Of a stretch of 64,000 nt of DNA, positions 1-64,000 are shown in pieces. The position numbers and the translations under genes were made by a program. The notes under the pieces were generated by a model that made no database searches, was not told the origin of the DNA, and saw only the letters and a program-made list of their open reading frames with translations. Positions within the stretch are counted from its first letter, which is position 1. Every line of letters begins with the position of its first letter. Location: NCBI GenBank assembly GCA_028286365.1, contig JAQBRR010000001.1, positions 310,001-374,000 of the forward strand, in the 5' to 3' direction. Source of the DNA: Candidatus Saccharimonadota bacterium (GTDB lineage Bacteria > Patescibacteriota > Saccharimonadia > Saccharimonadales > Saccharimonadaceae).

Positions 1-125
1 TTCAGAAAGTCATTTTGAAGAAACGTTCAAAATATCCTGACGAACAAAAACTGATGGCTTATTTGGCACGTCAAGGATTCTCCTACGACGATATCAAAGA
101 AGCGTTATCAAAAACTGAGGATTAG
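1..125 (+). CDS. recX: RecX C-terminal fragment (partial)
   Basis: The frame enters from the left edge (first full codon at 3) and stops at TAG 123-125, leaving the last 40 residues. The tail contains LMAYLARQGFSYDDIKEAL, which matches the last three-helix repeat of RecX proteins. RecX binds RecA filaments and limits recombination, so recA would be expected just left of the window. Only this one repeat is visible, so the call rests on it alone. Confidence 0.65.
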   Translation, partial: QKVILKKRSKYPDEQKLMAYLARQGFSYDDIKEALSKTED

Positions 126-155
126 CCAAACTGATTCTGCTTTTGGCAAAGAGTT

Positions 156-731
156 TTAGGCATCAGTATTTTCGGGCTGTGGTGAGGTGGATCTAAACGG
201 ATTAACATAGGATCGGCGTTCTGCTTTTACGACTTTTTCTATTTTTTTTGCGGTGGTTCGCACGATGATACTATGATCGTTAATCTCGACTATTTGTGAA
301 CGGTGAACGAGAAGACTTGTCTCAGTCAATGCCTTCAATACTCCTCGTTTCACATTAAGTTGTTGGATTACAAAGTTATCTGATTCGACACTGTAATCTT
401 CGACTTTGCCGAGTTTATGTTTTGATTGATCTATGACATTCATACCAAGGAGATTAAACCCGAGTTTATATAATTTATCAATTTTAATGACATCTTCTAA
501 ACCGATAAATTCGTCACTACTATCGACGATCATGCCGATAGTGCTGAGTTCGCGTATATCGTCAGTTAGAACAAGGGACGGACGTTCGGTTAGTAGAGGT
601 CCTTCAAGAACATAAGCGACAATTTTGAGACTAGCTGGGTCGATTAAAGGAGTGTTGGCTGCGGCTAGGCGTGCGCCAGTCTGGAGACTGAGTACGGGCG
701 TGTCAATGAGTTGCGAGCCAAGGAGTAGCAT
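156..731 (-). CDS. PRC-barrel domain protein
   Basis: This 191-residue soluble protein has two PRC-barrel-like halves: residues about 3-75, beginning LLLGSQLIDTPVLSLQTG, and residues about 90-160, around LLGMNVIDQSKHKLGKV. A short polar tail follows. PRC barrels occur in RimM and in the photosynthetic reaction-centre H subunit, where they bind protein or RNA; the role here is unknown. The gene lies 44 bases downstream of the pilus operon but has its own TATACT box six bases before the ATG, so it is probably transcribed separately and without a leader. No cysteine or enzymatic motif is apparent. Confidence 0.75.
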   Translation of the reverse strand: MLLLGSQLIDTPVLSLQTGARLAAANTPLIDPASLKIVAYVLEGPLLTERPSLVLTDDIRELSTIGMIVDSSDEFIGLEDVIKIDKLYKLGFNLLGMNVIDQSKHKLGKVEDYSVESDNFVIQQLNVKRGVLKALTETSLLVHRSQIVEINDHSIIVRTTAKKIEKVVKAERRSYVNPFRSTSPQPENTDA

Positions 732-737
732 ACTATT

Positions 738-743
738 AGTATA
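738..743 (-). promoter_or_regulatory. -10 box of the PRC-barrel gene (leaderless type)
   Basis: The minus strand reads TATACT, then six bases, then the ATG at 731. The expected transcription start therefore falls at or next to the start codon. No Shine-Dalgarno sequence fits in the gap. Confidence 0.5.
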
Positions 744-775
744 AGCGTTTTACTGCGCTGTGCCAAACTGCTACG

Positions 776-1063
776 TTATTCGGCAAATGGGTTGATACGG
801 TTTGAAGGTAATACGACAGGAGCGAGTGTGTCACTACTTGTATGTAACTGTTTCACGCGATCGATCGTAGCCTGATCGAAGTTTGTTGGATTAGTGGCAG
901 CAGTATAGCCGGTTGTATCTGAAGACTGTTGAAGCGTTGCATTAAGCATTAAAACGGCAACAGCAAGTCCTGTCGTAAGCACGACGATAAAAATTGTCAG
1001 ATTGTACTTTCGAAAACCCTTAACGATTGGACCAATGAGAGTGGATATATCTTTATTCTTCAT
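776..1063 (-). CDS. Small single-pass membrane protein of the pilus operon
   Basis: This 95-residue protein has a short basic N-terminus, one hydrophobic segment (about residues 20-43, FIVVLTTGLAVAVLMLNATL) and an extracytoplasmic tail ending in NRINPFAE. It is the last gene of the leftward pilus run, four bases after the PilO-like gene. Its position and topology resemble the place PilP holds in PilMNOP alignment complexes, and NPF-type ends occur in such proteins. No lipobox or PilP fold can be demonstrated, so it is called only a pilus-linked membrane protein. Confidence 0.7.
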   Translation of the reverse strand: MKNKDISTLIGPIVKGFRKYNLTIFIVVLTTGLAVAVLMLNATLQQSSDTTGYTAATNPTNFDQATIDRVKQLHTSSDTLAPVVLPSNRINPFAE

Positions 1064-1067
1064 ACTA

Positions 1068-1625
1068 TTACCTTGTATACACCGCTATTGTTAATTGATC
1101 AATTTTCACCGACGAACTATCACCGCTAATGCGACTTAGGTTGATGCCCGTAATCTGCATTTTTGGTAAGTTACCCTCGACTTCTGTCATAAATTTAAGC
1201 AAATTCGTATAGGACACAGGACTGCCAAGTGTGATGGTTACCTGTGTTGTCGGAATTGTCGTTGCAGTGGACGATGCAGCGACCACAGGAAAGGTGTAGT
1301 TCGTGATGGTAATACCAGTTGCTGCCGCATAGGTGCTGAGATCTTGTACCGCCTGTGTTTGGTATGTGGTAGTGGACGTGAAGATGTTATTTGTCTTCGT
1401 AATAATATCTTGCTGGGTTGATAGTTCATCCTGCAATGTCTGAAGTGACTGTAAGCCTGTACCACTCGCTTGGGAATCAGCAATCGTATGGCTGACCGAA
1501 ACAGCAAAGTTATGCAACAAGTTTTGAGCAAAGTAGAAGCCGACGCCTGCAAGCAGGACTAGGAGGACGATACAAGTACCCAAGATTCCTCGTAGTGTGA
1601 CTGCGTTTAAGCCTGATTTTTTCAT
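1068..1625 (-). CDS. pilO: PilO-like inner-membrane pilus assembly protein
   Basis: The protein has 185 residues: a short cytoplasmic start, one transmembrane helix (about 10-32), a coiled stretch (about 55-85) and a small alpha/beta domain (about 95-185). This is the layout of PilO/GspM-like ferredoxin-fold proteins of the PilMNO alignment complex. It begins inside the end of the upstream PilN-like gene (4-base overlap, 1622-1625), showing translational coupling. The family is highly divergent, so the assignment leans on topology and gene order pilM-pilN-pilO. Confidence 0.75.
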   Translation of the reverse strand: MKKSGLNAVTLRGILGTCIVLLVLLAGVGFYFAQNLLHNFAVSVSHTIADSQASGTGLQSLQTLQDELSTQQDIITKTNNIFTSTTTYQTQAVQDLSTYAAATGITITNYTFPVVAASSTATTIPTTQVTITLGSPVSYTNLLKFMTEVEGNLPKMQITGINLSRISGDSSSVKIDQLTIAVYTR

Positions 1626-2179
1626 TTTGCAACGTCCTTGTTGATTGAAAGACTCAAACTCACACTAATAGGGTAATCAACTGATTGGCTACCTGAACTT
1701 GAAAGTGATAGAAAACTGATGTTTGAAAACATTGGCGAAGTTGCAAGGCTATCTTTCAACGCAAGTGCTTGTTTAGTAGTTTTTGTATAGAACTGCAATG
1801 TGACTGGTGTACCAAATAAGGTCGGATTTAGATTGAGACTATCGAGAATGACACCAGTAGGCATTGCTCCCGCAATATTTGTGAGCACCTTTGTATAGAG
1901 AACCTCTTGGTCTAATATTGTCTTTGCGCTTGTGAGGCTTGCACGGAGGGATGACCCCTGCGCTTCAACTGACGAATAGGCTGAGCTTTTTGCTTGACTT
2001 GCACTAATGAGATTCTGGGCGTCTGATTGTGTACCTAAGAGCACGAAGTAAACTCCTCCAGAGATTATCGCCAAGAATATAACACCTAGTCCGAGAATAA
2101 GCATGTAGTTCAGGAGGGTGACATTAGAGCGAGCAGCTCGAAGCTCCTTCTTTGACTCTTCGGACAATAAATTTATCAT
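1622..2179 (-). CDS. pilN: PilN-like inner-membrane pilus assembly protein
   Basis: The 185-residue protein begins MINLLSEESKKELRAARSN, and the INLLP-like start is the PilN element that docks into the PilM groove. A transmembrane helix spans about residues 24-48, followed by a coiled region and an alpha/beta domain. It overlaps PilM by four bases (2176-2179) and PilO by four bases. The signature is INLLSEE rather than the usual INLLPwR, a modest divergence. Role: links cytoplasmic PilM to periplasmic-side PilO in the pilus motor. Confidence 0.85.
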   Translation of the reverse strand: MINLLSEESKKELRAARSNVTLLNYMLILGLGVIFLAIISGGVYFVLLGTQSDAQNLISASQAKSSAYSSVEAQGSSLRASLTSAKTILDQEVLYTKVLTNIAGAMPTGVILDSLNLNPTLFGTPVTLQFYTKTTKQALALKDSLATSPMFSNISFLSLSSSGSQSVDYPISVSLSLSINKDVAK

Positions 2180-3231
2180 TTCCAGATACTCCCTGGAATG
2201 ACGCTCGCAAGCCCCGCGACAGTGATATAACGAGAGCGGAACTGTTTAGCGGGCTCTGGTAGTTTGCCGAAGTCTAGCTTTTGCCATGGGCTTGCAACGC
2301 GGGCGGGCATGACAAGTGAATTAGTAAAATATTCACCGATACCGGGCAAATTACTTCCGCCACCAACAACGAGAAGCTGTTCGAGCTTGCGATCATCACT
2401 GATACGCTCGTTGTAGTAACGGATGACCTTACGTGTCTCTACGATAATTCGTTCAAGGCTTGGGTTAAGTGCGGCTTTGATTTTTTCTTGTCTAGGTCCA
2501 GCATTCAATCCGTTAAGAACCTTTAGCTGATGGGCGTTTTCTAGCGTTACGCCTAACTTTTTAGCGATATCGAGGGTGAACGTATTACCACCAATCGCGA
2601 GTCCACCAGTAACGCGGATTGATCCACTATCAAGGACGGCGATATCTGTACTAGCTGGCCCAATGTCGACAATAACAGTTGGGAGGTGACCATCCTCTGT
2701 AGACGTAAGAAGTCGCCCCACTGCATTCATACCAGGCTCTACGAGAACCACTTGTAGGTCGGCACTTTCGACCGCATTAACACAATTGTCGACGATGACT
2801 CTCGACATTGCACTCATTAAGACCGTAATGTTTTGTTTATCTCGTTCAATGACTTTGTAGTCGATATACAGTGTCGCAGCAGGGATGGGAATATACTGAT
2901 CAACCTCAATTTCAACAGCATCTTTAAGTGTTTTTTCGGCGCTTACAGGGAGTAAGAAGGTACGTGAGAAACTTCGTGCAGTTGGAACGCCAAGTACAAC
3001 ATGATTACTCGAAAGTGATCCGAGCATTTTTTCTTTCATCAGGGCTTTAATATTATCAGCGAGGTATGTACTCGTTCCCTCAAGAGCTTCCTTGACTTTA
3101 ACTGGTTCGAGGTCGATCGATCCGTAGCCTAGAACGAGCCATTTTTTGGTGTCTATGGCCATGACTTTTACACCAGTATTACTGATGTCTATTCCGATAA
3201 TCGGTTTGTCTTTATAGAATAATCTTGCCAT
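2176..3231 (-). CDS. pilM: PilM, actin-like pilus assembly ATPase
   Basis: About 351 residues from the ATG at 3231; an in-frame GTG at 3240 is an alternative. The ATG has GAGTGG about six bases upstream. The start (FYKDKPIIGIDISNTGVKVM) is the phosphate-1 loop of the FtsA/PilM actin-like fold; a second nucleotide loop is TVIVDIGPASTDIAVL and a third is LLVVGGGSNLPGIGEYF. PilM sits under the membrane and binds the N-terminal peptide of PilN, which is the next gene and overlaps by four bases. All core nucleotide-binding motifs seem intact. Confidence 0.93.
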   Translation of the reverse strand: MARLFYKDKPIIGIDISNTGVKVMAIDTKKWLVLGYGSIDLEPVKVKEALEGTSTYLADNIKALMKEKMLGSLSSNHVVLGVPTARSFSRTFLLPVSAEKTLKDAVEIEVDQYIPIPAATLYIDYKVIERDKQNITVLMSAMSRVIVDNCVNAVESADLQVVLVEPGMNAVGRLLTSTEDGHLPTVIVDIGPASTDIAVLDSGSIRVTGGLAIGGNTFTLDIAKKLGVTLENAHQLKVLNGLNAGPRQEKIKAALNPSLERIIVETRKVIRYYNERISDDRKLEQLLVVGGGSNLPGIGEYFTNSLVMPARVASPWQKLDFGKLPEPAKQFRSRYITVAGLASVIPGSIWK

Positions 3232-3290
3232 GATGCCCACTCTTAATACTTAAGCATTATTATAGCATGAGCGGCACGCTTCCAGCAGGG

Positions 3291-4514
3291 TTATTTAATT
3301 TGCTGTGCAAGCCCAGCGATCGGTGTCATAACACTGGCCGCAATGAGTCCGACCATACCACCCATGAGCACAATCATGACAGGCTCAATGATTGAGCTGA
3401 GGCCTTCAATTGCGACATCAACCTCTTCTTCGTAAAAGTCAGCAACCTTTACAAGAACTGTATCTGTCTGACCTGTTTCTTCGCCGACTGATAGCATCTG
3501 GGCAACAATTGGCGGGAAAAGAGGGTTATCACCAATAACAACAGATAATGGCTTACCATTTTTGACTTGCACCGCAGCATCGTTGAGGGCTTTTTCGTAT
3601 ACAGAATTGCCAACGGATCTTGCCGTAACATGGAGGCACTCGAGTACTGCGACACCAGCACCCATAAGTGCCGAGAAAGTACGTGCAAAGCGAGCCAGTG
3701 CAACCTTCATGATAATCGTTCTAATACCAGGAATACGAAGAATTAAAGCATCAAATTGATGTTTACCTTTGGGGGTCCTAAGATAGCGAAGTACACCATA
3801 AACAGTGCCAATGATGAGGGGGAAAATAATAAACCAATAACCCGTAATAAGACCACTAATACCGAGCATAAATAGCGTAATACCAGGTAACTTAGCGTCA
3901 GGACCACCAAGATCAGTAATAATTTTCCCAATTTGTGGAATAACAAAAAGCATCAAACCGAAGAATGCTAGAACGGTGATAACAATCAATACAGTTGGGT
4001 AGGCCATAGCGCTCTTAATTTTCTTACGAATTGTGGCATTTTTTTCTTGTTGAGACGCCAAACGCTTCAAGATTTCGTCCAAGATTCCTGCGGTCTCACC
4101 AGCACGGACCATGTTAACGTAGACGTCACTAAATGCTGCAGGGTGTTTAGCAAGGGCATCACCAAGGCCCATGCCTCCTTCAACGTCCTTGATAACATCA
4201 CCCATGATTCTCTTGAGAGCTGGACTTTCAGAGTGCTGGGCAAGTGAAGTCAGTGAACGAACAATTGGAACACCAGCGCTAACCATGGCGCTAAGCTGCC
4301 TTGTCATCATAACTAAATGATCCGGCCTTACTTTATTGGAGTTAAATAGATTGTTGAGAGAAAAGCCACTGAGAGCTTTTGCTTCGCGTATGCTAATCGG
4401 TCGGAGACCTTGCTTCGTAAGAGCAGCAATAACATTTGCACGATCGATCTGATCAGTAACGCCGTTGACAGGCTTATGATCGGCATCGGTTGCAATATAA
4501 GCAAATTTTGTCAT
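3291..4514 (-). CDS. pilC: PilC, type IV pilus inner-membrane platform protein
   Basis: This 407-residue GspF/PilC family protein has two repeated T2SSF domains (about 70-195 and 275-400). The first contains MTRQLSAMVSAGVPIVRSL and the second LARFARTFSALMGAGVAVLE. Three or four hydrophobic segments are present (about 172-195, 215-240, 380-400). It anchors the pilus and couples the PilB motor to pilin insertion. It starts two bases after the pilB stop and is followed by pilM after 50 bases, consistent with one operon. Confidence 0.95.
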   Translation of the reverse strand: MTKFAYIATDADHKPVNGVTDQIDRANVIAALTKQGLRPISIREAKALSGFSLNNLFNSNKVRPDHLVMMTRQLSAMVSAGVPIVRSLTSLAQHSESPALKRIMGDVIKDVEGGMGLGDALAKHPAAFSDVYVNMVRAGETAGILDEILKRLASQQEKNATIRKKIKSAMAYPTVLIVITVLAFFGLMLFVIPQIGKIITDLGGPDAKLPGITLFMLGISGLITGYWFIIFPLIIGTVYGVLRYLRTPKGKHQFDALILRIPGIRTIIMKVALARFARTFSALMGAGVAVLECLHVTARSVGNSVYEKALNDAAVQVKNGKPLSVVIGDNPLFPPIVAQMLSVGEETGQTDTVLVKVADFYEEEVDVAIEGLSSIIEPVMIVLMGGMVGLIAASVMTPIAGLAQQIK

Positions 4515-4516
4515 AG

Positions 4517-6304
4517 TTATTCTTTACTTACTCGCAGGACTTCCTCGACGGTCGTTTCACCGCGAAGCGCCTTGATTAGACCGTCCGTTTGCATGGTCAT
4601 CATACCGTCTGCGACTGCTTGCGCACCAAGCTGATTACTCGTTGCGTGACTCATAATGAGCTTCTGGATAGGTAGGGTGTTGGCGAGAGTCTCGTAGATA
4701 CCGATACGACCTTTATAGCCATTATGGGCATCGTTTTCGTTATCATCTGCGTTTGGTCGCCATAGTGTGTTGATACCGCGTTCATCAGTGCTGAGTGGCG
4801 TATCTCCACCGATGCCTTCTGCAGCAGCCTGTTTCTCAAGTTCATGGATGTAGCTAAAATCTTTGCCGGGAGGAATGTTGAACATGCGAATAATAGCTTG
4901 CTTTTCTTCTTCGGTCGGTGTGTAGCTTTGCCGAGTTGGTTTGTTAAGTCGTCGTACAAGTCGTTGACCGACAACAGCTTTGACGGTACTCGCGATCAAG
5001 AAGGGCTCAATGCCCATATCAAGGAGTCGAGGTAGACAAGTAGCGGCGTCATTGGTGTGCAAGGTACTAAACACCAAGTGTCCTGTTAGTGCTGCTTGGA
5101 CACCTAGGTTTGCTGTCTCACCATCACGGATCTCACCGATCATGATGATATTTGGATCTTGACGAAGGAGTGCGCGCAGACCATTGGCAAACGTCATACC
5201 CGCCTTGCTGTTCGTTTGTGTCTGATTAACACCAAGAATTTTATATTCAACAGGATCTTCGATAGTTGCAATATTAACGTCAGGAGTATTGAGGATCGAA
5301 AGGATACTGAACAAACTAGTAGATTTACCACTACCGGTTGGACCAGTTACCAGTACCATACCGTTAGGTTCGGTCAAGGCAATTTTAATAACTTTGAGTG
5401 ATACTCCCCAATAGCCAAGTGACTCGAGTGTAACAGCCTGATCTGATTCATCCAGTATACGCATCGCAATCTTTTCACCGTCAGCAATTGGCATGGAGCT
5501 GACACGAAGTGCATATTGCTTACCGCCAACCTTAATCTTGAAACGACCATCTTGGGGGACGCGGCGTTCATCGATTTTGAGGTTAGCTAGAATTTTAATA
5601 CGGCTAACGAGGGCCCCGATAACATTACGTGGTAATCGGTTAACCTCCTTTAAGACTCCATCAATGCGGTAGCGAATTTGTACGAATGTTTCTCGGGGTT
5701 CGATGTGGATGTCGCTTGCATGTGACCTAATCGCGTATTCAAGCAAGAGATTAACAGTCTGAGCAATTGGTGAATCTTCGGCAACGTCCTGCTCGCTGAC
5801 AGCTTGGACTTGTTCGGCATTGTCGTCCTCACGTTGGACGTCAATAACTTCGTTTAGCTCTTGGTTAACGTCACCACGATAGTTTTCAAGTACAGCCAGA
5901 ATATTGGAGCGAGAAGCAATGAAAATCTGTGTATTTTCGCCAATTTCTTTCTGAATGAAATTGACCGCCTGAACATCGTCAGGGTCTTCCATGGCAAGTT
6001 GTTGCATGCCACCCTCGACCACCTTAAAGAGTACTGCGTTGTACTGACGAGCAACACGCTCGGGTATTCGGTTTAGGACGTCAGAGGGAATATCGTGAGG
6101 ATCAAGTTCGATATATGGAATTTGTGCATAGTCGGCAAATGCCTGCGTTAATGTCTTTTCATTGAGAACTTCTTTTTCAAGAACTAACTCTTGCATAGGG
6201 CGTCTCAAACGAGCTGCCTCTTCTTTCAAGGCAGCAATTTGCTCTGCAGTAGCCACACCACTGCGTGCGAGCAATTTTTCGATGATTGCATCAGAAATAC
6301 GCAT
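4517..6304 (-). CDS. pilB: PilB, type IV pilus extension ATPase
   Basis: The 595-residue hexameric secretion ATPase has an N-terminal MshEN-like region (about 1-150), then an N2 PAS-like and a RecA-like domain. Walker A is GPTGSGKST at residues 321-329, the Asp box is IIMIGEIRDGETA, and the His box is GHLVFSTLHTND. Most GspE/PilB proteins have a zinc site of four cysteines between the His box and the GYKGRxGIYE motif. Here that segment (RLNKPTRQ... to ...DAHNGYKGRIGIYE) has no cysteine, so the zinc site is lost. It is the first gene of the leftward pilus operon and diverges from tsaE. Confidence 0.95.
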   Translation of the reverse strand: MRISDAIIEKLLARSGVATAEQIAALKEEAARLRRPMQELVLEKEVLNEKTLTQAFADYAQIPYIELDPHDIPSDVLNRIPERVARQYNAVLFKVVEGGMQQLAMEDPDDVQAVNFIQKEIGENTQIFIASRSNILAVLENYRGDVNQELNEVIDVQREDDNAEQVQAVSEQDVAEDSPIAQTVNLLLEYAIRSHASDIHIEPRETFVQIRYRIDGVLKEVNRLPRNVIGALVSRIKILANLKIDERRVPQDGRFKIKVGGKQYALRVSSMPIADGEKIAMRILDESDQAVTLESLGYWGVSLKVIKIALTEPNGMVLVTGPTGSGKSTSLFSILSILNTPDVNIATIEDPVEYKILGVNQTQTNSKAGMTFANGLRALLRQDPNIIMIGEIRDGETANLGVQAALTGHLVFSTLHTNDAATCLPRLLDMGIEPFLIASTVKAVVGQRLVRRLNKPTRQSYTPTEEEKQAIIRMFNIPPGKDFSYIHELEKQAAAEGIGGDTPLSTDERGINTLWRPNADDNENDAHNGYKGRIGIYETLANTLPIQKLIMSHATSNQLGAQAVADGMMTMQTDGLIKALRGETTVEEVLRVSKE

Positions 6305-6351
6305 ACTGCTTACGCCTATTGTACGACCGAGAGGTGAAAAGCGCCAGATGT

Positions 6352-6357
6352 TATAAT
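6352..6357 (+). promoter_or_regulatory. -10 box of tsaE-tsaB
   Basis: TATAAT lies nine bases before the tsaE ATG at 6367, so the transcript would have at most a few leader bases. It faces the divergent pilB gene. Confidence 0.5.
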
Positions 6358-6366
6358 GAAGAAAGC

Positions 6367-6819
6367 ATGATTATAGAGGTCAAGAGCATTATTGAAATGA
6401 ACGCGTTTGGCAAGCGCTTAGCTGGCGTGCTTCATGGCGGTGAAGTCATCGAATTAATTGGTGACGTTGGAGCTGGTAAAACGACGCTTACAAAGGGAAT
6501 TGCTGAAGGTTTAGGTGTACAGGAAGAGGTTCAGAGTCCGAGCTTTACAATTAGCCGTGTCTATCCGGTTCGTGATGGCCTGCACCTTGCTCATTATGAT
6601 TTTTATAGATTGAACGACGCTGGGATTATGAAGCAAGAACTTGATGAGGTAGTCAAAGACCAGACAACGATCACCGTCGTTGAGTGGGGCAGCATCGTTT
6701 CGGGGATATTACCAACTGATCGTTTGACGTTGACCATTGTTCCGCCAACCGAACAAACTCGGCGGATTATTGTAGAAGCACATGGGCCTAGAAGTCAGAA
6801 GCTTGAGGCGAGCTTATGA
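6367..6819 (+). CDS. tsaE: TsaE, tRNA t6A modification ATPase
   Basis: The 150-residue P-loop protein has Walker A ELIGDVGAGKTTLTKGIAEG, a switch region SPSFTISRVYP, HYDFYRL and the VVEWG motif typical of TsaE. It drives turnover of the TsaB-TsaD complex that installs threonylcarbamoyl on A37 of ANN-decoding tRNAs. The frame is open upstream to 6286, but that would overlap pilB. I chose ATG 6367 because the product then begins at the conserved fold and a -10 box lies just before it. The stop overlaps the tsaB start as ATGA, so the two are coupled. A TsaC homologue is encoded at 16514. Confidence 0.95.
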   Translation: MIIEVKSIIEMNAFGKRLAGVLHGGEVIELIGDVGAGKTTLTKGIAEGLGVQEEVQSPSFTISRVYPVRDGLHLAHYDFYRLNDAGIMKQELDEVVKDQTTITVVEWGSIVSGILPTDRLTLTIVPPTEQTRRIIVEAHGPRSQKLEASL

Positions 6820-7202
6820 TCATCTTACTCGACACATCAACGCCCATTTGTAAATTGACTCTTATCGAGGGAAATATACGTTTTGACGACGAGTGGCAGG
6901 CTGATCGAACACTTGCAAATGGCCTACTTAGCTACATTACTAAGGATTTGGAAAAGTTTGGGAAAACATTAAATGACATTTCTGCGATCGGAGTATTTGA
7001 GGGTCCCGGCAGTTTTACGGGTCTTCGGATCGGCCTAACCGTGCTCAATACGATCGCTGATAGTTTAGCAATTCCTATCGTCGGTGGCCGTGGCGAGATG
7101 TGGCAGACGGATGTTATCAGGAAGCTTGATAAAGGCGAAAACGACCGTATTGTTATGCCATTTTATGGCAGCGAAGCGCATATTACAGCCCCTCGCAAAT
7201 AA
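6816..7202 (+). CDS. tsaB: TsaB, tRNA t6A biosynthesis scaffold (short form)
   Basis: The 128-residue product starts MIILLDTSTPICKLTLI and carries FEGPGSFTGLRIGLTVLNT, the hallmark of TsaB. TsaB proteins commonly have about 220-230 residues; this one keeps the N-terminal actin-like lobe that dimerises with TsaD and lacks most of the second lobe. No frameshifted continuation is seen: downstream DNA holds a promoter and a hairpin instead. It is therefore probably a genuinely minimal TsaB, consistent with a reduced genome. Confidence 0.9.
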   Translation: MIILLDTSTPICKLTLIEGNIRFDDEWQADRTLANGLLSYITKDLEKFGKTLNDISAIGVFEGPGSFTGLRIGLTVLNTIADSLAIPIVGGRGEMWQTDVIRKLDKGENDRIVMPFYGSEAHITAPRK

Positions 7203-7203
7203 C

Positions 7204-7233
7204 TTGTACGTTCATACAAAAAGGCGCTACAAT
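7204..7233 (+). promoter_or_regulatory. Promoter between tsaB and rny
   Basis: TTGTAC (7204-7209) and TACAAT (7228-7233) are separated by 18 bases. A transcript starting near 7240 would carry a Shine-Dalgarno AAGGAG, a 17-codon ORF and a hairpin before rny. Confidence 0.45.
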
Positions 7234-7256
7234 AAGAGTAAGCGAAGGAGTTAAAT

Positions 7257-7310
7257 ATGCTTGCATGTTTAAATCTGAGCTGCGAGTTATTGTATCGAAT
7301 GATACAATAA
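7257..7310 (+). CDS. Possible 17-residue leader peptide before rny
   Basis: ATG 7257 follows AAGGAG (7245-7250) with a six-base spacer and encodes MLACLNLSCELLYRMIQ, ending at TAA 7308. The last third of the ORF lies inside a perfect inverted repeat (7287-7310), so a translating ribosome would open the hairpin. No T-tract follows, so this is not a plain terminator. Coding status is inferred only from the site and position. Confidence 0.3.
   Translation: MLACLNLSCELLYRMIQ
7287..7310. repeat. Perfect 10-bp inverted repeat with 4-base loop
   Basis: The arms TTATTGTATC (7287-7296) and GATACAATAA (7301-7310) enclose GAAT. It may be an RNA hairpin in the rny leader or an operator. RNase Y could in principle act on such a structure in its own mRNA; that is speculation. 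Confidence 0.6.
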
Positions 7311-7431
7311 AGATGGTTCGACGTATTTCGTTCGTACTACTTGAATAAATTTTTGAAACTTTCGGTGTGGTTTGTGATATAGCTCCAGTCAAGATGAACA
7401 CTTGGCCAAATTACCCGAGGAAGGAACGATT

Positions 7432-8943
7432 ATGATAGAGGGTATTATTGCCGCAATTATTGGGGCATTTGTTGGCGTGGGCGGTACAGTCGTCTATGAA
7501 AAACAGAGAAGTCTTGGTGGTAAACATAAGGCAGATAAGGCAATTGCTGATGCAAAGACAAAATCAAGTGATATCGTCCTTAAGGCTAAAGACGAAGCAT
7601 TGGAACTACTAGGAGATGCAAAGAAAGAAGAAGCTGATCGACGCAAAGAATGGCAAAAAACCGAAAATCGTTTAGCAGACCGTGAATCTAATTTAGATCG
7701 TAAATTAGATGAACTTGACAAGCGTTCTGATGGACTCAGATCACAGGAAGATGAAGTCGAAGGACTCAAGAATGAAATTCGTGAAATTCGTGTTCGTCAG
7801 CAGGAAAAATTAGAAAAAATTGCTGGTCTTAAAAAATCAGATGCAGCCGAGAAATTGATGCAAATGACAGAGAAAGACATCAAACAGGACTTGCTTGGTC
7901 TTGTTAATAAGCTTCAAAACGACGCCAAGGAAGACGCTGAAGAAAACGCACAGATGATACTTGTTACCGCTATGGAGCGTATGTCATCTGAGGTTACGGC
8001 AGAACGAACCGTTACTGCTTTGAAGCTCACTGACGAGGAAATGAAAGGACGTATTATTGGCAAAGAAGGTCGTAATATTCAAGCTTTACAGCGTGCCACT
8101 GGCGTCGATATTTTGGTTGATGATACTCCAGGTATGGTGATCCTCTCAAGCTTTGATCCGATTCGTCGTCAGGTCGCTCGTATTACACTCGAGCAACTTA
8201 TGAAAGATGGGCGTATTCACCCAGCGCGTATTGAAGAAGTTGTTGCGAAGGCCGAGAAAGAATTAGACAAAGAAATTACCCGAGCAGGTGAGGATGCAGC
8301 GCGCGAAGTAGGCGTTGTTGGTATACCAAAAGAGATGATTAGATTGCTCGGTGAACTGAAGTTTCGTACGAGCTATGGTCAAAACGTTTTGATGCATAGT
8401 ACCGAGATGGCACATCTTGCAGGACTGATTGCAGAGGAGATTGGTGCCGACGTTCGAGTGACTAAAATCGCTACTTTGCTCCATGATGTTGGTAAGGCTG
8501 TGACGCATAAGATCGAGGGCAAGCATCATCATATTGGTGCAGAGTTGGCACGTAAGTACGGTATGACCGAGGACATCGCGCACGCAATTGAAGCACACCA
8601 CGACGACGTTGAGGCCACGACACCAGAGGCATTAGTTGTTCGTATTTGTGATGCACTATCAGCTGCACGACCTGGCGCACGAAATATTAGTGCTGAGAAC
8701 TTTGTTGAACGTATGCGCGATCTCGAAAATATTGCACTCAGCTTTAAGGGTATCGATAAAGCCTACGCCATTAGTGCTGGGCGAGAGGTTCGTATTATCG
8801 TGAGTCCACAGACAATTGATGATTTGTCTGCAATCAAACTTGCCCGTGACATTGCCGTTAAGATTGAAAGTACCATGCAATATCCAGGTACGATCAAGGT
8901 TAATGTTATCCGCGAAACACGTGCGATTGAGTTTGCAAAATAG
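7432..8943 (+). CDS. rny: Ribonuclease Y
   Basis: About 503 residues from ATG 7432, which follows GAGGAAGGA at a good distance; an upstream in-frame TTG at 7402 is less likely. Order: N-terminal membrane anchor (IIAAIIGAFVGVGGTVVY), long charged coiled coil (about 25-190), KH domain with GRIIGKEGRNIQAL, then an HD domain with LLHDVGKAVTHKIEGKHHH. RNase Y is the membrane-bound endonuclease that starts mRNA decay in many Gram-positive bacteria. Length and domains match the family (about 510-520). Confidence 0.97.
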   Translation: MIEGIIAAIIGAFVGVGGTVVYEKQRSLGGKHKADKAIADAKTKSSDIVLKAKDEALELLGDAKKEEADRRKEWQKTENRLADRESNLDRKLDELDKRSDGLRSQEDEVEGLKNEIREIRVRQQEKLEKIAGLKKSDAAEKLMQMTEKDIKQDLLGLVNKLQNDAKEDAEENAQMILVTAMERMSSEVTAERTVTALKLTDEEMKGRIIGKEGRNIQALQRATGVDILVDDTPGMVILSSFDPIRRQVARITLEQLMKDGRIHPARIEEVVAKAEKELDKEITRAGEDAAREVGVVGIPKEMIRLLGELKFRTSYGQNVLMHSTEMAHLAGLIAEEIGADVRVTKIATLLHDVGKAVTHKIEGKHHHIGAELARKYGMTEDIAHAIEAHHDDVEATTPEALVVRICDALSAARPGARNISAENFVERMRDLENIALSFKGIDKAYAISAGREVRIIVSPQTIDDLSAIKLARDIAVKIESTMQYPGTIKVNVIRETRAIEFAK

Positions 8944-8945
8944 TA

Positions 8946-9485
8946 TTACCGAATCTGGTATAGCTTAGGGTTCTTAAATGGAATTAGCGCAAATATAACG
9001 CCAACGTCGTAATGTGCTGTTCTGTCAACGAGTCCACCTGTAAGTTCACCGATTGAACCACCAGCTTGTTTAGAGTTTGTCTGGTTAAAGACTATGTCCG
9101 TTGCAGTTCCTAGCTCTTTGCCGTCTCGAATATGCTCAGCAATTGCGGGAGGCAAGATGAATGTTCCTGTCTGACCCTTGCCATTTTGACCACTTCGATC
9201 GCGAATAACAATCCAAGCTGAAACCTCCATATTTTCATCGTGTATTTCGATCCCACCTTCGATACCAACCCAGTAATCGGCATCAGGTATTGCTGCGATA
9301 ATACCCTCAAGTCTATTCTTTGCGCCCTGTAGTGTTTCGTCGCGGCCGATTGGCTGATCATTGACGCCTGATTCAACAGATACACCTTCAACCTCAAAAT
9401 CAATTCCAGGAAACATCTGCTCGAATCCACGACGTGTGGCATTAAGTTTAACAGGGTTCTTGGATGCGACAATAATTTTTTGCAT
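8946..9485 (-). CDS. Inosine/xanthosine triphosphatase (YjjX/DUF84 family)
   Basis: The 179-residue protein begins MQKIIVASKNPVKLNATRRG and contains GVNDQPIGRDETLQGAKNR and DYWVGIEGGIE, the signature blocks of YjjX-type house-cleaning NTPases. These hydrolyse deaminated purine nucleoside triphosphates. The gene ends two bases from the rny stop (convergent). A TATTAT box lies seven bases before the ATG, so it is probably leaderless. It should not be confused with the distinct RdgB/HAM1 family. Confidence 0.9.
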   Translation of the reverse strand: MQKIIVASKNPVKLNATRRGFEQMFPGIDFEVEGVSVESGVNDQPIGRDETLQGAKNRLEGIIAAIPDADYWVGIEGGIEIHDENMEVSAWIVIRDRSGQNGKGQTGTFILPPAIAEHIRDGKELGTATDIVFNQTNSKQAGGSIGELTGGLVDRTAHYDVGVIFALIPFKNPKLYQIR

Positions 9486-9517
9486 TGAATCTATAATACT
9501 ACGTCACGACTTTTGAA

Positions 9518-9555
9518 TATAAAAATAATCATTCTTTCGAATGATTATTTTTATA
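9518..9555 (-). terminator. A/T-rich hairpin after tRNA-Pro
   Basis: A perfect 17-bp stem (9518-9534 with 9539-9555, loop TTTC on the plus strand) lies immediately 3' of tRNA-Pro. The minus-strand 3' arm ends in a T-rich run. It probably terminates the tRNA transcript. Confidence 0.7.
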
Positions 9556-9631
9556 TGGTCGGGGTGAAAGGACTCAAACCTTCGACCTCTCGGTCCCAAA
9601 CCGAGCGCGCTATCAACTGCGCCACACCCCG
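9556..9631 (-). tRNA. tRNA-Pro (TGG)
   Basis: On the minus strand the cloverleaf starts CGGGGTGTGGCGCAG, pairs with CACCCCG and ends in an encoded CCA. The anticodon loop TTTGGGA between CTCGG and CCGAG gives anticodon TGG. Confidence 0.95.
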
Positions 9632-9718
9632 ATGTGTTATTACCTGTGAGATTATAGCGTAAAATGGCAACTTTTGCCAGTGGTATTTGTCGGCTGAGTC
9701 ATGTATAAATAAGCTTAG

Positions 9719-11224
9719 ATGATTAAGGGAATATCTACTTTATCTACCTTTTTAAGACTACTTGAAAAATATTGGTGGCTCTTACTTATTGTTTGTGTCG
9801 GTATTACATACGTACTTATTATGCTCTTAGCGCGGGGTCAAAATGTATGGTTTGATGAGGGCTACTCAATTATATTAGCCAAACAACCATTCACAAGACT
9901 TCTTGCGCTCACAGGTGTCGACGCGCACCCACCGTTATACTATTTATTACTAAGATTATGGGGCAGTACTTTTAACTGGAGTGAATTTGCACTGAGAAGC
10001 TTAAGTGCAGTCGCAGCTTCAGGAACAGTCGGCGTAATGATCTTACTTGTTCGTCGACTTTTCATGAAAAAAGTTGCGTTGCTGACAATGCCATTCTTAG
10101 TTCTATCACCGTTCTTTTTACGCTACGGATATGAAATTCGGATGTACGCACTCGTCGGGCTTATTGGAGTAGTTGCTACTTTATTCTTAGTAACCGCACT
10201 CCAAACTAAAAAGAAAAAATGGTGGATACTGTACAGCATTTTTGTTGCCCTCGGCATGTACACGCTCTACATGTCAGTTGTTATTTGGTTAGCACATTTT
10301 GTGTGGTTATTGGTCCGATCCATTAAACAAAAAGACATAACCTTAAAGCAGCCTTGGATAAAAGCATATATTGGTGCAGTGATTTTATTCTTGCCATATG
10401 TTCCAACATTCTTGTATCAAATGACACACTCAGCGCTACCAGGCATTGGTAGCGTCCTAACAATTGATGGCTTAGGTGGTGTACTGAGCCTGATGATGGG
10501 TTATATTCCAAGTTGGCAAATAGGCGGAATATTATCAATTGCATTACTATTATTTGTTGGTCTTGGAATTTATCTTACGATCTACAGTCTAAAGAAAATG
10601 CCTCAGACAAATAAGCAGTGGTTCTGGCTACTTTTGATTTGCTTTCTGCTGCCTCTAGCGTTTTATATAGTGACGTCTTTACTACCAAAACCATTCTTTA
10701 TCCCAAGATATATGGCGCATATCGTCATCTTTTTCTATGGATTAATCGGTATCATTAGTGCGCTTGGATGGCGCTATGGCAAACGCATAACAGCAATAAT
10801 TTTTGGTGGACTCGCAATAATTCTTTTAACATTTGGTGTCGTCCAAGTACTACGAACAGGCAATTTTAACTTTGAGCGTTTACAAATGCCTGAGACAACT
10901 TCAATTCGCTCAGTTATAACATGTGATAGCTCATCGGTGGTCATGGCAGATGATCCATACACCTATATTGATAGTGCGTATTATTTTGATGGATGTAATT
11001 TACGGTTTTATTCACCAGAGAATATAAATTTTTCGGGCGGCTATGCACCACTTCATGATAGCGGCCTCAGAGTCTCATCGGCTGAATCCGTCCACGCATC
11101 AACGCTGTACGTCTTACATTGGGTAGGCTCAGAATCACTTTTTCAGCCAAGTTCGCACTATAGTCTAAAAACCTCTCAGACATTTAATAAGCAAGTTGTC
11201 GATTACTATGTACTGCAGCCTTAG
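9719..11224 (+). CDS. GT-C type membrane glycosyltransferase (ArnT/PMT-like)
   Basis: The 501-residue multi-pass protein has roughly eleven to twelve hydrophobic helices followed by a soluble C-terminal part (about 390-501). The first loop has VWFDEGYSI and then DAHPPLYYLLLRLWG, the DE...HPPLYY pattern of family-39-like transferases. These use a polyprenyl-phosphate sugar to glycosylate proteins or lipids on the outer face. The acceptor is unknown; pilins or surface proteins are candidates here. A TATAAA sits nine bases before the ATG. Confidence 0.85.
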   Translation: MIKGISTLSTFLRLLEKYWWLLLIVCVGITYVLIMLLARGQNVWFDEGYSIILAKQPFTRLLALTGVDAHPPLYYLLLRLWGSTFNWSEFALRSLSAVAASGTVGVMILLVRRLFMKKVALLTMPFLVLSPFFLRYGYEIRMYALVGLIGVVATLFLVTALQTKKKKWWILYSIFVALGMYTLYMSVVIWLAHFVWLLVRSIKQKDITLKQPWIKAYIGAVILFLPYVPTFLYQMTHSALPGIGSVLTIDGLGGVLSLMMGYIPSWQIGGILSIALLLFVGLGIYLTIYSLKKMPQTNKQWFWLLLICFLLPLAFYIVTSLLPKPFFIPRYMAHIVIFFYGLIGIISALGWRYGKRITAIIFGGLAIILLTFGVVQVLRTGNFNFERLQMPETTSIRSVITCDSSSVVMADDPYTYIDSAYYFDGCNLRFYSPENINFSGGYAPLHDSGLRVSSAESVHASTLYVLHWVGSESLFQPSSHYSLKTSQTFNKQVVDYYVLQP

Positions 11225-11226
11225 CG

Positions 11227-11232
11227 TATAAT
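11227..11232 (+). promoter_or_regulatory. -10 box of bcp (leaderless type)
   Basis: TATAAT ends six bases before the ATG at 11239 and lies just after the preceding stop codon. Transcription would start at or beside the start codon. Confidence 0.55.
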
Positions 11233-11238
11233 TAGAGT

Positions 11239-11700
11239 ATGAAACAAGCTCCATATCAAGCACTAGATTTTACGTTGCCTGATGAGTCTGAAAAAATGCA
11301 TACATTGTCAGATTACGAAGGTAAATGGGTAGTGTTATATTTTTATCCCAAAGATGACACACCTGGGTGCACAGTTGAGGCCTGTAGTCTACGTGATGCG
11401 CGCGATGATTTGGCTGAATTAGGTGCTGAAATTGTCGGAATTAGTAAGGACGACGCCAGCGCACACGAAAAGTTCAAAGCAAAGCATTCGCTAAACTTTA
11501 CGCTCCTTAGTGATCCTACAGCGGATGTGATTGAGCAATACGGTGCCTGGGGAAAGAAACAGTTTGGCGTAGAGGGAATTTTACGTAAAACTTTCATTAT
11601 TAACCCTGAGGGCATCGTTGTTAAAGTTTATGGCCGCGTAACGCCAATCGGCCATGGTGAAAAGATAGTTGCAGACCTTAAGGAATTACAAAAGATTTAG
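11239..11700 (+). CDS. bcp: Thioredoxin-dependent peroxiredoxin, Bcp/PrxQ type
   Basis: The 153-residue thioredoxin-fold protein has FYPKDDTPGCTVEACSLRD. The peroxidatic cysteine (PGCT) and a resolving cysteine five residues later form the classic atypical 2-Cys Bcp pair. It reduces hydrogen peroxide and organic hydroperoxides using thioredoxin. Length matches the family. Its stop overlaps the end of the convergent gatD gene by four bases. Confidence 0.96.
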   Translation: MKQAPYQALDFTLPDESEKMHTLSDYEGKWVVLYFYPKDDTPGCTVEACSLRDARDDLAELGAEIVGISKDDASAHEKFKAKHSLNFTLLSDPTADVIEQYGAWGKKQFGVEGILRKTFIINPEGIVVKVYGRVTPIGHGEKIVADLKELQKI

Positions 11701-12419
11701 CGAGGACGTCTTGCAGCCGTACGACGCGCGCGCATAGCAAATGAGTCATCAATAACATCGTTACTGAACTCGCCGTATTTCTTGACAACAGCTGTCTCAA
11801 TTAAAAAGTCTGCAATTTGAGGATTCTTAGGCAGCAACGATCCATGGAGATAACTACCAATAACATTTCGATATCTTGCTCCTTCGAAAGTATCTGCCGT
11901 ATTATTTCCTGCGCCCATACGGACACTTCCCAGCGGCTTTACCTTCTTACCTAGGTACGTTTGACCACTGTGATTCTCATAGCCGTACAAAAGACCAAAC
12001 TGCTCACTCTCGAGAATAATATTACCAATCAGGCGCTCCGATTTACCATATGTTTCTATATCAAGAAGCCCAATACCCTCAATAATTTCGTCTGTTGATG
12101 TCTTGAAGAATTTTCCAAAAAGTTGATACAAGCCACAAATCATTAGCATAGGTACATCTGCGTCAGCCAGCTTTTTCAGACGGGAGCCAATTGATAGTAG
12201 GTCTGCTTGAATTTTTCCTTGACCACTGTCCTGTCCGCCTCCGCCAATTATAATATCGACGTCGCTTGGGAACTCATCGCCAGGATTATAGGCAATCAGC
12301 CGAGGAGTATAACCATACCACTCTAGCCGCCGTAGTAGTACGAGAGCATTGCCGTAGTCACCGTAAATATTCATATCACGAGGGTATAGCTGAAGGATAG
12401 TGATTGTCTGTTTACTCAT
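11697..12419 (-). CDS. gatD: GatD, glutaminase subunit of lipid II isoglutaminyl synthase
   Basis: This 240-residue class I glutamine amidotransferase (CobQ-like) has nucleophile Cys95 in MLMICGLYQLFG and His192 in SYLHGSLLPKNP. It provides ammonia to MurT, which amidates the D-Glu of the peptidoglycan stem to D-isoglutamine. The gene overlaps murT by four bases (12416-12419), as expected for a two-subunit enzyme. The C-terminus is basic (RARRTAARRPR). The pair points to a Gram-positive-type wall. Confidence 0.94.
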   Translation of the reverse strand: MSKQTITILQLYPRDMNIYGDYGNALVLLRRLEWYGYTPRLIAYNPGDEFPSDVDIIIGGGGQDSGQGKIQADLLSIGSRLKKLADADVPMLMICGLYQLFGKFFKTSTDEIIEGIGLLDIETYGKSERLIGNIILESEQFGLLYGYENHSGQTYLGKKVKPLGSVRMGAGNNTADTFEGARYRNVIGSYLHGSLLPKNPQIADFLIETAVVKKYGEFSNDVIDDSFAMRARRTAARRPR

Positions 12420-13684
12420 CCGATTGACTCCACGTCTATAATTTTACCGATTTGACGACGAATTTTTAACATGGCGGTATAAGTACAATAAATTCGTTTT
12501 GGTTTCTTTGGGTTATCACTCATGAACTGCTTAAAGCCTTTAGTAAGGTTTGTCGTTACATCAGACAAAGGAACTTCATCGTACTGCAAACGGAGTGCCA
12601 TATCATAAGCACGAATTCCGCTGACTTGTTCGACGCCCTCGTCTTGGAGGCTCTCGAATGTTACGTCCCACAGCCATGACATATCACGACCATCAGCGTA
12701 GTTATCGTTAATAGCAATCATTGTTGCGTAGCCTGACGGGTTAAATGATTGAAGGCCGAGGCGAAAGCCTGAAGGGTTTTTAACCAAAATTAGTTCAAGC
12801 GACTTGCCGTCGATTATGAATGTTTCTCCACGCCCAAAGGCTGGTGTTATATGAGCGAGACGTGCAATAAGAGCAGTTTGATTAATGGATTCACCAAGTA
12901 TGGCTCGTACTAAGGCGAGCGCAGCTGCCGCGTTATATACGTTATAAATCCCGTTAAGTTTTAGCTGTGTCGTAATGTCATGGCCATCCATATGGAATGT
13001 CGCAGTTTGATCGACGAACTTTTTCAAGGTTACATCAGCTTTTGCAGTCGCGAGACGTGAACTACCGCCATGTAGTTGATCATCGCTAGGAAAGGTTGTG
13101 AGTAAGTCGTCGGACAAGCCAAAGAAACTCACCCGTTGCGTAACAAGCGTATTTTGAAGCCCTGCAATACGGCCATCTTCACGGTTAAGCACAACCGTAT
13201 CACTTGTTGCTGTGGTAATTGTGCGCAGCAATTCGGCAGTTGCGTCAATCTCACCAAATCGATCAAGCTGATCGCGCATAACGTTTAGAATTAAGCTATG
13301 GCGAGGTGGAATAGTACGAACGAAATGTACGGCATGGGCTTCATCAAGCTCGAGTACGGCAATATCTGCGTCGAGTTTCCCAGCAAAATTCACTTCTCCG
13401 AGTAATGCAGCAGCCACACCACGCGTAAAATTACTACCAGTACGGTTTGTGAAAACTTTGAGTCCTTGGCTTTCAAGTAGCTCAACAACCATTTTTGTTG
13501 TCGTTGTTTTACCGTTAGTGCCACTGATTATGACGACGCCACGAGGGAGGGTAGCAAGAGTTGCTTTGATAAAATTTGGATCAATTCGCTCAACAACCAG
13601 ACCCGGTAGAGCCGATCCTCCGCCTCGAAGTCGCATGGCTGCACGAACTGCTTTTCCTAAGATGGTAACGTAGCGTGTGGACAT
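12416..13684 (-). CDS. murT: MurT, ligase subunit of lipid II isoglutaminyl synthase
   Basis: The 422-residue Mur-ligase-like protein has P-loop ISGTNGKTTTTKMV at about residues 54-66, the middle domain with LNVMRDQLDRFGEIDATAELL, and a C-terminal MurT domain starting near residue 300. It activates lipid II D-Glu with ATP and accepts ammonia from GatD. Characterised MurT proteins carry a four-cysteine zinc ribbon inside the middle domain; the matching stretch (about 180-245) has no cysteine at all. A TATAAT box (minus strand, 13692-13697) ends seven bases before the ATG. Confidence 0.93.
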   Translation of the reverse strand: MSTRYVTILGKAVRAAMRLRGGGSALPGLVVERIDPNFIKATLATLPRGVVIISGTNGKTTTTKMVVELLESQGLKVFTNRTGSNFTRGVAAALLGEVNFAGKLDADIAVLELDEAHAVHFVRTIPPRHSLILNVMRDQLDRFGEIDATAELLRTITTATSDTVVLNREDGRIAGLQNTLVTQRVSFFGLSDDLLTTFPSDDQLHGGSSRLATAKADVTLKKFVDQTATFHMDGHDITTQLKLNGIYNVYNAAAALALVRAILGESINQTALIARLAHITPAFGRGETFIIDGKSLELILVKNPSGFRLGLQSFNPSGYATMIAINDNYADGRDMSWLWDVTFESLQDEGVEQVSGIRAYDMALRLQYDEVPLSDVTTNLTKGFKQFMSDNPKKPKRIYCTYTAMLKIRRQIGKIIDVESIG

Positions 13685-13691
13685 ATGGTCT

Positions 13692-13697
13692 ATTATA
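13692..13697 (-). promoter_or_regulatory. -10 box of murT-gatD
   Basis: The minus strand reads TATAAT, seven bases, ATG. It is back to back with the -10 box of the 13721 gene, leaving only 11 bases between the two hexamers. Confidence 0.5.
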
Positions 13698-13708
13698 ACT
13701 TAAGCAGG

Positions 13709-13714
13709 TATAAT
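13709..13714 (+). promoter_or_regulatory. -10 box of the 13721 membrane gene
   Basis: TATAAT is followed by GAGGCT and the ATG at 13721. The GAGG cannot serve as a Shine-Dalgarno site if transcription starts at the usual distance, so leaderless expression is likely. Confidence 0.5.
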
Positions 13715-13720
13715 GAGGCT

Positions 13721-14104
13721 ATGTTCTTGGTGGGTATTCTGACCTGGTGGTATGGTGATGGCTGGCGCGAGCGGGCAGGCATGGTCGGGGGTCGCATTGC
13801 GCGTAGCAATGATTATTTTTCAGTTGGGCTATTGCTCTCGACTTTATTCTCGCCATTTAGACAGATATCAGCAGGTTCAGTTGATGGTTCATTCGCCACT
13901 CAACTACGTGCCATTGGAGATAAACTTATATCTCGAATGATTGGTGCAATCGTACGTTCCTTTATGATCATTTTCGGACTGGTCGTTATATTATTGCAGG
14001 CAATCTTTGGTGGTATTGTGCTGGCCGTATGGCTATTTGTTCCTATTTTCCCAATTATGGGGCTACTTATGATGGTAATCGGTTGGGTACCATCGTGGCT
14101 ATAA
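13721..14104 (+). CDS. Conserved-looking small membrane protein
   Basis: The 127-residue protein starts MFLVGILTWWYGDGWRERAG and has a polar N-terminal half plus two hydrophobic helices (about 82-105 and 108-126) joined by FVPIFP. The frame is open from 13685, but the TATAAT box at 13709-13714 fits ATG 13721. It directly precedes the membrane-anchored ClpC-like gene, so the two may work together. I do not recognise the family. Confidence 0.6.
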   Translation: MFLVGILTWWYGDGWRERAGMVGGRIARSNDYFSVGLLLSTLFSPFRQISAGSVDGSFATQLRAIGDKLISRMIGAIVRSFMIIFGLVVILLQAIFGGIVLAVWLFVPIFPIMGLLMMVIGWVPSWL

Positions 14105-14172
14105 TATCTTTTAAGTATTCCAGTCCGCGTGCCGAAAAAGCCCGAATTAGTGTGAGCCTTACGAGGACACGA

Positions 14173-16527
14173 ATGAGACTACTCATTGCGTGTGTCGTGG
14201 TACTGATAGTCGCTGGTGTACTTGGAGTTGCACTTGGTTGGCCAGTTGGCTGGGCTCTCGTTGGTTTCTCGGCTATACCGGCGATGACAATAGAATGGGC
14301 GAGAGGAGAACTTGATGACTTAAAGCCTGAGGATAAATACGACTCAGTTGATGATATTTTGTCTGGTGATATTTTAGGCCTATTATCACGTAGCCCAACT
14401 CCGTATGAAGTTGCGACAATTGTCGGCCAAGTGTACGGTGGGCAATTCTTTGCCGCACGATTTGGCATTGGCTCGGGCTTTTTGCAGGAGATCACATCAA
14501 AGGATACAGCAGACACAGCTGCATTATGGGAAGAAGCTCTTGGAGTTGCTCAGCTTACTGACGACAAGATGATCACGGCTGCGGTTTTAGTCGTGGCACT
14601 TATTAAAATGCATCCGAAACATGAGGCGTTACTTGCTCATTTACAACTCGATATTGATGACGTGATTGCGGGCGTCCGTTGGCAGAATCACCTTCACAAC
14701 GTTGTCATGGAATATAAGAAACCCAGACGAACAGGCGGACTTGCGCGCGATTGGTCATTTGGCTGGATTCCGACATTATCAGAATTTGGTCAGAATATTA
14801 GTACAAGTGGCCGTATGTTATCTACACAGCTCGAAGCGCATAAGGACGCCTTGGATCAATTAGTTCATATACTTAGTTCAAATGGCCACCAAAATGCAGT
14901 TCTTATTGGCCCCGCAGGTGTTGGCAAAACAGAACTTGTATACGTGCTTGCTGATAAGCTTCTTGATGGATTTTCAGACGTACCATCTGATCTTAAATTT
15001 CGTCAAATATTCTTACTCGACGCTGCTTCGCTGATATCGGCAGCACCTGGGCGTGGTGAGTTAGAGTCACTCGTTATGCAGCTACTTAACGAAGCCAATA
15101 GTGCTAAGAATATTATTATTTGTCTTGATAATGCACAGTTATTCTTTGAAGAAGGTCTTGGGTCGGTCGATATTACAAACATACTATTACCCGTTCTTGA
15201 AAATTCTAATCAGCGACTTATCCTAACGATGGACGAACAACGATATCTACAAATTAGCGAACGTAACGGACAACTAGCTAACGCACTGAATCGAATTGCA
15301 GTTACGCCCGCATCACATGATGAGACTATTGTCGTGATGCAAGATCATTTGATGACAATTGAGTATATGCAGAAAGTTACCTACATGTATCAAGCACTTG
15401 AGGAGGCGTATCGACTGGGGTCTCGTTACATTCATGATCTTGCGATGCCGGGCCGTGCCTTGAAGCTATTAGAGTCAGCCGCTGGATATAGTGAGGATGG
15501 ACTCGTCACTGCTTTCTCCGTTCAACAAGCAATTGAAAAAACGATGGATATTAAAATCACAAATGCACACAGTGAAGATGAACGTGAGAAACTGCTCCAT
15601 ATGGAAGACCTCATTCACGAACGGATGATTAATCAAACACACGCAGTCAGTGTGGTGAGTGATGCTCTTCGTCGTGCACGCGCGGGGGTACGCAATCAAA
15701 ATCGCCCAATCGGTACATTTATGTTTCTCGGGCCAACAGGCGTTGGTAAGACAGAACTAGCTAAGGCTCTTGCCGAAGTCTATTTTGGCGGAGAAGATCG
15801 TTTAGTTCGTCTCGATATGAACGAGTATGTCAGTAACGATGACGTAACTCGTCTGATTGCTGATGGTGCCGACGAGCCGGGTAGCTTAACGGCAAAAGTC
15901 ATGAAGCAGCCGTTCAGTGTTGTTCTGCTTGATGAGATCGAGAAAGCACACCCGAATGTTCTAACAACACTACTACAGCTACTAGATGAAGGTATATTAC
16001 GGGACATACGTGGTCGTGAAGTGAGTTTTCGCGATGCGATTATTATTGCAACAAGTAACGCTGGTGCAGATCGTATTCGTGAACATATTGAACGTGGCAT
16101 CGATATTGAAAAATTTGAGAGTCAGTTCGTTGATGAGCTTATTGAGAGTAATTTATTCAAGCCAGAATTCCTGAACCGCTTCGATGAAATTATTATGTTC
16201 AGACCACTAAAGAAGGATGAGTTACTTCAAGTAGTTGATCTGATACTAAAGGACATTAACAAGACGCTCGAACTACAAAAAGTATCAGTGACTGTAACTA
16301 GTGATGCCAAAGAGTATCTTGTTGATGCTGGCTATGATCCACGATTAGGTGCTCGTCCAATGCGTCGTGTTGTACAGCGAGCCGTCGAAAATACGGTGGC
16401 AAAACAAGTATTATCAGGTGAAGTTGAAGCTGGTGGAACAGTCGAGATTACGCTCGAACAAGTTGAAGCACTATTATCGTCAAAGAAAACAGCTGATAAA
16501 ATAATTTCCGAGTCTAAGGCCGAATAA
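14173..16527 (+). CDS. Membrane-anchored ClpC/ClpB-like AAA+ protein
   Basis: About 784 residues from ATG 14173, which has GAGG six bases upstream; the frame is open from 14029. Order: two transmembrane helices (about 3-38), a helical region, AAA1 with GPAGVGKTE (about 246-254), then a canonical D2 domain with GPTGVGKTELAKALAE (about 520) and LLDEIEKAHP, ending in a ClpB-type C domain. AAA1 looks degenerate: Walker B is LDNAQ rather than LDEIH, and the arginine-finger region reads NALNRIAV. No IGF/IGL ClpP loop is seen. It may be a membrane-tethered unfoldase or disaggregase. Confidence 0.85.
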   Translation: MRLLIACVVVLIVAGVLGVALGWPVGWALVGFSAIPAMTIEWARGELDDLKPEDKYDSVDDILSGDILGLLSRSPTPYEVATIVGQVYGGQFFAARFGIGSGFLQEITSKDTADTAALWEEALGVAQLTDDKMITAAVLVVALIKMHPKHEALLAHLQLDIDDVIAGVRWQNHLHNVVMEYKKPRRTGGLARDWSFGWIPTLSEFGQNISTSGRMLSTQLEAHKDALDQLVHILSSNGHQNAVLIGPAGVGKTELVYVLADKLLDGFSDVPSDLKFRQIFLLDAASLISAAPGRGELESLVMQLLNEANSAKNIIICLDNAQLFFEEGLGSVDITNILLPVLENSNQRLILTMDEQRYLQISERNGQLANALNRIAVTPASHDETIVVMQDHLMTIEYMQKVTYMYQALEEAYRLGSRYIHDLAMPGRALKLLESAAGYSEDGLVTAFSVQQAIEKTMDIKITNAHSEDEREKLLHMEDLIHERMINQTHAVSVVSDALRRARAGVRNQNRPIGTFMFLGPTGVGKTELAKALAEVYFGGEDRLVRLDMNEYVSNDDVTRLIADGADEPGSLTAKVMKQPFSVVLLDEIEKAHPNVLTTLLQLLDEGILRDIRGREVSFRDAIIIATSNAGADRIREHIERGIDIEKFESQFVDELIESNLFKPEFLNRFDEIIMFRPLKKDELLQVVDLILKDINKTLELQKVSVTVTSDAKEYLVDAGYDPRLGARPMRRVVQRAVENTVAKQVLSGEVEAGGTVEITLEQVEALLSSKKTADKIISESKAE

Positions 16528-17050
16528 TCTCTTCGCCTTTATCAGTAATCTTTACAATTCGTGATGGTTTTGTATTCACCGTCCCTTCTTGGTAGAAGTC
16601 GACTGTCGTTGTGAAGTAAGCTTTAGCTGCTGTAATATCAACTGCTGGATCAAGACCTTCGGGGTTGGCGCTTGGTGCAACAAGCGGACCTGTTTGTTCG
16701 ATAATTTCGATGAGTTCGGCCTTGGCTGGCATTCGAAAGGCGAGTGTATTGGTGCCACGATGAAGATATTCAAAGTCAGTAGCGTGACAATCTAGGATAA
16801 TACTAACAGGGCCAGGCCAGTATGAATTAAGAATAGCTTTCGTTTGCTCACTTATCTCGACATTAAAAGAATTGAGGTCAGATAGAGTATTTATGAGAAT
16901 AATAAACGGTTTCGAGGGGCTGCGCTTTTTAACCTTATAAATTCTCGCAACCGTGTTGCGATTGAGTGCTTGGCCTACAATTCCGTAAATAGTGTCGGTT
17001 GCTATTACACCAATTCCGCCATTTTTTAGTATTTCAATATTTTTATCCAT
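16514..17050 (-). CDS. tsaC: TsaC/Sua5-type threonylcarbamoyl-AMP synthase
   Basis: The 178-residue YrdC-fold protein has IATDTIYGIVGQALN, YKVKKRSPSKPFIILI and GPLVAPSANPEGLDP, the substrate-binding blocks of TsaC. It makes threonylcarbamoyl-AMP from threonine, bicarbonate and ATP for the t6A pathway, complementing TsaB and TsaE near 6.4-7.2 kb. It lacks the extra Sua5 C-terminal domain. The stop end overlaps the ClpC-like gene by 14 bases (convergent). A TATAGT box ends six bases before the ATG. Confidence 0.92.
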   Translation of the reverse strand: MDKNIEILKNGGIGVIATDTIYGIVGQALNRNTVARIYKVKKRSPSKPFIILINTLSDLNSFNVEISEQTKAILNSYWPGPVSIILDCHATDFEYLHRGTNTLAFRMPAKAELIEIIEQTGPLVAPSANPEGLDPAVDITAAKAYFTTTVDFYQEGTVNTKPSRIVKITDKGEEIIRP

Positions 17051-17065
17051 GAATCAACTATAACA

Positions 17066-17102
17066 AAGAAAATACCACACCGTAACAGTGTAGTATTTTC
17101 TT
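17066..17102 (-). terminator. Hairpin upstream of tsaC
   Basis: A 10-bp outer stem AAGAAAATAC/GTATTTTCTT plus an inner ACAC/GTGT surrounds CGTAACA, with a T-rich run on the minus strand. It lies just before the tsaC -10 box. It may terminate leftward transcripts from the 17250 gene. Confidence 0.6.
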
Positions 17103-17249
17103 GGTGCACCGTCCTAGACAAAGTCAGAACAATACTGCTTGGTTATTTTATCATCCGATTGACATGGAATAAGTCGAACATGCCCGAGCTTAAACGATCT
17201 TCTTATCGAGGTATTGGTTTCGCAGGTCGGCTAATGGCATTAAAATTTA

Positions 17250-18296
17250 TTATCGTACGCTTATTATAAGTTCCTGTGCAGCTAGATAGCCAAACCTGTG
17301 CGCGGCATCGGCGGCAAATTCCTGGCGATGTTCTAATTCTTTCATCTCTCGCTCCAACTTCACTTGGGCACGACCGATGCTTTGTTCTTTTATTGCGCCA
17401 AGCTCTACGCCATACAACCGATCGGCAGTCTGTTCTGTTACGTTCATATGCGGCCAGCTGTGGCTACCTCTACCTCGTTCCGCAGGCACGTGTACCAGTC
17501 GACGCACCGCCAATTGTCCAATATGATTTATTACATCAAGATATAACTGACGCGCTTTTTCTCGCGATTTTTCAAAAACACTCGGTAATTCATTTGCAGG
17601 AGTTTCTGAAAGGAGAGTAATATCGCTTAGCATCTCCTTATCATTGCCTAACGCTTGGGCAAGAAGCGTCGATATCACCTCCGTGTGCGCGAGTTGCTGC
17701 TCTGTCTGGAAATGCAGTGAGGCGTCCGGTAGGAGCAAGTCACTCATCTGAACACCATCAAGGCTTTCAAGTAGGCCACTATTATTACGCCCAATTGCAC
17801 CATTGATCCAGTAGTATAGTGGACTATAAAGCTCTTCGCTTTTTGCATCTATCAGCAGTTGATGGAGCGTATCAATAAGTGCGAGGCCATTATTTGCCCA
17901 AGTCTTGTCTGAAAAATACTTAAAATGCAGGTCGTCTGTTCCCTGATGGAGAAGGTCTGCAGGCGTATCCTCGTGTCCGTAATATGAGCTCGTCGTAGAG
18001 CTATATACCAAACTAGATTCAAAACTATGGCCATTATGCGGCATGCCAAACATACCTGAAAAAGCCGTAACAGCCGAGAAGCCTTGCTCGTAGGGCACCG
18101 ATATTGCTATTTCCGATTCTGATTGAGGGCGAGATAACTTGCTACCAAATTTTGCGCCATCTTTACCCGTTACGGTCGCAGCAACAAGATCAATGCCAAT
18201 AACCTCTCTATCGTCAATCATCTGCGGGGTCACTCGCACCCACCCTACGCGCTCTCCCCTCTGACCTGCTGAATACTCTTTTTCGACTTCGCTCAT
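17250..18296 (-). CDS. Hypothetical protein, 348 residues
   Basis: I do not recognise this soluble, slightly acidic protein. The N-terminal third (about 15-120) is beta-rich (VGWVRVTPQMIDDREVIGID...). The C-terminal two thirds is helical, ending in a charged helix with KLEREMKELEHRQEFAADAA. There is no signal peptide or membrane segment, and only scattered His/Asp residues without a known motif. The gene is monocistronic, between the tsaC terminator and tRNA-Gly. It could be a structural or regulatory protein of this lineage. Confidence 0.65.
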   Translation of the reverse strand: MSEVEKEYSAGQRGERVGWVRVTPQMIDDREVIGIDLVAATVTGKDGAKFGSKLSRPQSESEIAISVPYEQGFSAVTAFSGMFGMPHNGHSFESSLVYSSTTSSYYGHEDTPADLLHQGTDDLHFKYFSDKTWANNGLALIDTLHQLLIDAKSEELYSPLYYWINGAIGRNNSGLLESLDGVQMSDLLLPDASLHFQTEQQLAHTEVISTLLAQALGNDKEMLSDITLLSETPANELPSVFEKSREKARQLYLDVINHIGQLAVRRLVHVPAERGRGSHSWPHMNVTEQTADRLYGVELGAIKEQSIGRAQVKLEREMKELEHRQEFAADAAHRFGYLAAQELIISVR

Positions 18297-18401
18297 GAAT
18301 GTCTACTTTCTTATTCTCTATAATTAGAGCATACTCCGAGGCAATAGCTGTGCCAAGCTTAAATGACACGAAATCGTCACTCGCACGGCCTCCTAAAAAG
18401 C

Positions 18402-18437
18402 GCAAATAAAAGAGACGTCAAGGTTTTGACGTCTCTT
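18402..18437 (-). terminator. Terminator of tRNA-Gly
   Basis: A perfect 12-bp stem (AAGAGACGTCAA with TTGACGTCTCTT, loop GGTT on plus) is followed on the minus strand by TTTTATTTG. It lies 13 bases 3' of tRNA-Gly. Confidence 0.8.
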
Positions 18438-18450
18438 GAATGGTTCTATC

Positions 18451-18525
18451 TGGTGCGGGCGGAGAGAATCGAACTCTCATCGTTTGCTTGGAAGGCAGAC
18501 ATATTAGCCATTATACGACGCCCGC
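18451..18525 (-). tRNA. tRNA-Gly (TCC)
   Basis: The minus strand reads GCGGGCGTCGTATAATGG and ends with encoded CCA. The anticodon loop CTTCCAA gives TCC. The anticodon stem TCTGC/GCAAA contains one C-A mismatch where GCAGA would be usual. Confidence 0.93.
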
Positions 18526-18588
18526 GCTTTAGACATTATATCATATTTTCTTATCGGTTCTAATCTGTTACAATGGCTAGGCAAACAT

Positions 18589-18664
18589 GGCGAATGTAGC
18601 TCATCTGGTTAGAGCGACGGGTTGTGGTTCCGTAGGTAGCGGGTTCGATCCCCGTCATTCGCCC
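18589..18664 (+). tRNA. tRNA-His (GTG)
   Basis: Acceptor arms GGCGAAT and ATTCGCC, D arm AGCTCATCTGG, and anticodon loop TTGTGGT giving GTG. The base before the 5' end is T, so the His-specific extra G would have to be added post-transcriptionally. The 3' end reads CCCA, so a full CCA after the discriminator is not clearly encoded. Confidence 0.93.
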
Positions 18665-18665
18665 C

Positions 18666-18703
18666 AAATAAAATAGGCAACCATCTGGTCGCCTATTTTA
18701 TTT
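18666..18703. terminator. Bidirectional terminator between tRNA-His and purF
   Basis: The 13-bp stem AAATAAAATAGGC/GCCTATTTTATTT has T-rich flanks on both strands. It serves tRNA-His on plus and overlaps the purF stop codon on minus. Confidence 0.8.
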
Positions 18704-20116
18704 AACGTGTGTGAGAACTGGTTTGGTAATTGATGCTTGTCGTTTACCGATTGCGATAGGATAGATACCATCGAAACATGAAGTCGATAGTGAACTTGCT
18801 GGCATACCAGTTGAGCGAATCATTCCTTCGAGTGATAGGTAGCCAAGCGAATCAACGCCGAGGTACTCTTTGATCATTTCAGGACTCATGTGGTGCGCAA
18901 TTAAGTCATCTTGATTTGGTAAGTTAATACCGTAGAAATCTGGATAACGCACTGGCGGAGAACTAATTAGAATGTGAACTTCCTTAGCGCCGGCATCGTA
19001 GATCATGCGGGCAATTTTACGCATAGTAGTGCCACGCACGATTGAGTCATCGATCAAAATAACTCGCTTATCTTTGAGAACTCCAGGAATTGGATTAAGC
19101 TTCATACGCAGATCCTGCTCACGGAGTTGTGCAGATGGACGAATGAATGTTCGATGGATGTATCGGTTCTTCATCAGTGCCATTTCAAATCGAATACCAC
19201 TAACATGAGAGTAACCAAGCGCGGCAGGGATACCTGAGTCGGGAACAGGGACGACAATGTCTGCATCAATTTTAAATTCGTCAGCCATTGCTTTGCCCAT
19301 TCGTTCGCGTACGTGATTGACGTTGTGACCCTCAATGACACTATCAGGACGAGCGAAGTAGACGAACTCAAAGACATCTAGCTTTAGGTTACCAGGAACC
19401 ACTTGGCGGGAATGTACGCCGTCCTTATCAATAACAACCATTTCACCCGGTTTGATATCACGGACAAAGGTTGCTCCAACAGTGTCGAATGCACAGGTTT
19501 CAGATGCAACAACATATCCATCACCAAGCTTAGCGAGTGATAATGGGCGAATACCGCAAAAGTCACGAAAAGCAACGAGTTTGTCTGTCGTCATTGCAAC
19601 GCATGAAAACGCACCGTCAAAATACGGATAGGAACTAGCAACGGCCTCATCGAGAGTAAGGCCGTCTTGTGTCATGAACGTCGCGATAACTTCTGCCATC
19701 ATTTCGGAATCATTGAGCTTGGCACGTGATACGCCACGTTCGTCAAGAAATGATTCTAATTTGTCAGTTACAGGGAAGTTACCGTTATGTGCGAATGCGA
19801 GTTTAGCGTCTCGTTTTAGGATAGGTTGTAAGTGCATTTCTTCGCCGACGCTTGAGGTTGAGTAACGATTGTGTCCGATAGTAGTGCTACCCGTGAGTTG
19901 TTCTAGATCTTCGGGCCGGTATGCGCTGGCTACAAGTCCTGGACTCGTATGTTGATGGAAGAGGCTGCCGTCAAAGCTGACGATGCCTGAACTTTCTTGT
20001 CCACGGTGTTGTAGCGCCCACAGTCCGTAAAAGGTGGTACGTGCAGCATCATCACCTGTTCCAAAAGTGCCGAATACTGCGCATTTTTCGTGAAGGGACT
20101 CCATCAGGGATGACAT
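18698..20116 (-). CDS. purF: Amidophosphoribosyltransferase
   Basis: The 472-residue protein has an N-terminal glutaminase domain with catalytic Cys12 (EKCAVFG) behind a short propeptide, then a PRTase domain with VILIDDSIVRGTTMRKI. It makes phosphoribosylamine from PRPP and glutamine, the first step of purine synthesis. No other pur gene is in the window. B. subtilis-type enzymes bind a 4Fe-4S cluster through four cysteines; here the matching places read LDVFEFVYFARP, YPDFYG and STSCFDG, so only one cysteine remains and the cluster is absent. TATTAT lies six bases before the ATG. Confidence 0.95.
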   Translation of the reverse strand: MSSLMESLHEKCAVFGTFGTGDDAARTTFYGLWALQHRGQESSGIVSFDGSLFHQHTSPGLVASAYRPEDLEQLTGSTTIGHNRYSTSSVGEEMHLQPILKRDAKLAFAHNGNFPVTDKLESFLDERGVSRAKLNDSEMMAEVIATFMTQDGLTLDEAVASSYPYFDGAFSCVAMTTDKLVAFRDFCGIRPLSLAKLGDGYVVASETCAFDTVGATFVRDIKPGEMVVIDKDGVHSRQVVPGNLKLDVFEFVYFARPDSVIEGHNVNHVRERMGKAMADEFKIDADIVVPVPDSGIPAALGYSHVSGIRFEMALMKNRYIHRTFIRPSAQLREQDLRMKLNPIPGVLKDKRVILIDDSIVRGTTMRKIARMIYDAGAKEVHILISSPPVRYPDFYGINLPNQDDLIAHHMSPEMIKEYLGVDSLGYLSLEGMIRSTGMPASSLSTSCFDGIYPIAIGKRQASITKPVLTHVK

Positions 20117-20257
20117 ATATTAATAATACCTTACGTTCATCGTTACGTGCAACATCTTTACGCTTATTATTGTATCACAGAGCCGATAGCGATACTATAC
20201 AAAAGATAGCATTGTGTGACATTTGTCATATCATCACGAATGATAGCTATATATTGC

Positions 20258-20292
20258 TATAATGAACAAGTATCGAAAGATATTTGTTCATT
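20258..20292 (+). promoter_or_regulatory. Promoter and hairpin before tRNA-Arg (TCT)
   Basis: TATAAT (20258-20263) overlaps the start of a 14-bp stem (20261-20274 with 20279-20292, one G-T pair) closed by a GAAA loop. The hairpin would lie at the 5' end of the tRNA precursor. Confidence 0.5.
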
Positions 20293-20306
20293 GCAATTTA
20301 TAATTT

Positions 20307-20382
20307 GCCCCGGTAGCTCAGTGGATAGAGCAGAGGACTTCTAAGCCTAAGGCCGTTGGTTCGATCCCAACCCGGGGTACCA
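20307..20382 (+). tRNA. tRNA-Arg (TCT)
   Basis: Acceptor arms GCCCCGG/CCGGGGT, T arm GTTGG/CCAAC, and encoded CCA. The loop CTTCTAA gives anticodon TCT. The five-pair anticodon stem GAGGA/GCCTA has G-A and A-G mismatches at its outer and inner ends, which is unusual. Confidence 0.88.
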
Positions 20383-20435
20383 TTTCAGTTATATATAGAA
20401 ATTATTTATATATTCGATTATAGTTATGCTTAGTT

Positions 20436-21269
20436 ATGAAAAAAACAGATAAATTATTGAATCGACAAAGGAGAGTGACTATAGTATTTGGCTATAGTCT
20501 CTTTTTATTCACGTTGGTGATACTGACAATGTTCACTGTTATACCATTTACATCATTGTTGTTTAACCCGACAGTTACGAGACACCTTAACGCCTTGATT
20601 ATTCTCATTGCACTCACTCTGGGCGCGATACTTCCAACGGTCTTGTCGTATGTAATGGGTGATAGCGCAACGCACACTAAAAATAAAACGTCGCACCACT
20701 ATAACGGGGTACTATTTGGGATTGCGTCGTATTGGCTAGCGATATTGTTTATGTTTATTAGGATTGAGACAACTCCAAATATAATGATGAGCATTGCAGA
20801 GCCTTGGTCATCAATTATTGCATCATGGCCAGTACTTGCGACGATTATCGTCATGTTATTTGTTTCAATTACATATGCTAAAAACCAAAAAAATAAATCA
20901 TCAGTATTACAACATCGACCGTACCAGATCGTACTGGTTGGTAGCTTCGCTGCACTTTCAGTATATCTTGCTGTAATCGGGGACTACTCAATAGGCGTAC
21001 TTGCGTTAGCATCAATTGCTTCATTAATTCTACAGATAATATTGATTATCATAGCGTACAAAGTATTAGCTAAAAGCCGACCATCAAAAGCCGTACGTTT
21101 ATCAGAAGCAGTTATTACAATCACCATTTCAGGCATAGCTGTTTCATTGGTCTCACAGTTGATTGGCCAGTTAAGCCCATTAATTACTGTCTTTGATTTA
21201 GTTGTACCACAACTAGTTGGCGTATGTGTATGGGCGGTATATTTGTGGCTAGTATTAAGGCGAAGTTGA
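20436..21269 (+). CDS. Multi-pass membrane protein, unknown function
   Basis: The 277-residue protein has about eight hydrophobic helices arranged in pairs (about 16-38, 45-68, 84-105, 122-142, 160-178, 185-207, 222-245, 250-272) and short polar loops. No transporter signature is visible. It has a basic start (MKKTDKLLNRQRR). It is followed by a single-anchored protein gene after about 110 bases. Function cannot be assigned. Confidence 0.65.
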   Translation: MKKTDKLLNRQRRVTIVFGYSLFLFTLVILTMFTVIPFTSLLFNPTVTRHLNALIILIALTLGAILPTVLSYVMGDSATHTKNKTSHHYNGVLFGIASYWLAILFMFIRIETTPNIMMSIAEPWSSIIASWPVLATIIVMLFVSITYAKNQKNKSSVLQHRPYQIVLVGSFAALSVYLAVIGDYSIGVLALASIASLILQIILIIIAYKVLAKSRPSKAVRLSEAVITITISGIAVSLVSQLIGQLSPLITVFDLVVPQLVGVCVWAVYLWLVLRRS

Positions 21270-21378
21270 TAGTAATATTCTAGTTATAATTTCGGCAATA
21301 GCACTTACCAAAACAGTTGTGATTAATTTGAGAGCATGCTTAAATAAACGTACTCAGCATTTTAATGAAAGGGCATCA

Positions 21379-22134
21379 ATGAAATCACGTCGATTACAAA
21401 TTGGAAGCGTACATCTTGTTATTGTTATAGTTTTGATTGCAGTGGTTCTGGGGTTACTTGGTTTTGCTTTCTGGAATAATTTTATTAAAAAAACAGACAC
21501 AACCTCAAAAGTTACTCCAGTGTCATCGTCAACAAAGGCCGCACCGAACGACATCACTACAAAGAAATTTATTTCACAAAAGTATGGCATTTCATTTGCA
21601 TACCCTTCCAACTGGATCGTAAGTGAACGAGTTAATACGGCTGAGAACACGGATAAATTTTATAGTGATAATATAACCGTTTCAGATGATCAAAACAATA
21701 TTGTTGCTACGCTCGGTACGGGTGGCCAGGTTGGTGGAGAGTGTGATCCATCAGCCCCCATGCAAGCCATATCAACCCTGATTGATGATCCTCTATCGAT
21801 ACCGGGTATTAATACGACTGCACATTTTGGTTATACTATTGTTACCAAAACAGATGGTACGTTTGGTATTGGCTACGGTCTGAACAACGGAAAGCTTACG
21901 AAAGGTGATTCATCGGTACAATGTCCATCCATGTCGGTCAACTATGCCTACCTTGTCAGTGTTGAAGGAAGTCCACTTGTCGATATAACATTCGGTTCCT
22001 GGTATGCCGAAACGGCAGTAGATCAAATTGGTCTGACTTCGTTTGCTACTTTGAAAGAAGCGCAATCATATGCTGACTCGCCTAAATTTCTTCAAATCGA
22101 AGCAACGATTAAATCACTAACTATAGCCAACTAG
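21379..22134 (+). CDS. Membrane-anchored extracellular protein, PsbP-like
   Basis: About 251 residues from ATG 21379, with AAAGGG upstream; the frame is open from 21319. One N-terminal helix (about 12-34) anchors a low-complexity Ser/Thr linker and then a domain starting KYGISFAYPSNWIVSE. This phrase resembles the opening of PsbP-like or DcrB-type lipoprotein domains found in many surface proteins of unknown role. Two cysteines (EGC-like GGECDPS and VQCPS) might form a disulfide. Confidence 0.65.
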   Translation: MKSRRLQIGSVHLVIVIVLIAVVLGLLGFAFWNNFIKKTDTTSKVTPVSSSTKAAPNDITTKKFISQKYGISFAYPSNWIVSERVNTAENTDKFYSDNITVSDDQNNIVATLGTGGQVGGECDPSAPMQAISTLIDDPLSIPGINTTAHFGYTIVTKTDGTFGIGYGLNNGKLTKGDSSVQCPSMSVNYAYLVSVEGSPLVDITFGSWYAETAVDQIGLTSFATLKEAQSYADSPKFLQIEATIKSLTIAN

Positions 22135-22167
22135 AACTCTAGCTTTTGCAAAAGTACTGTACCAAAA

Positions 22168-22914
22168 TTATGACGCATTAACCAGCAGGGTAATACTAGA
22201 AATCAAAATAGTAATAGCCATCACAACACTTACAAATGTTTCACCGCGTTTGAGCACAATCTTTGCGCCAATGTGAGTTCCGATGAATTGAGTAATTAAG
22301 CCAACTAGACCGAGCCCAATATTGATGAAGCCACTAATGAGTAATGCAATAAAAGCAATGGGCGACATGACAGCGATAATGGCGCGACGCGTTGCCATGG
22401 TTTCGATTCTTGATGTACCAAATAGAAGTGTTAGAACATACACCGCTAGGCTACCAACGCCCCCACTGAAGATCCCTTGCAAAAACAGAACAGCCGTATA
22501 GAGGAAATAGCCGATAAGTTTATGTTTGCGTGTCGGACGCTTGAGGGCCTTCTTTTTTATAAATAGTGTCGGCAACATGACGATCATAATGATAGCCAGG
22601 GCAATCTGGAAACTTCGGTTCGCTATGACCGCAAAGACGAGCGGAGTAATAAGGCCAATTATAATAGCGATCGGTACCATCACCTTTATGATGTCTTTTC
22701 GAATGTGCCCAGATTTTATAAAAGCGACGAGGCCACCAAAATCTCCACCCAGTCCACTCATTTTTGCTGTTGCGACGGCCATTTGGGGCGGTAACCCGCT
22801 AAAGATAAAAGCTGGAATCATGAGTATGGCACCGCCGCCGCCACTAACGCCCGAGAAAATTCCTGAGACTAGCCCTACGATTGCAATAAAAACGTAGGGT
22901 AGCATTTCCATCAT
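22168..22914 (-). CDS. TauE/SafE family membrane transporter
   Basis: The 248-residue protein has about eight hydrophobic helices in two homologous halves. The first half has GLVSGIFSGVSGGGGAILMIPA and the second LFLQGIFSGGVGSLAVYVL, the paired glycine-rich repeats of the TauE/SafE family. Such proteins export sulfite, sulfoacetate or related anions; the substrate here is unknown. Two adjacent in-frame ATGs (22914, 22911) follow a TACTAT box, so the exact start is uncertain by one codon. Confidence 0.88.
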   Translation of the reverse strand: MMEMLPYVFIAIVGLVSGIFSGVSGGGGAILMIPAFIFSGLPPQMAVATAKMSGLGGDFGGLVAFIKSGHIRKDIIKVMVPIAIIIGLITPLVFAVIANRSFQIALAIIMIVMLPTLFIKKKALKRPTRKHKLIGYFLYTAVLFLQGIFSGGVGSLAVYVLTLLFGTSRIETMATRRAIIAVMSPIAFIALLISGFINIGLGLVGLITQFIGTHIGAKIVLKRGETFVSVVMAITILISSITLLVNAS

Positions 22915-23042
22915 TCAATAGTATCATGCGTCTCAGCCGAGTCAAACTAACAAGATTCTAACTTCGACCAAAGTGCCGCATTAAATTGAATCATTGTAAT
23001 GGCTTGTAGTTTTAGCTTACAAACAGACATAGTCTCAAGTGT

Positions 23043-23048
23043 TATAAT
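23043..23048 (+). promoter_or_regulatory. -10 box of the YabE-like gene
   Basis: TATAAT, seven bases, then ATG 23056. Leaderless arrangement. Confidence 0.5.
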
Positions 23049-23055
23049 TGAGTAA

Positions 23056-24231
23056 ATGGTGTGGCGCTTTGTTTCTATCTTTGTCCTAGTTATTATTTCT
23101 ATTTTGGGCTTAAGTCATTCGGTTCTCGCGAAAAATCAAGACGGGCGACTTATTACAGTCTATGACAGAGGTACAACACGTGTATTTGTCACTAAGGAAA
23201 AAACTCTCGGAGCCGCACTCAAGGATCAAAATATTGAACTTGATGCTCGTGATACGGTTGAGCCATCAATCAATGAAGAGTTAGTCGCGTCCAACTATCA
23301 CGTAAATATCTACCGGGTTCGACCTGTCGTAGTGGTTGATGGTGCAACGCGCATAAAAACTCTGTCGCCCTATCAGACTGTCGAGCAAATCGCTAAGAGT
23401 GTGGGTATAACTATCTATCCCGAAGATATTACGACGCTAGGTCCCACAACTGATTTAATTAAGGATGGCGCAGGACTTCAGCTAACTATTACACGGGCGG
23501 TACCTCTCAACCTTGATCTTTATGGAAAGGTGACTGAAATTCGTACACAAGCAAAAACAGTCGGGGATATGCTAAAAGAAAAAAACATTGTCCTTGGCGA
23601 TAAGGGCCGTGTATCTGTACCACTTTTAACACCGATATCACAGGGCATGAACGTGCGTGTTTGGCGTGAAGGTGAACAAACGATTTCTGTCGATCAGGAC
23701 GTACCTGCTGTTACTAAGATTGTCTACGATGGAGATCGACCAATTGGCTATCGCGTCGTTCAGACAAAGGGAATACCAGGCATCCGAAGCATTACGTATC
23801 AAGTAGAGGTGCTTGGTGGCGTTGAGATTTCGAGAGTAGAAATAGCGAATATTTTAACCCGAAGCCCAATTCAGCAAATTGAAGTTATTGGCCTGAAAAA
23901 TGATGGTACAGGTTTAACCAAATCAAAGGGTGCCCAGTACCATACGGACAGCAAGGGAGTTTCACATCGTGAGACATATTACGATCTTAATATGAGTGCA
24001 GCGCTGCAAAGTTGTGGGCAAGGTGGGTATTATTTGGTACGGCCTGACGGAGCAAAAGTGGATAGTGACGGGTATATAATTGTGGCCGCGAATTATGCGT
24101 ATTATCCAAAATGTTCACTTGTTGAAACGAGCCTAGGAACGGGAAAAGTTTATGACACGGGTGGATTTGTTGCGAACTATCCATATGGGTTTGATCTTGC
24201 GACCGACTGGACGAACTATGACGGTATTTAA
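23056..24231 (+). CDS. YabE-like wall protein: DUF348 repeats, G5, 3D-type C-terminus
   Basis: The 391-residue secreted or anchored protein has a signal sequence (about 1-26, ending HSVLA), three ubiquitin-like DUF348 repeats (about 30-85, 88-145, 148-205), a G5 domain (about 208-280), and a C-terminal region whose GTGKVYDTGGFVANYPYGFDL and final ATDWTNYDG carry the aspartates of the 3D lytic transglycosylase fold. It probably cleaves or binds peptidoglycan. Its N-terminal 280 residues are a paralogue of the 61456 protein, which has a different catalytic end. The context is monocistronic. Confidence 0.88.
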   Translation: MVWRFVSIFVLVIISILGLSHSVLAKNQDGRLITVYDRGTTRVFVTKEKTLGAALKDQNIELDARDTVEPSINEELVASNYHVNIYRVRPVVVVDGATRIKTLSPYQTVEQIAKSVGITIYPEDITTLGPTTDLIKDGAGLQLTITRAVPLNLDLYGKVTEIRTQAKTVGDMLKEKNIVLGDKGRVSVPLLTPISQGMNVRVWREGEQTISVDQDVPAVTKIVYDGDRPIGYRVVQTKGIPGIRSITYQVEVLGGVEISRVEIANILTRSPIQQIEVIGLKNDGTGLTKSKGAQYHTDSKGVSHRETYYDLNMSAALQSCGQGGYYLVRPDGAKVDSDGYIIVAANYAYYPKCSLVETSLGTGKVYDTGGFVANYPYGFDLATDWTNYDGI

Positions 24232-24254
24232 ATACGGTAGTTTATCTTTGTTGG

Positions 24255-24260
24255 TATACT
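24255..24260 (+). promoter_or_regulatory. -10 box of the DUF1801 gene
   Basis: TATACT, seven bases, ATG 24268. Confidence 0.45.
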
Positions 24261-24267
24261 AAATGTA

Positions 24268-24627
24268 ATGACCGAACGCGCAAACGATAAAAAAGCAGAA
24301 GACGTAGCAGCCGTGCTTGCGGCAATCGCAGCTATGCCAGAAGAAGATCGCAATATTAGTGAACGCATTCATGTGATTATTACTAAGAACGCACCAGAAC
24401 TTCTGCCAAGAACATGGTACGGCATGCCAGCATATCATAATGGTAGTCATATTGTATGTTGGTTTCGCAGTGGCAAAAAGTTTGGTGAGCGATATATGAC
24501 GCTAGGTTTTAATGATGTCGCCAAACTTGACAATGATGGGATGTGGCCGATCAGTTTTGCTATTACTAAGCTTACTCAGACTGTCGAGGATGAAATCGCA
24601 GCACTTATCAAAAAAGCCGTCGCTTAA
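24268..24627 (+). CDS. DUF1801 domain protein
   Basis: The 119-residue soluble protein contains LPRTWYGMPAYHNGSHIVCWF and YMTLGFNDVAKLD, the core of the DUF1801/YdhG family (a small alpha/beta fold, some members described as iron- or ligand-binding). No catalytic residues are established for the family. It stands alone downstream of the YabE-like gene and has its own leaderless-type promoter. Confidence 0.8.
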   Translation: MTERANDKKAEDVAAVLAAIAAMPEEDRNISERIHVIITKNAPELLPRTWYGMPAYHNGSHIVCWFRSGKKFGERYMTLGFNDVAKLDNDGMWPISFAITKLTQTVEDEIAALIKKAVA

Positions 24628-24717
24628 GGTTATACCTTTAGTAAACTGCTTGTGTTTCTGTGCCATCTCTGATATAAAAATGAGTATATTACTTAAAACA
24701 ATTAGGACTATTTACTC

Positions 24718-25218
24718 ATGGAACCAACCCAACCAGAACAACCACCTGTAGAGCCAACTGAAGAACCAACTGTCGAATCAACACCGCCTGTTGAACCTGT
24801 TGTTCAGCAAGACACTGAGCCAACGACTGAACCGGCAACTGAGTCAACATCTTCAGTCGAGCCAGTTGCATCTGTCACGCCAGCAAGTCCTGTCGTTCCA
24901 GTAACTTCTACTCCAGTAGCTGTAGCTCCAGTAAATCCTGGCAAGACAATGGGTATTGTGAGCTTTATATTATCACTTGTTGGCATTGGTCTTGTTGGTC
25001 TTATCCTTGGTATTATTGCCAAAAAGAAATCAAAAACTGCTGGCCAAACCAACGGATTTGCATTAGCAGGAATAATTATTGGTATTGTTAATATTGTTGT
25101 TGTCACCATTGTCACGACTTTTATTATTATCGGTGCAGTAGCAGTCGTGCAAAAGTGTAATCAGCCTGGCTCTGGCGTTACCTGTACTTCTTCTACCTCA
25201 AGTACATCAACATACTAA
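24718..25218 (+). CDS. Pro/Thr/Glu-rich DUF4190-like membrane protein
   Basis: The 166-residue protein starts with about 75 residues of low-complexity P-E-T-V sequence (PVEPTEEPTVEST...). Two hydrophobic helices follow (about 80-100, 115-140) with the DUF4190 pattern GKTMGIVSFILSLVGIGLVG...NGFALAGIIIGI. A Ser/Thr tail closes the protein. DUF4190 proteins are small membrane proteins of unknown function. The GGACT near 24706 is a weak ribosome-binding candidate. Confidence 0.75.
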   Translation: MEPTQPEQPPVEPTEEPTVESTPPVEPVVQQDTEPTTEPATESTSSVEPVASVTPASPVVPVTSTPVAVAPVNPGKTMGIVSFILSLVGIGLVGLILGIIAKKKSKTAGQTNGFALAGIIIGIVNIVVVTIVTTFIIIGAVAVVQKCNQPGSGVTCTSSTSSTSTY

Positions 25219-25293
25219 CCTGTCATCTGCTAAACAAACGCTACATACTTGCAGTATTAAGGATGCTAAACGTACCAAGACTTAATACTTTGA

Positions 25294-25299
25294 TATGAT
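25294..25299 (+). promoter_or_regulatory. -10 box of the phosphotransferase gene
   Basis: TATGAT, seven bases, ATG 25307. This favours 25307 over the ATG at 25295, which lies inside the box. Confidence 0.45.
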
Positions 25300-25306
25300 G
25301 AATAGT

Positions 25307-26200
25307 ATGACTACGCTAACGTACGACTGGACACAGGACATCGAGCCATTTCTTGCTACGATGCAACCTGTTGAGGGTGGCTATAGTCTCGCAGAGCGTG
25401 GTGTCGTGACGCTCACTGATGGCGCGAAGGTTTTTGTAAAGATCGCTGAGGGAGACATAACAAAAAAATGGCTACGCAAGGAAATTATTGCCTACCAAAA
25501 ACTTATTAGCGCAGGATACCCATACATTCCAAAGTTATTAGCGCACGACGAATCGTACAGCGCAATGGCTATTGAATACTTAGATCACTCAAACTTTGAA
25601 AATGTTTGGGATACTGATAAGTTGGACGCGATCTTACGGGCACAAGAGAAGTTGAAGGAATATAAAACACTCTTTGTCGGTGATCCAGACTTTACTTTAG
25701 AGAGTGTCGTCGGACTTGACTCGAAGTGGGTGACGATTCTAAAGGGTGATGGTATCGAACATATAAATTCAAAATTTAGAAAACTTGATGTTGATGCCTC
25801 ATTTACTCGCGATCAAATTTTATCATATGAAGCAATGCTCGAGGGCTGGGAGATTGCAGATGATACGTTAGTACATCAAGACATCAGGGCTGATAACTTT
25901 GGTTATGATCCGATTACTAAACAAGGTAAACTCGTCGATTGGAATTGGTTATGCGTCGGTGATGCGAGCCTTGATCGGACACCACTATTCGTGAATATGT
26001 ATATATCTGGTTTTGACCCTTACGTATATCACCCAGAGAAGTATGACCCTAAGATGCTCGCTTATCTCGTTAGTTTTTGGCTAGAACGGGTTCTGAATGC
26101 AAACGAAGATGACAACGAGCTGGCGTTTAAGCGCATGAAAGCTCAAGCGACTAGCGTCAAGGCAGCTGTCGAACTATTATCTAGAAATACTACTCATTAA
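25307..26200 (+). CDS. Aminoglycoside/choline-kinase-like phosphotransferase
   Basis: About 297 residues with the protein-kinase-like APH fold: nucleotide lobe with KVFVKIAE, then the Brenner motif LVHQDIRADNFGYD and the metal-binding LVDWNWLCVG. The substrate is unknown: choline, an amino sugar or fructosamine are possible. Resistance should not be inferred from fold alone. It ends 11 bases inside the convergent murA gene. Confidence 0.85.
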   Translation: MTTLTYDWTQDIEPFLATMQPVEGGYSLAERGVVTLTDGAKVFVKIAEGDITKKWLRKEIIAYQKLISAGYPYIPKLLAHDESYSAMAIEYLDHSNFENVWDTDKLDAILRAQEKLKEYKTLFVGDPDFTLESVVGLDSKWVTILKGDGIEHINSKFRKLDVDASFTRDQILSYEAMLEGWEIADDTLVHQDIRADNFGYDPITKQGKLVDWNWLCVGDASLDRTPLFVNMYISGFDPYVYHPEKYDPKMLAYLVSFWLERVLNANEDDNELAFKRMKAQATSVKAAVELLSRNTTH

Positions 26201-27722
26201 TATCGTGAATAACCGTGATATGCGCACCAAGCGTATTGAGACGGTTGGCAAGATCTTCGTAACCACGGTTAATTGAGTAAACATTCCTTAGTGTAGAAAT
26301 ACCAGGAGCAGCTAGCATACCAAGGAGAATCACAACTGCGGGCCTAAGTGCTGGGGGTGTGACGATTTCGGCGGGCTTCCATTTTGTTGGACCTTCAATA
26401 TATACGCGATGCGGATCAAGCAGCTGGACATTAGCGTTCAATTTGGTTAGCTCTAACATATAAATTGCACGATTTTCGTATACCCAGTCGTGTATGAGTG
26501 TACGTCCCTTGGCTGTTGCGGCAATAACCGCAAAGAACGGCAGGTTATCAATATTGAGACCAGGAAAAGGTAGGGGGTGAATCTTATCCTGAGGAGCACG
26601 CAGAGGTGTTACTTTGGTGGTCAGGTCAACTAAGCGCGTTCTACTATTTAGTGCTGTATATTCATCAGACATCTCGTATTCAAATCCCATATCCTCGAGA
26701 GTTTTGAGCTCAATTTCAAGAAATTCGATAGGTGCACGTTTAATCGTAATTGATGATTTAGTTACAATTGCAGCAGCGATGAAGCTCATTGCTTCAATAG
26801 GATCTTCGGCAGGGGAGTATTCAACCTTTTTGTTAATGTCACGAACACCACGTATCACGAGTGTTGTTGTACCGATACCATCAATTTTTACACCAAGTTT
26901 CTCGAGGAAGAAACACAAGTCCTGAACCATATAATTCGGGCTGGCATTGCGAATAGTCGTAACACCATCAGTGAGTGCTGCCGCCATCAAGATATTCTCA
27001 GTAACAGTGTCACCTCGTTCTGAAAGCACGATGGCACGTTCTGGGATAATTGGCTTGGATGTTGCATCGTAAAACCCAGTAACCGTATCAACTGCAAGGC
27101 CGAAGTCGCGTAGTCCACTAAGATGAGGCTCAACTGTACGTTCGCCAATGGTACATCCACCTGCATATGGCAGCTTAAATGTCCTGTAGCGGTGAAGCAG
27201 TGGGCCAAGGAACATAATAATGCTTCGAGTGCGACGAGCAGCCGCTAGGTCCATGCTATCAATCTTGAGCTTTGCTGGTGGTGTAATTTCGAGGTTGTTA
27301 TCACCGAACCATCTCGTCTTTACACCAATACTATTTAGGACTTCAATAATACGATTTACTTCTTCGATACGGGCAAGGTTACGTAATGTCGTCGTACCTC
27401 GGTTAAGTAACGAGGCGCAGAGCAAAGCAACTGCAGCATTCTTGCTGGTGTTGGTGGTGATACTACCACTAAGTTCGTGACCACCTTCAACGCGAAAGTT
27501 GAGCGTACCTGACTGATTTAGGCTTACAATCTGACTTGACAGAACATCACTAATACGAGCTAACATCTCAAGGCTGATATTTTGTCCACCTTTTTCGATA
27601 CGGTTTATAGCGCTTTGACTCGTGTTTAAAGCTTTAGCAAGTTGTGTTTGCGTGAGTCCGCGTGATTGTCTGTTCTCTTGAATTAGGGTACCAATTTTGG
27701 CTTTATAGGTGTCATTTGTCAT
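26190..27722 (-). CDS. murA: HTH-MurA: UDP-GlcNAc 1-carboxyvinyltransferase with N-terminal XRE domain
   Basis: 510 residues from ATG 27722 (the frame is open to 27788). Residues about 8-62 form an XRE/Cro helix-turn-helix (SRGLTQTQLAKALNTSQSAI). Residues about 70-510 are a full EPT domain: Lys94-Asn95 in TNTSKNAAVAL, catalytic Cys190 in YAGGCTIGERTVEPH. It transfers enolpyruvate from PEP to UDP-GlcNAc, the first committed peptidoglycan step; the catalytic Cys suggests fosfomycin sensitivity. Ordinary MurA has about 420 residues and no DNA-binding domain. Direct repeats lie in the shared promoter region with glyA. Confidence 0.93.
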   Translation of the reverse strand: MTNDTYKAKIGTLIQENRQSRGLTQTQLAKALNTSQSAINRIEKGGQNISLEMLARISDVLSSQIVSLNQSGTLNFRVEGGHELSGSITTNTSKNAAVALLCASLLNRGTTTLRNLARIEEVNRIIEVLNSIGVKTRWFGDNNLEITPPAKLKIDSMDLAAARRTRSIIMFLGPLLHRYRTFKLPYAGGCTIGERTVEPHLSGLRDFGLAVDTVTGFYDATSKPIIPERAIVLSERGDTVTENILMAAALTDGVTTIRNASPNYMVQDLCFFLEKLGVKIDGIGTTTLVIRGVRDINKKVEYSPAEDPIEAMSFIAAAIVTKSSITIKRAPIEFLEIELKTLEDMGFEYEMSDEYTALNSRTRLVDLTTKVTPLRAPQDKIHPLPFPGLNIDNLPFFAVIAATAKGRTLIHDWVYENRAIYMLELTKLNANVQLLDPHRVYIEGPTKWKPAEIVTPPALRPAVVILLGMLAAPGISTLRNVYSINRGYEDLANRLNTLGAHITVIHDINE

Positions 27723-27742
27723 AAAATCTATATTATACCACC

Positions 27743-27769
27743 TATGATATATTGTCAATAATGATATAA
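27743..27769. promoter_or_regulatory. Direct repeats in the murA-glyA divergent promoter region
   Basis: ATGATATA occurs at 27744-27751 and again at 27761-27768, 17 bases apart, flanking TTGTCAATA. The minus-strand TTGACA and TATAAT elements for murA lie in the same stretch. The spacing (about 1.5 helical turns) could suit a helix-turn-helix dimer such as the MurA N-terminus. This is inference. Confidence 0.4.
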
Positions 27770-27817
27770 TAAAGTGTAAATACATCAATATATACTAAAT
27801 GGGGAGTTCGTAGGTAT

Positions 27818-29095
27818 ATGAAAGATACTAAAATAGCAGCGTTTATTAAGGGCGAAGAGAAACGTCAGCGCGAAGGTCTAGAGCTAATACCAAGTGAAAA
27901 CTACGTTTCACGCGACGTATTAGAGGCGATGGGGAGTATATTCACCAACAAATACAGTGAAGGTTATCCCGGCAAACGTTATTATGGTGGGCAAGAGTTC
28001 ACTGATCCAGTAGAACAGCTTGCGATTGACCGTGCGAAACAGCTCTTTAGGGCCGATCATGCCAACGTGCAGCCACATTCAGGCGCACCAGCCAACCAAG
28101 CGGTCTATTTCGCATGGCTAGAGCCTGGTGATACAGTCCTCGCGATGGATCTATCGCACGGTGGTCACCTGACGCATGGTAACCCAATGACCATGTCGGC
28201 GCATCTGTATAACTTTATTCCGTACAAGATGAAAGATCCTGCAACAGGGGAGATCGACTACGATGAACTTCGTCGTTTGGCACTTGAGCACAAACCAAAA
28301 CTTATCCTGGCAGGATTCAGTGCGTATCCACGGGAACTAGATTATGAGAAGTTTGCTGCAATCGGTAAGGAAGTCGGTGCGCTATTGATGGCTGATATGG
28401 CGCATATTGCTGGGCTTATTGCTGGTGGTGTTGCTAAGAATCCATTTGACTATGGCTTTCACGTCATTACCACGACCACACATAAGACACTGCGTGGTCC
28501 ACGTGGTGGTTTAATTCTCTCGAAGGGGATTGTCGGTAACCCGCTCAAGGCTCCCGAGAAGACCCTCGAAAATATTCCAACATTGATTGATCGTGCAATT
28601 TTCCCTGGTATCCAAGGTGGTCCACACGAGCATACTATCGCTGCTAAGGCGGTGGCGTTCGGTGAAGCCCTTCAGCCAGAGTTTAAGGAATACGCCGCTC
28701 AAATCCTCAAGAACGCCTCAGTGCTTGCTAATGAACTGCAAAAGCGTGGCTTTCAGTTATTAACTGGCGGAACGAGTAACCACTTGATCCTAGCCGATGT
28801 TTATAAGAGTTTTGGAATAGATGGTAAGGTCGCTGAGGTCGCCATGGATGCAATTGGGCTGACGCTTAATGCAAACTCTGTTGCTGATGATCCACTACCG
28901 CCATTCAGGCCAAGTGGTATTCGTCTCGGAACCCCTGCGGTCACGACACGTGGGCTCAAGGAAGAACACATGGAGCAAGTTGCAGAGTGGATGAAGCAGG
29001 CGATTGATAATCACGATAAGCCAGCAAAACTCAAGTCGATTCGCGAAGAGGTGAAGAAGTTTGCACTCAGCTTTCCGCTACCTAGTGATAAATAG
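27818..29095 (+). CDS. glyA: Serine hydroxymethyltransferase
   Basis: The 425-residue PLP enzyme has NKYSEGYPGKRYYGG, the pyridoxal lysine in TTTTHKTLRGPRGGLIL, and ADMAHIAGLIAGG. It converts serine and tetrahydrofolate to glycine and methylene-THF, linking with FolD at 44.5 kb. Unlike many neighbours it has a leader with GGGGAG about 14 bases before the ATG. Length and motifs are normal. An intrinsic terminator follows. Confidence 0.98.
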   Translation: MKDTKIAAFIKGEEKRQREGLELIPSENYVSRDVLEAMGSIFTNKYSEGYPGKRYYGGQEFTDPVEQLAIDRAKQLFRADHANVQPHSGAPANQAVYFAWLEPGDTVLAMDLSHGGHLTHGNPMTMSAHLYNFIPYKMKDPATGEIDYDELRRLALEHKPKLILAGFSAYPRELDYEKFAAIGKEVGALLMADMAHIAGLIAGGVAKNPFDYGFHVITTTTHKTLRGPRGGLILSKGIVGNPLKAPEKTLENIPTLIDRAIFPGIQGGPHEHTIAAKAVAFGEALQPEFKEYAAQILKNASVLANELQKRGFQLLTGGTSNHLILADVYKSFGIDGKVAEVAMDAIGLTLNANSVADDPLPPFRPSGIRLGTPAVTTRGLKEEHMEQVAEWMKQAIDNHDKPAKLKSIREEVKKFALSFPLPSDK

Positions 29096-29112
29096 AGGCT
29101 AAGCTAACAAAT

Positions 29113-29143
29113 AAAAGACTCTGCAAATTGCAGAGTCTTTTTG
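29113..29143 (+). terminator. Intrinsic terminator of glyA
   Basis: The stem AAAAGACTCTGCA/TGCAGAGTCTTTT with a short loop is followed by a T-tract at 29138-29142. It lies 18 bases after the glyA stop. The A-tract on the other side could also serve the leftward pilA gene. Confidence 0.85.
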
Positions 29144-29160
29144 TATGTAATCTTTGCAGT

Positions 29161-29667
29161 CTAAGTAGCTGGGTATGCCCAAGTTGGAGATGTTGCAGTT
29201 GCAGCACCTACATAGACGTAGGCCTTAGCTCCAACTTTTGGATCCCAGTACGTAATACGTCCACCAGTTGAACCACCAGCTGGCGTACAAGCTGTCAAAC
29301 ATGCGTATGCAATTGTTGGTGCACCTGATTGAGGTGTGCTTGCTGACGTAATAGGTGAGGTTGCAGCGTCTGGAACGATCGTAATTCCTGTTGGAATCTT
29401 AGTTGATGTAGAACCAAGCGCCAATGCATCAGTACCGCTTGCAGCAAGTGCAGGGTAGTAGCCCTTATCAGCGTTAAATGCTTCTGCAACTGACTGTACG
29501 TTCTGAGCAGTTTGCTGAATCTTTGATTGCTGTGCAGTCAGTGTGATACCACTGTAGGCAACAATCGTAATACCAGCAAGGATTGCGATCACGACGATCA
29601 CGATCAAGAGCTCGACGATCGTGAAGCCACGTTCCTGTTGTCTAGATTTAATATTGTTAAGTACCAT
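29161..29667 (-). CDS. pilA: Type IV pilin, PilA-like major pilin candidate
   Basis: The 168-residue prepilin has leader MVLNNIKSRQQERG, then the mature start FTIVELLIVIVVIAILAGI with Glu5, the prepilin peptidase and methylation signature. A hydrophobic helix of about 25 residues and a Ser/Thr/Ala-rich globular domain with two cysteines (ACLTACTP) follow. A strong GGGGGC site precedes the ATG. It is the last gene of the leftward pilin cluster, separated by 95 bases from the large minor pilin. High-quality translation signal and small size favour the major subunit. Confidence 0.9.
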   Translation of the reverse strand: MVLNNIKSRQQERGFTIVELLIVIVVIAILAGITIVAYSGITLTAQQSKIQQTAQNVQSVAEAFNADKGYYPALAASGTDALALGSTSTKIPTGITIVPDAATSPITSASTPQSGAPTIAYACLTACTPAGGSTGGRITYWDPKVGAKAYVYVGAATATSPTWAYPAT

Positions 29668-29762
29668 TTTGGTAGTGCCCCCTACTTATTGATTACTGTT
29701 ATAGCCCAAATATACTACGAATTAATTATAAACACAAGCATTTTATTATAATCTATTTAACT

Positions 29763-31916
29763 CTATTGTTCAGCCATAAAACTAATGTTATCAAATGATG
29801 TCCAGGTTGCACTGACACCTGCTCGTGCCACGATATTACCACTCGCTGTAATATCAATTCGACAATATAGACTTGCACAGACGCTATCTGTTAGAACGGT
29901 CTTTGAGGGTCTGAATCCTGCAGGCAATGTAGCGATTACTGTACCGGTCGCGGTTGTACCACTTTTAATTAGTCCCTTTAAGTTCACTATCCCGTCGGAC
30001 GTCTCTGTATACTGAAGCGTGCTATATGAAGCGCTATAAACTACCCAGCCATTCGTTGCAAGCCCTGGAACAGGAGTCCATGTACCACTATAGCTAGTTG
30101 GTAGGTATGCAAAGTTTGTAAAGTATGCAGAGCCCGCAGAACCACCCTTAGCAAGAAGATTACCTGTAGGATCAGCACCGATAAGGTTATATCCATTACC
30201 ACCAGATCGAAGGGCAAAGTGTTGATACAACGGCACTCGTAGACCAACAGGAAGTGCAGGAGAGTTGATAATTGTTCCATCAGTCTGTGTTCCAGCAGAT
30301 AGCGTTCCTCGGACGTTAAGTCTTCCGGTAGGATCTTGGGTATAGCTAAATGGTGGGTCATCAGTAGTTCCTCTGTTGCTATAGCCACTGATCATCGCCA
30401 TATTTGTCCAGGTACCAGTGTAGGTAGTTGCTAGGAAAGAAACAGACTCCAACGATAAGTAGCTTTCAGATACGTTCGTTGACGGTGTTATTGTTCCGTC
30501 GGTGTTAATCGTAAAACTGGCACTCGCATCATTAGAGGAAACGGCAAATGTCAGCTTATAGGCAGGGCGATAACCCACCGGTAATGTGAATATGGTTTCA
30601 CCACTGACAAATGTACCAGTTCGTTTTATCAGACCCTTTAGTATAACAAGACCATACGGCGTCTTCGTATAACCAGCAGTATTATATGTACTACCGAAAT
30701 CAGCCCAACTATTTTGTAGTGACGGCGTTACCCATACGGGAATAGTAACTGATGCAACGGTACTCCAACCTGATGTCGGTACGGATGCTCCGGCCGTAGT
30801 CGCTGTGGCGCATCCGTATATTACACTAGGTGTTGAGGGTGTGCTATGAATACCGGGGACTGTATATGTTGTAGTATTTTGGTTGGAAAATGCAGTTGTC
30901 CACGATCCACTACTGCAGTTACCACCTGTGGTGTTGTACTGGAATGTATAGCCAGTTGCACCAGCAACTGTTGGCCAGGTAAAGATAACAGAGGCTGGTT
31001 GACTGAGACTAGCCGTAACTGTCGGCGCAGCTGGTGTTGTCGGTGTTATGATCGGCGCGATGGTTGATGCATTGACGTCCAATTTGGTCGCGCGTATCGA
31101 ACCGCTTTGCGAAATAGCACGACCGGAGGCTGTCGTGTTCACTGTAATGCTTGCCCCTGCAGTCGTAATACTTTGAAGGGCTGTATTACGAGCAGCGACA
31201 GTTTGTGTCTGGTCGCTTGCAACGGTGTTTACAGTTGTGCCATCGGCAGTATTATAGTATTGAATGTGAAAATCACTAGGATTAATATTGTCGAGTAATT
31301 TAACGTCTTGCGTCGCGCAAAAAGCGGTAGGGGCTCCTGGATTATTAGTCATATAGGTTGGATTACAACTTGGTTGTTGCCAGGGGACACTACAGCCCGC
31401 AGTCTTATAGTTGGACGGCATTATTGACCGACGCCACAGACTACTATTTTTGATGAAATATACGACGTTCATTGTCATCGGAGTATTTTGACCGACCTGC
31501 GTACTTGTGCAGTCGTTCGGGCTATTTGTGAGATATATCAGACCACTTGTTGTAGACAAAGGCGTGCCTGTTGTTGCAAGTGTATTGAGGATGAGCATAT
31601 CACCGTTAGTGCTATCAACGTTATTAAACGGTGTTGTGCTATTATCGCTAAAACCTTGTGGAGAGGTGAGCGTGATATTACTCTGTGCAAGGAAGGTTGT
31701 ACTGAGTTTGATGTCACTTTCAATTCGATCCAGCGCATCTTGAATATTGTAGGTCAGTACTCCTGAGGTGCGCGATGCCAGAACATCACCAACCATATTA
31801 ACGACTACAGTAATAAAGGCTCCAATGACAAGCAGTACGATTGGCGCAACAACCAATAATTCAATAACGGTAAATCCGTTTTTTATAACTTTAGCTGAGT
31901 TATTATTTTTTAACAT
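29763..31916 (-). CDS. 717-residue pilin-anchored protein with FnIII-like and fibre-like repeats
   Basis: The N-terminus is a prepilin: leader ending KNG, then FTVIELLVVAPIVLLVIGAF, with an alpha-1 helix and a PilW-like region (about 30-280). Residues about 300-390 look like a fibronectin III domain (PAAPTVTASLSQPASVIFTW). Residues about 405-717 hold three related units of about 105 residues, each with a G..KLKGLIK-like strand, a LPxGxRP turn and a closing SYxGTW or S.FDNISFMA strand, similar to domains in phage fibres. It overlaps the 31903 pilin by 14 bases. It probably sits at the pilus tip and may bind a host surface. Confidence 0.85.
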   Translation of the reverse strand: MLKNNNSAKVIKNGFTVIELLVVAPIVLLVIGAFITVVVNMVGDVLASRTSGVLTYNIQDALDRIESDIKLSTTFLAQSNITLTSPQGFSDNSTTPFNNVDSTNGDMLILNTLATTGTPLSTTSGLIYLTNSPNDCTSTQVGQNTPMTMNVVYFIKNSSLWRRSIMPSNYKTAGCSVPWQQPSCNPTYMTNNPGAPTAFCATQDVKLLDNINPSDFHIQYYNTADGTTVNTVASDQTQTVAARNTALQSITTAGASITVNTTASGRAISQSGSIRATKLDVNASTIAPIITPTTPAAPTVTASLSQPASVIFTWPTVAGATGYTFQYNTTGGNCSSGSWTTAFSNQNTTTYTVPGIHSTPSTPSVIYGCATATTAGASVPTSGWSTVASVTIPVWVTPSLQNSWADFGSTYNTAGYTKTPYGLVILKGLIKRTGTFVSGETIFTLPVGYRPAYKLTFAVSSNDASASFTINTDGTITPSTNVSESYLSLESVSFLATTYTGTWTNMAMISGYSNRGTTDDPPFSYTQDPTGRLNVRGTLSAGTQTDGTIINSPALPVGLRVPLYQHFALRSGGNGYNLIGADPTGNLLAKGGSAGSAYFTNFAYLPTSYSGTWTPVPGLATNGWVVYSASYSTLQYTETSDGIVNLKGLIKSGTTATGTVIATLPAGFRPSKTVLTDSVCASLYCRIDITASGNIVARAGVSATWTSFDNISFMAEQ

Positions 31917-32283
31917 AGGTTGAATATATCATCGTTTGTTGGGGGTTATTATAGGTGATTGTAACAGTTACCTTCGTAATAGATGTGACTGTAGCGTAAG
32001 GACAGGTCAGCGTGACATTGACCAGAACAGCTGATAAATTGGATACTGAAATAGGTGCATTAACTAGAGGTGTCGACGCTGCACATGGACTAGCCACAGT
32101 TGGTGAATAGCGTCGCATATAGTCGTATGCTACATTACTTGCACGTGACTGCGCTCGCGTATTTGCACCGTCCTTAATGACGACAGTATATAGCTGATAT
32201 CCAGCCACCAAAAAAGCGGCCGCAACGAACAAAGTGATTAATAATTCAACTGCAGTGAAACCTGATTGTCGGTTTTTGCTCAT
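31903..32283 (-). CDS. Minor pilin (PulG/PilV-like)
   Basis: The 126-residue prepilin has leader MSKNRQSG and mature start FTAVELLITLFVAAAFLVAG with Glu5. The globular part has two cysteines (ASPCAAS, LTCPYA) that may form a disulfide. It overlaps the upstream pilin by four bases (32280-32283) and the downstream large pilin by 14, so the three are translated together. It probably forms part of a pilus-initiating tip complex. Confidence 0.88.
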   Translation of the reverse strand: MSKNRQSGFTAVELLITLFVAAAFLVAGYQLYTVVIKDGANTRAQSRASNVAYDYMRRYSPTVASPCAASTPLVNAPISVSNLSAVLVNVTLTCPYATVTSITKVTVTITYNNPQQTMIYSTYVKK

Positions 32284-32846
32284 TGATTTTTACTCGTAAT
32301 CATACATATATTATTAGGCCCAGGACAGTCGCTCGTTGCGTTCTCTAGTTCATAATAAATATTAAACTTACGACAGCTTTGCGCACCACTTGTGCAAAGT
32401 GTTCCATCTGACTGTAAGGGTTGATAGACAAACGTATTGATCGTTGGTTGTGGCGTAACTCCTGCAGTTGTCTGTACGCAGACACCTGAACAAGTTGCAG
32501 TAACCAGTGATGAATCGGGCGTTGGTGCAGTTGATACGCCGGAAGGGTTTGGCGTAAGAGTTACGCCAGGTGCAACAAGTGATTTTATGTCTATATCTTG
32601 TAAGCTTGTTGTTTCTTTACCAATAAGGCCTGTTGAAGGATAGCGATCAAACGTTGTTGAGCCTGCGGTGCCATTGGCATAAAAATTTTCCAAGTTGAGG
32701 GCAATCGACTGGACATCAGCTATACGCTGTGTATCACGGGCATTTGATTGTGTGCCTCTCAAATTAACTACGCCTAGAACCATCAGGATGCCCATAATAG
32801 TAATAACAATAATCAACTCAATGATTGTAAACCCACGACGATTCAT
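32280..32846 (-). CDS. Minor pilin (GspG-like)
   Basis: The 188-residue prepilin has a very short leader MNRRG and mature start FTIIELIIVITIMGILMVLG with Glu5. A helix with RDTQRIADVQSIALNLENFYA follows, typical of pseudopilin-like proteins. The C-terminal half has cysteine pairs (ATCSGVCVQ and LCTSGAQSCRK). It is the first gene of the leftward four-gene pilin cluster. MurB lies 49 bases upstream on the same strand and may share its transcript. Confidence 0.88.
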   Translation of the reverse strand: MNRRGFTIIELIIVITIMGILMVLGVVNLRGTQSNARDTQRIADVQSIALNLENFYANGTAGSTTFDRYPSTGLIGKETTSLQDIDIKSLVAPGVTLTPNPSGVSTAPTPDSSLVTATCSGVCVQTTAGVTPQPTINTFVYQPLQSDGTLCTSGAQSCRKFNIYYELENATSDCPGPNNICMITSKNQ

Positions 32847-32895
32847 GGTACTAGCATAAGAGTTTTGAGTTCAAATCGCAAGCATATTGAACAGA

Positions 32896-33915
32896 TTATA
32901 TCTCGAGTGGTTCTTGTTCAATCTGAACACCAAATTTATCACGTACCACACCGATAATTTCTTCGCGAGCATTTGCAAGGTCAGCATAACTCCCAGCAGA
33001 TTCGTTAATAAGTACCAAGCTGTTTTTATCGTGTACACGCATACCATGTATGACCTTACCCTTGAGGCCAGCTTGCTCAATGAGCCATCCAGTTGAAAGT
33101 TTTAACATACCATCACCCATGTCATATGCTGGCATGTCTGGGTATGATGTACGGAGTTCATTTAACTTCCAGTCTTCTATAATTGCGTTTTTAAAGAATG
33201 ACCCAGAGTTAGGAAGAAGTTTTGGATCAGGGAGCTTATTGGTGCGGATATCAATAACAGCATTCCTCACAATTTCTTGGGTGAAGGCATGAACACCATG
33301 ATCATCGAAGTATTTCTGTAGTGCATCGTAAAATGGTGGCTGTGGACTCGACTTTGATAGTTTCAACGTTATTGACGTAATAACATACCGACCTTTTTCA
33401 CTGCCGCGAAAGATACTGTCACGATATGAAAAGTCACAATCGGCATTTTGAAGAGTGACGAATGTATCGGTCTGAGAGTCATAGGCAGTAAGTGATTGCA
33501 AAGAGTCGGCGATTTCTTGACCGTATGCACCGACATTTTGGACGGGAGCGGCACCTGTTGTACCAGGAATAGCCGACATTGCTTCTATACCGCTAAGATG
33601 CATATCGACCGTTCTTTTGACTGTCTCATCCCAGATCTCACCAGCACCAACGCGAACTGTTGTTGAGTTCAGATCGTCGGCGATGACGTCAAATCCAGGA
33701 ATCCGAATATGAATTACAACGCCAGCAAATCCTTGGTCATTAGCTACAACATTACTGCCACCGCCCAGGACAAAAACAGGGAGCGATCGCGAGTTTGCAA
33801 AGTGGTAAATTTCTGCAATTTCTTCGGGGGTTTGTGCTTCTGCCATGAATAGCGCTGGTCCACCTAGCCGCATGGTCATAAAGTTTTTCAGTGGAATATT
33901 AGGATGTAGGTCCAT
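32896..33915 (-). CDS. murB: UDP-N-acetylenolpyruvoylglucosamine reductase
   Basis: The 339-residue FAD enzyme begins with NFMTMRLGGPALFMAEA, has the FAD loop VFVLGGGSNVVAND, IPGTTGAAPVQNVGAYGQEI, and the catalytic serine in NSGSFFKNA. The extra C-terminal segment with YSYRDSIF-like SYRDSIFRG marks type I MurB. It reduces the MurA product to UDP-MurNAc. TATACT ends eight bases before the ATG. All key residues seem present. Confidence 0.97.
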   Translation of the reverse strand: MDLHPNIPLKNFMTMRLGGPALFMAEAQTPEEIAEIYHFANSRSLPVFVLGGGSNVVANDQGFAGVVIHIRIPGFDVIADDLNSTTVRVGAGEIWDETVKRTVDMHLSGIEAMSAIPGTTGAAPVQNVGAYGQEIADSLQSLTAYDSQTDTFVTLQNADCDFSYRDSIFRGSEKGRYVITSITLKLSKSSPQPPFYDALQKYFDDHGVHAFTQEIVRNAVIDIRTNKLPDPKLLPNSGSFFKNAIIEDWKLNELRTSYPDMPAYDMGDGMLKLSTGWLIEQAGLKGKVIHGMRVHDKNSLVLINESAGSYADLANAREEIIGVVRDKFGVQIEQEPLEI

Positions 33916-33934
33916 ATGTATTTAGTATAGTCGA

Positions 33935-34357
33935 TTAACGAATAATTCGGATGAGGGGTTTTCTTAGTGTTAAAACAAACTTCTTGACTGGTCCGTCGGG
34001 CTTAATCAAATGTGTGTGTTGGTGAACGATACTTTTCATAATTGATTGAGGGGCACGTGCGTAGACGTTGTAGCCTCGTTTTTCGTATTTTTGCAGAATA
34101 TTCACATACTCTAGCTTTGCGTTATCATCTAGCGCTGAAAGTGAGCTAATGTGTTCTCTAGGAACAATCATTAAATGTTCTGAGACACCCTGCGCGTCCC
34201 ATAACGAATAAGGAAAACGGTTTTTGATGATCTTGAAATACTTTGTACCTTCAACAAACTGTTTGTGGCCTTCATCGATTTGGCAAAAAGTACAGATCGA
34301 TAAATCAGCACGACTCATATGTTTACGGTAAATTCGCTCTTGTTTGGATGATCTCAT
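33935..34357 (-). CDS. HIT-like protein
   Basis: The 140-residue protein has CTFCQ near residue 22, HLMIVPREHISSL, and the histidine triad-like IVHQHTHLIKP (His-x-His-x-His). HIT proteins hydrolyse or transfer nucleotide phosphoramidates and dinucleotides. The very basic C-terminus (TLRKPLIRIIR) is unusual. It starts behind a TATGAT box and ends 19 bases before murB on the same strand. Confidence 0.85.
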   Translation of the reverse strand: MRSSKQERIYRKHMSRADLSICTFCQIDEGHKQFVEGTKYFKIIKNRFPYSLWDAQGVSEHLMIVPREHISSLSALDDNAKLEYVNILQKYEKRGYNVYARAPQSIMKSIVHQHTHLIKPDGPVKKFVLTLRKPLIRIIR

Positions 34358-34411
34358 ATACTACTATCATAACAAAATATATATAGTCCATGGTATAATT
34401 ACCTCTGATAT

Positions 34412-34488
34412 GCACCCGTAGCTCAGTGGATTAGAGCACTGGTCTTCGGAACCAGGTGTCGCAAGTTCGAATCTTGCCGGGTGTACCA
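34412..34488 (+). tRNA. tRNA-Arg (TCG)
   Basis: Acceptor GCACCCG/CGGGTGT, anticodon stem CTGGT/ACCAG with loop CTTCGGA giving TCG, and encoded CCA. TATAAT at 34394-34399 is its -10 box. Confidence 0.95.
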
Positions 34489-34602
34489 AAACGGAATTTA
34501 TTATTTTACATCTGACAGTTTGGTTCTGATATTTTATACAACTTTAATAGAATATCGTTCCTCATCTGTTAATCTGGTTCTAACTTTATGGCTTCATTAC
34601 CA

Positions 34603-35475
34603 TTAGTTAGCAAAAGCTGCTATTGCCACCACAACCGTAAGCATTAGGCTCGCGATTACCTCACCTCGTCTGACTTTCTCGTGCAGAATAAACTGCCCCG
34701 ATAAATAGCGTAGCGCCGGCCCGAGCATCAAGAAGAGCATAGTAAGAACTGCTCCGTACGTTTTAATGGCGTATAAAGCGGCAATTGCCTCTAAAGCGTA
34801 GAAAAGTGACGCAGATGCCGCATACTTAACTCTTCGAGGCGTAAAGCCTTTCCATTTCTTTGGATGAAAGAATAAGGCGACAAGTATCAATACTGATGCT
34901 GAACGGAAAAAGGCAATATAACTAGGCGCAATATATTTAAGTACTTCTTGATACAAGCTTGGTAGTACCGCATACAGGACAATACCAATCAGGAGATACA
35001 ACATACCTTTTCGTTGGACTCGGCGTAGTTTGCGACGATGAATGCCCCAGTTCACGATAAAGGCACCCAATATAAATGCTGCCAGAATGATTGGCTTGCG
35101 CTCCCCAGGAAACAACAGATAAGCGACAAGACCAGCTAAAATTGGCTCAGAATCAACGAGAGGCTCACGAAGCGAAAGGTCGTCGGCTTTAAGGCTTAGT
35201 TCGTCGAAGACATTCCCACTAAATGAAAACAAAGCGATGAGCAGAAGCAATACAACAACCGTGAGACTAAATGCAGGCCATGGCTGACGGGTCAAATAAA
35301 GAAATAGCCCAATTGACAGAGACATACCAACAAAAGCAACGAACAATGATTGACGTGCACCAATATGGTTGTGTCGAAAGTTCAGCTTGTCGATAGTTTT
35401 GCCGATACTCTCGGCAACTATGGAGGCGATTAGGTAGAAGATTCCCACGAGTTGATTGTGGCATAATTCGGACAC
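34603..35475 (-). CDS. EamA/DMT-superfamily transporter-like membrane protein
   Basis: The 290-residue protein has about ten hydrophobic helices in two five-helix halves, the drug/metabolite transporter layout. The second half ends KTYGAVLTMLFLMLGPALRYLSGQFILHEKV, the usual EamA closing block. The substrate is unknown. The region between tRNA-Arg and this gene (34489-34602) shows no gene. The gene is transcribed leftward, away from the first copy of the intergenic repeat at 35518. Confidence 0.82.
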   Translation of the reverse strand: MSELCHNQLVGIFYLIASIVAESIGKTIDKLNFRHNHIGARQSLFVAFVGMSLSIGLFLYLTRQPWPAFSLTVVVLLLLIALFSFSGNVFDELSLKADDLSLREPLVDSEPILAGLVAYLLFPGERKPIILAAFILGAFIVNWGIHRRKLRRVQRKGMLYLLIGIVLYAVLPSLYQEVLKYIAPSYIAFFRSASVLILVALFFHPKKWKGFTPRRVKYAASASLFYALEAIAALYAIKTYGAVLTMLFLMLGPALRYLSGQFILHEKVRRGEVIASLMLTVVVAIAAFAN

Positions 35476-35517
35476 TATTCAAAACAGCTCTAGTTTCATA
35501 TGTGGTATTTAAACTAA

Positions 35518-35590
35518 TAAAGTTCTGACAGCGACTAGTGCGCTGTACCAAGGCATAAGTGGTATAAAGACTTCAACCGAAGTCTTTATT
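35518..35590 (+). repeat. Intergenic repeat copy A with 11-bp hairpin
   Basis: Begins TAAAGTTCTGACAGCGACTA, continues GTGCGCTGTACCAAGGCAT, and ends in a perfect hairpin ATAAAGACTTC/GAAGTCTTTAT (35564-35574, 35579-35589). The -10 box of the 35610 gene follows at 35597, so the hairpin occupies the -35 region. Confidence 0.75.
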
Positions 35591-35596
35591 GTTTGT

Positions 35597-35602
35597 TATA
35601 CT
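35597..35602 (+). promoter_or_regulatory. -10 box of the 35610 gene
   Basis: TATACT, seven bases, ATG 35610. Confidence 0.45.
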
Positions 35603-35609
35603 ATCTACC

Positions 35610-35978
35610 ATGACACAACAAACAATCAAACAGCCAGCAAGCAGACGTTCGATTATTGCATTTAGCCTATCTCTATTGGGCTTTGTCGTACCTTTACTAA
35701 TTCAGTATCTTGTAACAGTGAACTACGACATAGCAAACGGTAGCGGTGGTGAAGCCGGGTGGGCGATTTCTGTATTCTTCTACGCTGTGTTGACTTGGGG
35801 CTTTATTGGTTTGCCGCTTGGCATCACATCGCTTGTACTAGGCATATTGTCTCTAAGAAAAAAAGCCTCGGCTCCCAAAGGACTGGCAGTAGCAGCAATT
35901 GTCGTAGCAGGTATCGATATCATATTCTTACCGATACTTTGCTTTGTTGCGTCAGGGATAGCGGGGCAATCAAGCTAA
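35610..35978 (+). CDS. Small DUF4190-like membrane protein
   Basis: About 122 residues (ATG 35610 preferred over 35589 because of the -10 box). Three hydrophobic helices (about 15-37, 52-85, 92-118) are separated by a short GSGGEAG loop and SLRKKASAPKGLA. The pattern resembles the 24718 protein without its low-complexity head. Function unknown. It lies between repeat copies A and B. Confidence 0.65.
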   Translation: MTQQTIKQPASRRSIIAFSLSLLGFVVPLLIQYLVTVNYDIANGSGGEAGWAISVFFYAVLTWGFIGLPLGITSLVLGILSLRKKASAPKGLAVAAIVVAGIDIIFLPILCFVASGIAGQSS

Positions 35979-35988
35979 CCTAGCCCAG

Positions 35989-36070
35989 TAAAGTTCTGAC
36001 AGCGACTAGTGCGGCTGTACCAAAACGTAAGTAATATAAAATATTCTCAGTGCAGAGCCTTTTATTTGTT
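35989..36070 (+). repeat. Intergenic repeat copy B
   Basis: Shares a 25-base perfect match with copy A starting at TAAAGTTCTGAC, then GCTGTACCAAAACGTAAG. It ends in an imperfect hairpin with outer arms ATAAAA/TTTTAT and inner CTC/GAG. It starts 10 bases after the stop of the 35610 gene. Confidence 0.75.
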
Positions 36071-36081
36071 ACTATGAGAGT

Positions 36082-36804
36082 ATGCAGAAAAGAACATTAA
36101 AAGTAACAAAGAAGTCGTCTCCTATCAAATCGAGTAAGCTTCAACGCTATCTGATCCTCACTACCATCATTCCTGCTATTATTCTTATTCCTTCATGTCT
36201 CGGTGTATTGTCTGGTGATTGGAACCCTGAAATTTGGGGTGGTATTGGCATTTGGGTAGGCTACGGTCTTGTTTTTATTGTCATCCTTGCGGAGATTCGT
36301 CATGCCACTGGTAGCGAACGCTTCAACTGGAGGTATTACGTACTGCCTCTTATTATTCCTATCTTGGTCGCAGGTGCTATATCCGTCGACAATGCTATCA
36401 AAAGTCATAATGAACAAGTACTCGAACAAACACCAGGATACAAGCTGGCTATGGCATATTCGGATCAGTGTGATGCAATAATATCCTTCACAGATACAAT
36501 CGTTTCTGACGATACAAGACTTAATATTGTCACAAAGACAGGTATCGATGCTGACGCTTTGAAGCAGCGTATCTTTGACATAAAAGACTTTAGCAACAAA
36601 GGGGATTGTTTCAGTGTCAATATGTCAGAAGCAACTGCTAAGCGTATAGAAGACGTGTACTTAAAAATACAACCGCTGAATATAGATATGCGTAACTTTG
36701 ATACCGCTTATCAAGCTGCACTTGTGGCAACGTATGGGGATGACCCGTCTGTCTATCCCGACATTTCTGATCCGATTGTGGGCTTCTATAACTGGTTCTT
36801 ATAA
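36082..36804 (+). CDS. Membrane protein with C-terminal extracellular domain
   Basis: The 240-residue protein has a basic N-terminus, three hydrophobic helices (about 23-45, 50-72, 88-108) and an outside domain of about 130 residues with two cysteines (DQCDAI, GDCFSV). A TACTAT box ends six bases before the ATG. I do not recognise the family. It is flanked by repeat copies B and E. Confidence 0.6.
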   Translation: MQKRTLKVTKKSSPIKSSKLQRYLILTTIIPAIILIPSCLGVLSGDWNPEIWGGIGIWVGYGLVFIVILAEIRHATGSERFNWRYYVLPLIIPILVAGAISVDNAIKSHNEQVLEQTPGYKLAMAYSDQCDAIISFTDTIVSDDTRLNIVTKTGIDADALKQRIFDIKDFSNKGDCFSVNMSEATAKRIEDVYLKIQPLNIDMRNFDTAYQAALVATYGDDPSVYPDISDPIVGFYNWFL

Positions 36805-36842
36805 ACTGATTCACTGACGTTCTAAAGACTAACTTCGTTCTA

Positions 36843-36908
36843 ATTTTCACTAAAGTGCTGTACCGCGGCTATGCTTATAATAAAAGTCTCCTTTACGGAA
36901 ACTCTATC
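36843..36908 (+). repeat. Intergenic repeat copy E (divergent)
   Basis: Contains CACTAAAGTGCTGTACCGCG, then TATAATAAAAGTCTCC, TTTAC, GGAAACTCT, a weakened version of the hairpin seen in copies A and D. It starts about 40 bases after the stop of the 36082 gene. Confidence 0.5.
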
Positions 36909-36933
36909 GTTGCCATCGGATCAAGCAAGTTGG

Positions 36934-37308
36934 TTATCTTGGACGAAATGTACCAAATTCCGTTGGCGTTTCTTTCCACGCATGCAGATAATGACCTCCG
37001 GTCCGATCAATATTTAGCTTACGCCACATCCATCTGCGAATACCGTGTCGTAAGGTGATTATACCTACAACAATAAGGGCGATACCTGAGATCACGACAA
37101 TCAGTAGGGCAGGAATAACAATTGGCGGTCGTAAAACTTTTGGGCTATACAATACAAAAATACCAACTCCACCAACAATGCCTACCCCTCCCACCAGTAC
37201 AGCATCTAGTGGGCGAGTCCACGGGCCAAGACCTCCCAATGCGCCACCGTCGCGAGCCGCACCTGGCTCAGGGCCTTCAATTAGTGTCCGATGACTTCTC
37301 TGATTCAT
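36934..37308 (-). CDS. Hypothetical two-helix membrane protein
   Basis: The 124-residue frame encodes a Gly-rich, charged start (EGPEPGAARDGGALGGLG), two hydrophobic helices (about 35-55, 60-88) and a basic tail. A long frame exists on the other strand (37055-37294), but only this one gives plausible membrane segments. A TATTAT box lies eight bases before its ATG. No family is recognised, so moderate doubt remains. Confidence 0.5.
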   Translation of the reverse strand: MNQRSHRTLIEGPEPGAARDGGALGGLGPWTRPLDAVLVGGVGIVGGVGIFVLYSPKVLRPPIVIPALLIVVISGIALIVVGIITLRHGIRRWMWRKLNIDRTGGHYLHAWKETPTEFGTFRPR

Positions 37309-37427
37309 TATAATTTATAATATATCTAATGCTTTGGTTTGTCTGTAGCGAAAGTATCATTTAAGTTTGGTCCTGATCATGATGCGCTAGAACTGATGAC
37401 GAGACACCAGAATTGTTATGACCTCAT

Positions 37428-37485
37428 TTACTGCATCGTACCAAAGCATAAGCATTATGAATAGACTTTCTCGGAAGTCTATTCT
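37428..37485 (+). repeat. Intergenic repeat copy D with 9-bp hairpin
   Basis: TTACTGCATCGTACCAAAGC precedes a perfect hairpin AATAGACTT (37460-37468) / AAGTCTATT (37475-37483). The hairpin overlaps the stop codon of the leftward 37479 gene. Confidence 0.65.
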
Positions 37486-38291
37486 ATAAAACAAGCACTT
37501 TCGACATCAACATGCACATTATTATCTGCATTGTTTAATTCATTTGCGGCGCTATCAAAAAATAGCTGTATGGTAGCGCCATTATCCTGGCTATCATTGT
37601 TTTTAGATGCACTTACATAATTACCGCTACCATCGTCGAACTTGCCCATTCCAGCTTTCCAGCCAATCTTGTTGAGTGCACTGGATACTTGGGAGAAGAT
37701 GGTCGATTGATCGACGTCCGTTGTGGGATCGTCGGTGAGATTTGAAGCATAAGACCATCTGGTACACCAATCATGGTTTAAGGAAACGTCTTGGCTTTTT
37801 TCAAGGCTCGGCTTTCCGTCGGCCCAAACCAGGTGGCCACTTGATATAATGACGTCGAAAGCCTGCTGTATGTCCACCTTTGCCTGTGCGCTTGTGATGC
37901 CATAATTTGGACGATTAAATGGCGTACGTCCACCTTCGAAGAAAGAGGTGACAAAAAATAATGCAAAAGAAATGACAGCCAGTATTACGACGGACCACAG
38001 AGACACTCTTCGGAATTTAATGAACTTCTGTGTATCTCGCTTAGCAAAAATAATAACAAGGATACCCAGCACAAGCGTAAAAGGAGACAGCAGGAGAGGT
38101 CCAATAAAGACTGCAAAATAGGAATAAGATGGAGGTGGGCTAAACAGTTGATTGTAAGCCGTATACCAAATCTGTGCCAAGACAAACAATATAACTGGCA
38201 GTGCAAGAAGTAGAGCTCCTAGCAATGACCACTTCAGTCGACTTTGAGGCTTTTGGGCTGATTCTTGCGGAGTAGCTGATTTTGGCTTCAT
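37479..38291 (-). CDS. Membrane protein with extracellular domain
   Basis: The 270-residue protein has a polar head (KSATPQESAQKPQSR), three hydrophobic helices (about 22-45, 57-82, 97-117) and an outside domain of about 150 residues containing WCTRWSY and a second cysteine near the end (ESACFIE). The topology matches the 36082 protein, suggesting a local family of surface sensors or lipoprotein-like domains, but sequence similarity is not obvious by eye. It runs opposite to its neighbours. Confidence 0.6.
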   Translation of the reverse strand: MKPKSATPQESAQKPQSRLKWSLLGALLLALPVILFVLAQIWYTAYNQLFSPPPSYSYFAVFIGPLLLSPFTLVLGILVIIFAKRDTQKFIKFRRVSLWSVVILAVISFALFFVTSFFEGGRTPFNRPNYGITSAQAKVDIQQAFDVIISSGHLVWADGKPSLEKSQDVSLNHDWCTRWSYASNLTDDPTTDVDQSTIFSQVSSALNKIGWKAGMGKFDDGSGNYVSASKNNDSQDNGATIQLFFDSAANELNNADNNVHVDVESACFIE

Positions 38292-38358
38292 TCTGATCTG
38301 ATTGTATCATCTTGCCTTAGCGCGTCAATTTATACATTTTCGATAAAGTGTTGTAATT

Positions 38359-38379
38359 TTCCAAGGTTGAACCTTGGAA
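38359..38379 (+). repeat. Solitary REP-like palindrome R1
   Basis: A 21-base perfect palindrome (core CCAAGGTTGAACCTTGG) preceded by AAAGTGTTGTAATTTT. The same palindrome and the same preceding bases occur at 54614, next to the RAYT transposase 16 kb away. Confidence 0.85.
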
Positions 38380-38406
38380 AGGTGGGCTAAGGCTTTTTGC
38401 GATACC

Positions 38407-38477
38407 AGTAAAATCCGACAGTGATTAGTGCGCTGTACAAACGTTATGCATAGACTGCTTTGGAAGTCTCTTTTTGC
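38407..38477 (+). repeat. Intergenic repeat copy C
   Basis: AGTAAAATCCGACAGTGATT, then AGTGCGCTGTACAAAC, then AGACT, eight bases, AGTCT and CTTTTT. The last part resembles an intrinsic terminator. It sits between the 37479 gene and the YggT-like gene, just after REP R1. Confidence 0.65.
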
Positions 38478-38530
38478 CAACAATATGCTAGAAGTGCTAA
38501 AATGGAGATATACATAAAGGGAGAAAATGT

Positions 38531-38926
38531 ATGTCAGAAACAGAGCAAACGACAGAAGTACATGAAACTACCACTCAACCTAACGGAGCACAAGTGCAGC
38601 GGCATAACGTAAGCCGTACATCACAAACATCAGGCATTGTTATTGCCCAGAGGTTTATCTGGTTCATCGTTGGCGTCATCGACGCACTCATTGCAATACG
38701 ATTTATCCTGCTTCTATTAGGTGCAAACCAGAGCGCGGGATTTGTCGACTTTATTTACGGCATCACCGGTATATTAGTGGCACCTTTCGTTGGTATCTTT
38801 GGAGAACCGATATACGGTCGCTTCCTGTTTGAATGGAGTAGTGTCTTGGCAGTTGTCGTGTACAGCCTAATCGCCTGGGGAATTGTCAAACTTATAACGC
38901 TCACTCGTCCACAAGAAGAAATTTAA
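38531..38926 (+). CDS. YggT family membrane protein
   Basis: The 131-residue protein has a Thr/Gln-rich N-terminal tail (about 1-35) and then hydrophobic segments (about 38-62, 70-92, 100-125) with VIDALIAIRFILLLLGAN and YGRFLFEWSSVLAVVVYSL, fitting the YggT fold. YggT proteins are linked to cell division or osmotic stress but remain poorly understood. It has a strong Shine-Dalgarno AAAGGGAG, unlike most neighbours. Confidence 0.75.
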   Translation: MSETEQTTEVHETTTQPNGAQVQRHNVSRTSQTSGIVIAQRFIWFIVGVIDALIAIRFILLLLGANQSAGFVDFIYGITGILVAPFVGIFGEPIYGRFLFEWSSVLAVVVYSLIAWGIVKLITLTRPQEEI

Positions 38927-38934
38927 TAGTCCTT

Positions 38935-38960
38935 AGTGTGCTGTATCAAGAGCTACTTTG
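38935..38960 (+). repeat. Partial intergenic repeat copy F
   Basis: CTTAGTGTGCTGTATCAAGA matches the core of copies A-D. It lies between the YggT stop and the end of the convergent DUF4287 gene. Confidence 0.4.
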
Positions 38961-39165
38961 GAATGGCGCCAGCATTTTTAAACGTTAATACAATGGCCAT
39001 GGCGTGACCGTGACCGAGCTTGTAGTCAGCTTTGAGCCAGTTTACTATTTGCATGACTTTGACATCCGGCCCGACCATTCCCTTAGCCTTAGCTGCTTCA
39101 AGAAAGTCCTCTGGTGTTTTACCGGTTTTGGCATAAATATTATCGATGTACGCTTGAAATGACAT
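38953..39165 (-). CDS. DUF4287 domain protein
   Basis: The 70-residue protein starts MSFQAYIDNIYAKTGKTPED and continues with VMQIVNWLKADYKLGHGHAM, the complete DUF4287 unit: a small helical domain of unknown role, often fused to DUF5655 or standing alone. The whole protein is the domain. TACAAT ends six bases before the ATG, the leaderless pattern. Confidence 0.88.
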   Translation of the reverse strand: MSFQAYIDNIYAKTGKTPEDFLEAAKAKGMVGPDVKVMQIVNWLKADYKLGHGHAMAIVLTFKNAGAIPK

Positions 39166-39292
39166 ATTCCTATTGTATCAATTTAATCTTAATCAGACCG
39201 AAAATATTTTAGTTGCCTCAATTATATGGTTCAGGTAAAAGTAACGCTTAACTGTTGCTATAACAGGGGTCATGTGTTAAAGTGAAAAGCTG

Positions 39293-39365
39293 TATGGGCC
39301 AGTAGCTCAGCTGCCTCAGATAGCTTGTCTGTCTGATAGAAATAATTAAGCACCAGGTGCTCTAA
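39293..39365 (+). pseudogene. Scrambled tRNA-Lys fragment
   Basis: GGGCCAGTAGCTCAGCTG (39296-39313) repeats the first 18 bases of the tRNA-Lys gene 126 bases downstream. At 39354-39365 CAGGTGCTCTAA is the exact reverse complement of the tRNA segment TTAGAGCACCTG (39441-39452). About 40 unrelated bases lie between. No complete tRNA can form here. Confidence 0.7.
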
Positions 39366-39421
39366 ACTTTTCAGGGTAAGCTTTGCGACAGGTAGTACCT
39401 TTCACGTTACAATTACTCTAT

Positions 39422-39498
39422 GGGCCAGTAGCTCAGCTGGTTAGAGCACCTGCCTCTTAAGCAGGGTGTCCGGGGTTCAAGTCCCCGCTGGCCCTCCA
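39422..39498 (+). tRNA. tRNA-Lys (CTT)
   Basis: Acceptor GGGCCAG/CTGGCCC, anticodon stem CCTGC/GCAGG with loop CTCTTAA giving CTT, and encoded CCA. TACAAT upstream (about 39409) is a likely -10 box. Confidence 0.95.
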
Positions 39499-39505
39499 CA
39501 TAAAG

Positions 39506-39540
39506 AACACCCTTTGATCGCTACCGAGGGTGTTTTTTAT
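39506..39540 (+). terminator. Terminator of tRNA-Lys
   Basis: The stem AACACCCT/AGGGTGTT with a 13-base loop is followed by TTTTTTATTT. It overlaps the stop codon of the convergent MarR gene and may serve both directions. Confidence 0.85.
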
Positions 39541-39971
39541 TTGGTGAGATTTTGCATCGACAATTTGATAATAATTGATTGAAATGTTGCAAGTTCTTGC
39601 TTAGTAAGATTTTTCAAAATAACGTGATCAACTTCCATAAAACTACTTGCTAGGATTTTTTGTAACTTAGCACCCTTTGGGGTTAGTAAGATCACTTTAA
39701 CTCGTCGATCCCCGGGAAGTTCACTACGAATGACGAGTCCTTTTTCTTCAATGCCGTCAACAATGCCTGTAATATTTGATGCGTCACAGCTATAAAGTTT
39801 TTGAAACGCGTTCATTGGTTTTGGATTATTACTATCAATCAGGACGAGCGTGATTGCTTGAAGAGACGTCAGGTCATAATCGCGCGCAACAGTCATCAGC
39901 CCTTGCTTGGCGGTGAGCAAGAATTCAAGCAGCGATGCGTGGAATAATGATAATTGATTTGATGATTTCAT
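39537..39971 (-). CDS. MarR family transcriptional regulator
   Basis: The 144-residue winged-helix protein has the recognition region DASNITGIVDGIEEKGLVIR and the wing GDRRVKVILLTPKGAKL, the DxRxxxLxLTxxG signature of MarR. It is divergent from the MFS exporter gene, with 114 bases between the starts containing a short palindrome over the exporter -35 box. It probably represses the exporter and itself, with release by an inducing compound. Confidence 0.93.
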   Translation of the reverse strand: MKSSNQLSLFHASLLEFLLTAKQGLMTVARDYDLTSLQAITLVLIDSNNPKPMNAFQKLYSCDASNITGIVDGIEEKGLVIRSELPGDRRVKVILLTPKGAKLQKILASSFMEVDHVILKNLTKQELATFQSIIIKLSMQNLTK

Positions 39972-39993
39972 TGTGTGATTTCTTTCATAATAC

Positions 39994-40062
39994 TTGACAT
40001 AGTCAACAATTGACCTTTATAATGATTGTAATACTATTTTACAATATTACAATATTACAATA
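39994..40062 (+). promoter_or_regulatory. MFS promoter with palindromic operator and TTACAATA repeats
   Basis: TTGACA (39994-39999), 18 bases, TATAAT (40018-40023). The -35 box is part of the palindrome TTGAC-ATA-GTCAA (39994-40006), a plausible MarR site. Downstream, TTACAATA is repeated three times in tandem (40039-40062) and its first copy pairs with ATTGTAA at 40025-40031. Confidence 0.65.
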
Positions 40063-40085
40063 TAAGATACAACAAGGGAGTACTC

Positions 40086-41519
40086 ATGATCGAAAAAGCA
40101 AAGAACCATTGGTTCATTCTCGTCATTCTGGCTGCTGCGCAATTGATGGTCGTACTCGATTCATCAGTCGTAAACGTCGCTTTGCCAGCAGTGCAACATG
40201 CATTTAATTTAACATCGAGCGGTTTGCAGTGGGTCGTTACGGCTTATACACTGACATTCGGAGGCTTCCTATTATTTGGAGGTCGTGCAGCTGATTTATT
40301 TGGTCGTAAGAAAATGTTCCTTATCGGAATTACGTTATTTGTGCTCGCATCACTCATTGATGGAATGTCGCAGAACGGTACGATGTTGGTTGTTCTACGT
40401 GCGATTCAAGGATTGTCCGCAGCGCTAATGTCACCAGCAGCACTTTCGATTGTGCTTGTGACCTATCGAGAAGGTCATGAACGTAACACGGCACTTTCAA
40501 TTTGGGGTGCGGTTGGTGCTGGTGGAGCTGCTATTGGCGTGCTACTTGGTGGCGTCCTGACACAGTATCTTAACTGGCGCTGGAACTTCTTTATTAATAT
40601 TCCAATTGGCATCACGATCTTCACACTTGCATGGCGTCTACTACCTGCACATGAATCTGAGGAAGAGCACAGTGACCTAGACCTACCAGGCGCAATATCC
40701 GTAACTGGCGCGGCATTATTGCTTGTATCTGGAATTGCAAATGCACCAACAAATGGATGGCTGTCAGGTGCAACGCTTGCGTACTTTGTTGGTGCCGTTG
40801 TACTCTTAGCATTCTTTATCTTTAATGAGCGACGTGCGAAAAATCCACTTGTACCACTTGCGATATTCAAAAACCGTAATCTAACAGGTGCTAACTTAGT
40901 CCTATTTCCGGTTGTTGCAAGCATGTTCTCAACGTTCTTTTTCGGCTCACTGTATTTGCAAAATGTCCTACACTTTGATCCTGTCCAAACTGGACTGAGC
41001 TTCCTGATTACACCAGTGACTATTGCGATTACAGCAACCAATGTTCCAAGGCTCATCAAACGTATTGGCTTCAAGCCAGTATTAGTGGCTGGACCACTAT
41101 TTATTCTGACGGCGCTTCTCATTCTGGCGCACGTACCAGTTGACGGTAACTATTTTGTGAATGTTTTGCCTGCACTTATTCCACTAGGCATGGGAGCTGG
41201 AATGAGCTTTGTAAGTGGCACAATTGCAGCAACGTCTGGTGTTAAACCAAATCAATCAGGACTTGCCTCAGGACTCCTAAATACTTCACAGCAAATTGGT
41301 GGATCACTCGGACTAGCCGTTTTGACTGGTGTCGCATCAGCCGCAGCAACGAATTACGTCACGCACTTAACGTCTTTACCTACGAAACTCACCCCTTTAC
41401 TCGCTGAAGTAGAAGGTATGCACGGGGCATTTTATACAGGTGCGGGCATTGCGCTCGCTGCGTCGCTGATCGCGTTCATTGTCATCAAGGCACCAAAACG
41501 CCAGCCCCAAACTGTCTAG
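40086..41519 (+). CDS. MFS exporter, DHA2 (EmrB/QacA) type
   Basis: The 477-residue protein has about 14 hydrophobic helices. Motif A reads GGRAADLFGRKKMFLIG, the N-terminal motif is VVLDSSVVNVALPAV, and antiporter motif C is GAVGAGGAAIGVLLGG. DHA2 transporters export drugs or metabolites against protons. A clear Shine-Dalgarno AAGGGAG and a regulated promoter precede it. The neighbour MarR makes it an inducible efflux unit; the substrate is unknown. Confidence 0.95.
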   Translation: MIEKAKNHWFILVILAAAQLMVVLDSSVVNVALPAVQHAFNLTSSGLQWVVTAYTLTFGGFLLFGGRAADLFGRKKMFLIGITLFVLASLIDGMSQNGTMLVVLRAIQGLSAALMSPAALSIVLVTYREGHERNTALSIWGAVGAGGAAIGVLLGGVLTQYLNWRWNFFINIPIGITIFTLAWRLLPAHESEEEHSDLDLPGAISVTGAALLLVSGIANAPTNGWLSGATLAYFVGAVVLLAFFIFNERRAKNPLVPLAIFKNRNLTGANLVLFPVVASMFSTFFFGSLYLQNVLHFDPVQTGLSFLITPVTIAITATNVPRLIKRIGFKPVLVAGPLFILTALLILAHVPVDGNYFVNVLPALIPLGMGAGMSFVSGTIAATSGVKPNQSGLASGLLNTSQQIGGSLGLAVLTGVASAAATNYVTHLTSLPTKLTPLLAEVEGMHGAFYTGAGIALAASLIAFIVIKAPKRQPQTV

Positions 41520-41986
41520 TTAGGATAAATCATTGCCTGGTTACCAAGTTTACTTACAGCACTGGCTGGTAGTTCACCCGATTCGGCGCGTCTATAGTTT
41601 GCTAAGGCGAAGGTTTTCTCGCTCGACTGGTTTACGAATGCGAATGGGATACTTTCCTGCGTCGCAAGCTGAGTTATAGATTTTACAAGGCTGACTCCGA
41701 CGCCGTTGCCTCTAAATTCTGGGATAACAGTCAATGTGCCAATTTGACGAAAGGCGAGAGCGTTTTGATCTAGCAATGTGTCTTTTGCTCGTATGTACCC
41801 AGCGAATAAGTTCTTTGCCGTTAGTGCGACACGCGCATCCATAGCCTCTAGGATCTCCTCCATTGTTACAGGCACAAGCAGGGGATGTTCGTTTTCGTTG
41901 TCGATAATTGTGCTTAGCGAGACAAGGCGAGCGACCTCATTCTGTTTTTCTGTATCAAGTTGTGCAAAGTCGTATATTTCGATCAT
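41516..41986 (-). CDS. GNAT family N-acetyltransferase
   Basis: The 156-residue protein has motif A of the GNAT fold in IGTLTVIPEFRGNGVGVSLVKSI (acetyl-CoA pyrophosphate loop R-G-N-G-V-G) and a C-terminal FALANYRRAES helix. The substrate is unknown. Its ATG follows AGGAAAACATACC, and a 127-base structured leader with a terminator precedes it. It converges on the MFS gene with a 4-base overlap. The acyl acceptor might be the small molecule that controls the leader. Confidence 0.85.
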   Translation of the reverse strand: MIEIYDFAQLDTEKQNEVARLVSLSTIIDNENEHPLLVPVTMEEILEAMDARVALTAKNLFAGYIRAKDTLLDQNALAFRQIGTLTVIPEFRGNGVGVSLVKSITQLATQESIPFAFVNQSSEKTFALANYRRAESGELPASAVSKLGNQAMIYPN

Positions 41987-42113
41987 GGTATGTTTTCCTG
42001 TATGTAAGTTGTATAAAAATAACCCCTCTATTTCTATATAGAGGGGTGAGAAATCAAAAGATTAGTACTACCCCTAGGGGCGTGATCGGAATGAATACTG
42101 TGAACTAATCTTT
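41987..42113 (-). promoter_or_regulatory. Riboswitch-like leader of the GNAT gene
   Basis: Minus strand, 5' to 3': -10 TATAAA (42125-42120), then a closing stem AAAGATTAGT (42113-42104) with ACTAATCTTT (42066-42057) around a 37-base multiloop containing CCCCTAGGGG. Next comes an intrinsic terminator ACCCCTCTAT/ATAGAGGGGT (42047-42022) with TTATTTTTATAC, then the ribosome-binding site and ATG. AGGGGT of the domain can pair with ACCCCT of the terminator arm, so alternative folds exist. It matches no riboswitch class I know. Confidence 0.6.
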
Positions 42114-42191
42114 AACATATTTATAATATAACACGACTTTTGATCTTTGAGAAGCGATAAGTGATAAGTAACACATAACAAAAGCTTAATA

Positions 42192-42226
42192 TTAGCTGAG
42201 CAGAGGACGGACCTCTGCTCAGTTAA
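42192..42226. repeat. 15-bp inverted repeat upstream of the second GNAT gene
   Basis: TTAGCTGAGCAGAGG and CCTCTGCTCAGTTAA pair with one G-T across the loop ACGGA. No T-tract follows on either strand. It ends 32 bases before the -10 box at 42259. Confidence 0.6.
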
Positions 42227-42258
42227 TTCTCAGTTTGGACTTACAGTAAGTAAGGCTA

Positions 42259-42264
42259 TATAAT
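42259..42264 (+). promoter_or_regulatory. -10 box of the 42272 GNAT gene
   Basis: TATAAT, seven bases, ATG 42272. The alternative ATG 42263 lies inside the box, so 42272 is preferred. Confidence 0.5.
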
Positions 42265-42271
42265 GGCAGAT

Positions 42272-42760
42272 ATGGAAATAATAAATGAATCTATTACAGT
42301 CTTACGTGTTCCAATTGGTATACAGGTTCCGGCTTCGATGCAAGAAGCTCAGGATCGATTACTGAGCCGATTCGGCGATGTGCCAAAGGCCAAGAACCTC
42401 CAGGTAGTTATTGATAATCCTCGGAGTGCACTAATCTTTGCAATTACTGGCAAAGCGCCAGAATCAGATGAAGATTGGCAACAGATTCCAGCCGAAGCAT
42501 ATGCAGGAACAGTTACACTCCTAATGTTACAAACTACTGTCCACGATGTTGCGCATATTGATGAGATTGTCGTTGAGTCTGGCCACGAAGGCCAAGGTAT
42601 TGGTAAAAAACTTATGTTAAAGGCTGTTGAGATTGGCCATGAAAACGGCATTACGCGTTTTGATTTGACATCTCGTCCTGATAAGTTGGCCGCTCAGGCA
42701 TTGTACGAAAAGACAGGTTTTAAGAAACGCGAAACAAATAATTGGCGCTTTGAAGGTTAG
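42272..42760 (+). CDS. GNAT family N-acetyltransferase
   Basis: About 162 residues. The acetyl-CoA site is DEIVVESGHEGQGIGKKLMLKA (motif A, G-Q-G-I-G-K), followed by TSRPDKLAAQALYEKTGFKKRE, the standard end of small-molecule GNAT enzymes. It overlaps the convergent folK by four bases. It differs from the 41516 enzyme in both motifs and is probably not a recent duplicate. Substrate unknown. Confidence 0.88.
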   Translation: MEIINESITVLRVPIGIQVPASMQEAQDRLLSRFGDVPKAKNLQVVIDNPRSALIFAITGKAPESDEDWQQIPAEAYAGTVTLLMLQTTVHDVAHIDEIVVESGHEGQGIGKKLMLKAVEIGHENGITRFDLTSRPDKLAAQALYEKTGFKKRETNNWRFEG

Positions 42761-43233
42761 TCTTTAATCGCACGACTTTTCGCAGGAAGCTTGTCGTACA
42801 ACTTACTGACAGGTAAATGGCTAATAGGGTCAGTTAGGGTAGGATTAAGATCAACTAACGGTTTTAACACAAAATCTCTCTCAAAAAAACGTGGATGCGG
42901 AATAACAAGATCAGATTCATTTATTACTTGATCGTCGTAGAGAATAATATCAATATCAATTTCGCGTGGCCCCCAATGAAATCGTCTAATGCGACCAACG
43001 GATTGTTCGACTAGTTGTGTGAATGCGAGTAGTTCATGAGGTGAGAGATCTGTCTCAGCCTCAATCACCGTATTAAGAAAATCTGGTTGATCGACGAAAC
43101 CAACTGCTTTCGATCTGTAACGGGGCGCCTCAATGATATTATTCAGTTGTTCACGGAGCCGCTTAATCGTTTTGTCGAACTGCTTATTGCCAACTCCAAC
43201 ATTTGATCCGAGGGCTAAATACACTCTTGCCAT
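42757..43233 (-). CDS. folK: 2-amino-4-hydroxy-6-hydroxymethyldihydropteridine pyrophosphokinase
   Basis: The 158-residue HPPK starts MARVYLALGSNVGVGNKQFD and carries FLNTVIEAETDLSPHELL, the metal-binding WGPREIDIDIILYDD and VIPHPRFFERDFVL. It transfers pyrophosphate to the pterin that FolP then joins to p-aminobenzoate. folP starts 40 bases away in the opposite direction. A full upstream folate pathway is not visible in the window. Confidence 0.96.
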   Translation of the reverse strand: MARVYLALGSNVGVGNKQFDKTIKRLREQLNNIIEAPRYRSKAVGFVDQPDFLNTVIEAETDLSPHELLAFTQLVEQSVGRIRRFHWGPREIDIDIILYDDQVINESDLVIPHPRFFERDFVLKPLVDLNPTLTDPISHLPVSKLYDKLPAKSRAIKD

Positions 43234-43272
43234 AGTACTTCACAGTGTAACATACGGTGTTATGATGGTGTC

Positions 43273-44016
43273 ATGGTACAACTTGTTGGCATTTTGAATG
43301 TGACGCCTGATAGCTTTAGCGACGGAGGAGAGTTTCTTAATCCTGTGGCGGCTATTAAACAAGCCGAGCATTTATTTAATGACGGTGCTAGCTTAGTGGA
43401 TATTGGTGCAGAGTCAACCAGACCGAATGCCGAAGTCTTATCGGACGAGTTGGAATGGGCGCGACTCGAGCCAATTCTTACGGACCTTATCCCAAGATAT
43501 CCTAGCAAAATATCACTCGATACATATCATCCAGCGACAATTAGGAAAGCATGGAAAATCGGTCCAGTCATTATTAATGACGTTACGGGTTTTAACAATC
43601 CAGACATGACTAAGACGGTTGCTCTGTTACAGGCAACCGTTATTGTTAGCCATTTCCCAAATGGAATGACGATCCAGCAGGCTCATAAAGCAATACCGGT
43701 GACGAGCGTAGAACAAGTAAAAGACGATCTATTAGCTAGGGCAAAAGAACTTGAAAATGCTGGGCTAAGTCGTGATCAAATCATTCTTGATCCGGGTATT
43801 GGCTTTGGTAAAACACCAGAAGTTAATGAGTTGCTACTCAGCTTTGCGAGTCTTGTACCACAGTACAAAGTCATGATTGGCTATTCACGCAAACGATTTC
43901 TCGGTGAGAATCGCATGGAACTTGCTACCAACCTCGAGGCAGGTAAAATTGCAGTGGAAAGCGGCGCAGCCTATCTACGCGTCCACGACGTAGCGGGCCA
44001 TAATTTACTTGCTTAA
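43273..44016 (+). CDS. folP: Dihydropteroate synthase
   Basis: The 247-residue TIM-barrel enzyme has GILNVTPDSFSDGGEF, LVDIGAESTRPNAEVLS, ISLDTYHPATIRKA, IINDVTGFNNPDM, ILDPGIGFGKT and IGYSRKRFLG. It is somewhat shorter than typical DHPS (about 270-280), and the segment after VSHFPNGM is compact, but the catalytic blocks are present. TATGAT ends six bases before the ATG. It works with FolK; together they could use salvaged pterins. Confidence 0.95.
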   Translation: MVQLVGILNVTPDSFSDGGEFLNPVAAIKQAEHLFNDGASLVDIGAESTRPNAEVLSDELEWARLEPILTDLIPRYPSKISLDTYHPATIRKAWKIGPVIINDVTGFNNPDMTKTVALLQATVIVSHFPNGMTIQQAHKAIPVTSVEQVKDDLLARAKELENAGLSRDQIILDPGIGFGKTPEVNELLLSFASLVPQYKVMIGYSRKRFLGENRMELATNLEAGKIAVESGAAYLRVHDVAGHNLLA

Positions 44017-44017
44017 A

Positions 44018-44470
44018 CTAAGCAGTGGTTTTTTTGCTGTTCCACTTGGAACTATCGAAAGCTAAGATTGCCATCCAAACAGTCGGCAGGAAGATAGCAA
44101 GTAGGACCCACGTGCCTTCCTTACCAAACTTAAGGCCGACCTTGTACATTGCGATATACAAGAAGACTGCCGCGGCGTAATTGACGAAAGGGACGATACT
44201 CAGAATAGCCCAGAAACCTGGTTGGTCACCCAACTCCAGCAATTTCCATGTGTTGTAAAACGGAACCCATGCAATGCCCTGTGACGCGCCGGCTTTTTTG
44301 AAAATTCGGCTTAATAGAAATGCATGAAGTGCATAGATAACCAGGAAGATTATGAAGCCGACAAAGAAGACGAGGGCTATAACGGCAGGCGCGACGGCTG
44401 CGTCGGCAGGAGCATTATAGACATACGAATAGTGCGATTGGTATATTGCGAGTTGTGATAATAAATTCAT
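44018..44470 (-). CDS. DUF5684-like membrane protein
   Basis: The 150-residue protein has about four hydrophobic segments (about 28-55, 87-108, 115-140 and a short one near 70) and the phrase RIFKKAGASQGIAWVPFYNTWKLLELGDQPGFW, characteristic of the DUF5684 group of small membrane proteins often seen near signal peptidases. Function unknown. TACAAT on the minus strand ends six bases before the ATG. Confidence 0.75.
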   Translation of the reverse strand: MNLLSQLAIYQSHYSYVYNAPADAAVAPAVIALVFFVGFIIFLVIYALHAFLLSRIFKKAGASQGIAWVPFYNTWKLLELGDQPGFWAILSIVPFVNYAAAVFLYIAMYKVGLKFGKEGTWVLLAIFLPTVWMAILAFDSSKWNSKKTTA

Positions 44471-44513
44471 ACTATCATTGTAACACCAGGTGCTGATTTG
44501 GTAAGCTAGGGGA

Positions 44514-45341
44514 ATGCGATTATTAGACGGACTAGAACTACGAGGTTACATTATGGAACGCCAGGCAAAGCAAGTGCGTGCGCTTCGTCAGTCATGGCGC
44601 GTGATTCCTAAGCTTGCCATTATTCAAACGAGCGATAGCTCGGTGATTGATACCTATGTTCGTATGAAACGGGCCTACGGAGAGGATATTTTAGTCGAAG
44701 TTGATATCTATAAGATTGATCAGGCTAATTTAATGAGTCAAATTGAAACACTGAACAAGGATGAGTCAGTGCACGGGATTATTACTCAACTGCCGCTTGC
44801 TGACCCTGAGCAGACTGAGGTTGCGGTCAATGCCGTTGCCCCAGAAAAGGATGTTGATGGACTTGGTGAAGATTCGACCTTAACTCCCGCAACAGCAATG
44901 GCAATTGATTGGCTACTAGCTGGTTATAATGTTGAACTCGCTGGTAAGGAAATTGCAATCGTTGGTAACGGCCGTTTAGTTGGCGCACCACTCGCGACAT
45001 TATGGAGTGCAGCTGGTTATAATGTTACGGTCTATGACAAACACACAACTGATTTACCCGGTTCAGTTCGTACGGCGGATGTGATCGTGACCGCAACTGG
45101 CGTACCATCGCTCATTAAAGCTGACATGGTTAAAAAAGGTGCAGTCATTGTTGATGCTGGAACTGCCGCAGAACATGGCAAGATCGTGGGTGACGTCGCA
45201 GCTGAAGTGCGTGAACTTGATGACATTACGATTACACCAACCAAGGGTGGCGTCGGGCCACTGACAGTAGCGGCTTTATTTGATAATGTTATTCGTGCTG
45301 CGATGGTTGTGGCGGAGAAAAAAGGCCAACAAGACCTTTAA
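44514..45341 (+). CDS. folD: Methylenetetrahydrofolate dehydrogenase/cyclohydrolase
   Basis: The 275-residue FolD has the catalytic YVRMKRAYGED (Tyr and Lys of YxxxK), GIITQLPLADPEQ, APEKDVDGLG and PTKGGVGPLTVAALFDNVI, with the NADP loop IVGNGRLVGAPLATL. It interconverts methylene-, methenyl- and formyl-THF, continuing from GlyA. Some residues differ from the norm (ANGRLVG for GRSxxVG; TPATAMAID for CTPxG), so dehydrogenase or cyclohydrolase activity may be altered. AGGGGA precedes the ATG. Confidence 0.93.
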   Translation: MRLLDGLELRGYIMERQAKQVRALRQSWRVIPKLAIIQTSDSSVIDTYVRMKRAYGEDILVEVDIYKIDQANLMSQIETLNKDESVHGIITQLPLADPEQTEVAVNAVAPEKDVDGLGEDSTLTPATAMAIDWLLAGYNVELAGKEIAIVGNGRLVGAPLATLWSAAGYNVTVYDKHTTDLPGSVRTADVIVTATGVPSLIKADMVKKGAVIVDAGTAAEHGKIVGDVAAEVRELDDITITPTKGGVGPLTVAALFDNVIRAAMVVAEKKGQQDL

Positions 45342-45703
45342 GCTAACGCTTCTTTAACACGCTGGACGACTTGACGAGGTGTCAGGTCAGCCTTAACGAT
45401 GTAGCTGTGAATGCCAAGACTACGAATTTCTTTGGGTGCTTCTTCCTCACCTAAATTAGTGAGGATAATGACAGGAATATCTTTGCCCCACTGACTCTTT
45501 CGTATAACAGCGAGTGCCTCTGCGCCTCCCATTTGGGGCATTTGTAGGTCCATTAGGATCATATCAGGTGTGTATGCTTCAACGAGTGCCACGCCGCGTT
45601 CGCCATCACTCGCGAGCTGAACATCAAAGCCATCAGCCTCAAATTTCATACGATACATTTGGCTAATTACCTGGTCGTCTTCGATGATTGCGATTTTAGT
45701 CAT
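45338..45703 (-). CDS. Single-domain response regulator
   Basis: The 121-residue CheY-like receiver has acidic pair EDD near residues 8-10, phosphorylation site Asp52 in ILMDLQMP, Thr82 in ILTNLG and Lys104 in IVKADL. There is no output domain, so it must act through protein contacts or as a phosphorelay. It starts 46 bases from the divergent acyltransferase gene, next to the histidine kinase, its likely partner. Its end overlaps folD by four bases. Confidence 0.93.
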   Translation of the reverse strand: MTKIAIIEDDQVISQMYRMKFEADGFDVQLASDGERGVALVEAYTPDMILMDLQMPQMGGAEALAVIRKSQWGKDIPVIILTNLGEEEAPKEIRSLGIHSYIVKADLTPRQVVQRVKEALA

Positions 45704-45743
45704 ATCCTACCAAGATTATAATGCATGTGCATGCTAAACTGAA

Positions 45744-46556
45744 ATGACGATGTTGCCGATGAAACGAGAACCGTCAGAAGACACTATACAGATTGAGCCT
45801 AAATATAAGCTATCGCTAGAAGAGCTCAATCGCTTAACGAACGAACTAATCGCTGATAAAACTAAAAGTATCTCAGAAGGCCACCGGCTGGTTACTGTCG
45901 AGGTTGGTTCCGATGAGATATACTCTAATGTTGCTAGGCATATAGAACAGAATTTGGCGTTCTTTAAAGAAGACGACCTTGAGAGCGAATTTAAGCCGTA
46001 CGAGTCAGCCAGTCGATTCTTTATATCAGTCGATCGACGAGAAGGCAAAGCAACAGGCGTTATACGAGTGATAGAAAATTCTCCTGCCGGGTTTGAAACT
46101 CCCCATGATTTAAGTAATCCGCCGTTTAATATTGCTGAAGGTGAGTGGATGAAGCAGCATGACATAACCGACCTAGACAAAGTTTGGGATATAGCATCGC
46201 TTGGGGTGCTGCCAGAGTATCAGAATGGCTTCGTTAGTCTTCAACTTTTCAGGGCGGTATATAAGTCAGCGGTCGAAGTTCATGATATTGAACATTTTGT
46301 GGCACTAATTGATAAGAACGCATTAGGCAAATTGGAGAATTTTTTTGGTGTTGCTTTTCAGCCTCTGGCAGGTTCAACGGGAGCACCATATCATCATTCT
46401 GAGTGGACTCAGCCTGTCTATGGCCACTTACCAGATATGTATTTGACTGCTAATCATCGCATGGACGCGCCGATCGGTAAGGCGGCTAGTAGGGCCGCTG
46501 AAGTTCTCGTTATGGGAGCTAATGATGGATCACTAGTTCTCGATACTGAAAATTAA
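45744..46556 (+). CDS. GNAT-like acyltransferase related to autoinducer/N-acyl amino acid synthases
   Basis: The 270-residue protein (start 45744 or the next ATG, 45750) has SASRFFISVDRREGKATGVIRVIE and DKVWDIASLGVLPEYQNGFVSLQLFRAVY. The E/W-D-I-A-x-L-x-V-x-P-x-Y-Q pattern and the length recall FeeM/LuxI-like N-acyl synthases. HFVALIDKNALGKLENFFG resembles their later helix. The gene precedes a multi-pass sensor kinase by 24 bases on the same strand and faces a response regulator. A signalling role is inferred from context only. Confidence 0.6.
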   Translation: MTMLPMKREPSEDTIQIEPKYKLSLEELNRLTNELIADKTKSISEGHRLVTVEVGSDEIYSNVARHIEQNLAFFKEDDLESEFKPYESASRFFISVDRREGKATGVIRVIENSPAGFETPHDLSNPPFNIAEGEWMKQHDITDLDKVWDIASLGVLPEYQNGFVSLQLFRAVYKSAVEVHDIEHFVALIDKNALGKLENFFGVAFQPLAGSTGAPYHHSEWTQPVYGHLPDMYLTANHRMDAPIGKAASRAAEVLVMGANDGSLVLDTEN

Positions 46557-46567
46557 ACAGCTTACGC

Positions 46568-46573
46568 TATAAT
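46568..46573 (+). promoter_or_regulatory. -10 box of the histidine kinase gene
   Basis: TATAAT, seven bases, ATG 46581. The kinase can thus be transcribed apart from the acyltransferase gene. Confidence 0.45.
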
Positions 46574-46580
46574 TACAGAC

Positions 46581-48806
46581 ATGGACTTAGGACTCGTCAT
46601 CGCACTCACGACTACAGTCGTTAATATCGCTCTCGGCGCCTTTGTTTTATTACAAGATGTAAAGTCCAAAATCGGTAGGGTTTTTGCCATGACGATGGTT
46701 GTAGCATCTGCATGGGTTATATCAGCTTCGATCTCAGAATTACCCGATGTTGGTTTTGTGACCAATAATATGGCTAACGCGATTGCATTCGCAACCGGAT
46801 ATTTGGTGATCGTATGTGCAATGATCTTTACCTACATTTTCCCAGTCACTAAACAACCGAGGAAATCGACTGTCGTATTATTACTCGCCGCAAGTATTGT
46901 GAATGTATCCTTGTCTCTGACGCCGCTGGTCTCAGGCGCAGCTGATAAAGTTGCTGATGGGGTGGTTGAATTTACCATCGGAAGCTTGGTGTGGATATAT
47001 GTAATTTTATTCATGCTACCTTTAGGGGTATTGGCACGTAATCTATTCTCCCGTATGCGTCGTGGAATAGCAGTTAGACAACGTCAACAAGCCAGATTAG
47101 TCTTGATTGCATTTGTGGGTACTGCCTTGCTGGGTATTATCCTTAACTTGGTTATCCCGACAGTAACCGGTAGTTGGCAAAGCAGCCAATTTGGTCCACT
47201 GGCTATCATTTTTATGACGGCACTTCTTGTTTACGCCATGGAACGACATGGTCTTTTTGATATTAAACGAGCTGTCATCCGTACCTTTAATTATATTTTG
47301 ACATTGCTTACACTCGGGTTTATTTACTACGCAATTGCTTTCTTAATTTCAAATATTGTTCTGCATGCGTCTGCAGATAATATATCTTCAGCAGTCAGCC
47401 CATTGAATATTACATTGGCCCTTTTACTCGCTTTTGTCTTCCAGCCAATTAAGCGATTTTTCGATCGAATTACTAACTTTGTTTTTTATCGTGATACATA
47501 TAGTGAAAATGAATTTTTTGCGAGACTGACGCACACATTGAGCACGATGACAGATCTTTCATCGCTGCTTCACTATGCTTCGACTGAAATTAGCAAAACG
47601 GTCAAGGCGAGCTTCGGTGCCTTTCTCGTGTACCGCATTGATGAGCGGCCACTCTATATGTCAACTGTTCGAGGTAAAGCTATTCCCCAACAAGATGCCA
47701 AAGCTCTCGACGCGTATGTAACAGCGCATGGAGCTAATGTGCTAATAACGAACGAGTTGTCACCAAACGATGAGACGGACAGTAGGGAGATTAAGCGCTT
47801 ACTTATCGGTCATCGTATCGCGCTTGCTCTCCCTATCAAACAGGATGATTTAATAATAGGGTACTTCTTCTTAGGCGAGCACTTGAGTTCTGAATATACA
47901 CGAAGTGACATCGGTGCTTTGCAGACTGTTGCTAATGAATTAGTAATCGCCATGGAAAATGCCCTATCCATTCAGGCTGTACGCGATCTTAACGCAACCC
48001 TTCAGCAACGTGTCGACAATGCAACACGTGAGCTACGGGCAAGCAATAGCCAGTTACGTCGTCTTGATAAAGCTAAGGATGACTTCATTAGTATGGCGTC
48101 GCATCAACTTCGTACACCACTAACAAGCGTCAAGGGATATATTAGTATGGTGCGCGAAGGCGATGTTGGTAAGATCACCAAATCGCAGGATCAAATGCTT
48201 GGTGAAGCGTTTGCAAGCAGTGAACGTATGGTCCATCTGATCAATGATTTCTTAAATGTTTCACGGCTTCAAACAGGCAAATTTCTGGTTGATAAAAGAC
48301 CAGTCGATTTAGCGAAAGTTATCGAGCAGGAACTTGATAGTCTCGTAACCAATGCCAAATCGAGGAACTTAGTATTTACCTACACACCACCGAAAGATTT
48401 TCCAATTCTTAACCTAGACGAAGATAAAATGCGTCAGGTAATTATGAACTTTTCAGACAATGCTATTTATTACTCAACTGAAGGTACGAAGGTGAAAGTG
48501 AAGCTTGCTGTTCAGGGTAAGGAAGCTGTCTTTACAGTAACAGATACGGGTATTGGCGTACCACGGGCTGAGCAATCTCAGCTGTTTAGTAAGTTTTATC
48601 GAGCTAGTAATGCCCGTAGACAACGACCTGATGGTACCGGTGTTGGTTTGTATCTTGCCAAGATAGTAATTGATGCGCACGACGGCAAGGTTGTGTTTGA
48701 ATCAGTTGAAGGTAAGGGCAGTACGTTTGGGTTTAGGCTCCCGATAGAGGAACTAGCCACCGTTCGCGATGCGAATAATCTCGACGATAAGAACAATAAG
48801 GACTAA
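46581..48806 (+). CDS. Multi-pass membrane histidine kinase with GAF domain
   Basis: The 741-residue protein has about nine hydrophobic helices in two groups (about 5-235 and 240-300), a GAF-like domain (about 320-470), a coiled coil (about 472-495), HisKA with His508 in SMASHQLRTPLTSVKGY, and HATPase with N box NFSDNAIYYS, G1 DTGIGVP, F box and G2 DGTGVGLYLAK. The 7TM-like head resembles kinases that sense hydrophobic or small signals. Its neighbours (receiver protein, N-acyl synthase-like protein) suggest a self-contained signalling unit. Confidence 0.9.
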   Translation: MDLGLVIALTTTVVNIALGAFVLLQDVKSKIGRVFAMTMVVASAWVISASISELPDVGFVTNNMANAIAFATGYLVIVCAMIFTYIFPVTKQPRKSTVVLLLAASIVNVSLSLTPLVSGAADKVADGVVEFTIGSLVWIYVILFMLPLGVLARNLFSRMRRGIAVRQRQQARLVLIAFVGTALLGIILNLVIPTVTGSWQSSQFGPLAIIFMTALLVYAMERHGLFDIKRAVIRTFNYILTLLTLGFIYYAIAFLISNIVLHASADNISSAVSPLNITLALLLAFVFQPIKRFFDRITNFVFYRDTYSENEFFARLTHTLSTMTDLSSLLHYASTEISKTVKASFGAFLVYRIDERPLYMSTVRGKAIPQQDAKALDAYVTAHGANVLITNELSPNDETDSREIKRLLIGHRIALALPIKQDDLIIGYFFLGEHLSSEYTRSDIGALQTVANELVIAMENALSIQAVRDLNATLQQRVDNATRELRASNSQLRRLDKAKDDFISMASHQLRTPLTSVKGYISMVREGDVGKITKSQDQMLGEAFASSERMVHLINDFLNVSRLQTGKFLVDKRPVDLAKVIEQELDSLVTNAKSRNLVFTYTPPKDFPILNLDEDKMRQVIMNFSDNAIYYSTEGTKVKVKLAVQGKEAVFTVTDTGIGVPRAEQSQLFSKFYRASNARRQRPDGTGVGLYLAKIVIDAHDGKVVFESVEGKGSTFGFRLPIEELATVRDANNLDDKNNKD

Positions 48807-48974
48807 TACTACGCCACTTGCGATCAGAATTGGCTTCATGATACGTTTATACTCAAACCACCACTGGGCAAATTTGTTACGATTACTTGCTGAAATTCGT
48901 GTAATAATTGGACGCGTAATCGTAGCATCTACGCCCGTGTAGGCTTTGTTGCGTTTCTTTTTCTGCTTTCCCAT
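48753..48974 (-). CDS. Small basic single-pass membrane protein
   Basis: The 73-residue protein has a very basic N-terminus (MGKQKKKRNKAYTG) and one C-terminal hydrophobic helix (about 47-68), typical of tail-anchored proteins. Its 3' end overlaps the last 54 bases of the histidine kinase gene on the other strand. TATACT lies nine bases before the ATG. Function unknown. Confidence 0.65.
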   Translation of the reverse strand: MGKQKKKRNKAYTGVDATITRPIITRISASNRNKFAQWWFEYKRIMKPILIASGVVLVLIVLIVEIIRIANGG

Positions 48975-48998
48975 AGTGTTTATAGTATATCAGACAAA

Positions 48999-49028
48999 AA
49001 TAACCCCCGCATAAAGGCGGGGGTTATT
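48999..49028 (-). terminator. Strong terminator of the LPXTG gene
   Basis: The stem AATAACCCCCGC/GCGGGGGTTATT with a six-base loop is followed on the minus strand by TTTTTG. It lies 54 bases after the stop of the 49083 gene. Confidence 0.9.
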
Positions 49029-49082
49029 CGGGGATCTGAATTTCTTCAGAATCGTGAGGATCCGGTGAGCGGTCAGACTCGT

Positions 49083-50606
49083 TTAGGCTTGGATACGGCG
49101 ACTACGGACGTAGTAAACTACGCTTGCAATCAAGGCGCCAAGTCCTAGGAAGGTAACAATGCTTTCGGTTGGTCCTGTGTGTGGCAACTCTGGAGGAGTA
49201 ACCGGTGGTGTAACAGGAGGTACACCAATTGTAAGGGCCGTCATACAACCAGCGCTTGTAACAGTTTTAGCGACGCCATTAACATTTACGTTAACAGTTA
49301 ACGTTGGACTGTATGAAGCGTTTTGAGTTGAGTACGTGTGAAGTACATTGGTTGGGTTCGTCACAGTTTGTGAAGTACCGTCGCCAAAGTTGATCACGTA
49401 GTTAACAATTGAGGCACCATTACTTGCGCTTGCAACACCGTTGAATTTGTACTGTGTACCACTAACTAATGTTGAGGTCAGAGAAGTACAAACGTATGCG
49501 GGAGTTACACAAGTCTTGTTGATAACAGTATTAGCTGTATCTTCAAGGTAACCACCATTGGCGGTTGTGCGTTCCTTGTTCGTTAAGGTATTAGGACCAC
49601 AGACAAGGCTATTAGTATTTGCAGGAGCTTTCGCGTTAAACACGAGAGTTGCAACTGAGCCAGGCTTGTAGCTACCTATATTGATACCAGCACTTGTCAC
49701 AACACTATCGCTAACTGTTTTACCAGGAGCAGGGTAGTTTGTGTTAGTTAGCACTGATGATCCAGGAACATATGTGATACCTGCAGGTAGCGTATCGTTG
49801 ACAACGACGTTGTATTCATTAACTTCACCAGCGTTCTTGTAGGTAATCTGGTATTGTAATGTATCACCAGGGTTAACTGTAACTGATTTAGACCAGTTTG
49901 TATCACCTAGTTTACGTACTTGTTTCGTTGTTTCAAATTTATCAACGGGTGCGAACTGTGGTTTTACTTTAAAGTAAACATAGTTTGCGTACTGGAAGCA
50001 ACCAGGAACTTTACCGTCAGGACCAAGGTATCCAACGAGTGCACCTGCACTAGTTACGATACTGTCTGGTAGTGGCTGACCAGTTTTAGCGTAGCCATTG
50101 TTCCAGATTTGTGCTGAACCAGCTTCGTATGCAAGGTTGAAATTCGATGTACTATTAAAGTGAATATCATCCCAAACTTGCTGTGGATCAGCGTTATCGG
50201 CACTTACGAAACCACTAATGGAAACGTTTGTACCAGTTGTTGTAGGAACAGTCGCACTAACACGAGTATTCGTCGCAGTTAGATTTAGGCTTGTAGCCGC
50301 GTCATTGTGAACGTACATACGAACGAGGTATTCTTTACCAGGTTGTACGGTTACGTTATCTTGCCATCCACCATCGCTGGTATCGGCTGCATCTTTAACG
50401 TTAACGAAGTTTGTTTCGTTACCGATTGGATCTGTTGGGTCGATGATCGAGTTAAAAGTAATTTTGTCAGCTCCGCCCATTCCGTAGGTTGGTCGGCCTG
50501 GTCCCCAAGCATGAAGTGATGCTGGTAGGATAATTGCAACCGCAATCATAGCTACAACGGCACTCATTCGCTTAGGAGCACGTTTGATGAGTGAAAGTAT
50601 ACTCAT
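49083..50606 (-). CDS. LPXTG-type surface protein with DUF11-like and PKD-like domains
   Basis: The 507-residue secreted protein has a signal peptide (about 1-33, ending LHAWG), a long N-terminal domain (about 34-215), a DUF11 repeat (about 222-345, GDTLQYQITYKNAGEVNEYN then NDTLPAGITY), a PKD-like domain (about 375-455, VINFGDGTSQTV), a Pro linker, and a sorting signal LPHTG at 474-478 with a hydrophobic helix and RSRR tail. A sortase would anchor it to the wall. It has a strong AAAGGAG site and a real leader, suggesting high expression. Confidence 0.9.
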   Translation of the reverse strand: MSILSLIKRAPKRMSAVVAMIAVAIILPASLHAWGPGRPTYGMGGADKITFNSIIDPTDPIGNETNFVNVKDAADTSDGGWQDNVTVQPGKEYLVRMYVHNDAATSLNLTATNTRVSATVPTTTGTNVSISGFVSADNADPQQVWDDIHFNSTSNFNLAYEAGSAQIWNNGYAKTGQPLPDSIVTSAGALVGYLGPDGKVPGCFQYANYVYFKVKPQFAPVDKFETTKQVRKLGDTNWSKSVTVNPGDTLQYQITYKNAGEVNEYNVVVNDTLPAGITYVPGSSVLTNTNYPAPGKTVSDSVVTSAGINIGSYKPGSVATLVFNAKAPANTNSLVCGPNTLTNKERTTANGGYLEDTANTVINKTCVTPAYVCTSLTSTLVSGTQYKFNGVASASNGASIVNYVINFGDGTSQTVTNPTNVLHTYSTQNASYSPTLTVNVNVNGVAKTVTSAGCMTALTIGVPPVTPPVTPPELPHTGPTESIVTFLGLGALIASVVYYVRSRRIQA

Positions 50607-50697
50607 ATAATTCTCCTTTATAGATTTATCTCGCAGAGTAAATCTAAATTATTAATTAATCGTTTGTGAAAACATTGTTACCGATTTGTTAAATAGT

Positions 50698-50714
50698 ACA
50701 AATCAGATCATTAC
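50698..50714 (+). repeat. Left copy of a 17-bp inverted repeat around the G+C-rich cassette
   Basis: ACAAATCAGATCATTAC on the plus strand; its exact reverse complement is at 52819-52835. Weaker identity continues inward (GCxTGTC) on both sides. Confidence 0.75.
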
Positions 50715-50736
50715 AAAGCGTGTCAGGGGAGTTCCA

Positions 50737-50770
50737 AAGGGAATCGACAACACGAATGTTGGATTCCCTT
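50737..50770. repeat. Long hairpin AAGGGAATC/GATTCCCTT
   Basis: A 9-bp outer stem, two unpaired bases, then CAACA/TGTTG around CGAA. It lies downstream of the lipoprotein terminator on the minus strand and may be a second 3' structure. Confidence 0.6.
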
Positions 50771-50800
50771 CGGATAATGCGAAAGTCTCTGTTTTGTCCA

Positions 50801-50838
50801 AAGTGGACGCTGAGTCCGAATGACCCCAGCGTCCACTT
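50801..50838 (-). terminator. Terminator-like hairpin of the lipoprotein operon
   Basis: The stem AAGTGGACGCTG/CAGCGTCCACTT surrounds a 14-base loop and lies 15 bases after the lipoprotein stop. On the minus strand the 3' side reads CTTTGGACAAAACAG, so the T-tract is weak. Confidence 0.65.
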
Positions 50839-50853
50839 ATAGACATCCCTGGG

Positions 50854-52065
50854 CTAGTTCAGCCCATCACCTCCTTCGTTGGATCCGGGGGTGTTTCCTG
50901 GAGTGGGCGTTGATCCGACCGGTGTCCCTGCAGCGGGTGCTGACGGGACAGTGTAAGTGGTCGGAGGTTTGCCTGCTGCAGGCTTACCAACCGGGTCACT
51001 TTGTGCGGGTGCGTGACCGCTACCTCCTGCTGGAACGTGTCCTTGGTGACTGGGGTCAGTGAGGACAGAGCTCTTGCAGGTGTGGGTACCGTTAGGCCAC
51101 CAGGTTCCGATCTCACCCACCTTGCACAGCGGCGTCGTGGTAGTACCACATGACGTCGTGCAATTTGACTTGGTAGTTGTTGGCGGTGTGCAGTCCGGAC
51201 GAGCGAAGCGACCATCTCCCGTGTTGATCAGGATCTGGTTGTTGCAGTTGCTCGGCCATCCCTTCAGCTGGAACTCCACGACTTCGAACTCTCCCGTGTA
51301 TTGGAACGGGTTGAGCGTGAATTCGCGGATAGTTCCGAAGGGGTTAGCTGCGTTGATGGTGTCTGCACCCTCGGTAGCGATGTGGTAGTTGAGACTCGTA
51401 GAACGGGTTTGTACACCCTTATCCGTGAGCTGCTCGAAGAGCGCACCGACAAGCGCGCACTCCTTTGCAGTTCTCAGTTGATCCTGAGAATCTCCCGCCA
51501 TCGCCGCGGCTGCCCAGTCGTTGACCTTGCTGATGTCTGTGGGGAACCACTTCTTCAGCCAGGGGTTGTCCGTCTTGACGACGATGACAGCACCATTGGG
51601 GGTGACCCATGAGGTGTTATACAACCCTACTGCGATTTGCGCGCAGTAGTCAGGCTCGGCCAGCACATGGGCTACGACCTCCTCCGGCGACTTGTCAGTC
51701 ATCGGATCCCGAACGGAGTCGGGCCAGATGGTCTTCGAGCCGAGGCTACCGATCTGGAAGACCGGGAACGTCTGCTTGTTGACTGCCTTATGGGTGGCGT
51801 AGCTGTAATGCTGGGTGAGAGTGACATACCGAGCCGGATACGACCAGTCGTCCAGGATGGAAGGAGCCTTGACCGTTGCGAGGTTGTTGGCTGCCTTCTT
51901 ATCCGCGGCGGAGCTGGTTGAGTGCGGCGTTGGTGTGGCGGAGCTGGTGGACGTAGGCGCCGAAACGCCGTTGTCTCCCAGTCCCGGGACGCTACAGCCC
52001 GTGAGGGTGAGCGCCGCTGCAAGTACGAGTCCACTAAGGGGGACCAATCCAACCTTCCGGTTCAT
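50854..52065 (-). CDS. Lipoprotein of a G+C-rich cassette
   Basis: The 403-residue protein has a type II signal peptide with lipobox LTGC (Cys24), a Ser/Thr-rich linker (about 33-60), a globular region (about 65-310) with several Cys/Trp residues, a Cys-rich stretch (about 300-345: KSNCTTSCG, PLCKVG, HTCKS), and a Pro/Gly/Thr-rich tail. It has the strong site AGGAGG. Base use is clearly richer in G+C than the flanks (35 of 60 bases in 51541-51600). No family recognised; acquisition from an actinobacterial-like donor is plausible. Confidence 0.8.
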   Translation of the reverse strand: MNRKVGLVPLSGLVLAAALTLTGCSVPGLGDNGVSAPTSTSSATPTPHSTSSAADKKAANNLATVKAPSILDDWSYPARYVTLTQHYSYATHKAVNKQTFPVFQIGSLGSKTIWPDSVRDPMTDKSPEEVVAHVLAEPDYCAQIAVGLYNTSWVTPNGAVIVVKTDNPWLKKWFPTDISKVNDWAAAAMAGDSQDQLRTAKECALVGALFEQLTDKGVQTRSTSLNYHIATEGADTINAANPFGTIREFTLNPFQYTGEFEVVEFQLKGWPSNCNNQILINTGDGRFARPDCTPPTTTKSNCTTSCGTTTTPLCKVGEIGTWWPNGTHTCKSSVLTDPSHQGHVPAGGSGHAPAQSDPVGKPAAGKPPTTYTVPSAPAAGTPVGSTPTPGNTPGSNEGGDGLN

Positions 52066-52082
52066 GAGTGTCCTCCTAGGAC

Positions 52083-52529
52083 TTAGTTGTTGAACTTATT
52101 GATGAGGCAGGCACATACACGTAACAGGGCGATCAACCCGACGATGATCAAGAAATCAGCACCACCCAAAAGGAGGATGCCGAAGTTGACCGTATCGAAG
52201 AGCTTGAAGATCACCAGCAGAATCGCGATCGCGATCAGGACACCAACGGTTACGAAGGTGATAATCGGGCCGACGATGTTGCTTGTTCTGTCGGTGCTTG
52301 CCCAGAGCAACGCCACGATTGCCGCAGCGATGATGAGCGGCGCGCCAAGTCCCGTCCAGAAGCTGAACGAGAAGTGGGACAGGTTGACCGCGAGGACGTA
52401 GAAGAAGTAGGCGGCAACCAGGAAGAGAATAACCCCTCCCAGGCTGATGCCGTTCTTCTTGATCTCGCGGATCAGCCGCTCCTTATCGGTGATGGTGGTG
52501 CCGGTTGTGCCGGCGGTGAACTTGGCCAT
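52083..52529 (-). CDS. Four-helix membrane protein of the G+C-rich cassette
   Basis: About 148 residues from ATG 52529, which follows AAGGAG; the frame is open to 52628 but upstream codons lie in a hairpin region. A polar head (MAKFTAGTTGTTITDKERL) precedes four hydrophobic helices (about 32-53, 60-80, 88-112, 118-140). It precedes the lipoprotein by 17 bases, so both are likely one operon read from the promoter at 52916-52888. Function unknown. Confidence 0.75.
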   Translation of the reverse strand: MAKFTAGTTGTTITDKERLIREIKKNGISLGGVILFLVAAYFFYVLAVNLSHFSFSFWTGLGAPLIIAAAIVALLWASTDRTSNIVGPIITFVTVGVLIAIAILLVIFKLFDTVNFGILLLGGADFLIIVGLIALLRVCACLINKFNN

Positions 52530-52916
52530 GATGAATCTCCTTGATAGTGGGCGGGAATGCCCGGATGGTGTTATACACAAACGGGTTTTACCCGGCCACT
52601 TCTTTACAAGGAGTGGCGAGTCAATCAACCGTGATTAACTGACTGACCACTCCTTGCGTACAAGGAAAAACAATGAACTAAAAAACAGAGATCTTTCGCG
52701 TTTTGCCCGAAGAGCCATGAAGCTCAATTCGAACAAGCTGCAAATGCAGCGTGGTGAAGTTGAACTGGTAGGGCCCACCGCACCACGCTGCATTCGAGCT
52801 ATACAAAAGACATGCATAGTAATGATCTGATTTGTTAACTTACCTCCGCTATCCTGGGTCCTCACACCTGGGACAACTGATAATCCCAATCTACCACAAA
52901 AGGCTTATAATGTCAA
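52530..52916 (-). promoter_or_regulatory. Promoter and long structured leader of the cassette operon
   Basis: Minus strand: TTGACA (52916-52911), 17 bases, TAGATT (52893-52888), start near 52881. The roughly 350-base leader holds a 13-bp stem ATGCAGCGTGGTG/CACCACGCTGCAT (52744-52756, 52781-52793), a large 50-base hairpin at 52607-52656 (10-bp base CAAGGAGTGG/CCACTCCTTG, then AGTCA/TGACT and ATCA/TGAT), and CGGGT/ACCCG near the ribosome-binding site. No convincing gene lies inside it. Confidence 0.65.
52819..52835 (-). repeat. Right copy of the 17-bp inverted repeat
   Basis: Exact reverse complement of 50698-50714, about 2.1 kb away. It lies in the leader of the cassette operon. Confidence 0.75.
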
Positions 52917-53004
52917 TGCTTATGCAATATATTAACAATAAACACAAGCGTTTTCAGAACATATGACAGATCACAGGAAGGCAACACGCAAATTTGAGTT
53001 TTGT

Positions 53005-53033
53005 TTGACAAAAAGTTACTCACGGCCTATAAC
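53005..53033 (+). promoter_or_regulatory. Promoter of the 53114 gene
   Basis: TTGACA (53005-53010), 17 bases, TATAAC (53028-53033): near-consensus. The transcript would carry a 75-base leader with the perfect hairpin CTTGTC-GGTT-GACAAG. Confidence 0.6.
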
Positions 53034-53113
53034 CTTCAATAAGGTTTAAATGTCGTGGCACAGAGCCCACGCTGCTTGTCGGTTGACAAGTACTGAAGCT
53101 TCGGGTGGAAGGC

Positions 53114-53473
53114 ATGAAAATGACGACAGGTCACAACCGTACAGGTAAACCACGCTGTGGTGTACCCGACTTCTCAATGAAGGCACGGGAAGAGCAAGTC
53201 GCATACGCACGTATCGTCGTTCGCTTCGCTGACAGTGAAGTCGAACCGATGTCTCGAGAGGCCTTGATCGTGAACTGCGATAGGTGGAAGGTGCTTCCTC
53301 CTACCTACGGTTCTCGATCTGAGCGCATCGCGACCATCGGCAAGATCATCGAGCGCATCGTTGACGTGGAGAATATCCTCGTCGAGGGCCCCTCGGGGCG
53401 CTACTACCTCTGGCACGATCCGCGCCTGCAGGTCGAGATCGACAAGTATTACGGGCAGTCGAAAGTCGCCTGA
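53114..53473 (+). CDS. Hypothetical protein of the G+C-rich cassette
   Basis: About 119 residues from ATG 53114 (GGAAGG upstream; 53120 is also possible). It is soluble and basic, with SREALIVNCDRWKVLPPTYG and a closing ILVEGPSGRYYLWHDP, which could be a small winged-helix-like domain. I do not recognise it. G+C-rich codons (CTC, ATC, GTC, CGC) match the lipoprotein cassette and differ from the tRNA-Glu side. TGA is its stop. Confidence 0.65.
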   Translation: MKMTTGHNRTGKPRCGVPDFSMKAREEQVAYARIVVRFADSEVEPMSREALIVNCDRWKVLPPTYGSRSERIATIGKIIERIVDVENILVEGPSGRYYLWHDPRLQVEIDKYYGQSKVA

Positions 53474-53571
53474 CTATCCGAAGCGACGGAGGACACTGAA
53501 GTGTAGAGAGGACGCTCATCTGAGCAACTTGACTACCATCGGTGTTCTCCGTCAATCGGAACTCCACGTCT

Positions 53572-53597
53572 GCCCCTAGTCAGAAGGGGCTTTTTTT
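53572..53597 (+). terminator. Intrinsic terminator of the 53114 gene
   Basis: The stem GCCCCT/AGGGGC with a seven-base loop is followed by TTTTTTT. The span 53474-53571 between stop and hairpin shows no gene. Confidence 0.9.
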
Positions 53598-53699
53598 GTT
53601 ACAATGCTCGGAGGTCGCAGGACGAAAAGTCTCTCGATTAAACAGCTAGTCTATATGAGTCCTTCGGATCATATCGGACATACATTTCACTCAAAACGC

Positions 53700-53774
53700 G
53701 GTCCCATCGTCTAACGGTTAGGACACCAGGTTTTCATCCTGGCAATAGGAGTTCGATTCTCCTTGGGATCACCA
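53700..53774 (+). tRNA. tRNA-Glu (TTC)
   Basis: Acceptor GGTCCCA/TGGGATC, anticodon stem CCAGG/CCTGG with loop TTTTCAT giving TTC, and encoded CCA. TACAAT at 53600 is a possible -10 box, leaving an 85-base 5' extension. Confidence 0.95.
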
Positions 53775-53815
53775 AAGTAAAATACCTATCATTACGATAG
53801 GTATTTTACTTTTTT
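53774..53815 (+). terminator. Terminator of tRNA-Glu
   Basis: The 17-bp perfect stem (53774-53790 with 53796-53812) begins at the CCA end and runs into a T-tract. Confidence 0.9.
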
Positions 53816-53870
53816 CTGGCATCTTCACTTTCATGATGCCTAAGCCTTTTACCTGAACGATTAATTTACT

Positions 53871-53891
53871 TTCCAAGGTTGAACCTTGGAA
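53871..53891 (+). repeat. REP-like palindrome R2
   Basis: The 21-base palindrome with core CCAAGGTTGAACCTTGG, about 70 bases beyond the RAYT stop. A degraded relative (TTTCAAAGGTTGAAAA) follows at about 53904. Confidence 0.85.
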
Positions 53892-53936
53892 AGTGTTAGC
53901 TAATTTCAAAGGTTGAAAACAACAGATGTAATTCTA

Positions 53937-53957
53937 TTCCAAGGTTGAACCTTGGAA
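53937..53957 (+). repeat. REP-like palindrome R3
   Basis: Same 21-base palindrome and same orientation of the central G, two bases after the RAYT stop codon. It is preceded by TGTAATTCTA, like the TGTAATTTT of R1 and R4. Confidence 0.85.
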
Positions 53958-53959
53958 GT

Positions 53960-54583
53960 TTAGGAAGCGAGGATATTTTTTAGTAATTTCATATCTTCAT
54001 GCATCGTCTCATAGTCGGCAACGAAATCGAGATACTGTTCTTTTTCTTCGGCAGTTTGAACGAGTTTTTCAGGATGAAGCCAATTTGCATGTTTACGACC
54101 AACGAAATACTCAATGCTTGAATATGGATAGGTTCTGAAATCTTGACCTATGTCCATCGGATTGAGATGAATATATCTGCTCACATGCCATAGGTAGCCG
54201 TCATTCGTGATACGTGAGGCGAGGAATATCCCCTCGTATAATCCACCTGTTCGCGCATACTTTTTATTAAAATACATCGTATATGCTGTCATAACACTAC
54301 GCATTAAATGGACAAGACCTTCAGGGTCTTTTAGGTAACATAACAGATGGAAATGATTAGGCATTAGGCAATATGCGATGAGATCAACTTCGTCACTATA
54401 TTGTGCAAACGGTCGATTATGTTTGTCGGTTTCGCCCTTGGGTGACAAATGACGCTTAAAGAGACTCAGGAAGTAAAACCTATCCTCAGGATCATTAAAT
54501 ATATCCTGTCGGTTTACGCCACGGTTATAGATATGGTAGTACTGATCAGCGCCGTATATCTTTACCGTATTGGGCTTTGGCAT
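53960..54583 (-). mobile_element. REP-associated tyrosine transposase (RAYT, IS200-like Y1 family)
   Basis: The 207-residue protein starts with IYGADQYYHIYNRGVNRQDIF, has the HUH motif HFH at 77-79 (CLMPNHFHLLCYL), then MRSVMTAYTMYFNKKY, which should hold the catalytic tyrosine, GGLYEGIFLASRI, and SRYIHLNP. RAYTs nick single-stranded REP palindromes and usually mobilise them rather than themselves. Perfect palindromes lie two bases 3' (R3) and about 30 bases 5' (R4) of the gene. TATAAT on the minus strand ends seven bases before the ATG. The frame is intact. Confidence 0.93.
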
Positions 54584-54613
54584 ATACTAGATTATACGGA
54601 AAGTGTTGTAATT

Positions 54614-54634
54614 TTCCAAGGTTGAACCTTGGAA
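54614..54634 (+). repeat. REP-like palindrome R4
   Basis: Same 21-base palindrome, preceded by AAAGTGTTGTAATTTT exactly as in R1 at 38359. It bounds the RAYT gene on its 5' side. Confidence 0.85.
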
Positions 54635-54708
54635 CAATAGTAGAAGGGAGAGGAGGGCAGGATATATACTCGAGCACATATTGTGATTTTTAACAGATTA
54701 TAAAGTGT

Positions 54709-54714
54709 TACAAT
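54709..54714 (+). promoter_or_regulatory. -10 box of pyk
   Basis: TACAAT, seven bases, ATG 54722. The ATG at 54713 lies within the box and is unlikely to be used. Confidence 0.45.
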
Positions 54715-54721
54715 GAAGGTC

Positions 54722-56137
54722 ATGAGTCTTATATTTAAACGCACCAAGATATTAGCAACGGTTGGTCCACCAACCAGTAATCCTGAAATGATCGAGAAGC
54801 TCGCGCTTGCGGGTGTGAATGGATTTCGCCTTAACTTTAGCCACGGTGACTACCCAGAGCGAGATAATCAGATCCAGTGGATTCGTGATGCGAGCAAGAA
54901 AATCGGAAAGCCCGTTGCTATTTTGCAGGACTTACAAGGGCCAAAGATTCGTCTCGGCATGTTAAATGAAAATACTTCGGTCAAGACTGGTGACGAAATT
55001 ATTCTGGATTATGCTGCTGAGCATAATGGGCTTACCTTTCCCGTTCAGTACAACCTCGCTGAAAAGGTAAAACCTGGGGAGCCAATCTATATCTTTGACG
55101 GTAAAGTCCGCACAACCGTATTAGAGATATTATCGGAGACGGCAATCAAACTTCGTGTCGAAAATGATGGCATACTCATGAGTAAAAAGGGTATTAATCT
55201 ACCCGATACTGATTTTGGTGGTGATATCCTCACACCTAAGGATCTCAAGGACATTGAGTATGGCTTGACCAAGGATATCGATTACGTGGCGATTAGCTTT
55301 ATCCAGAGTGCGGAGGACATTAATAATCTTCGTCAGATTTTGGTTGCAGGTGGGTCTGATGCGCAGATTATCAGTAAAATCGAAACAAAAGCAGCCATCA
55401 AGGAAGATGCGCTTGAGGAAATCGTCAAAGCCAGTGATGGCGTCATGGTAGCTCGTGGTGATCTTGCGGTTGAAGCAGGAGCCGAGGTTGTACCAATCGT
55501 GCAACGTCGTATTATTGCGCTCTGTCGTAAGCATGGCAAATTAAGTATTGTTGCCACGCAGATGATGGCAAGCATGGTTGAGAATCCTGAGCCAACACGC
55601 GCGGAAGTCAGTGATGTCGCTAATGCAGTTATTCAAGGTGCTGACACGGTCATGCTATCAGATGAAACGGCCAACGGCAAATATCCGCTTGAAACAGTTG
55701 CAGCCATGAAAAAGGTTATTCTCTATACACAGGATAATGCGCCTGTCTCACCACTTCTTGATAAGATTATTAGCCTCAAAAAACAGCAGGATGCGATTAG
55801 TACTGCAGCGGTTAGCCTTGCTGAGCAGCTTAACGTCTCAGCAATAATTGCGGAGACTAGATCAGGTTCAACTGCTGCAAATATCGCAGCTCATCGGCCA
55901 AATCAACCAATCATCAGCGTGACAAGTGAACCTCGCGCTGCTCAACAGTTATCACTTAGCTATGCGAATCGTAGTTACGTTCGTCCAGATTCTGCTGAAG
56001 CTGGTTTTGATATTGCTAAAGAGTTAAAAGACCAAGGATTTTTCGGTGAAGAAGAAGTAACGGTGATCATCGTCAGCGGTCAACAACCGGGAGCAACAGG
56101 GATGACAGACACAATCAAAGTTCGTGTGTTACAGTAA
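54722..56137 (+). CDS. pyk: Pyruvate kinase
   Basis: About 471 residues: TKILATVGPPTSNPEMIEKL, GVNGFRLNFSHGD, ILQDLQGPKIRLG, the active-site block IISKIETKAAIKEDALEEIV and DGVMVARGDLAVE, then MLSDETANGKYPLE and a C-terminal allosteric-type domain. It makes ATP and pyruvate from PEP. It heads a run with pgk and tpiA (gaps of 31 and 38 bases), probably a glycolytic operon. It lacks the extra phosphohistidine domain of Bacillus enzymes. Confidence 0.97.
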   Translation: MSLIFKRTKILATVGPPTSNPEMIEKLALAGVNGFRLNFSHGDYPERDNQIQWIRDASKKIGKPVAILQDLQGPKIRLGMLNENTSVKTGDEIILDYAAEHNGLTFPVQYNLAEKVKPGEPIYIFDGKVRTTVLEILSETAIKLRVENDGILMSKKGINLPDTDFGGDILTPKDLKDIEYGLTKDIDYVAISFIQSAEDINNLRQILVAGGSDAQIISKIETKAAIKEDALEEIVKASDGVMVARGDLAVEAGAEVVPIVQRRIIALCRKHGKLSIVATQMMASMVENPEPTRAEVSDVANAVIQGADTVMLSDETANGKYPLETVAAMKKVILYTQDNAPVSPLLDKIISLKKQQDAISTAAVSLAEQLNVSAIIAETRSGSTAANIAAHRPNQPIISVTSEPRAAQQLSLSYANRSYVRPDSAEAGFDIAKELKDQGFFGEEEVTVIIVSGQQPGATGMTDTIKVRVLQ

Positions 56138-56168
56138 ATATATTAAAAAGGGTGGGTTATAGATAAAT

Positions 56169-57398
56169 ATGGGCTTTTTCAAACTGACAATTCGTGACGT
56201 GCCACTCGATAATCAGACTATACTTCTACGTGCTGACTACAATGTGCCACTTAATTCAAAGGGTGAAATTAGTGATGATCTTCGAATTCGAGCGAGCCTG
56301 CCCACTATAGAATATCTCCTAGAGAAAGGGTGCAAGATTGTTATTATCAGTCATCTTGGTCGTCCAGAAGGTCGCGATGAGAAGTTAAGTCTCGAGCCGA
56401 TTGCCGAGCGACTTGCAACGCTACTAAAAAAAGATGTACGGTTTATCGACGAAACAATTGGTGATAAGGTCTACCAAGTCGTTAAGCGCGCATCTAAAAA
56501 CTCGATTATCATGCTCGAAAACCTTCGTTTTTATAAGGAAGAGGAGGCTGATGACCTCGATTTTGCCAAAAAGATTGCAAAGGCGAGCGGTGCGCGTTAC
56601 TTTGTGCAGGATGGTTTTGGCGTCGTACATCGGGCTCATGCGAGTACCCATGCAATTACTCTTTGTATCCCAAGTGTAGCGGGTCTGCTCGTCGAGAAAG
56701 AATACACAATGATTACGACGGCAATGCAATCGCCAAAGAAACCACTTGTTGCCGTAATGGGTGGCGCGAAAGTGAGCGATAAAATACCTCTTATTGAACG
56801 ATTCGTAGAATTAGCGGACACGATTATTGTTGGAGGCGCTTTATCCAATACGTTCCTAGCGCATAAGGGTGTACCGGTTGGAAAAAGCCTTGTTGAACCC
56901 GATCAGTATAGTGAGATTGATCGTATTTATAAGGCAGTGACTGAAAAAGGTGAAAAAGTTCTCGATGATTTCATCGTGTTGCCTGTTGATGTTGCCGTTG
57001 CACCGTCAATTGCCAGCAATGCAAGGCGTCGCGTAGTCGGTCTTGGCGACGTTGAAAGTGAAGATGACATTCTTGATATTGGCGATCAATCTATTGAGCG
57101 CATGGTCGAGATTGTAAAAAGTGCGGGTACAGTAATCTGGAACGGAACACTTGGCTACGCTGAACAACCTGCATTTGCTCATGGCTCCGCCCGACTTGCG
57201 CTCGCTCTGGCATCTCAGCCAGAAACGACATCAATTATTGGTGGTGGCGATACGGCTGACTTTGCACTCAAATGGGATGGGCATGGTGGTAAAAGCTTTA
57301 CACATGTCTCGACCGGTGGTGGGGCGAGCCTAGAACTGATGTCAGGTGACAAACTGCCAGGTGTGGAAAGCTTGCTAGACTCTCCAGGCTCAAAGTAG
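56169..57398 (+). CDS. pgk: Phosphoglycerate kinase
   Basis: The 409-residue protein has the substrate site LLRADYNVPL, IISHLGRPEGRDEKLSLEPI, ENLRFYKEEEAD, and the nucleotide end SIIGGGDTADFALKWDG...FTHVSTGGGASLELM. DGFGVVHRAHAST is the conserved DxFGxxHRAHxS block. It follows pyk after a GGTGGG-containing gap and generates ATP from 1,3-bisphosphoglycerate. Confidence 0.97.
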   Translation: MGFFKLTIRDVPLDNQTILLRADYNVPLNSKGEISDDLRIRASLPTIEYLLEKGCKIVIISHLGRPEGRDEKLSLEPIAERLATLLKKDVRFIDETIGDKVYQVVKRASKNSIIMLENLRFYKEEEADDLDFAKKIAKASGARYFVQDGFGVVHRAHASTHAITLCIPSVAGLLVEKEYTMITTAMQSPKKPLVAVMGGAKVSDKIPLIERFVELADTIIVGGALSNTFLAHKGVPVGKSLVEPDQYSEIDRIYKAVTEKGEKVLDDFIVLPVDVAVAPSIASNARRRVVGLGDVESEDDILDIGDQSIERMVEIVKSAGTVIWNGTLGYAEQPAFAHGSARLALALASQPETTSIIGGGDTADFALKWDGHGGKSFTHVSTGGGASLELMSGDKLPGVESLLDSPGSK

Positions 57399-57436
57399 TA
57401 CACTAACAGTAATAACCATAAGTAATATGTAGATAA

Positions 57437-58219
57437 ATGGCACGAGATAAAACACTCATCGTAGGCAACTGGAAAATGAACCTCAATATGGGAGAGGCGA
57501 GCTTGTATGTCCATCAGTTGTCCAAGATGGTCAAGCCCCATCGCGACGTCGAGGTTGTTCTGGCGCCGACTTCTCTCGTGTTACAATCGCTCAGTCTTCA
57601 GATCAATACGAGGCAGTTTAAACTAGCTGCTCAGAATTTTTATTGGCGTGATCAGGGTGCATACACTGGTGAAATCTCGGCAAGTCAGCTAAGAGGAATT
57701 GTTCAGTACGCACTGGTTGGTCATTCTGAACGTCGTCATGTTTTTCATGAGTCTGATAAAGACATTCGTGCGAAGGTTCAAGCAGCAATTCGCAATCACA
57801 TCAAGCCAATCCTCTGTGTCGGCGAAACGGCATTTGAGAGAAGCGAAGGTGAAACATCGGATGTTCTACACGATCAATTAATTGGTGGACTTGCTAATGT
57901 GACCAGCGAAGAACTCGAGCATATCGTTATTGCTTATGAGCCAGTTTGGGCAATTGGTAGTGGACTGAACGCAGTGCCTGGGGATGTGACAGCGGCAATC
58001 AGAGCGATTCGAAGCCAAATCAAGCATCTATATGGTGAAAAGGCCGCAAATGCTATTGCAGTACTGTATGGTGGAAGTGTTAAAGAGGACAGTGCAGCAG
58101 ATTATTTGGCGCTTGATGAAGTAGACGGACTGTTAGTCGGTGGGGCAAGCTTGGATGCACATGTCTTTAATGAGATTATTAAAAAAGCACATAAGCCTGC
58201 GGGCGCAGGCAAAGAATAG
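57437..58219 (+). CDS. tpiA: Triosephosphate isomerase
   Basis: The 260-residue TIM barrel has the N-terminal VGNWKMNLN (catalytic Lys), GHSERRHVFHE (His), and AYEPVWAIGSG (Glu), with phosphate loop YGGSVKEDSA. It interconverts dihydroxyacetone phosphate and glyceraldehyde-3-phosphate. The residues around QNFYWRDQGAYTGEISA are normal. It ends 9 bases before the next gene, which starts after GGGTGGTG. Confidence 0.97.
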   Translation: MARDKTLIVGNWKMNLNMGEASLYVHQLSKMVKPHRDVEVVLAPTSLVLQSLSLQINTRQFKLAAQNFYWRDQGAYTGEISASQLRGIVQYALVGHSERRHVFHESDKDIRAKVQAAIRNHIKPILCVGETAFERSEGETSDVLHDQLIGGLANVTSEELEHIVIAYEPVWAIGSGLNAVPGDVTAAIRAIRSQIKHLYGEKAANAIAVLYGGSVKEDSAADYLALDEVDGLLVGGASLDAHVFNEIIKKAHKPAGAGKE

Positions 58220-58228
58220 GGTGGTGAT

Positions 58229-59128
58229 ATGAAAGATATTGATTTTGATGAACTAGATAGGGCGGTTAATTCGTTGATTAACCCAGATGCAGTATCAACC
58301 CCGTCAGCAACTACACCTGCCACAATCACCGAACCAGCACCTGTGCCACTTATAACTCCGCCTCTTGCTGAACGTCGCAGTACGGGTCGTTTCATGGATG
58401 TCGTTCATCCATCATCTGATATGCGCGGTTCTGTAGCGTCACGACCTGTCCAGTCTGAGCCAACTAAGCAGTCGACACCAGATCCAGTATCAGAACCCGA
58501 AGCAGAACCTACAACTTCGTGGCCTGATCCTATTGATCAAGCAAATGCGGCAGATACAGCCACTGAGCCAGCAAGTACACCACCTGAAACGGATACAGAT
58601 GATGCTAATGGGCCACTCGAATCACCTTTTCTGGCTGATGCAAAGGTAGAGAAGCGTCCTCTTGGGGCATTTTCAAATGAAGTTCATGACTCAGGCCCAT
58701 CGATTCCAGCTTCTGTCCCAGCAGCTACAGAGCCTGATCTCGAATCGCTATCTCTTGATTCACCACTAGAGGTTACGTCAAAATCTGAGGATCACCCAAT
58801 TGAGAATGATACGCCGCTTCCAGCTGAACTACAGCCAGGGCTTCTATCTATTGAAGCCAATGAAGATCCTAATGCGACCAAGGCTGACGATGCAGCAGCT
58901 GAGGCAACTCCTATAGGACCGACTTCTATAACACCGCAGTATACCCAACAACCGAGCACTGGCGATAAGCCAGCTGGCAATATCTTCGACACCCAAGCGT
59001 ATAAAAAACCACAAACTGCTAAGGGTAAAAAGTCTGGACTATTCGTCGTTCTATGGATTTTCTTGCTACTTATCGTCGGTGCCGGTATCGGTGCAGCAGT
59101 TTATTTCTTCGTATTACCACGACTCTAA
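58229..59128 (+). CDS. Thr/Pro/Glu-rich protein with C-terminal membrane helix
   Basis: The 299-residue protein is mostly low-complexity, acidic P/T/S/E sequence (about 15-265) with repeated PS.D...VASRPVQSE-like stretches and two similar LGAFSNEVHD / RSTGRFMDVVHP motifs. It ends with a basic KKSGLF and a single hydrophobic helix (about 275-297). It is probably tail-anchored, with a long disordered cytoplasmic or surface arm. It is translated from the glycolytic run 9 bases after tpiA. No family is known to me. Confidence 0.7.
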   Translation: MKDIDFDELDRAVNSLINPDAVSTPSATTPATITEPAPVPLITPPLAERRSTGRFMDVVHPSSDMRGSVASRPVQSEPTKQSTPDPVSEPEAEPTTSWPDPIDQANAADTATEPASTPPETDTDDANGPLESPFLADAKVEKRPLGAFSNEVHDSGPSIPASVPAATEPDLESLSLDSPLEVTSKSEDHPIENDTPLPAELQPGLLSIEANEDPNATKADDAAAEATPIGPTSITPQYTQQPSTGDKPAGNIFDTQAYKKPQTAKGKKSGLFVVLWIFLLLIVGAGIGAAVYFFVLPRL

Positions 59129-59141
59129 AAAGTGCATCGTT

Positions 59142-59233
59142 AGCGGGTGGCGTCCGATGGGGCAACACCCGCTTTTGATGTTTTCTTAAAAAGAAAAATC
59201 AAAAGAAGGGGTAAATCGGATGACAGGACCCGC
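59142..59233 (+). terminator. Terminator with possible alternative long-range structure
   Basis: The stem AGCGGGTG (59142-59149) / CACCCGCT (59166-59173) followed by TTTTGATGTTTTC can terminate the glycolytic operon. The same GCGGGT can instead pair with ACCCGC (59228-59233), next to TCCGAT (59153-59158) / ATCGGA (59215-59220), enclosing an A/T hairpin CTTTTGAT/ATCAAAAG. Confidence 0.6.
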
Positions 59234-59264
59234 ACGAAGAATTTGAGAGTTGTCGTTAATGAAC

Positions 59265-59270
59265 TATAAT
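59265..59270 (+). promoter_or_regulatory. -10 box of uvrD
   Basis: TATAAT, seven bases, ATG 59278. Confidence 0.5.
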
Positions 59271-59277
59271 AAGATTA

Positions 59278-61380
59278 ATGGATATTCTTGATGGGTTAAA
59301 CGCGGCTCAGGCTGAGGCGGTGCAGACAACTTCTGGGCCGCTCTTAATTTTGGCTGGGGCGGGTAGTGGCAAGACTAAGACACTGACACATCGAATTGCG
59401 TACCTCATTTCGCATGAATCTATTTGGCCAAACGAAATCCTAGCAGTAACTTTTACAAATAAAGCAGCCAAAGAGATGCGCACACGTTTAGGTACGCTAC
59501 TTGGTCAAGACGGAGCAAACCGTGGCTTTATGCCCTGGATGGGGACATTCCATGGTATTTGTGTACGACTTCTAAGAATTGAAGGCGAAGTCATTGGCAT
59601 TGCACGTAACTTTGTTATTTACGATGAAGATGACAGGCGAGGCCTTGTTAAGCAGGCGATGAAGCAGCTATCAATTAGTGATAAGGAAATAAAAGCACAG
59701 TCAATTAGTGGTGCTATATCAACTGCCAAAAACGAAATGGTGAATCCTGATGAATTTGAAGCGGCAGCGACGTATCCATACCAAAAGAATGTAGCCAAAG
59801 TATATAAGCGCTACGAAGCGCTACGAAAAACTGCTGGTGCTCTTGATTTTGATGATCTGTTACTTGAAGTAGTTCGCTTATTTAAAGAAGCACCGACAAT
59901 ACGAACAAAGTGGCAAACCTCGTTCAAGCACATTTTGATCGATGAGTACCAGGACACCAATGCCGCACAGTATTCGATTGTGAAATCGTTAGTTGGTGAG
60001 GATCGCAATATTTGTGTTGTTGGAGATGACTGGCAGTCGATTTATAGCTGGCGCGGTGCAGATTTTACAAACATCTTGAATTTCGAACGTGACTTTAAGG
60101 GCGCAAAAGTAATAAAGCTTGAACAGAATTATCGTAGTACCGGTAATATCCTCGATGCTGCTAGTAATATCATTACCAAAAATGTACAGCGTACTGATAA
60201 GAAATTATGGACAGCCGAAGGGCCTGGCGCACCCGTACAGGTACACGGCGTTTACGATGAAGCTGAAGAAGCAAACTTAGTTGCGGAACGTATTTCATCA
60301 CACGTGGCAATGAAGGCACGAGGTTTTGGTGATTTTGCAGTTCTGTATCGTACCAATGCGCAGAGCTATACATTGGAGCGTGCGTTCCTACGACTGCGCG
60401 TACCCTATCAAATTGTTGGCGGCGTTCGGTTCTACGATCGTAAAGAGATTAAAGACATCATCGCATACCTTCGTCTGATTTATCAACCAAATGACCGGAT
60501 GAGCTTTAGTCGAATTGTCAATGTGCCAACTCGTGGTGTTGGTGAAACGAGTTTAGAGCGATTCATGGCTTGGCAAGCTGATAGTGGTATGGATATTCTG
60601 AGCGCACTTATCAACGTCGAGCAAACAAGCACGGTGACCTCACGCGCTAAACAGGCACTTGTTAGTTTGGGTGAAAAACTACGAACGGTACAGATATTAA
60701 TCGATACGGCAAATCCGAGTGCAATTATAGAAAAGCTGATTGATGTGACGGGCTATCGTGATTATATTCTTGATGGGAGCCCTCAGGCCGAAGAACGCGA
60801 AGCAAACCTAGGGGCATTATTATCTGATGCACAGAATTTTGCGAGTCTACCTGATTTTCTCGAGGAAGTTGCTTTGATGTCCAGTGCCGATACGGATAGT
60901 CGCGATAGTAAAGTGACGTTGATGACACTCCATGCTGCTAAAGGACTTGAGTTTCCTGTCGTCTTTATTGTTGGTATGGAGGAAGGTATTATTCCACATG
61001 CCAGGGTTTATGAAGCTGGTCCAGCTGAACTTGAGGAAGAGCGTCGCCTTGCCTATGTCGGTATGACGAGGGCACGCGAGGAGCTACATCTTACCTATGC
61101 ACAGAGTCGTCTACAATTTGGCCAGCGTGGCTATAATGCGATGTCGCGTTTTATTACTGATATGGGTGATCAAGTTGCTGCTGTTTCACAAGCGCCGAGA
61201 GCCGCGATAGAACAAGAATTCTATAGTGACGAACCGTTTGCACTAGGTGATATTGTTCGCTCAAGTGCATTTGGTAACGGTGAAGTAATTGATGTTGATG
61301 GACTAGCGCTCACGATCAAATTCGACAGTGGCCAGACTAAAAAACTTAACGCTGAGTATGCCCGTCTAGAAAAAATATAA
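59278..61380 (+). CDS. uvrD: UvrD/PcrA superfamily 1A DNA helicase
   Basis: The 700-residue helicase has Q motif LNAAQAEAV, Walker A LAGAGSGKTKTLT, motif II DEYQDTN, motif III GDDWQSIYSWRGAD, motif IV EQNYRST, motif V TLHAAKGLEFPVVFI and motif VI YVGMTRAREEL. A C-terminal Tudor-like tail (about 645-700, FALGDIVRSSAFGNGEVIDV) is the PcrA RNA-polymerase-binding module. It acts in nucleotide-excision repair and removal of stalled polymerase. Length is slightly under B. subtilis PcrA. Confidence 0.97.
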   Translation: MDILDGLNAAQAEAVQTTSGPLLILAGAGSGKTKTLTHRIAYLISHESIWPNEILAVTFTNKAAKEMRTRLGTLLGQDGANRGFMPWMGTFHGICVRLLRIEGEVIGIARNFVIYDEDDRRGLVKQAMKQLSISDKEIKAQSISGAISTAKNEMVNPDEFEAAATYPYQKNVAKVYKRYEALRKTAGALDFDDLLLEVVRLFKEAPTIRTKWQTSFKHILIDEYQDTNAAQYSIVKSLVGEDRNICVVGDDWQSIYSWRGADFTNILNFERDFKGAKVIKLEQNYRSTGNILDAASNIITKNVQRTDKKLWTAEGPGAPVQVHGVYDEAEEANLVAERISSHVAMKARGFGDFAVLYRTNAQSYTLERAFLRLRVPYQIVGGVRFYDRKEIKDIIAYLRLIYQPNDRMSFSRIVNVPTRGVGETSLERFMAWQADSGMDILSALINVEQTSTVTSRAKQALVSLGEKLRTVQILIDTANPSAIIEKLIDVTGYRDYILDGSPQAEEREANLGALLSDAQNFASLPDFLEEVALMSSADTDSRDSKVTLMTLHAAKGLEFPVVFIVGMEEGIIPHARVYEAGPAELEEERRLAYVGMTRAREELHLTYAQSRLQFGQRGYNAMSRFITDMGDQVAAVSQAPRAAIEQEFYSDEPFALGDIVRSSAFGNGEVIDVDGLALTIKFDSGQTKKLNAEYARLEKI

Positions 61381-61455
61381 CGCTTATGTTTTTAGGCGTG
61401 AATCGCATTTTTTGCTATACTGGTAGGAACACACTTTTTGGGTGTTCAATATTAT

Positions 61456-62700
61456 ATGAAGAGTCTTATACGTAGATCCGCCACACCGTTCGGAGCGATT
61501 ATCGCCGCCTTTCTTTTGCTGATCGTTGTTATAGCGATTATTGTCGTTAGTCGTGCTGGAGCAACAAATGGACAATCGCAAACTGGTCGTTTGATCACAA
61601 TCCATGATCGCGGAACCGAGAAAGTTATTATGAGCGATGCTGCTACGGTCGGGGATGCCTTAAAAGATGCTAACGTACAACTTGACAGTAGTGACACGGT
61701 TGAACCAGCCGTCACAGAGAAGCTTGTTGCCAGCGAATATAATATTAATATCTATCGTGCTCGTCCAGTTATTGTTGTTGATGGTGCGACTAAGCAAAAG
61801 ATCATTACACCGTACCAAACAGCTGATCAAATTGCTAAGGGCGCTGGCATCACATTATATCCAGAAGACAAAACAACGCTTGCACCCAGTGATGACATTA
61901 CTGCAGATGGTGCAGGACTTGTACTTACGATTGATCGTGCAACTCCGTTTACGTTTACGCTCTATGGCACAACGACCGATGCCCGTGCACAGGGTAGTAC
62001 TGTTGGTGCTATGCTCAAAGAAAAAGGTGTCACACTTACGGCAGATGACCATGTTTCACCGGACCAATCAACACCATTAACGAATGGTTTAGCAGTACGT
62101 GTATGGCGAGAGGGCAAGCAAACAATCACTGTGGCTGAACCGGTTGCTTTTACAACTCAAAAGATTCAAGACGGTGACTATAACGTAGGCTATGATGCAG
62201 TCCAAACCCCTGGAGTCAACGGCTCACAGAGTGTAACGTATGAAGTAACAATCCAAGATGGTAAGGAGGTTGGTCGAACGCCAATTGCGAGTATTGTGAC
62301 GGTTCAACCGGTACAGCAAGTTGAAATTGTTGGTGTTAAAGTTGCTCTTTCAAGAAGTTATTCAGCAGACCGCGTATCGGTTATGACACAGGCTGGAATT
62401 GCTGACAGCGATCAAGGTTATGCTGCCTATATCGTTGATCACGAGGATGCCTCGTGGTGCCCAACTCGTTGGCAAGGTCAATCAGGCTGTCCAGCGGTCT
62501 ACAGTGCACTTTATAGTGAAGGCGCTCAGATTGGCTACGGTCTATGCCAGGCAACACCAGGTAACAAGATGGCGACAGCAGGGGACGATTGGCGTACGAA
62601 CCCCGTGACCCAAATGAAGTGGTGTACTAGTTATGCGGTTTCTCGCTATGGTAGTTGGCTAGCTGCCTATACCTTTAAGGTGCAAAAAGGCTGGTGGTAA
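61456..62700 (+). CDS. RpfB-like wall protein: DUF348 x3, G5, lysozyme-like C-terminus
   Basis: About 414 residues from ATG 61456 (the frame is open from 61438). Order: N-terminal anchor (about 12-36), three DUF348 repeats (about 45-105, 108-165, 168-222), G5 (about 224-300), then a C-terminal domain (about 305-414) with YIVDHEDASWCPTRWQGQSG, IGYGLCQATPGNKMATAG and a closing YGSWLAAYTFK, a lytic-transglycosylase-like fold with candidate catalytic Glu in DHEDASW and four cysteines. The gene order with ksgA matches rpfB-ksgA of Actinobacteria. It probably remodels peptidoglycan. Confidence 0.88.
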   Translation: MKSLIRRSATPFGAIIAAFLLLIVVIAIIVVSRAGATNGQSQTGRLITIHDRGTEKVIMSDAATVGDALKDANVQLDSSDTVEPAVTEKLVASEYNINIYRARPVIVVDGATKQKIITPYQTADQIAKGAGITLYPEDKTTLAPSDDITADGAGLVLTIDRATPFTFTLYGTTTDARAQGSTVGAMLKEKGVTLTADDHVSPDQSTPLTNGLAVRVWREGKQTITVAEPVAFTTQKIQDGDYNVGYDAVQTPGVNGSQSVTYEVTIQDGKEVGRTPIASIVTVQPVQQVEIVGVKVALSRSYSADRVSVMTQAGIADSDQGYAAYIVDHEDASWCPTRWQGQSGCPAVYSALYSEGAQIGYGLCQATPGNKMATAGDDWRTNPVTQMKWCTSYAVSRYGSWLAAYTFKVQKGWW

Positions 62701-63470
62701 AAGGTCCTAATAAATCCCTCGGTCAACATTGGCTGAAGGATAGAGATGTTCTGGCACATATCGCAGATTGTGCTGAGCTAACACCAGATGACACCGTGCT
62801 TGAGATTGGACCAGGCCTTGGGACACTAACAAGTGAACTACTACGCCGGGCAAAAAAAGTAGTGGCCGTTGAGTTTGATAGTGAACTCGCCCGTAAGCTC
62901 CCTGCACAATTTCCTGGTAAAAATCTAGACGTTGTTCAAGATGATATTTTATCCTTCGATCTCTCGACGCTGCCTGCGAATTATGCTGTTGTTGCGAATG
63001 TCCCTTACTACATTACGAGTAAGATTGTTCAGATGCTACTCACTGCCCAGAATAAGCCCCGCATTGCAGTCCTACTAGTGCAAAAAGAAGTGGCCGAGCG
63101 GCTGGCGGCAAAATCGGGCCAAATGAGTATACTCGCGGTTAGCGCGCAGATTTTTGCCGACGTCACACTAGGTGATGTAGTACCGGCGGCATTTTTCACA
63201 CCACCACCCAAAGTCGACAGTCAGGTCGTTATTTTACGAACTCGAAGCGAGCCGTTTCTCACTAATGTCTCGGAAAAGGATTTCTTTACAGTTGTAAAAG
63301 CAGGCTTTTCGGCAAAACGTAAAATGCTTCGTAGTAGCTTGTCGGGTGGGCTCAAGCTTTCAAAACCTGAGACTGAATCGCTCCTCGAAAAAGCCTCTAT
63401 TAACCCAAACTCGCGTGCTGAAGCGTTATCGCTCGATGATTGGGTGCGACTTACTCGCATTGTCGGTTGA
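62694..63470 (+). CDS. ksgA: 16S rRNA dimethyladenosine transferase
   Basis: The 258-residue RsmA/KsgA starts at GTG 62694, overlapping the stop of the RpfB-like gene by seven bases. It shows SLGQHWLKDRDV, the SAM loop LEIGPGLGTLTSELL, the methyltransferase NVPYYITSKIV, and PPPKVDSQVVIL. It dimethylates two adenines in the 3' end of 16S rRNA during 30S maturation. The C-terminal domain is complete. Confidence 0.97.
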   Translation: MVKGPNKSLGQHWLKDRDVLAHIADCAELTPDDTVLEIGPGLGTLTSELLRRAKKVVAVEFDSELARKLPAQFPGKNLDVVQDDILSFDLSTLPANYAVVANVPYYITSKIVQMLLTAQNKPRIAVLLVQKEVAERLAAKSGQMSILAVSAQIFADVTLGDVVPAAFFTPPPKVDSQVVILRTRSEPFLTNVSEKDFFTVVKAGFSAKRKMLRSSLSGGLKLSKPETESLLEKASINPNSRAEALSLDDWVRLTRIVG

Positions 63471-63497
63471 TTCCGCTCATGCTAAAATGACCATACA

Positions 63498-64000
63498 ATG
63501 AAAGTACATCTCAGACGTCATTCTAATCGTGGCTTTACAATTATCGAACTTGTTATTGTAGTCGTTATTATTGCTCTCTTAGCCACAATAGTTTTAATTT
63601 CTTATAACGGCATTCAAGGTGCTGCGAGGGATAAGAGCGTATTATCTGATCTTGACGCTCTCGATGGAATTGAGACAGACTACGGTCTTAACAATAATGC
63701 CTCCGGAAAGGCATGGTATTCAGGTAGTGGCGCAGACAGCAGCATTAACTTTACCCCAAGCGCAGGTAATATTATCGATGCTGTCGTCAACTCAACCGAT
63801 TATTGTATTCGTGCCTATAATCCTAATTCTGCAACCTATAAAACACTTGCAACAGCAGCCATTAAAGAGTCAACACCCGGCGTATGTACGACGCTTAGCG
63901 CGTCTTTGGCAGCTCAAACAGGAGCAGCACCTGCTAATACATTTACGACCCTCACTTGGACACAACAATCGAATCCTGGAACTGCAAACTGGGAGGCGGT
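63498..64000 (+). CDS. Prepilin, 3'-truncated by the window edge
   Basis: From ATG 63498: leader MKVHLRRHSNRG, mature start FTIIELVIVVVIIALLATIV with Glu5, then a globular domain with cysteines (STDYCIRAY, GVCTTL). The frame is open to the window end (about 167 codons). It is a fifth prepilin-like gene in the window, unlinked to the 29-33 kb cluster. The last visible part (LTWTQQSNPGTANW) hints at a further domain beyond the edge. Confidence 0.88.
   Translation, partial: MKVHLRRHSNRGFTIIELVIVVVIIALLATIVLISYNGIQGAARDKSVLSDLDALDGIETDYGLNNNASGKAWYSGSGADSSINFTPSAGNIIDAVVNSTDYCIRAYNPNSATYKTLATAAIKESTPGVCTTLSASLAAQTGAAPANTFTTLTWTQQSNPGTANWEA

Follow-up and report, generated by a model that had tools for sequence, protein, structure and literature searches.

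The leader preceding a GNAT acetyltransferase gene on the minus strand of the window, by which the whole analysed stretch of 64,000 nucleotides is meant, is quite probably a ribosome-mediated, arginine-responsive transcription attenuator acting via charged tRNA-Arg, and would then be one of a group of arginine-gene switches, not described before, in the ultra-small Saccharibacteria. What sequence and comparison show is a short leader ORF, its arginine codons, two complementary segments, a terminator, matching anatomy ahead of argG genes of the same family and, in a wider family of leaders, covariation. Where the transcript starts, that the ORF is translated, that arginine is the signal and in which direction control runs are inferred, the analysis being computational throughout. 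A previous sequence-only reading had described the locus as a riboswitch-like leader. Its cis-acting switch between termination and read-through is very likely right, but the ligand-binding RNA domain that it took for the sensor is not upheld. The ribosome is the preferred sensor because an ORF is present, because relatives keep the ORF, the arginine codons and the antiterminator, and because the genes downstream of them are arginine genes.

Table 1. Features of the leader and of the regulated gene, in positions of the window.
Feature	Position	Strand	Remarks
-35-like TTCTCA, weak	42153-42148	-	17 nt spacer to -10; 9/12 matches overall
Extended -10 box TGtTATATT	42125..42133	-	hexamer TATATT 42130-42125; TG before second hexamer
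Leaderless leader ORF MLKISSQYSFRSRP	42074..42118	-	14 codons; ATG 42118-42116; stop TAG 42076-42074
10-bp stem, 5' arm	42104..42113	-	codons 2-5 of leader ORF
Putative sensing codons Arg CGA (42088-42086), Ser TCA, Arg CGC (42082-42080)	42080..42088	-	
Segment 1 GCCC	42078..42081	-	pairs with GGGT 42073-42070; protector hairpin around stop codon; minimum-energy fold
Segment 2 AGGGGT	42070..42075	-	antiterminator 5' half; exact complement of segment 3
10-bp stem, 3' arm	42057..42066	-	seen in sequence and fold
Segment 3 ACCCCT	42042..42047	-	common to antiterminator and terminator
Intrinsic terminator hairpin	42022..42047	-	42047-42038 with 42031-42022, then T-tract TATTTTTA
Ribosome-binding site AGGA	41996..41999	-	9 nt before GNAT start
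GNAT acetyltransferase gene, regulated gene	41516..41986	-	156 aa; Pfam FR47/Acetyltransf_1 (PF08445/PF00583)

Two overlapping -10 boxes are found upstream of the leader, the extended TGtTATATT, which is the better one, and TATAAA (42125-42120). The sequence-only reading had placed the transcript start at 42113 on the strength of TATAAA; that box is present, but the extended one would instead give a start near 42118, the A of the ATG of the leader ORF. It was because of the start set at 42113 that the ORF was missed, and the statement that the leader contains no ORF was wrong; its stop codon falls inside CCCCTAGGGG, in the interior of the 10-bp stem. The ATG follows the hexamer at a spacing of 6 nt. 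For 166 candidate starts in the window, 25 TATAAT-like boxes were counted at 6, 7 or 8 nt before the start, as against 0-6 at any other spacing, and since the spacing of 6-8 nt is so strongly enriched, leaderless starts are normal in this genome. At the divergent GNAT gene (42259-42272), where the annotated ATG is at 42263 and a TATAAT ends at 42264, the gene probably begins instead at its second ATG (42272), likewise leaderless. The two arginine codons of the leader ORF, which are non-adjacent and stand among its last four codons, align in position with the arginine runs FRRRLR, IRRRS, ARRRR and LRRRP of relatives. Leaderless ORFs ending in R-x-R-P-stop were matched 13 times in 393 genomes; only the one in the window is a leader, the others being gene starts as judged by eye.

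The structural elements described earlier were recovered: the 10-bp stem, in sequence and fold, the terminator with its T-tract, the ribosome-binding site and ATG of the GNAT gene, and the exact complementarity of AGGGGT to ACCCCT in the terminator arm. Together, these two segments have the look of the pair that does the switching. The terminator stem comprises 10 bp, five of them G-C, and excludes the antiterminator, with which it has a common segment (AGGGGT/ACCCCT/AGGGGT). The antiterminator has just 6 bp and a 22-nt loop, and the protector hairpin 1:2 has 4 bp in the window fold. Of 200 dinucleotide shuffles, 198 fold less well than the leader (z = -2.57). A perfect 10-bp stem was reached in one of 2000 shuffles of the part before the terminator; of 888 window tiles, however, 12 hold such a stem, and given that rate the stem alone is only suggestive. 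The arm was also considered as a repeated operator and rejected, six matches with at most one mismatch having been found in the window against 6.2 expected by chance. The earlier statements that the leader lacks a T-box and fits no known riboswitch class hold: RF00230 has no match at the leader, and Rfam yields nothing there at the gathering threshold, the best sub-threshold match (E = 1.6) being to an unrelated sRNA.

According to the proposed mechanism, transcription would begin at the AUG of the leaderless ORF. With ample arginyl-tRNA the ribosome would pass CGA-TCA-CGC to the UAG and cover AGGGGU, whereupon the terminator ACCCCUCUAU/AUAGAGGGGU would form and the GNAT gene would be off. When arginyl-tRNA is short, the ribosome would stop at the first arginine codon, masking CGCCCC and leaving AGGGGU free; pairing of the latter with ACCCCU would block the terminator, and the GNAT gene would be transcribed. 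If no ribosome were present, the 10-bp stem would hold segment 2 closed, resulting in termination. Folding of the RNA preceding the terminator 3' arm, with an assumed ribosome footprint of 15 nt before and 10 nt after, produced the 2:3 antiterminator in the window when the ribosome was masked at CGA (codon 11) and no 2:3 pairing when it was masked at codon 13 or the stop. The same pairing appeared in the relative G433 with the ribosome at codon 12 and partly at 13, and in G042 with it at codons 10-12. In the full-length window RNA the terminator wins at every ribosome position modelled; as it is the stable state, the decision would have to be kinetic, as in trp.

Leaders with the anatomy of the window's occur in its own family. 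A covariance model of 17 leaders, presented below, matches the argG leader of G042 (E = 0.002), a genome of that family, in which TATACT is followed after 6 nt by an ATG, the ORF reads MSYHQFADFRRRLRH, and GAGGGC pairs with GCCCTC of the terminator. Two more argG leader ORFs, MTYRISTSVIRRRSLS and MTYRHNIVIVARRRRSDSEG, were found in the same genus (G234 and G206), and G433, also of the window's family, has the ORF MYKTTKNFFQLRRRP before a homologous GNAT gene. The spacing between -10 box and ATG is 7 nt in G433 and 6 nt in the three argG leaders, as in the window. All five ORFs are 14-20 codons long (15-20 in the relatives alone) and carry arginine codons close to the stop; across the relatives, those of the wider family included, these form runs of two to four, as against the two separate ones in the window. 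A G-rich segment lies at or just after the stop (AGGGGT in the window, AGGGC in G433, GAGGGC in G042, GAGGGCT in both G234 and G206) and is in every case exactly complementary to the terminator 5' arm 22-39 nt further on, although the letters vary on both sides. Neither the 10-bp stem nor any conserved loop is retained among the relatives, which keep the arginine codons and the antiterminator. The compensatory changes among homologues by which the sequence-only reading was to be judged are seen in the antiterminator and terminator, but the 10-bp stem is confined to the window and to G433, in the latter with different letters (AAAACTAC/GTAGTTTT). The window leader has no close homologue, and covariation is therefore shown in the family of 17 leaders only, not for the window copy. 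Comparison of the leader DNA with 150 relatives gave a good match only for a dispersed repeat upstream of it, not for the leader. This repeat, a 25-bp inverted repeat at 42182-42236 with the core CTGAGCAGAGG/CCTCTGCTCAG, occurs in at least four more places in the window genome and several times in two other genomes of its genus, G023 and G010; it has no Rfam match and may be either a REP-like element or a shared bidirectional terminator.

The wider family was obtained by running a codon pattern for RRSxRIxG over 385 Saccharimonadales genomes. Of the 40 places found, 17 are leaders, each consisting of a short ORF with '..RRSxRI..', then a terminator, then a gene. Two features that the pattern did not select for are an in-frame ATG 27-42 nt upstream, present in all 17, and a TAnnnT box 4-10 nt before the ATG, present in 16. 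An antiterminator is formed between GGGRGYTGTY, at which the ORF ends, and the terminator 5' arm, with 95.9% of cells paired and five doubly changed pairs; none of 500 shuffles was as good, and slid controls reached 42-52%. In the terminator 93.3% of pair cells are paired (0/500 shuffles), and in the protector hairpin 1:2 the figure is 86%, with weak covariation. The gene directly downstream is argG in two cases (G444, G449), argH in three (G415, G422, G279) and a GNAT gene in eight, some of these GNATs being of the window GNAT's own subfamily; of the other four leaders, one (G118) precedes an unassigned protein and three lead into Asp/Glu racemase operons, in two cases by way of a small unassigned gene. 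The operons behind the leaders include ArgH-ArgF-ArgJ-ArgB-ArgD (G279), GNAT-ArgG-ArgH-ArgS (G120), ArgH-ArgG-ArgS (G415, G422), ArgG-ArgH (G449) and GNAT-kinase-ArgS (G334), where ArgD and some of the ArgG and ArgS assignments rest on sequence only. Rfam gave nothing for the leaders of 12 relatives. The covariance model R1 of the 17 leaders found no match in the window at E up to 10 and none in the window genome at E < 0.3; the window leader may be described as working like this family, as part of a subtype in its own family, and not as a member of the model. A protein of about 130 aa (GPSxxSLxGW) without a Pfam match follows an Arg-type leader at L176 (1292-1705) and L183, and at L176 it stands between the leader and an Asp/Glu racemase; it possibly represents a new arginine-regulated pathway.

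The window GNAT appears to belong with homologues bearing such arginine leaders. Short, arginine-rich leader ORFs with terminators precede the homologues in G339 (MFLLNTSIDNRRSSRIHGSCPCICL), G242 (MISNYSILVGIRRSYRITGGCS) and, more distantly related, G433, and another GNAT in G120 is preceded by the ORF MSKFTDNFEARRSSRIHGSWAFSC. The nearest relatives of the window protein, those of G339 and G242 among them, show 34-37% identity and occur in Saccharibacteria elsewhere in the class; the window protein is without their C-terminal CxxC...CCD motif. When the GNATs of G339 and G443 were used as queries, they matched only the window GNAT in its genome. With the window GNAT as query, a contig scan brought up no relative; with three GNATs it brought up only G242 and G339 themselves. 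A protein tree was not used, as it left the window gene unplaced and joined long branches oddly. The gene and its leader are absent from the other 27 of 28 genomes of the genus. Within the window genome of 850,738 bases, stretches totalling 844,581 bases (with small overlaps) were searched; ArgS, CarAB and one carbamoyltransferase-like protein are present, and queries with ArgG, ArgH, ArgJ, ArgB, ArgD and arginine deiminase had no match in this nearly complete sequence. The window GNAT stands alone in a genome without arginine biosynthesis, which counts against an arginine-responsive role, whereas GNAT homologues sit in arg operons.

The surroundings of the homologues show further regularities. 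In G042 an M20 deacylase and arginine deiminase come after the GNAT gene, which faces argG-argH. The deacylase after the GNAT is of the M20 type in G433 and AstE-like in G339, G242 and G443, in the last as judged from its sequence alone; the GNATs with the CxxC..CCD motif (L105, L106, L170 and L104, L107) are followed by a deacylase that is either AstE/AspA-like or M20. It looks as if one arginine-related metabolite were subject to paired acetylation and deacetylation. A further leader ORF, MYASSFVLRPRS, is possible before the GNAT of L050, in G265, after a TATAGT box and with no clear terminator. Another GNAT group in related genomes (L061 1031-1211, also L051, L060 and L063) has T-box-like leaders, that of L061 falling short of the RF00230 gathering score with 25.3 bits (E = 7e-4, from a short search); control of acetyltransferases by uncharged tRNA may have arisen here in two ways.

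Three other explanations of the window leader have to be weighed. It might have no regulatory role, being a weak terminator and a chance short ORF before a recently acquired gene, or the source of a small terminated RNA. The restriction of gene and leader to one species among the 28 genomes of the genus would agree with this, as would the rate at which two arginines fall among the last four codons by chance, 21 of 610 (3.4%) leaderless-looking short ORFs of the window's genome. On the other hand, a leaderless ORF, arginine codons, an exact 2:3 complement and a terminator are jointly unlikely by chance and match four leaders of the same family, and only six arrangements of leaderless ORF, terminator and gene were found in 464 kb of the genome, which makes a lack of regulation unlikely. 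The window has only two arginine codons and a 6-bp antiterminator, and its arginine ending alone is subject to this chance rate; the case for attenuation rests on the joint anatomy and the relatives.

Ribosomes are arrested at the motif R/K-x-R/K in the presence of macrolide-like drugs. The leader could accordingly encode a drug-sensing peptide, in which Arg-x-Arg stalls antibiotic-bound ribosomes and induces a resistance GNAT: RSR, RRR and RLR fit the motif, the regulated gene is an acetyltransferase with weak profile matches to aminoglycoside acetyltransferases, and an RLR leader has been described before hflX (PMC8632094). However, like leaders precede argG, argH and arg biosynthesis operons, which antibiotics should not induce, and runs of two to four arginine codons are better suited to codon sensing, so that this explanation is judged quite unlikely. 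A riboswitch, with 42113-42057 as the ligand-binding domain governing the terminator, would account for the stability of the fold, and the order of domain, linker and terminator resembles one; yet nothing in Rfam matches at gathering, the leader ORF crosses the domain, and relatives retain arginine codons and antiterminator but neither the 10-bp stem nor a conserved loop, all of which leaves it very improbable.

Beyond the single locus, arginine attenuation opens a broader view that is put forward only tentatively and is rather doubtful as a whole: clade-specific arginine attenuators with leaderless ORFs might constitute the main arginine regulon of Saccharibacteria, including acetyltransferases with paired deacylases (M20 or AstE-like), and the window species, devoid of arginine biosynthesis genes, might have kept one acetyltransferase under an arginine-starvation switch in order to scavenge or handle arginine, or precursors of it, that come from the host. 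If true, the acetyltransferase switch would be an undescribed step in the dependence of the parasite on its host. How genes are regulated in the Candidate Phyla Radiation has received little study. Arginine is important to these cells: in TM7x, ATP production and the interaction with the host are supported by the arginine deiminase system (PMC12815258). With argG, argH, whole arg operons and associated acetyltransferases under an arginine switch read by the ribosome, there would be a candidate regulon, testable in the genetically tractable TM7x or with reporters. Leader-peptide attenuation would thereby reach arginine biosynthesis as well as leaderless leader ORFs, and a GNAT family that cannot be placed from its sequence alone would gain a functional clue, namely arginine metabolism.

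No paper on arginine attenuation in Saccharibacteria or Patescibacteria, and no arginine attenuator of the present kind, was found in the open-licence papers searched; for arginine genes a 2005 survey recorded only T-boxes, in other species, and no attenuators (PMC1262725). The classical attenuators (proteobacterial trp, his, leu and pheA; actinobacterial trp and leuS, PMC1262725) resemble the Saccharibacteria leaders in having a short leader ORF that contains codons of the amino acid under control, segments pairing as 1:2, 2:3 and 3:4, an intrinsic terminator and, downstream, biosynthesis genes. The Saccharibacteria leaders are set apart from them by arginine as the amino acid, the leaderless leader ORF and the host lineage, and the window by having a lone GNAT gene downstream. 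Arginine is also sensed through ribosome pausing at consecutive arginine codons in orf34 of the Salmonella speF leader, which, however, has a Shine-Dalgarno ORF, works through Rho, unfolding of a ribosome-binding site and RNase G, and controls an ornithine decarboxylase gene (PMC6386406); here an intrinsic terminator and arginine genes take their place. The rbfL leader of Staphylococcus aureus likewise senses arginine limitation by a short ORF with arginine codons (RKR), but it occludes the rbf ribosome-binding site and represses under limitation, with no terminator switch (PMC13009471). T-box leaders of arginine genes are similar in answering to uncharged tRNA and in controlling a terminator; they bind the tRNA directly, whereas here the ribosome would be the reader. 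The kind of mechanism is old; what would be new, as far as checked, is that it reads arginine, uses a leaderless ORF, occurs in this lineage and serves this set of genes.
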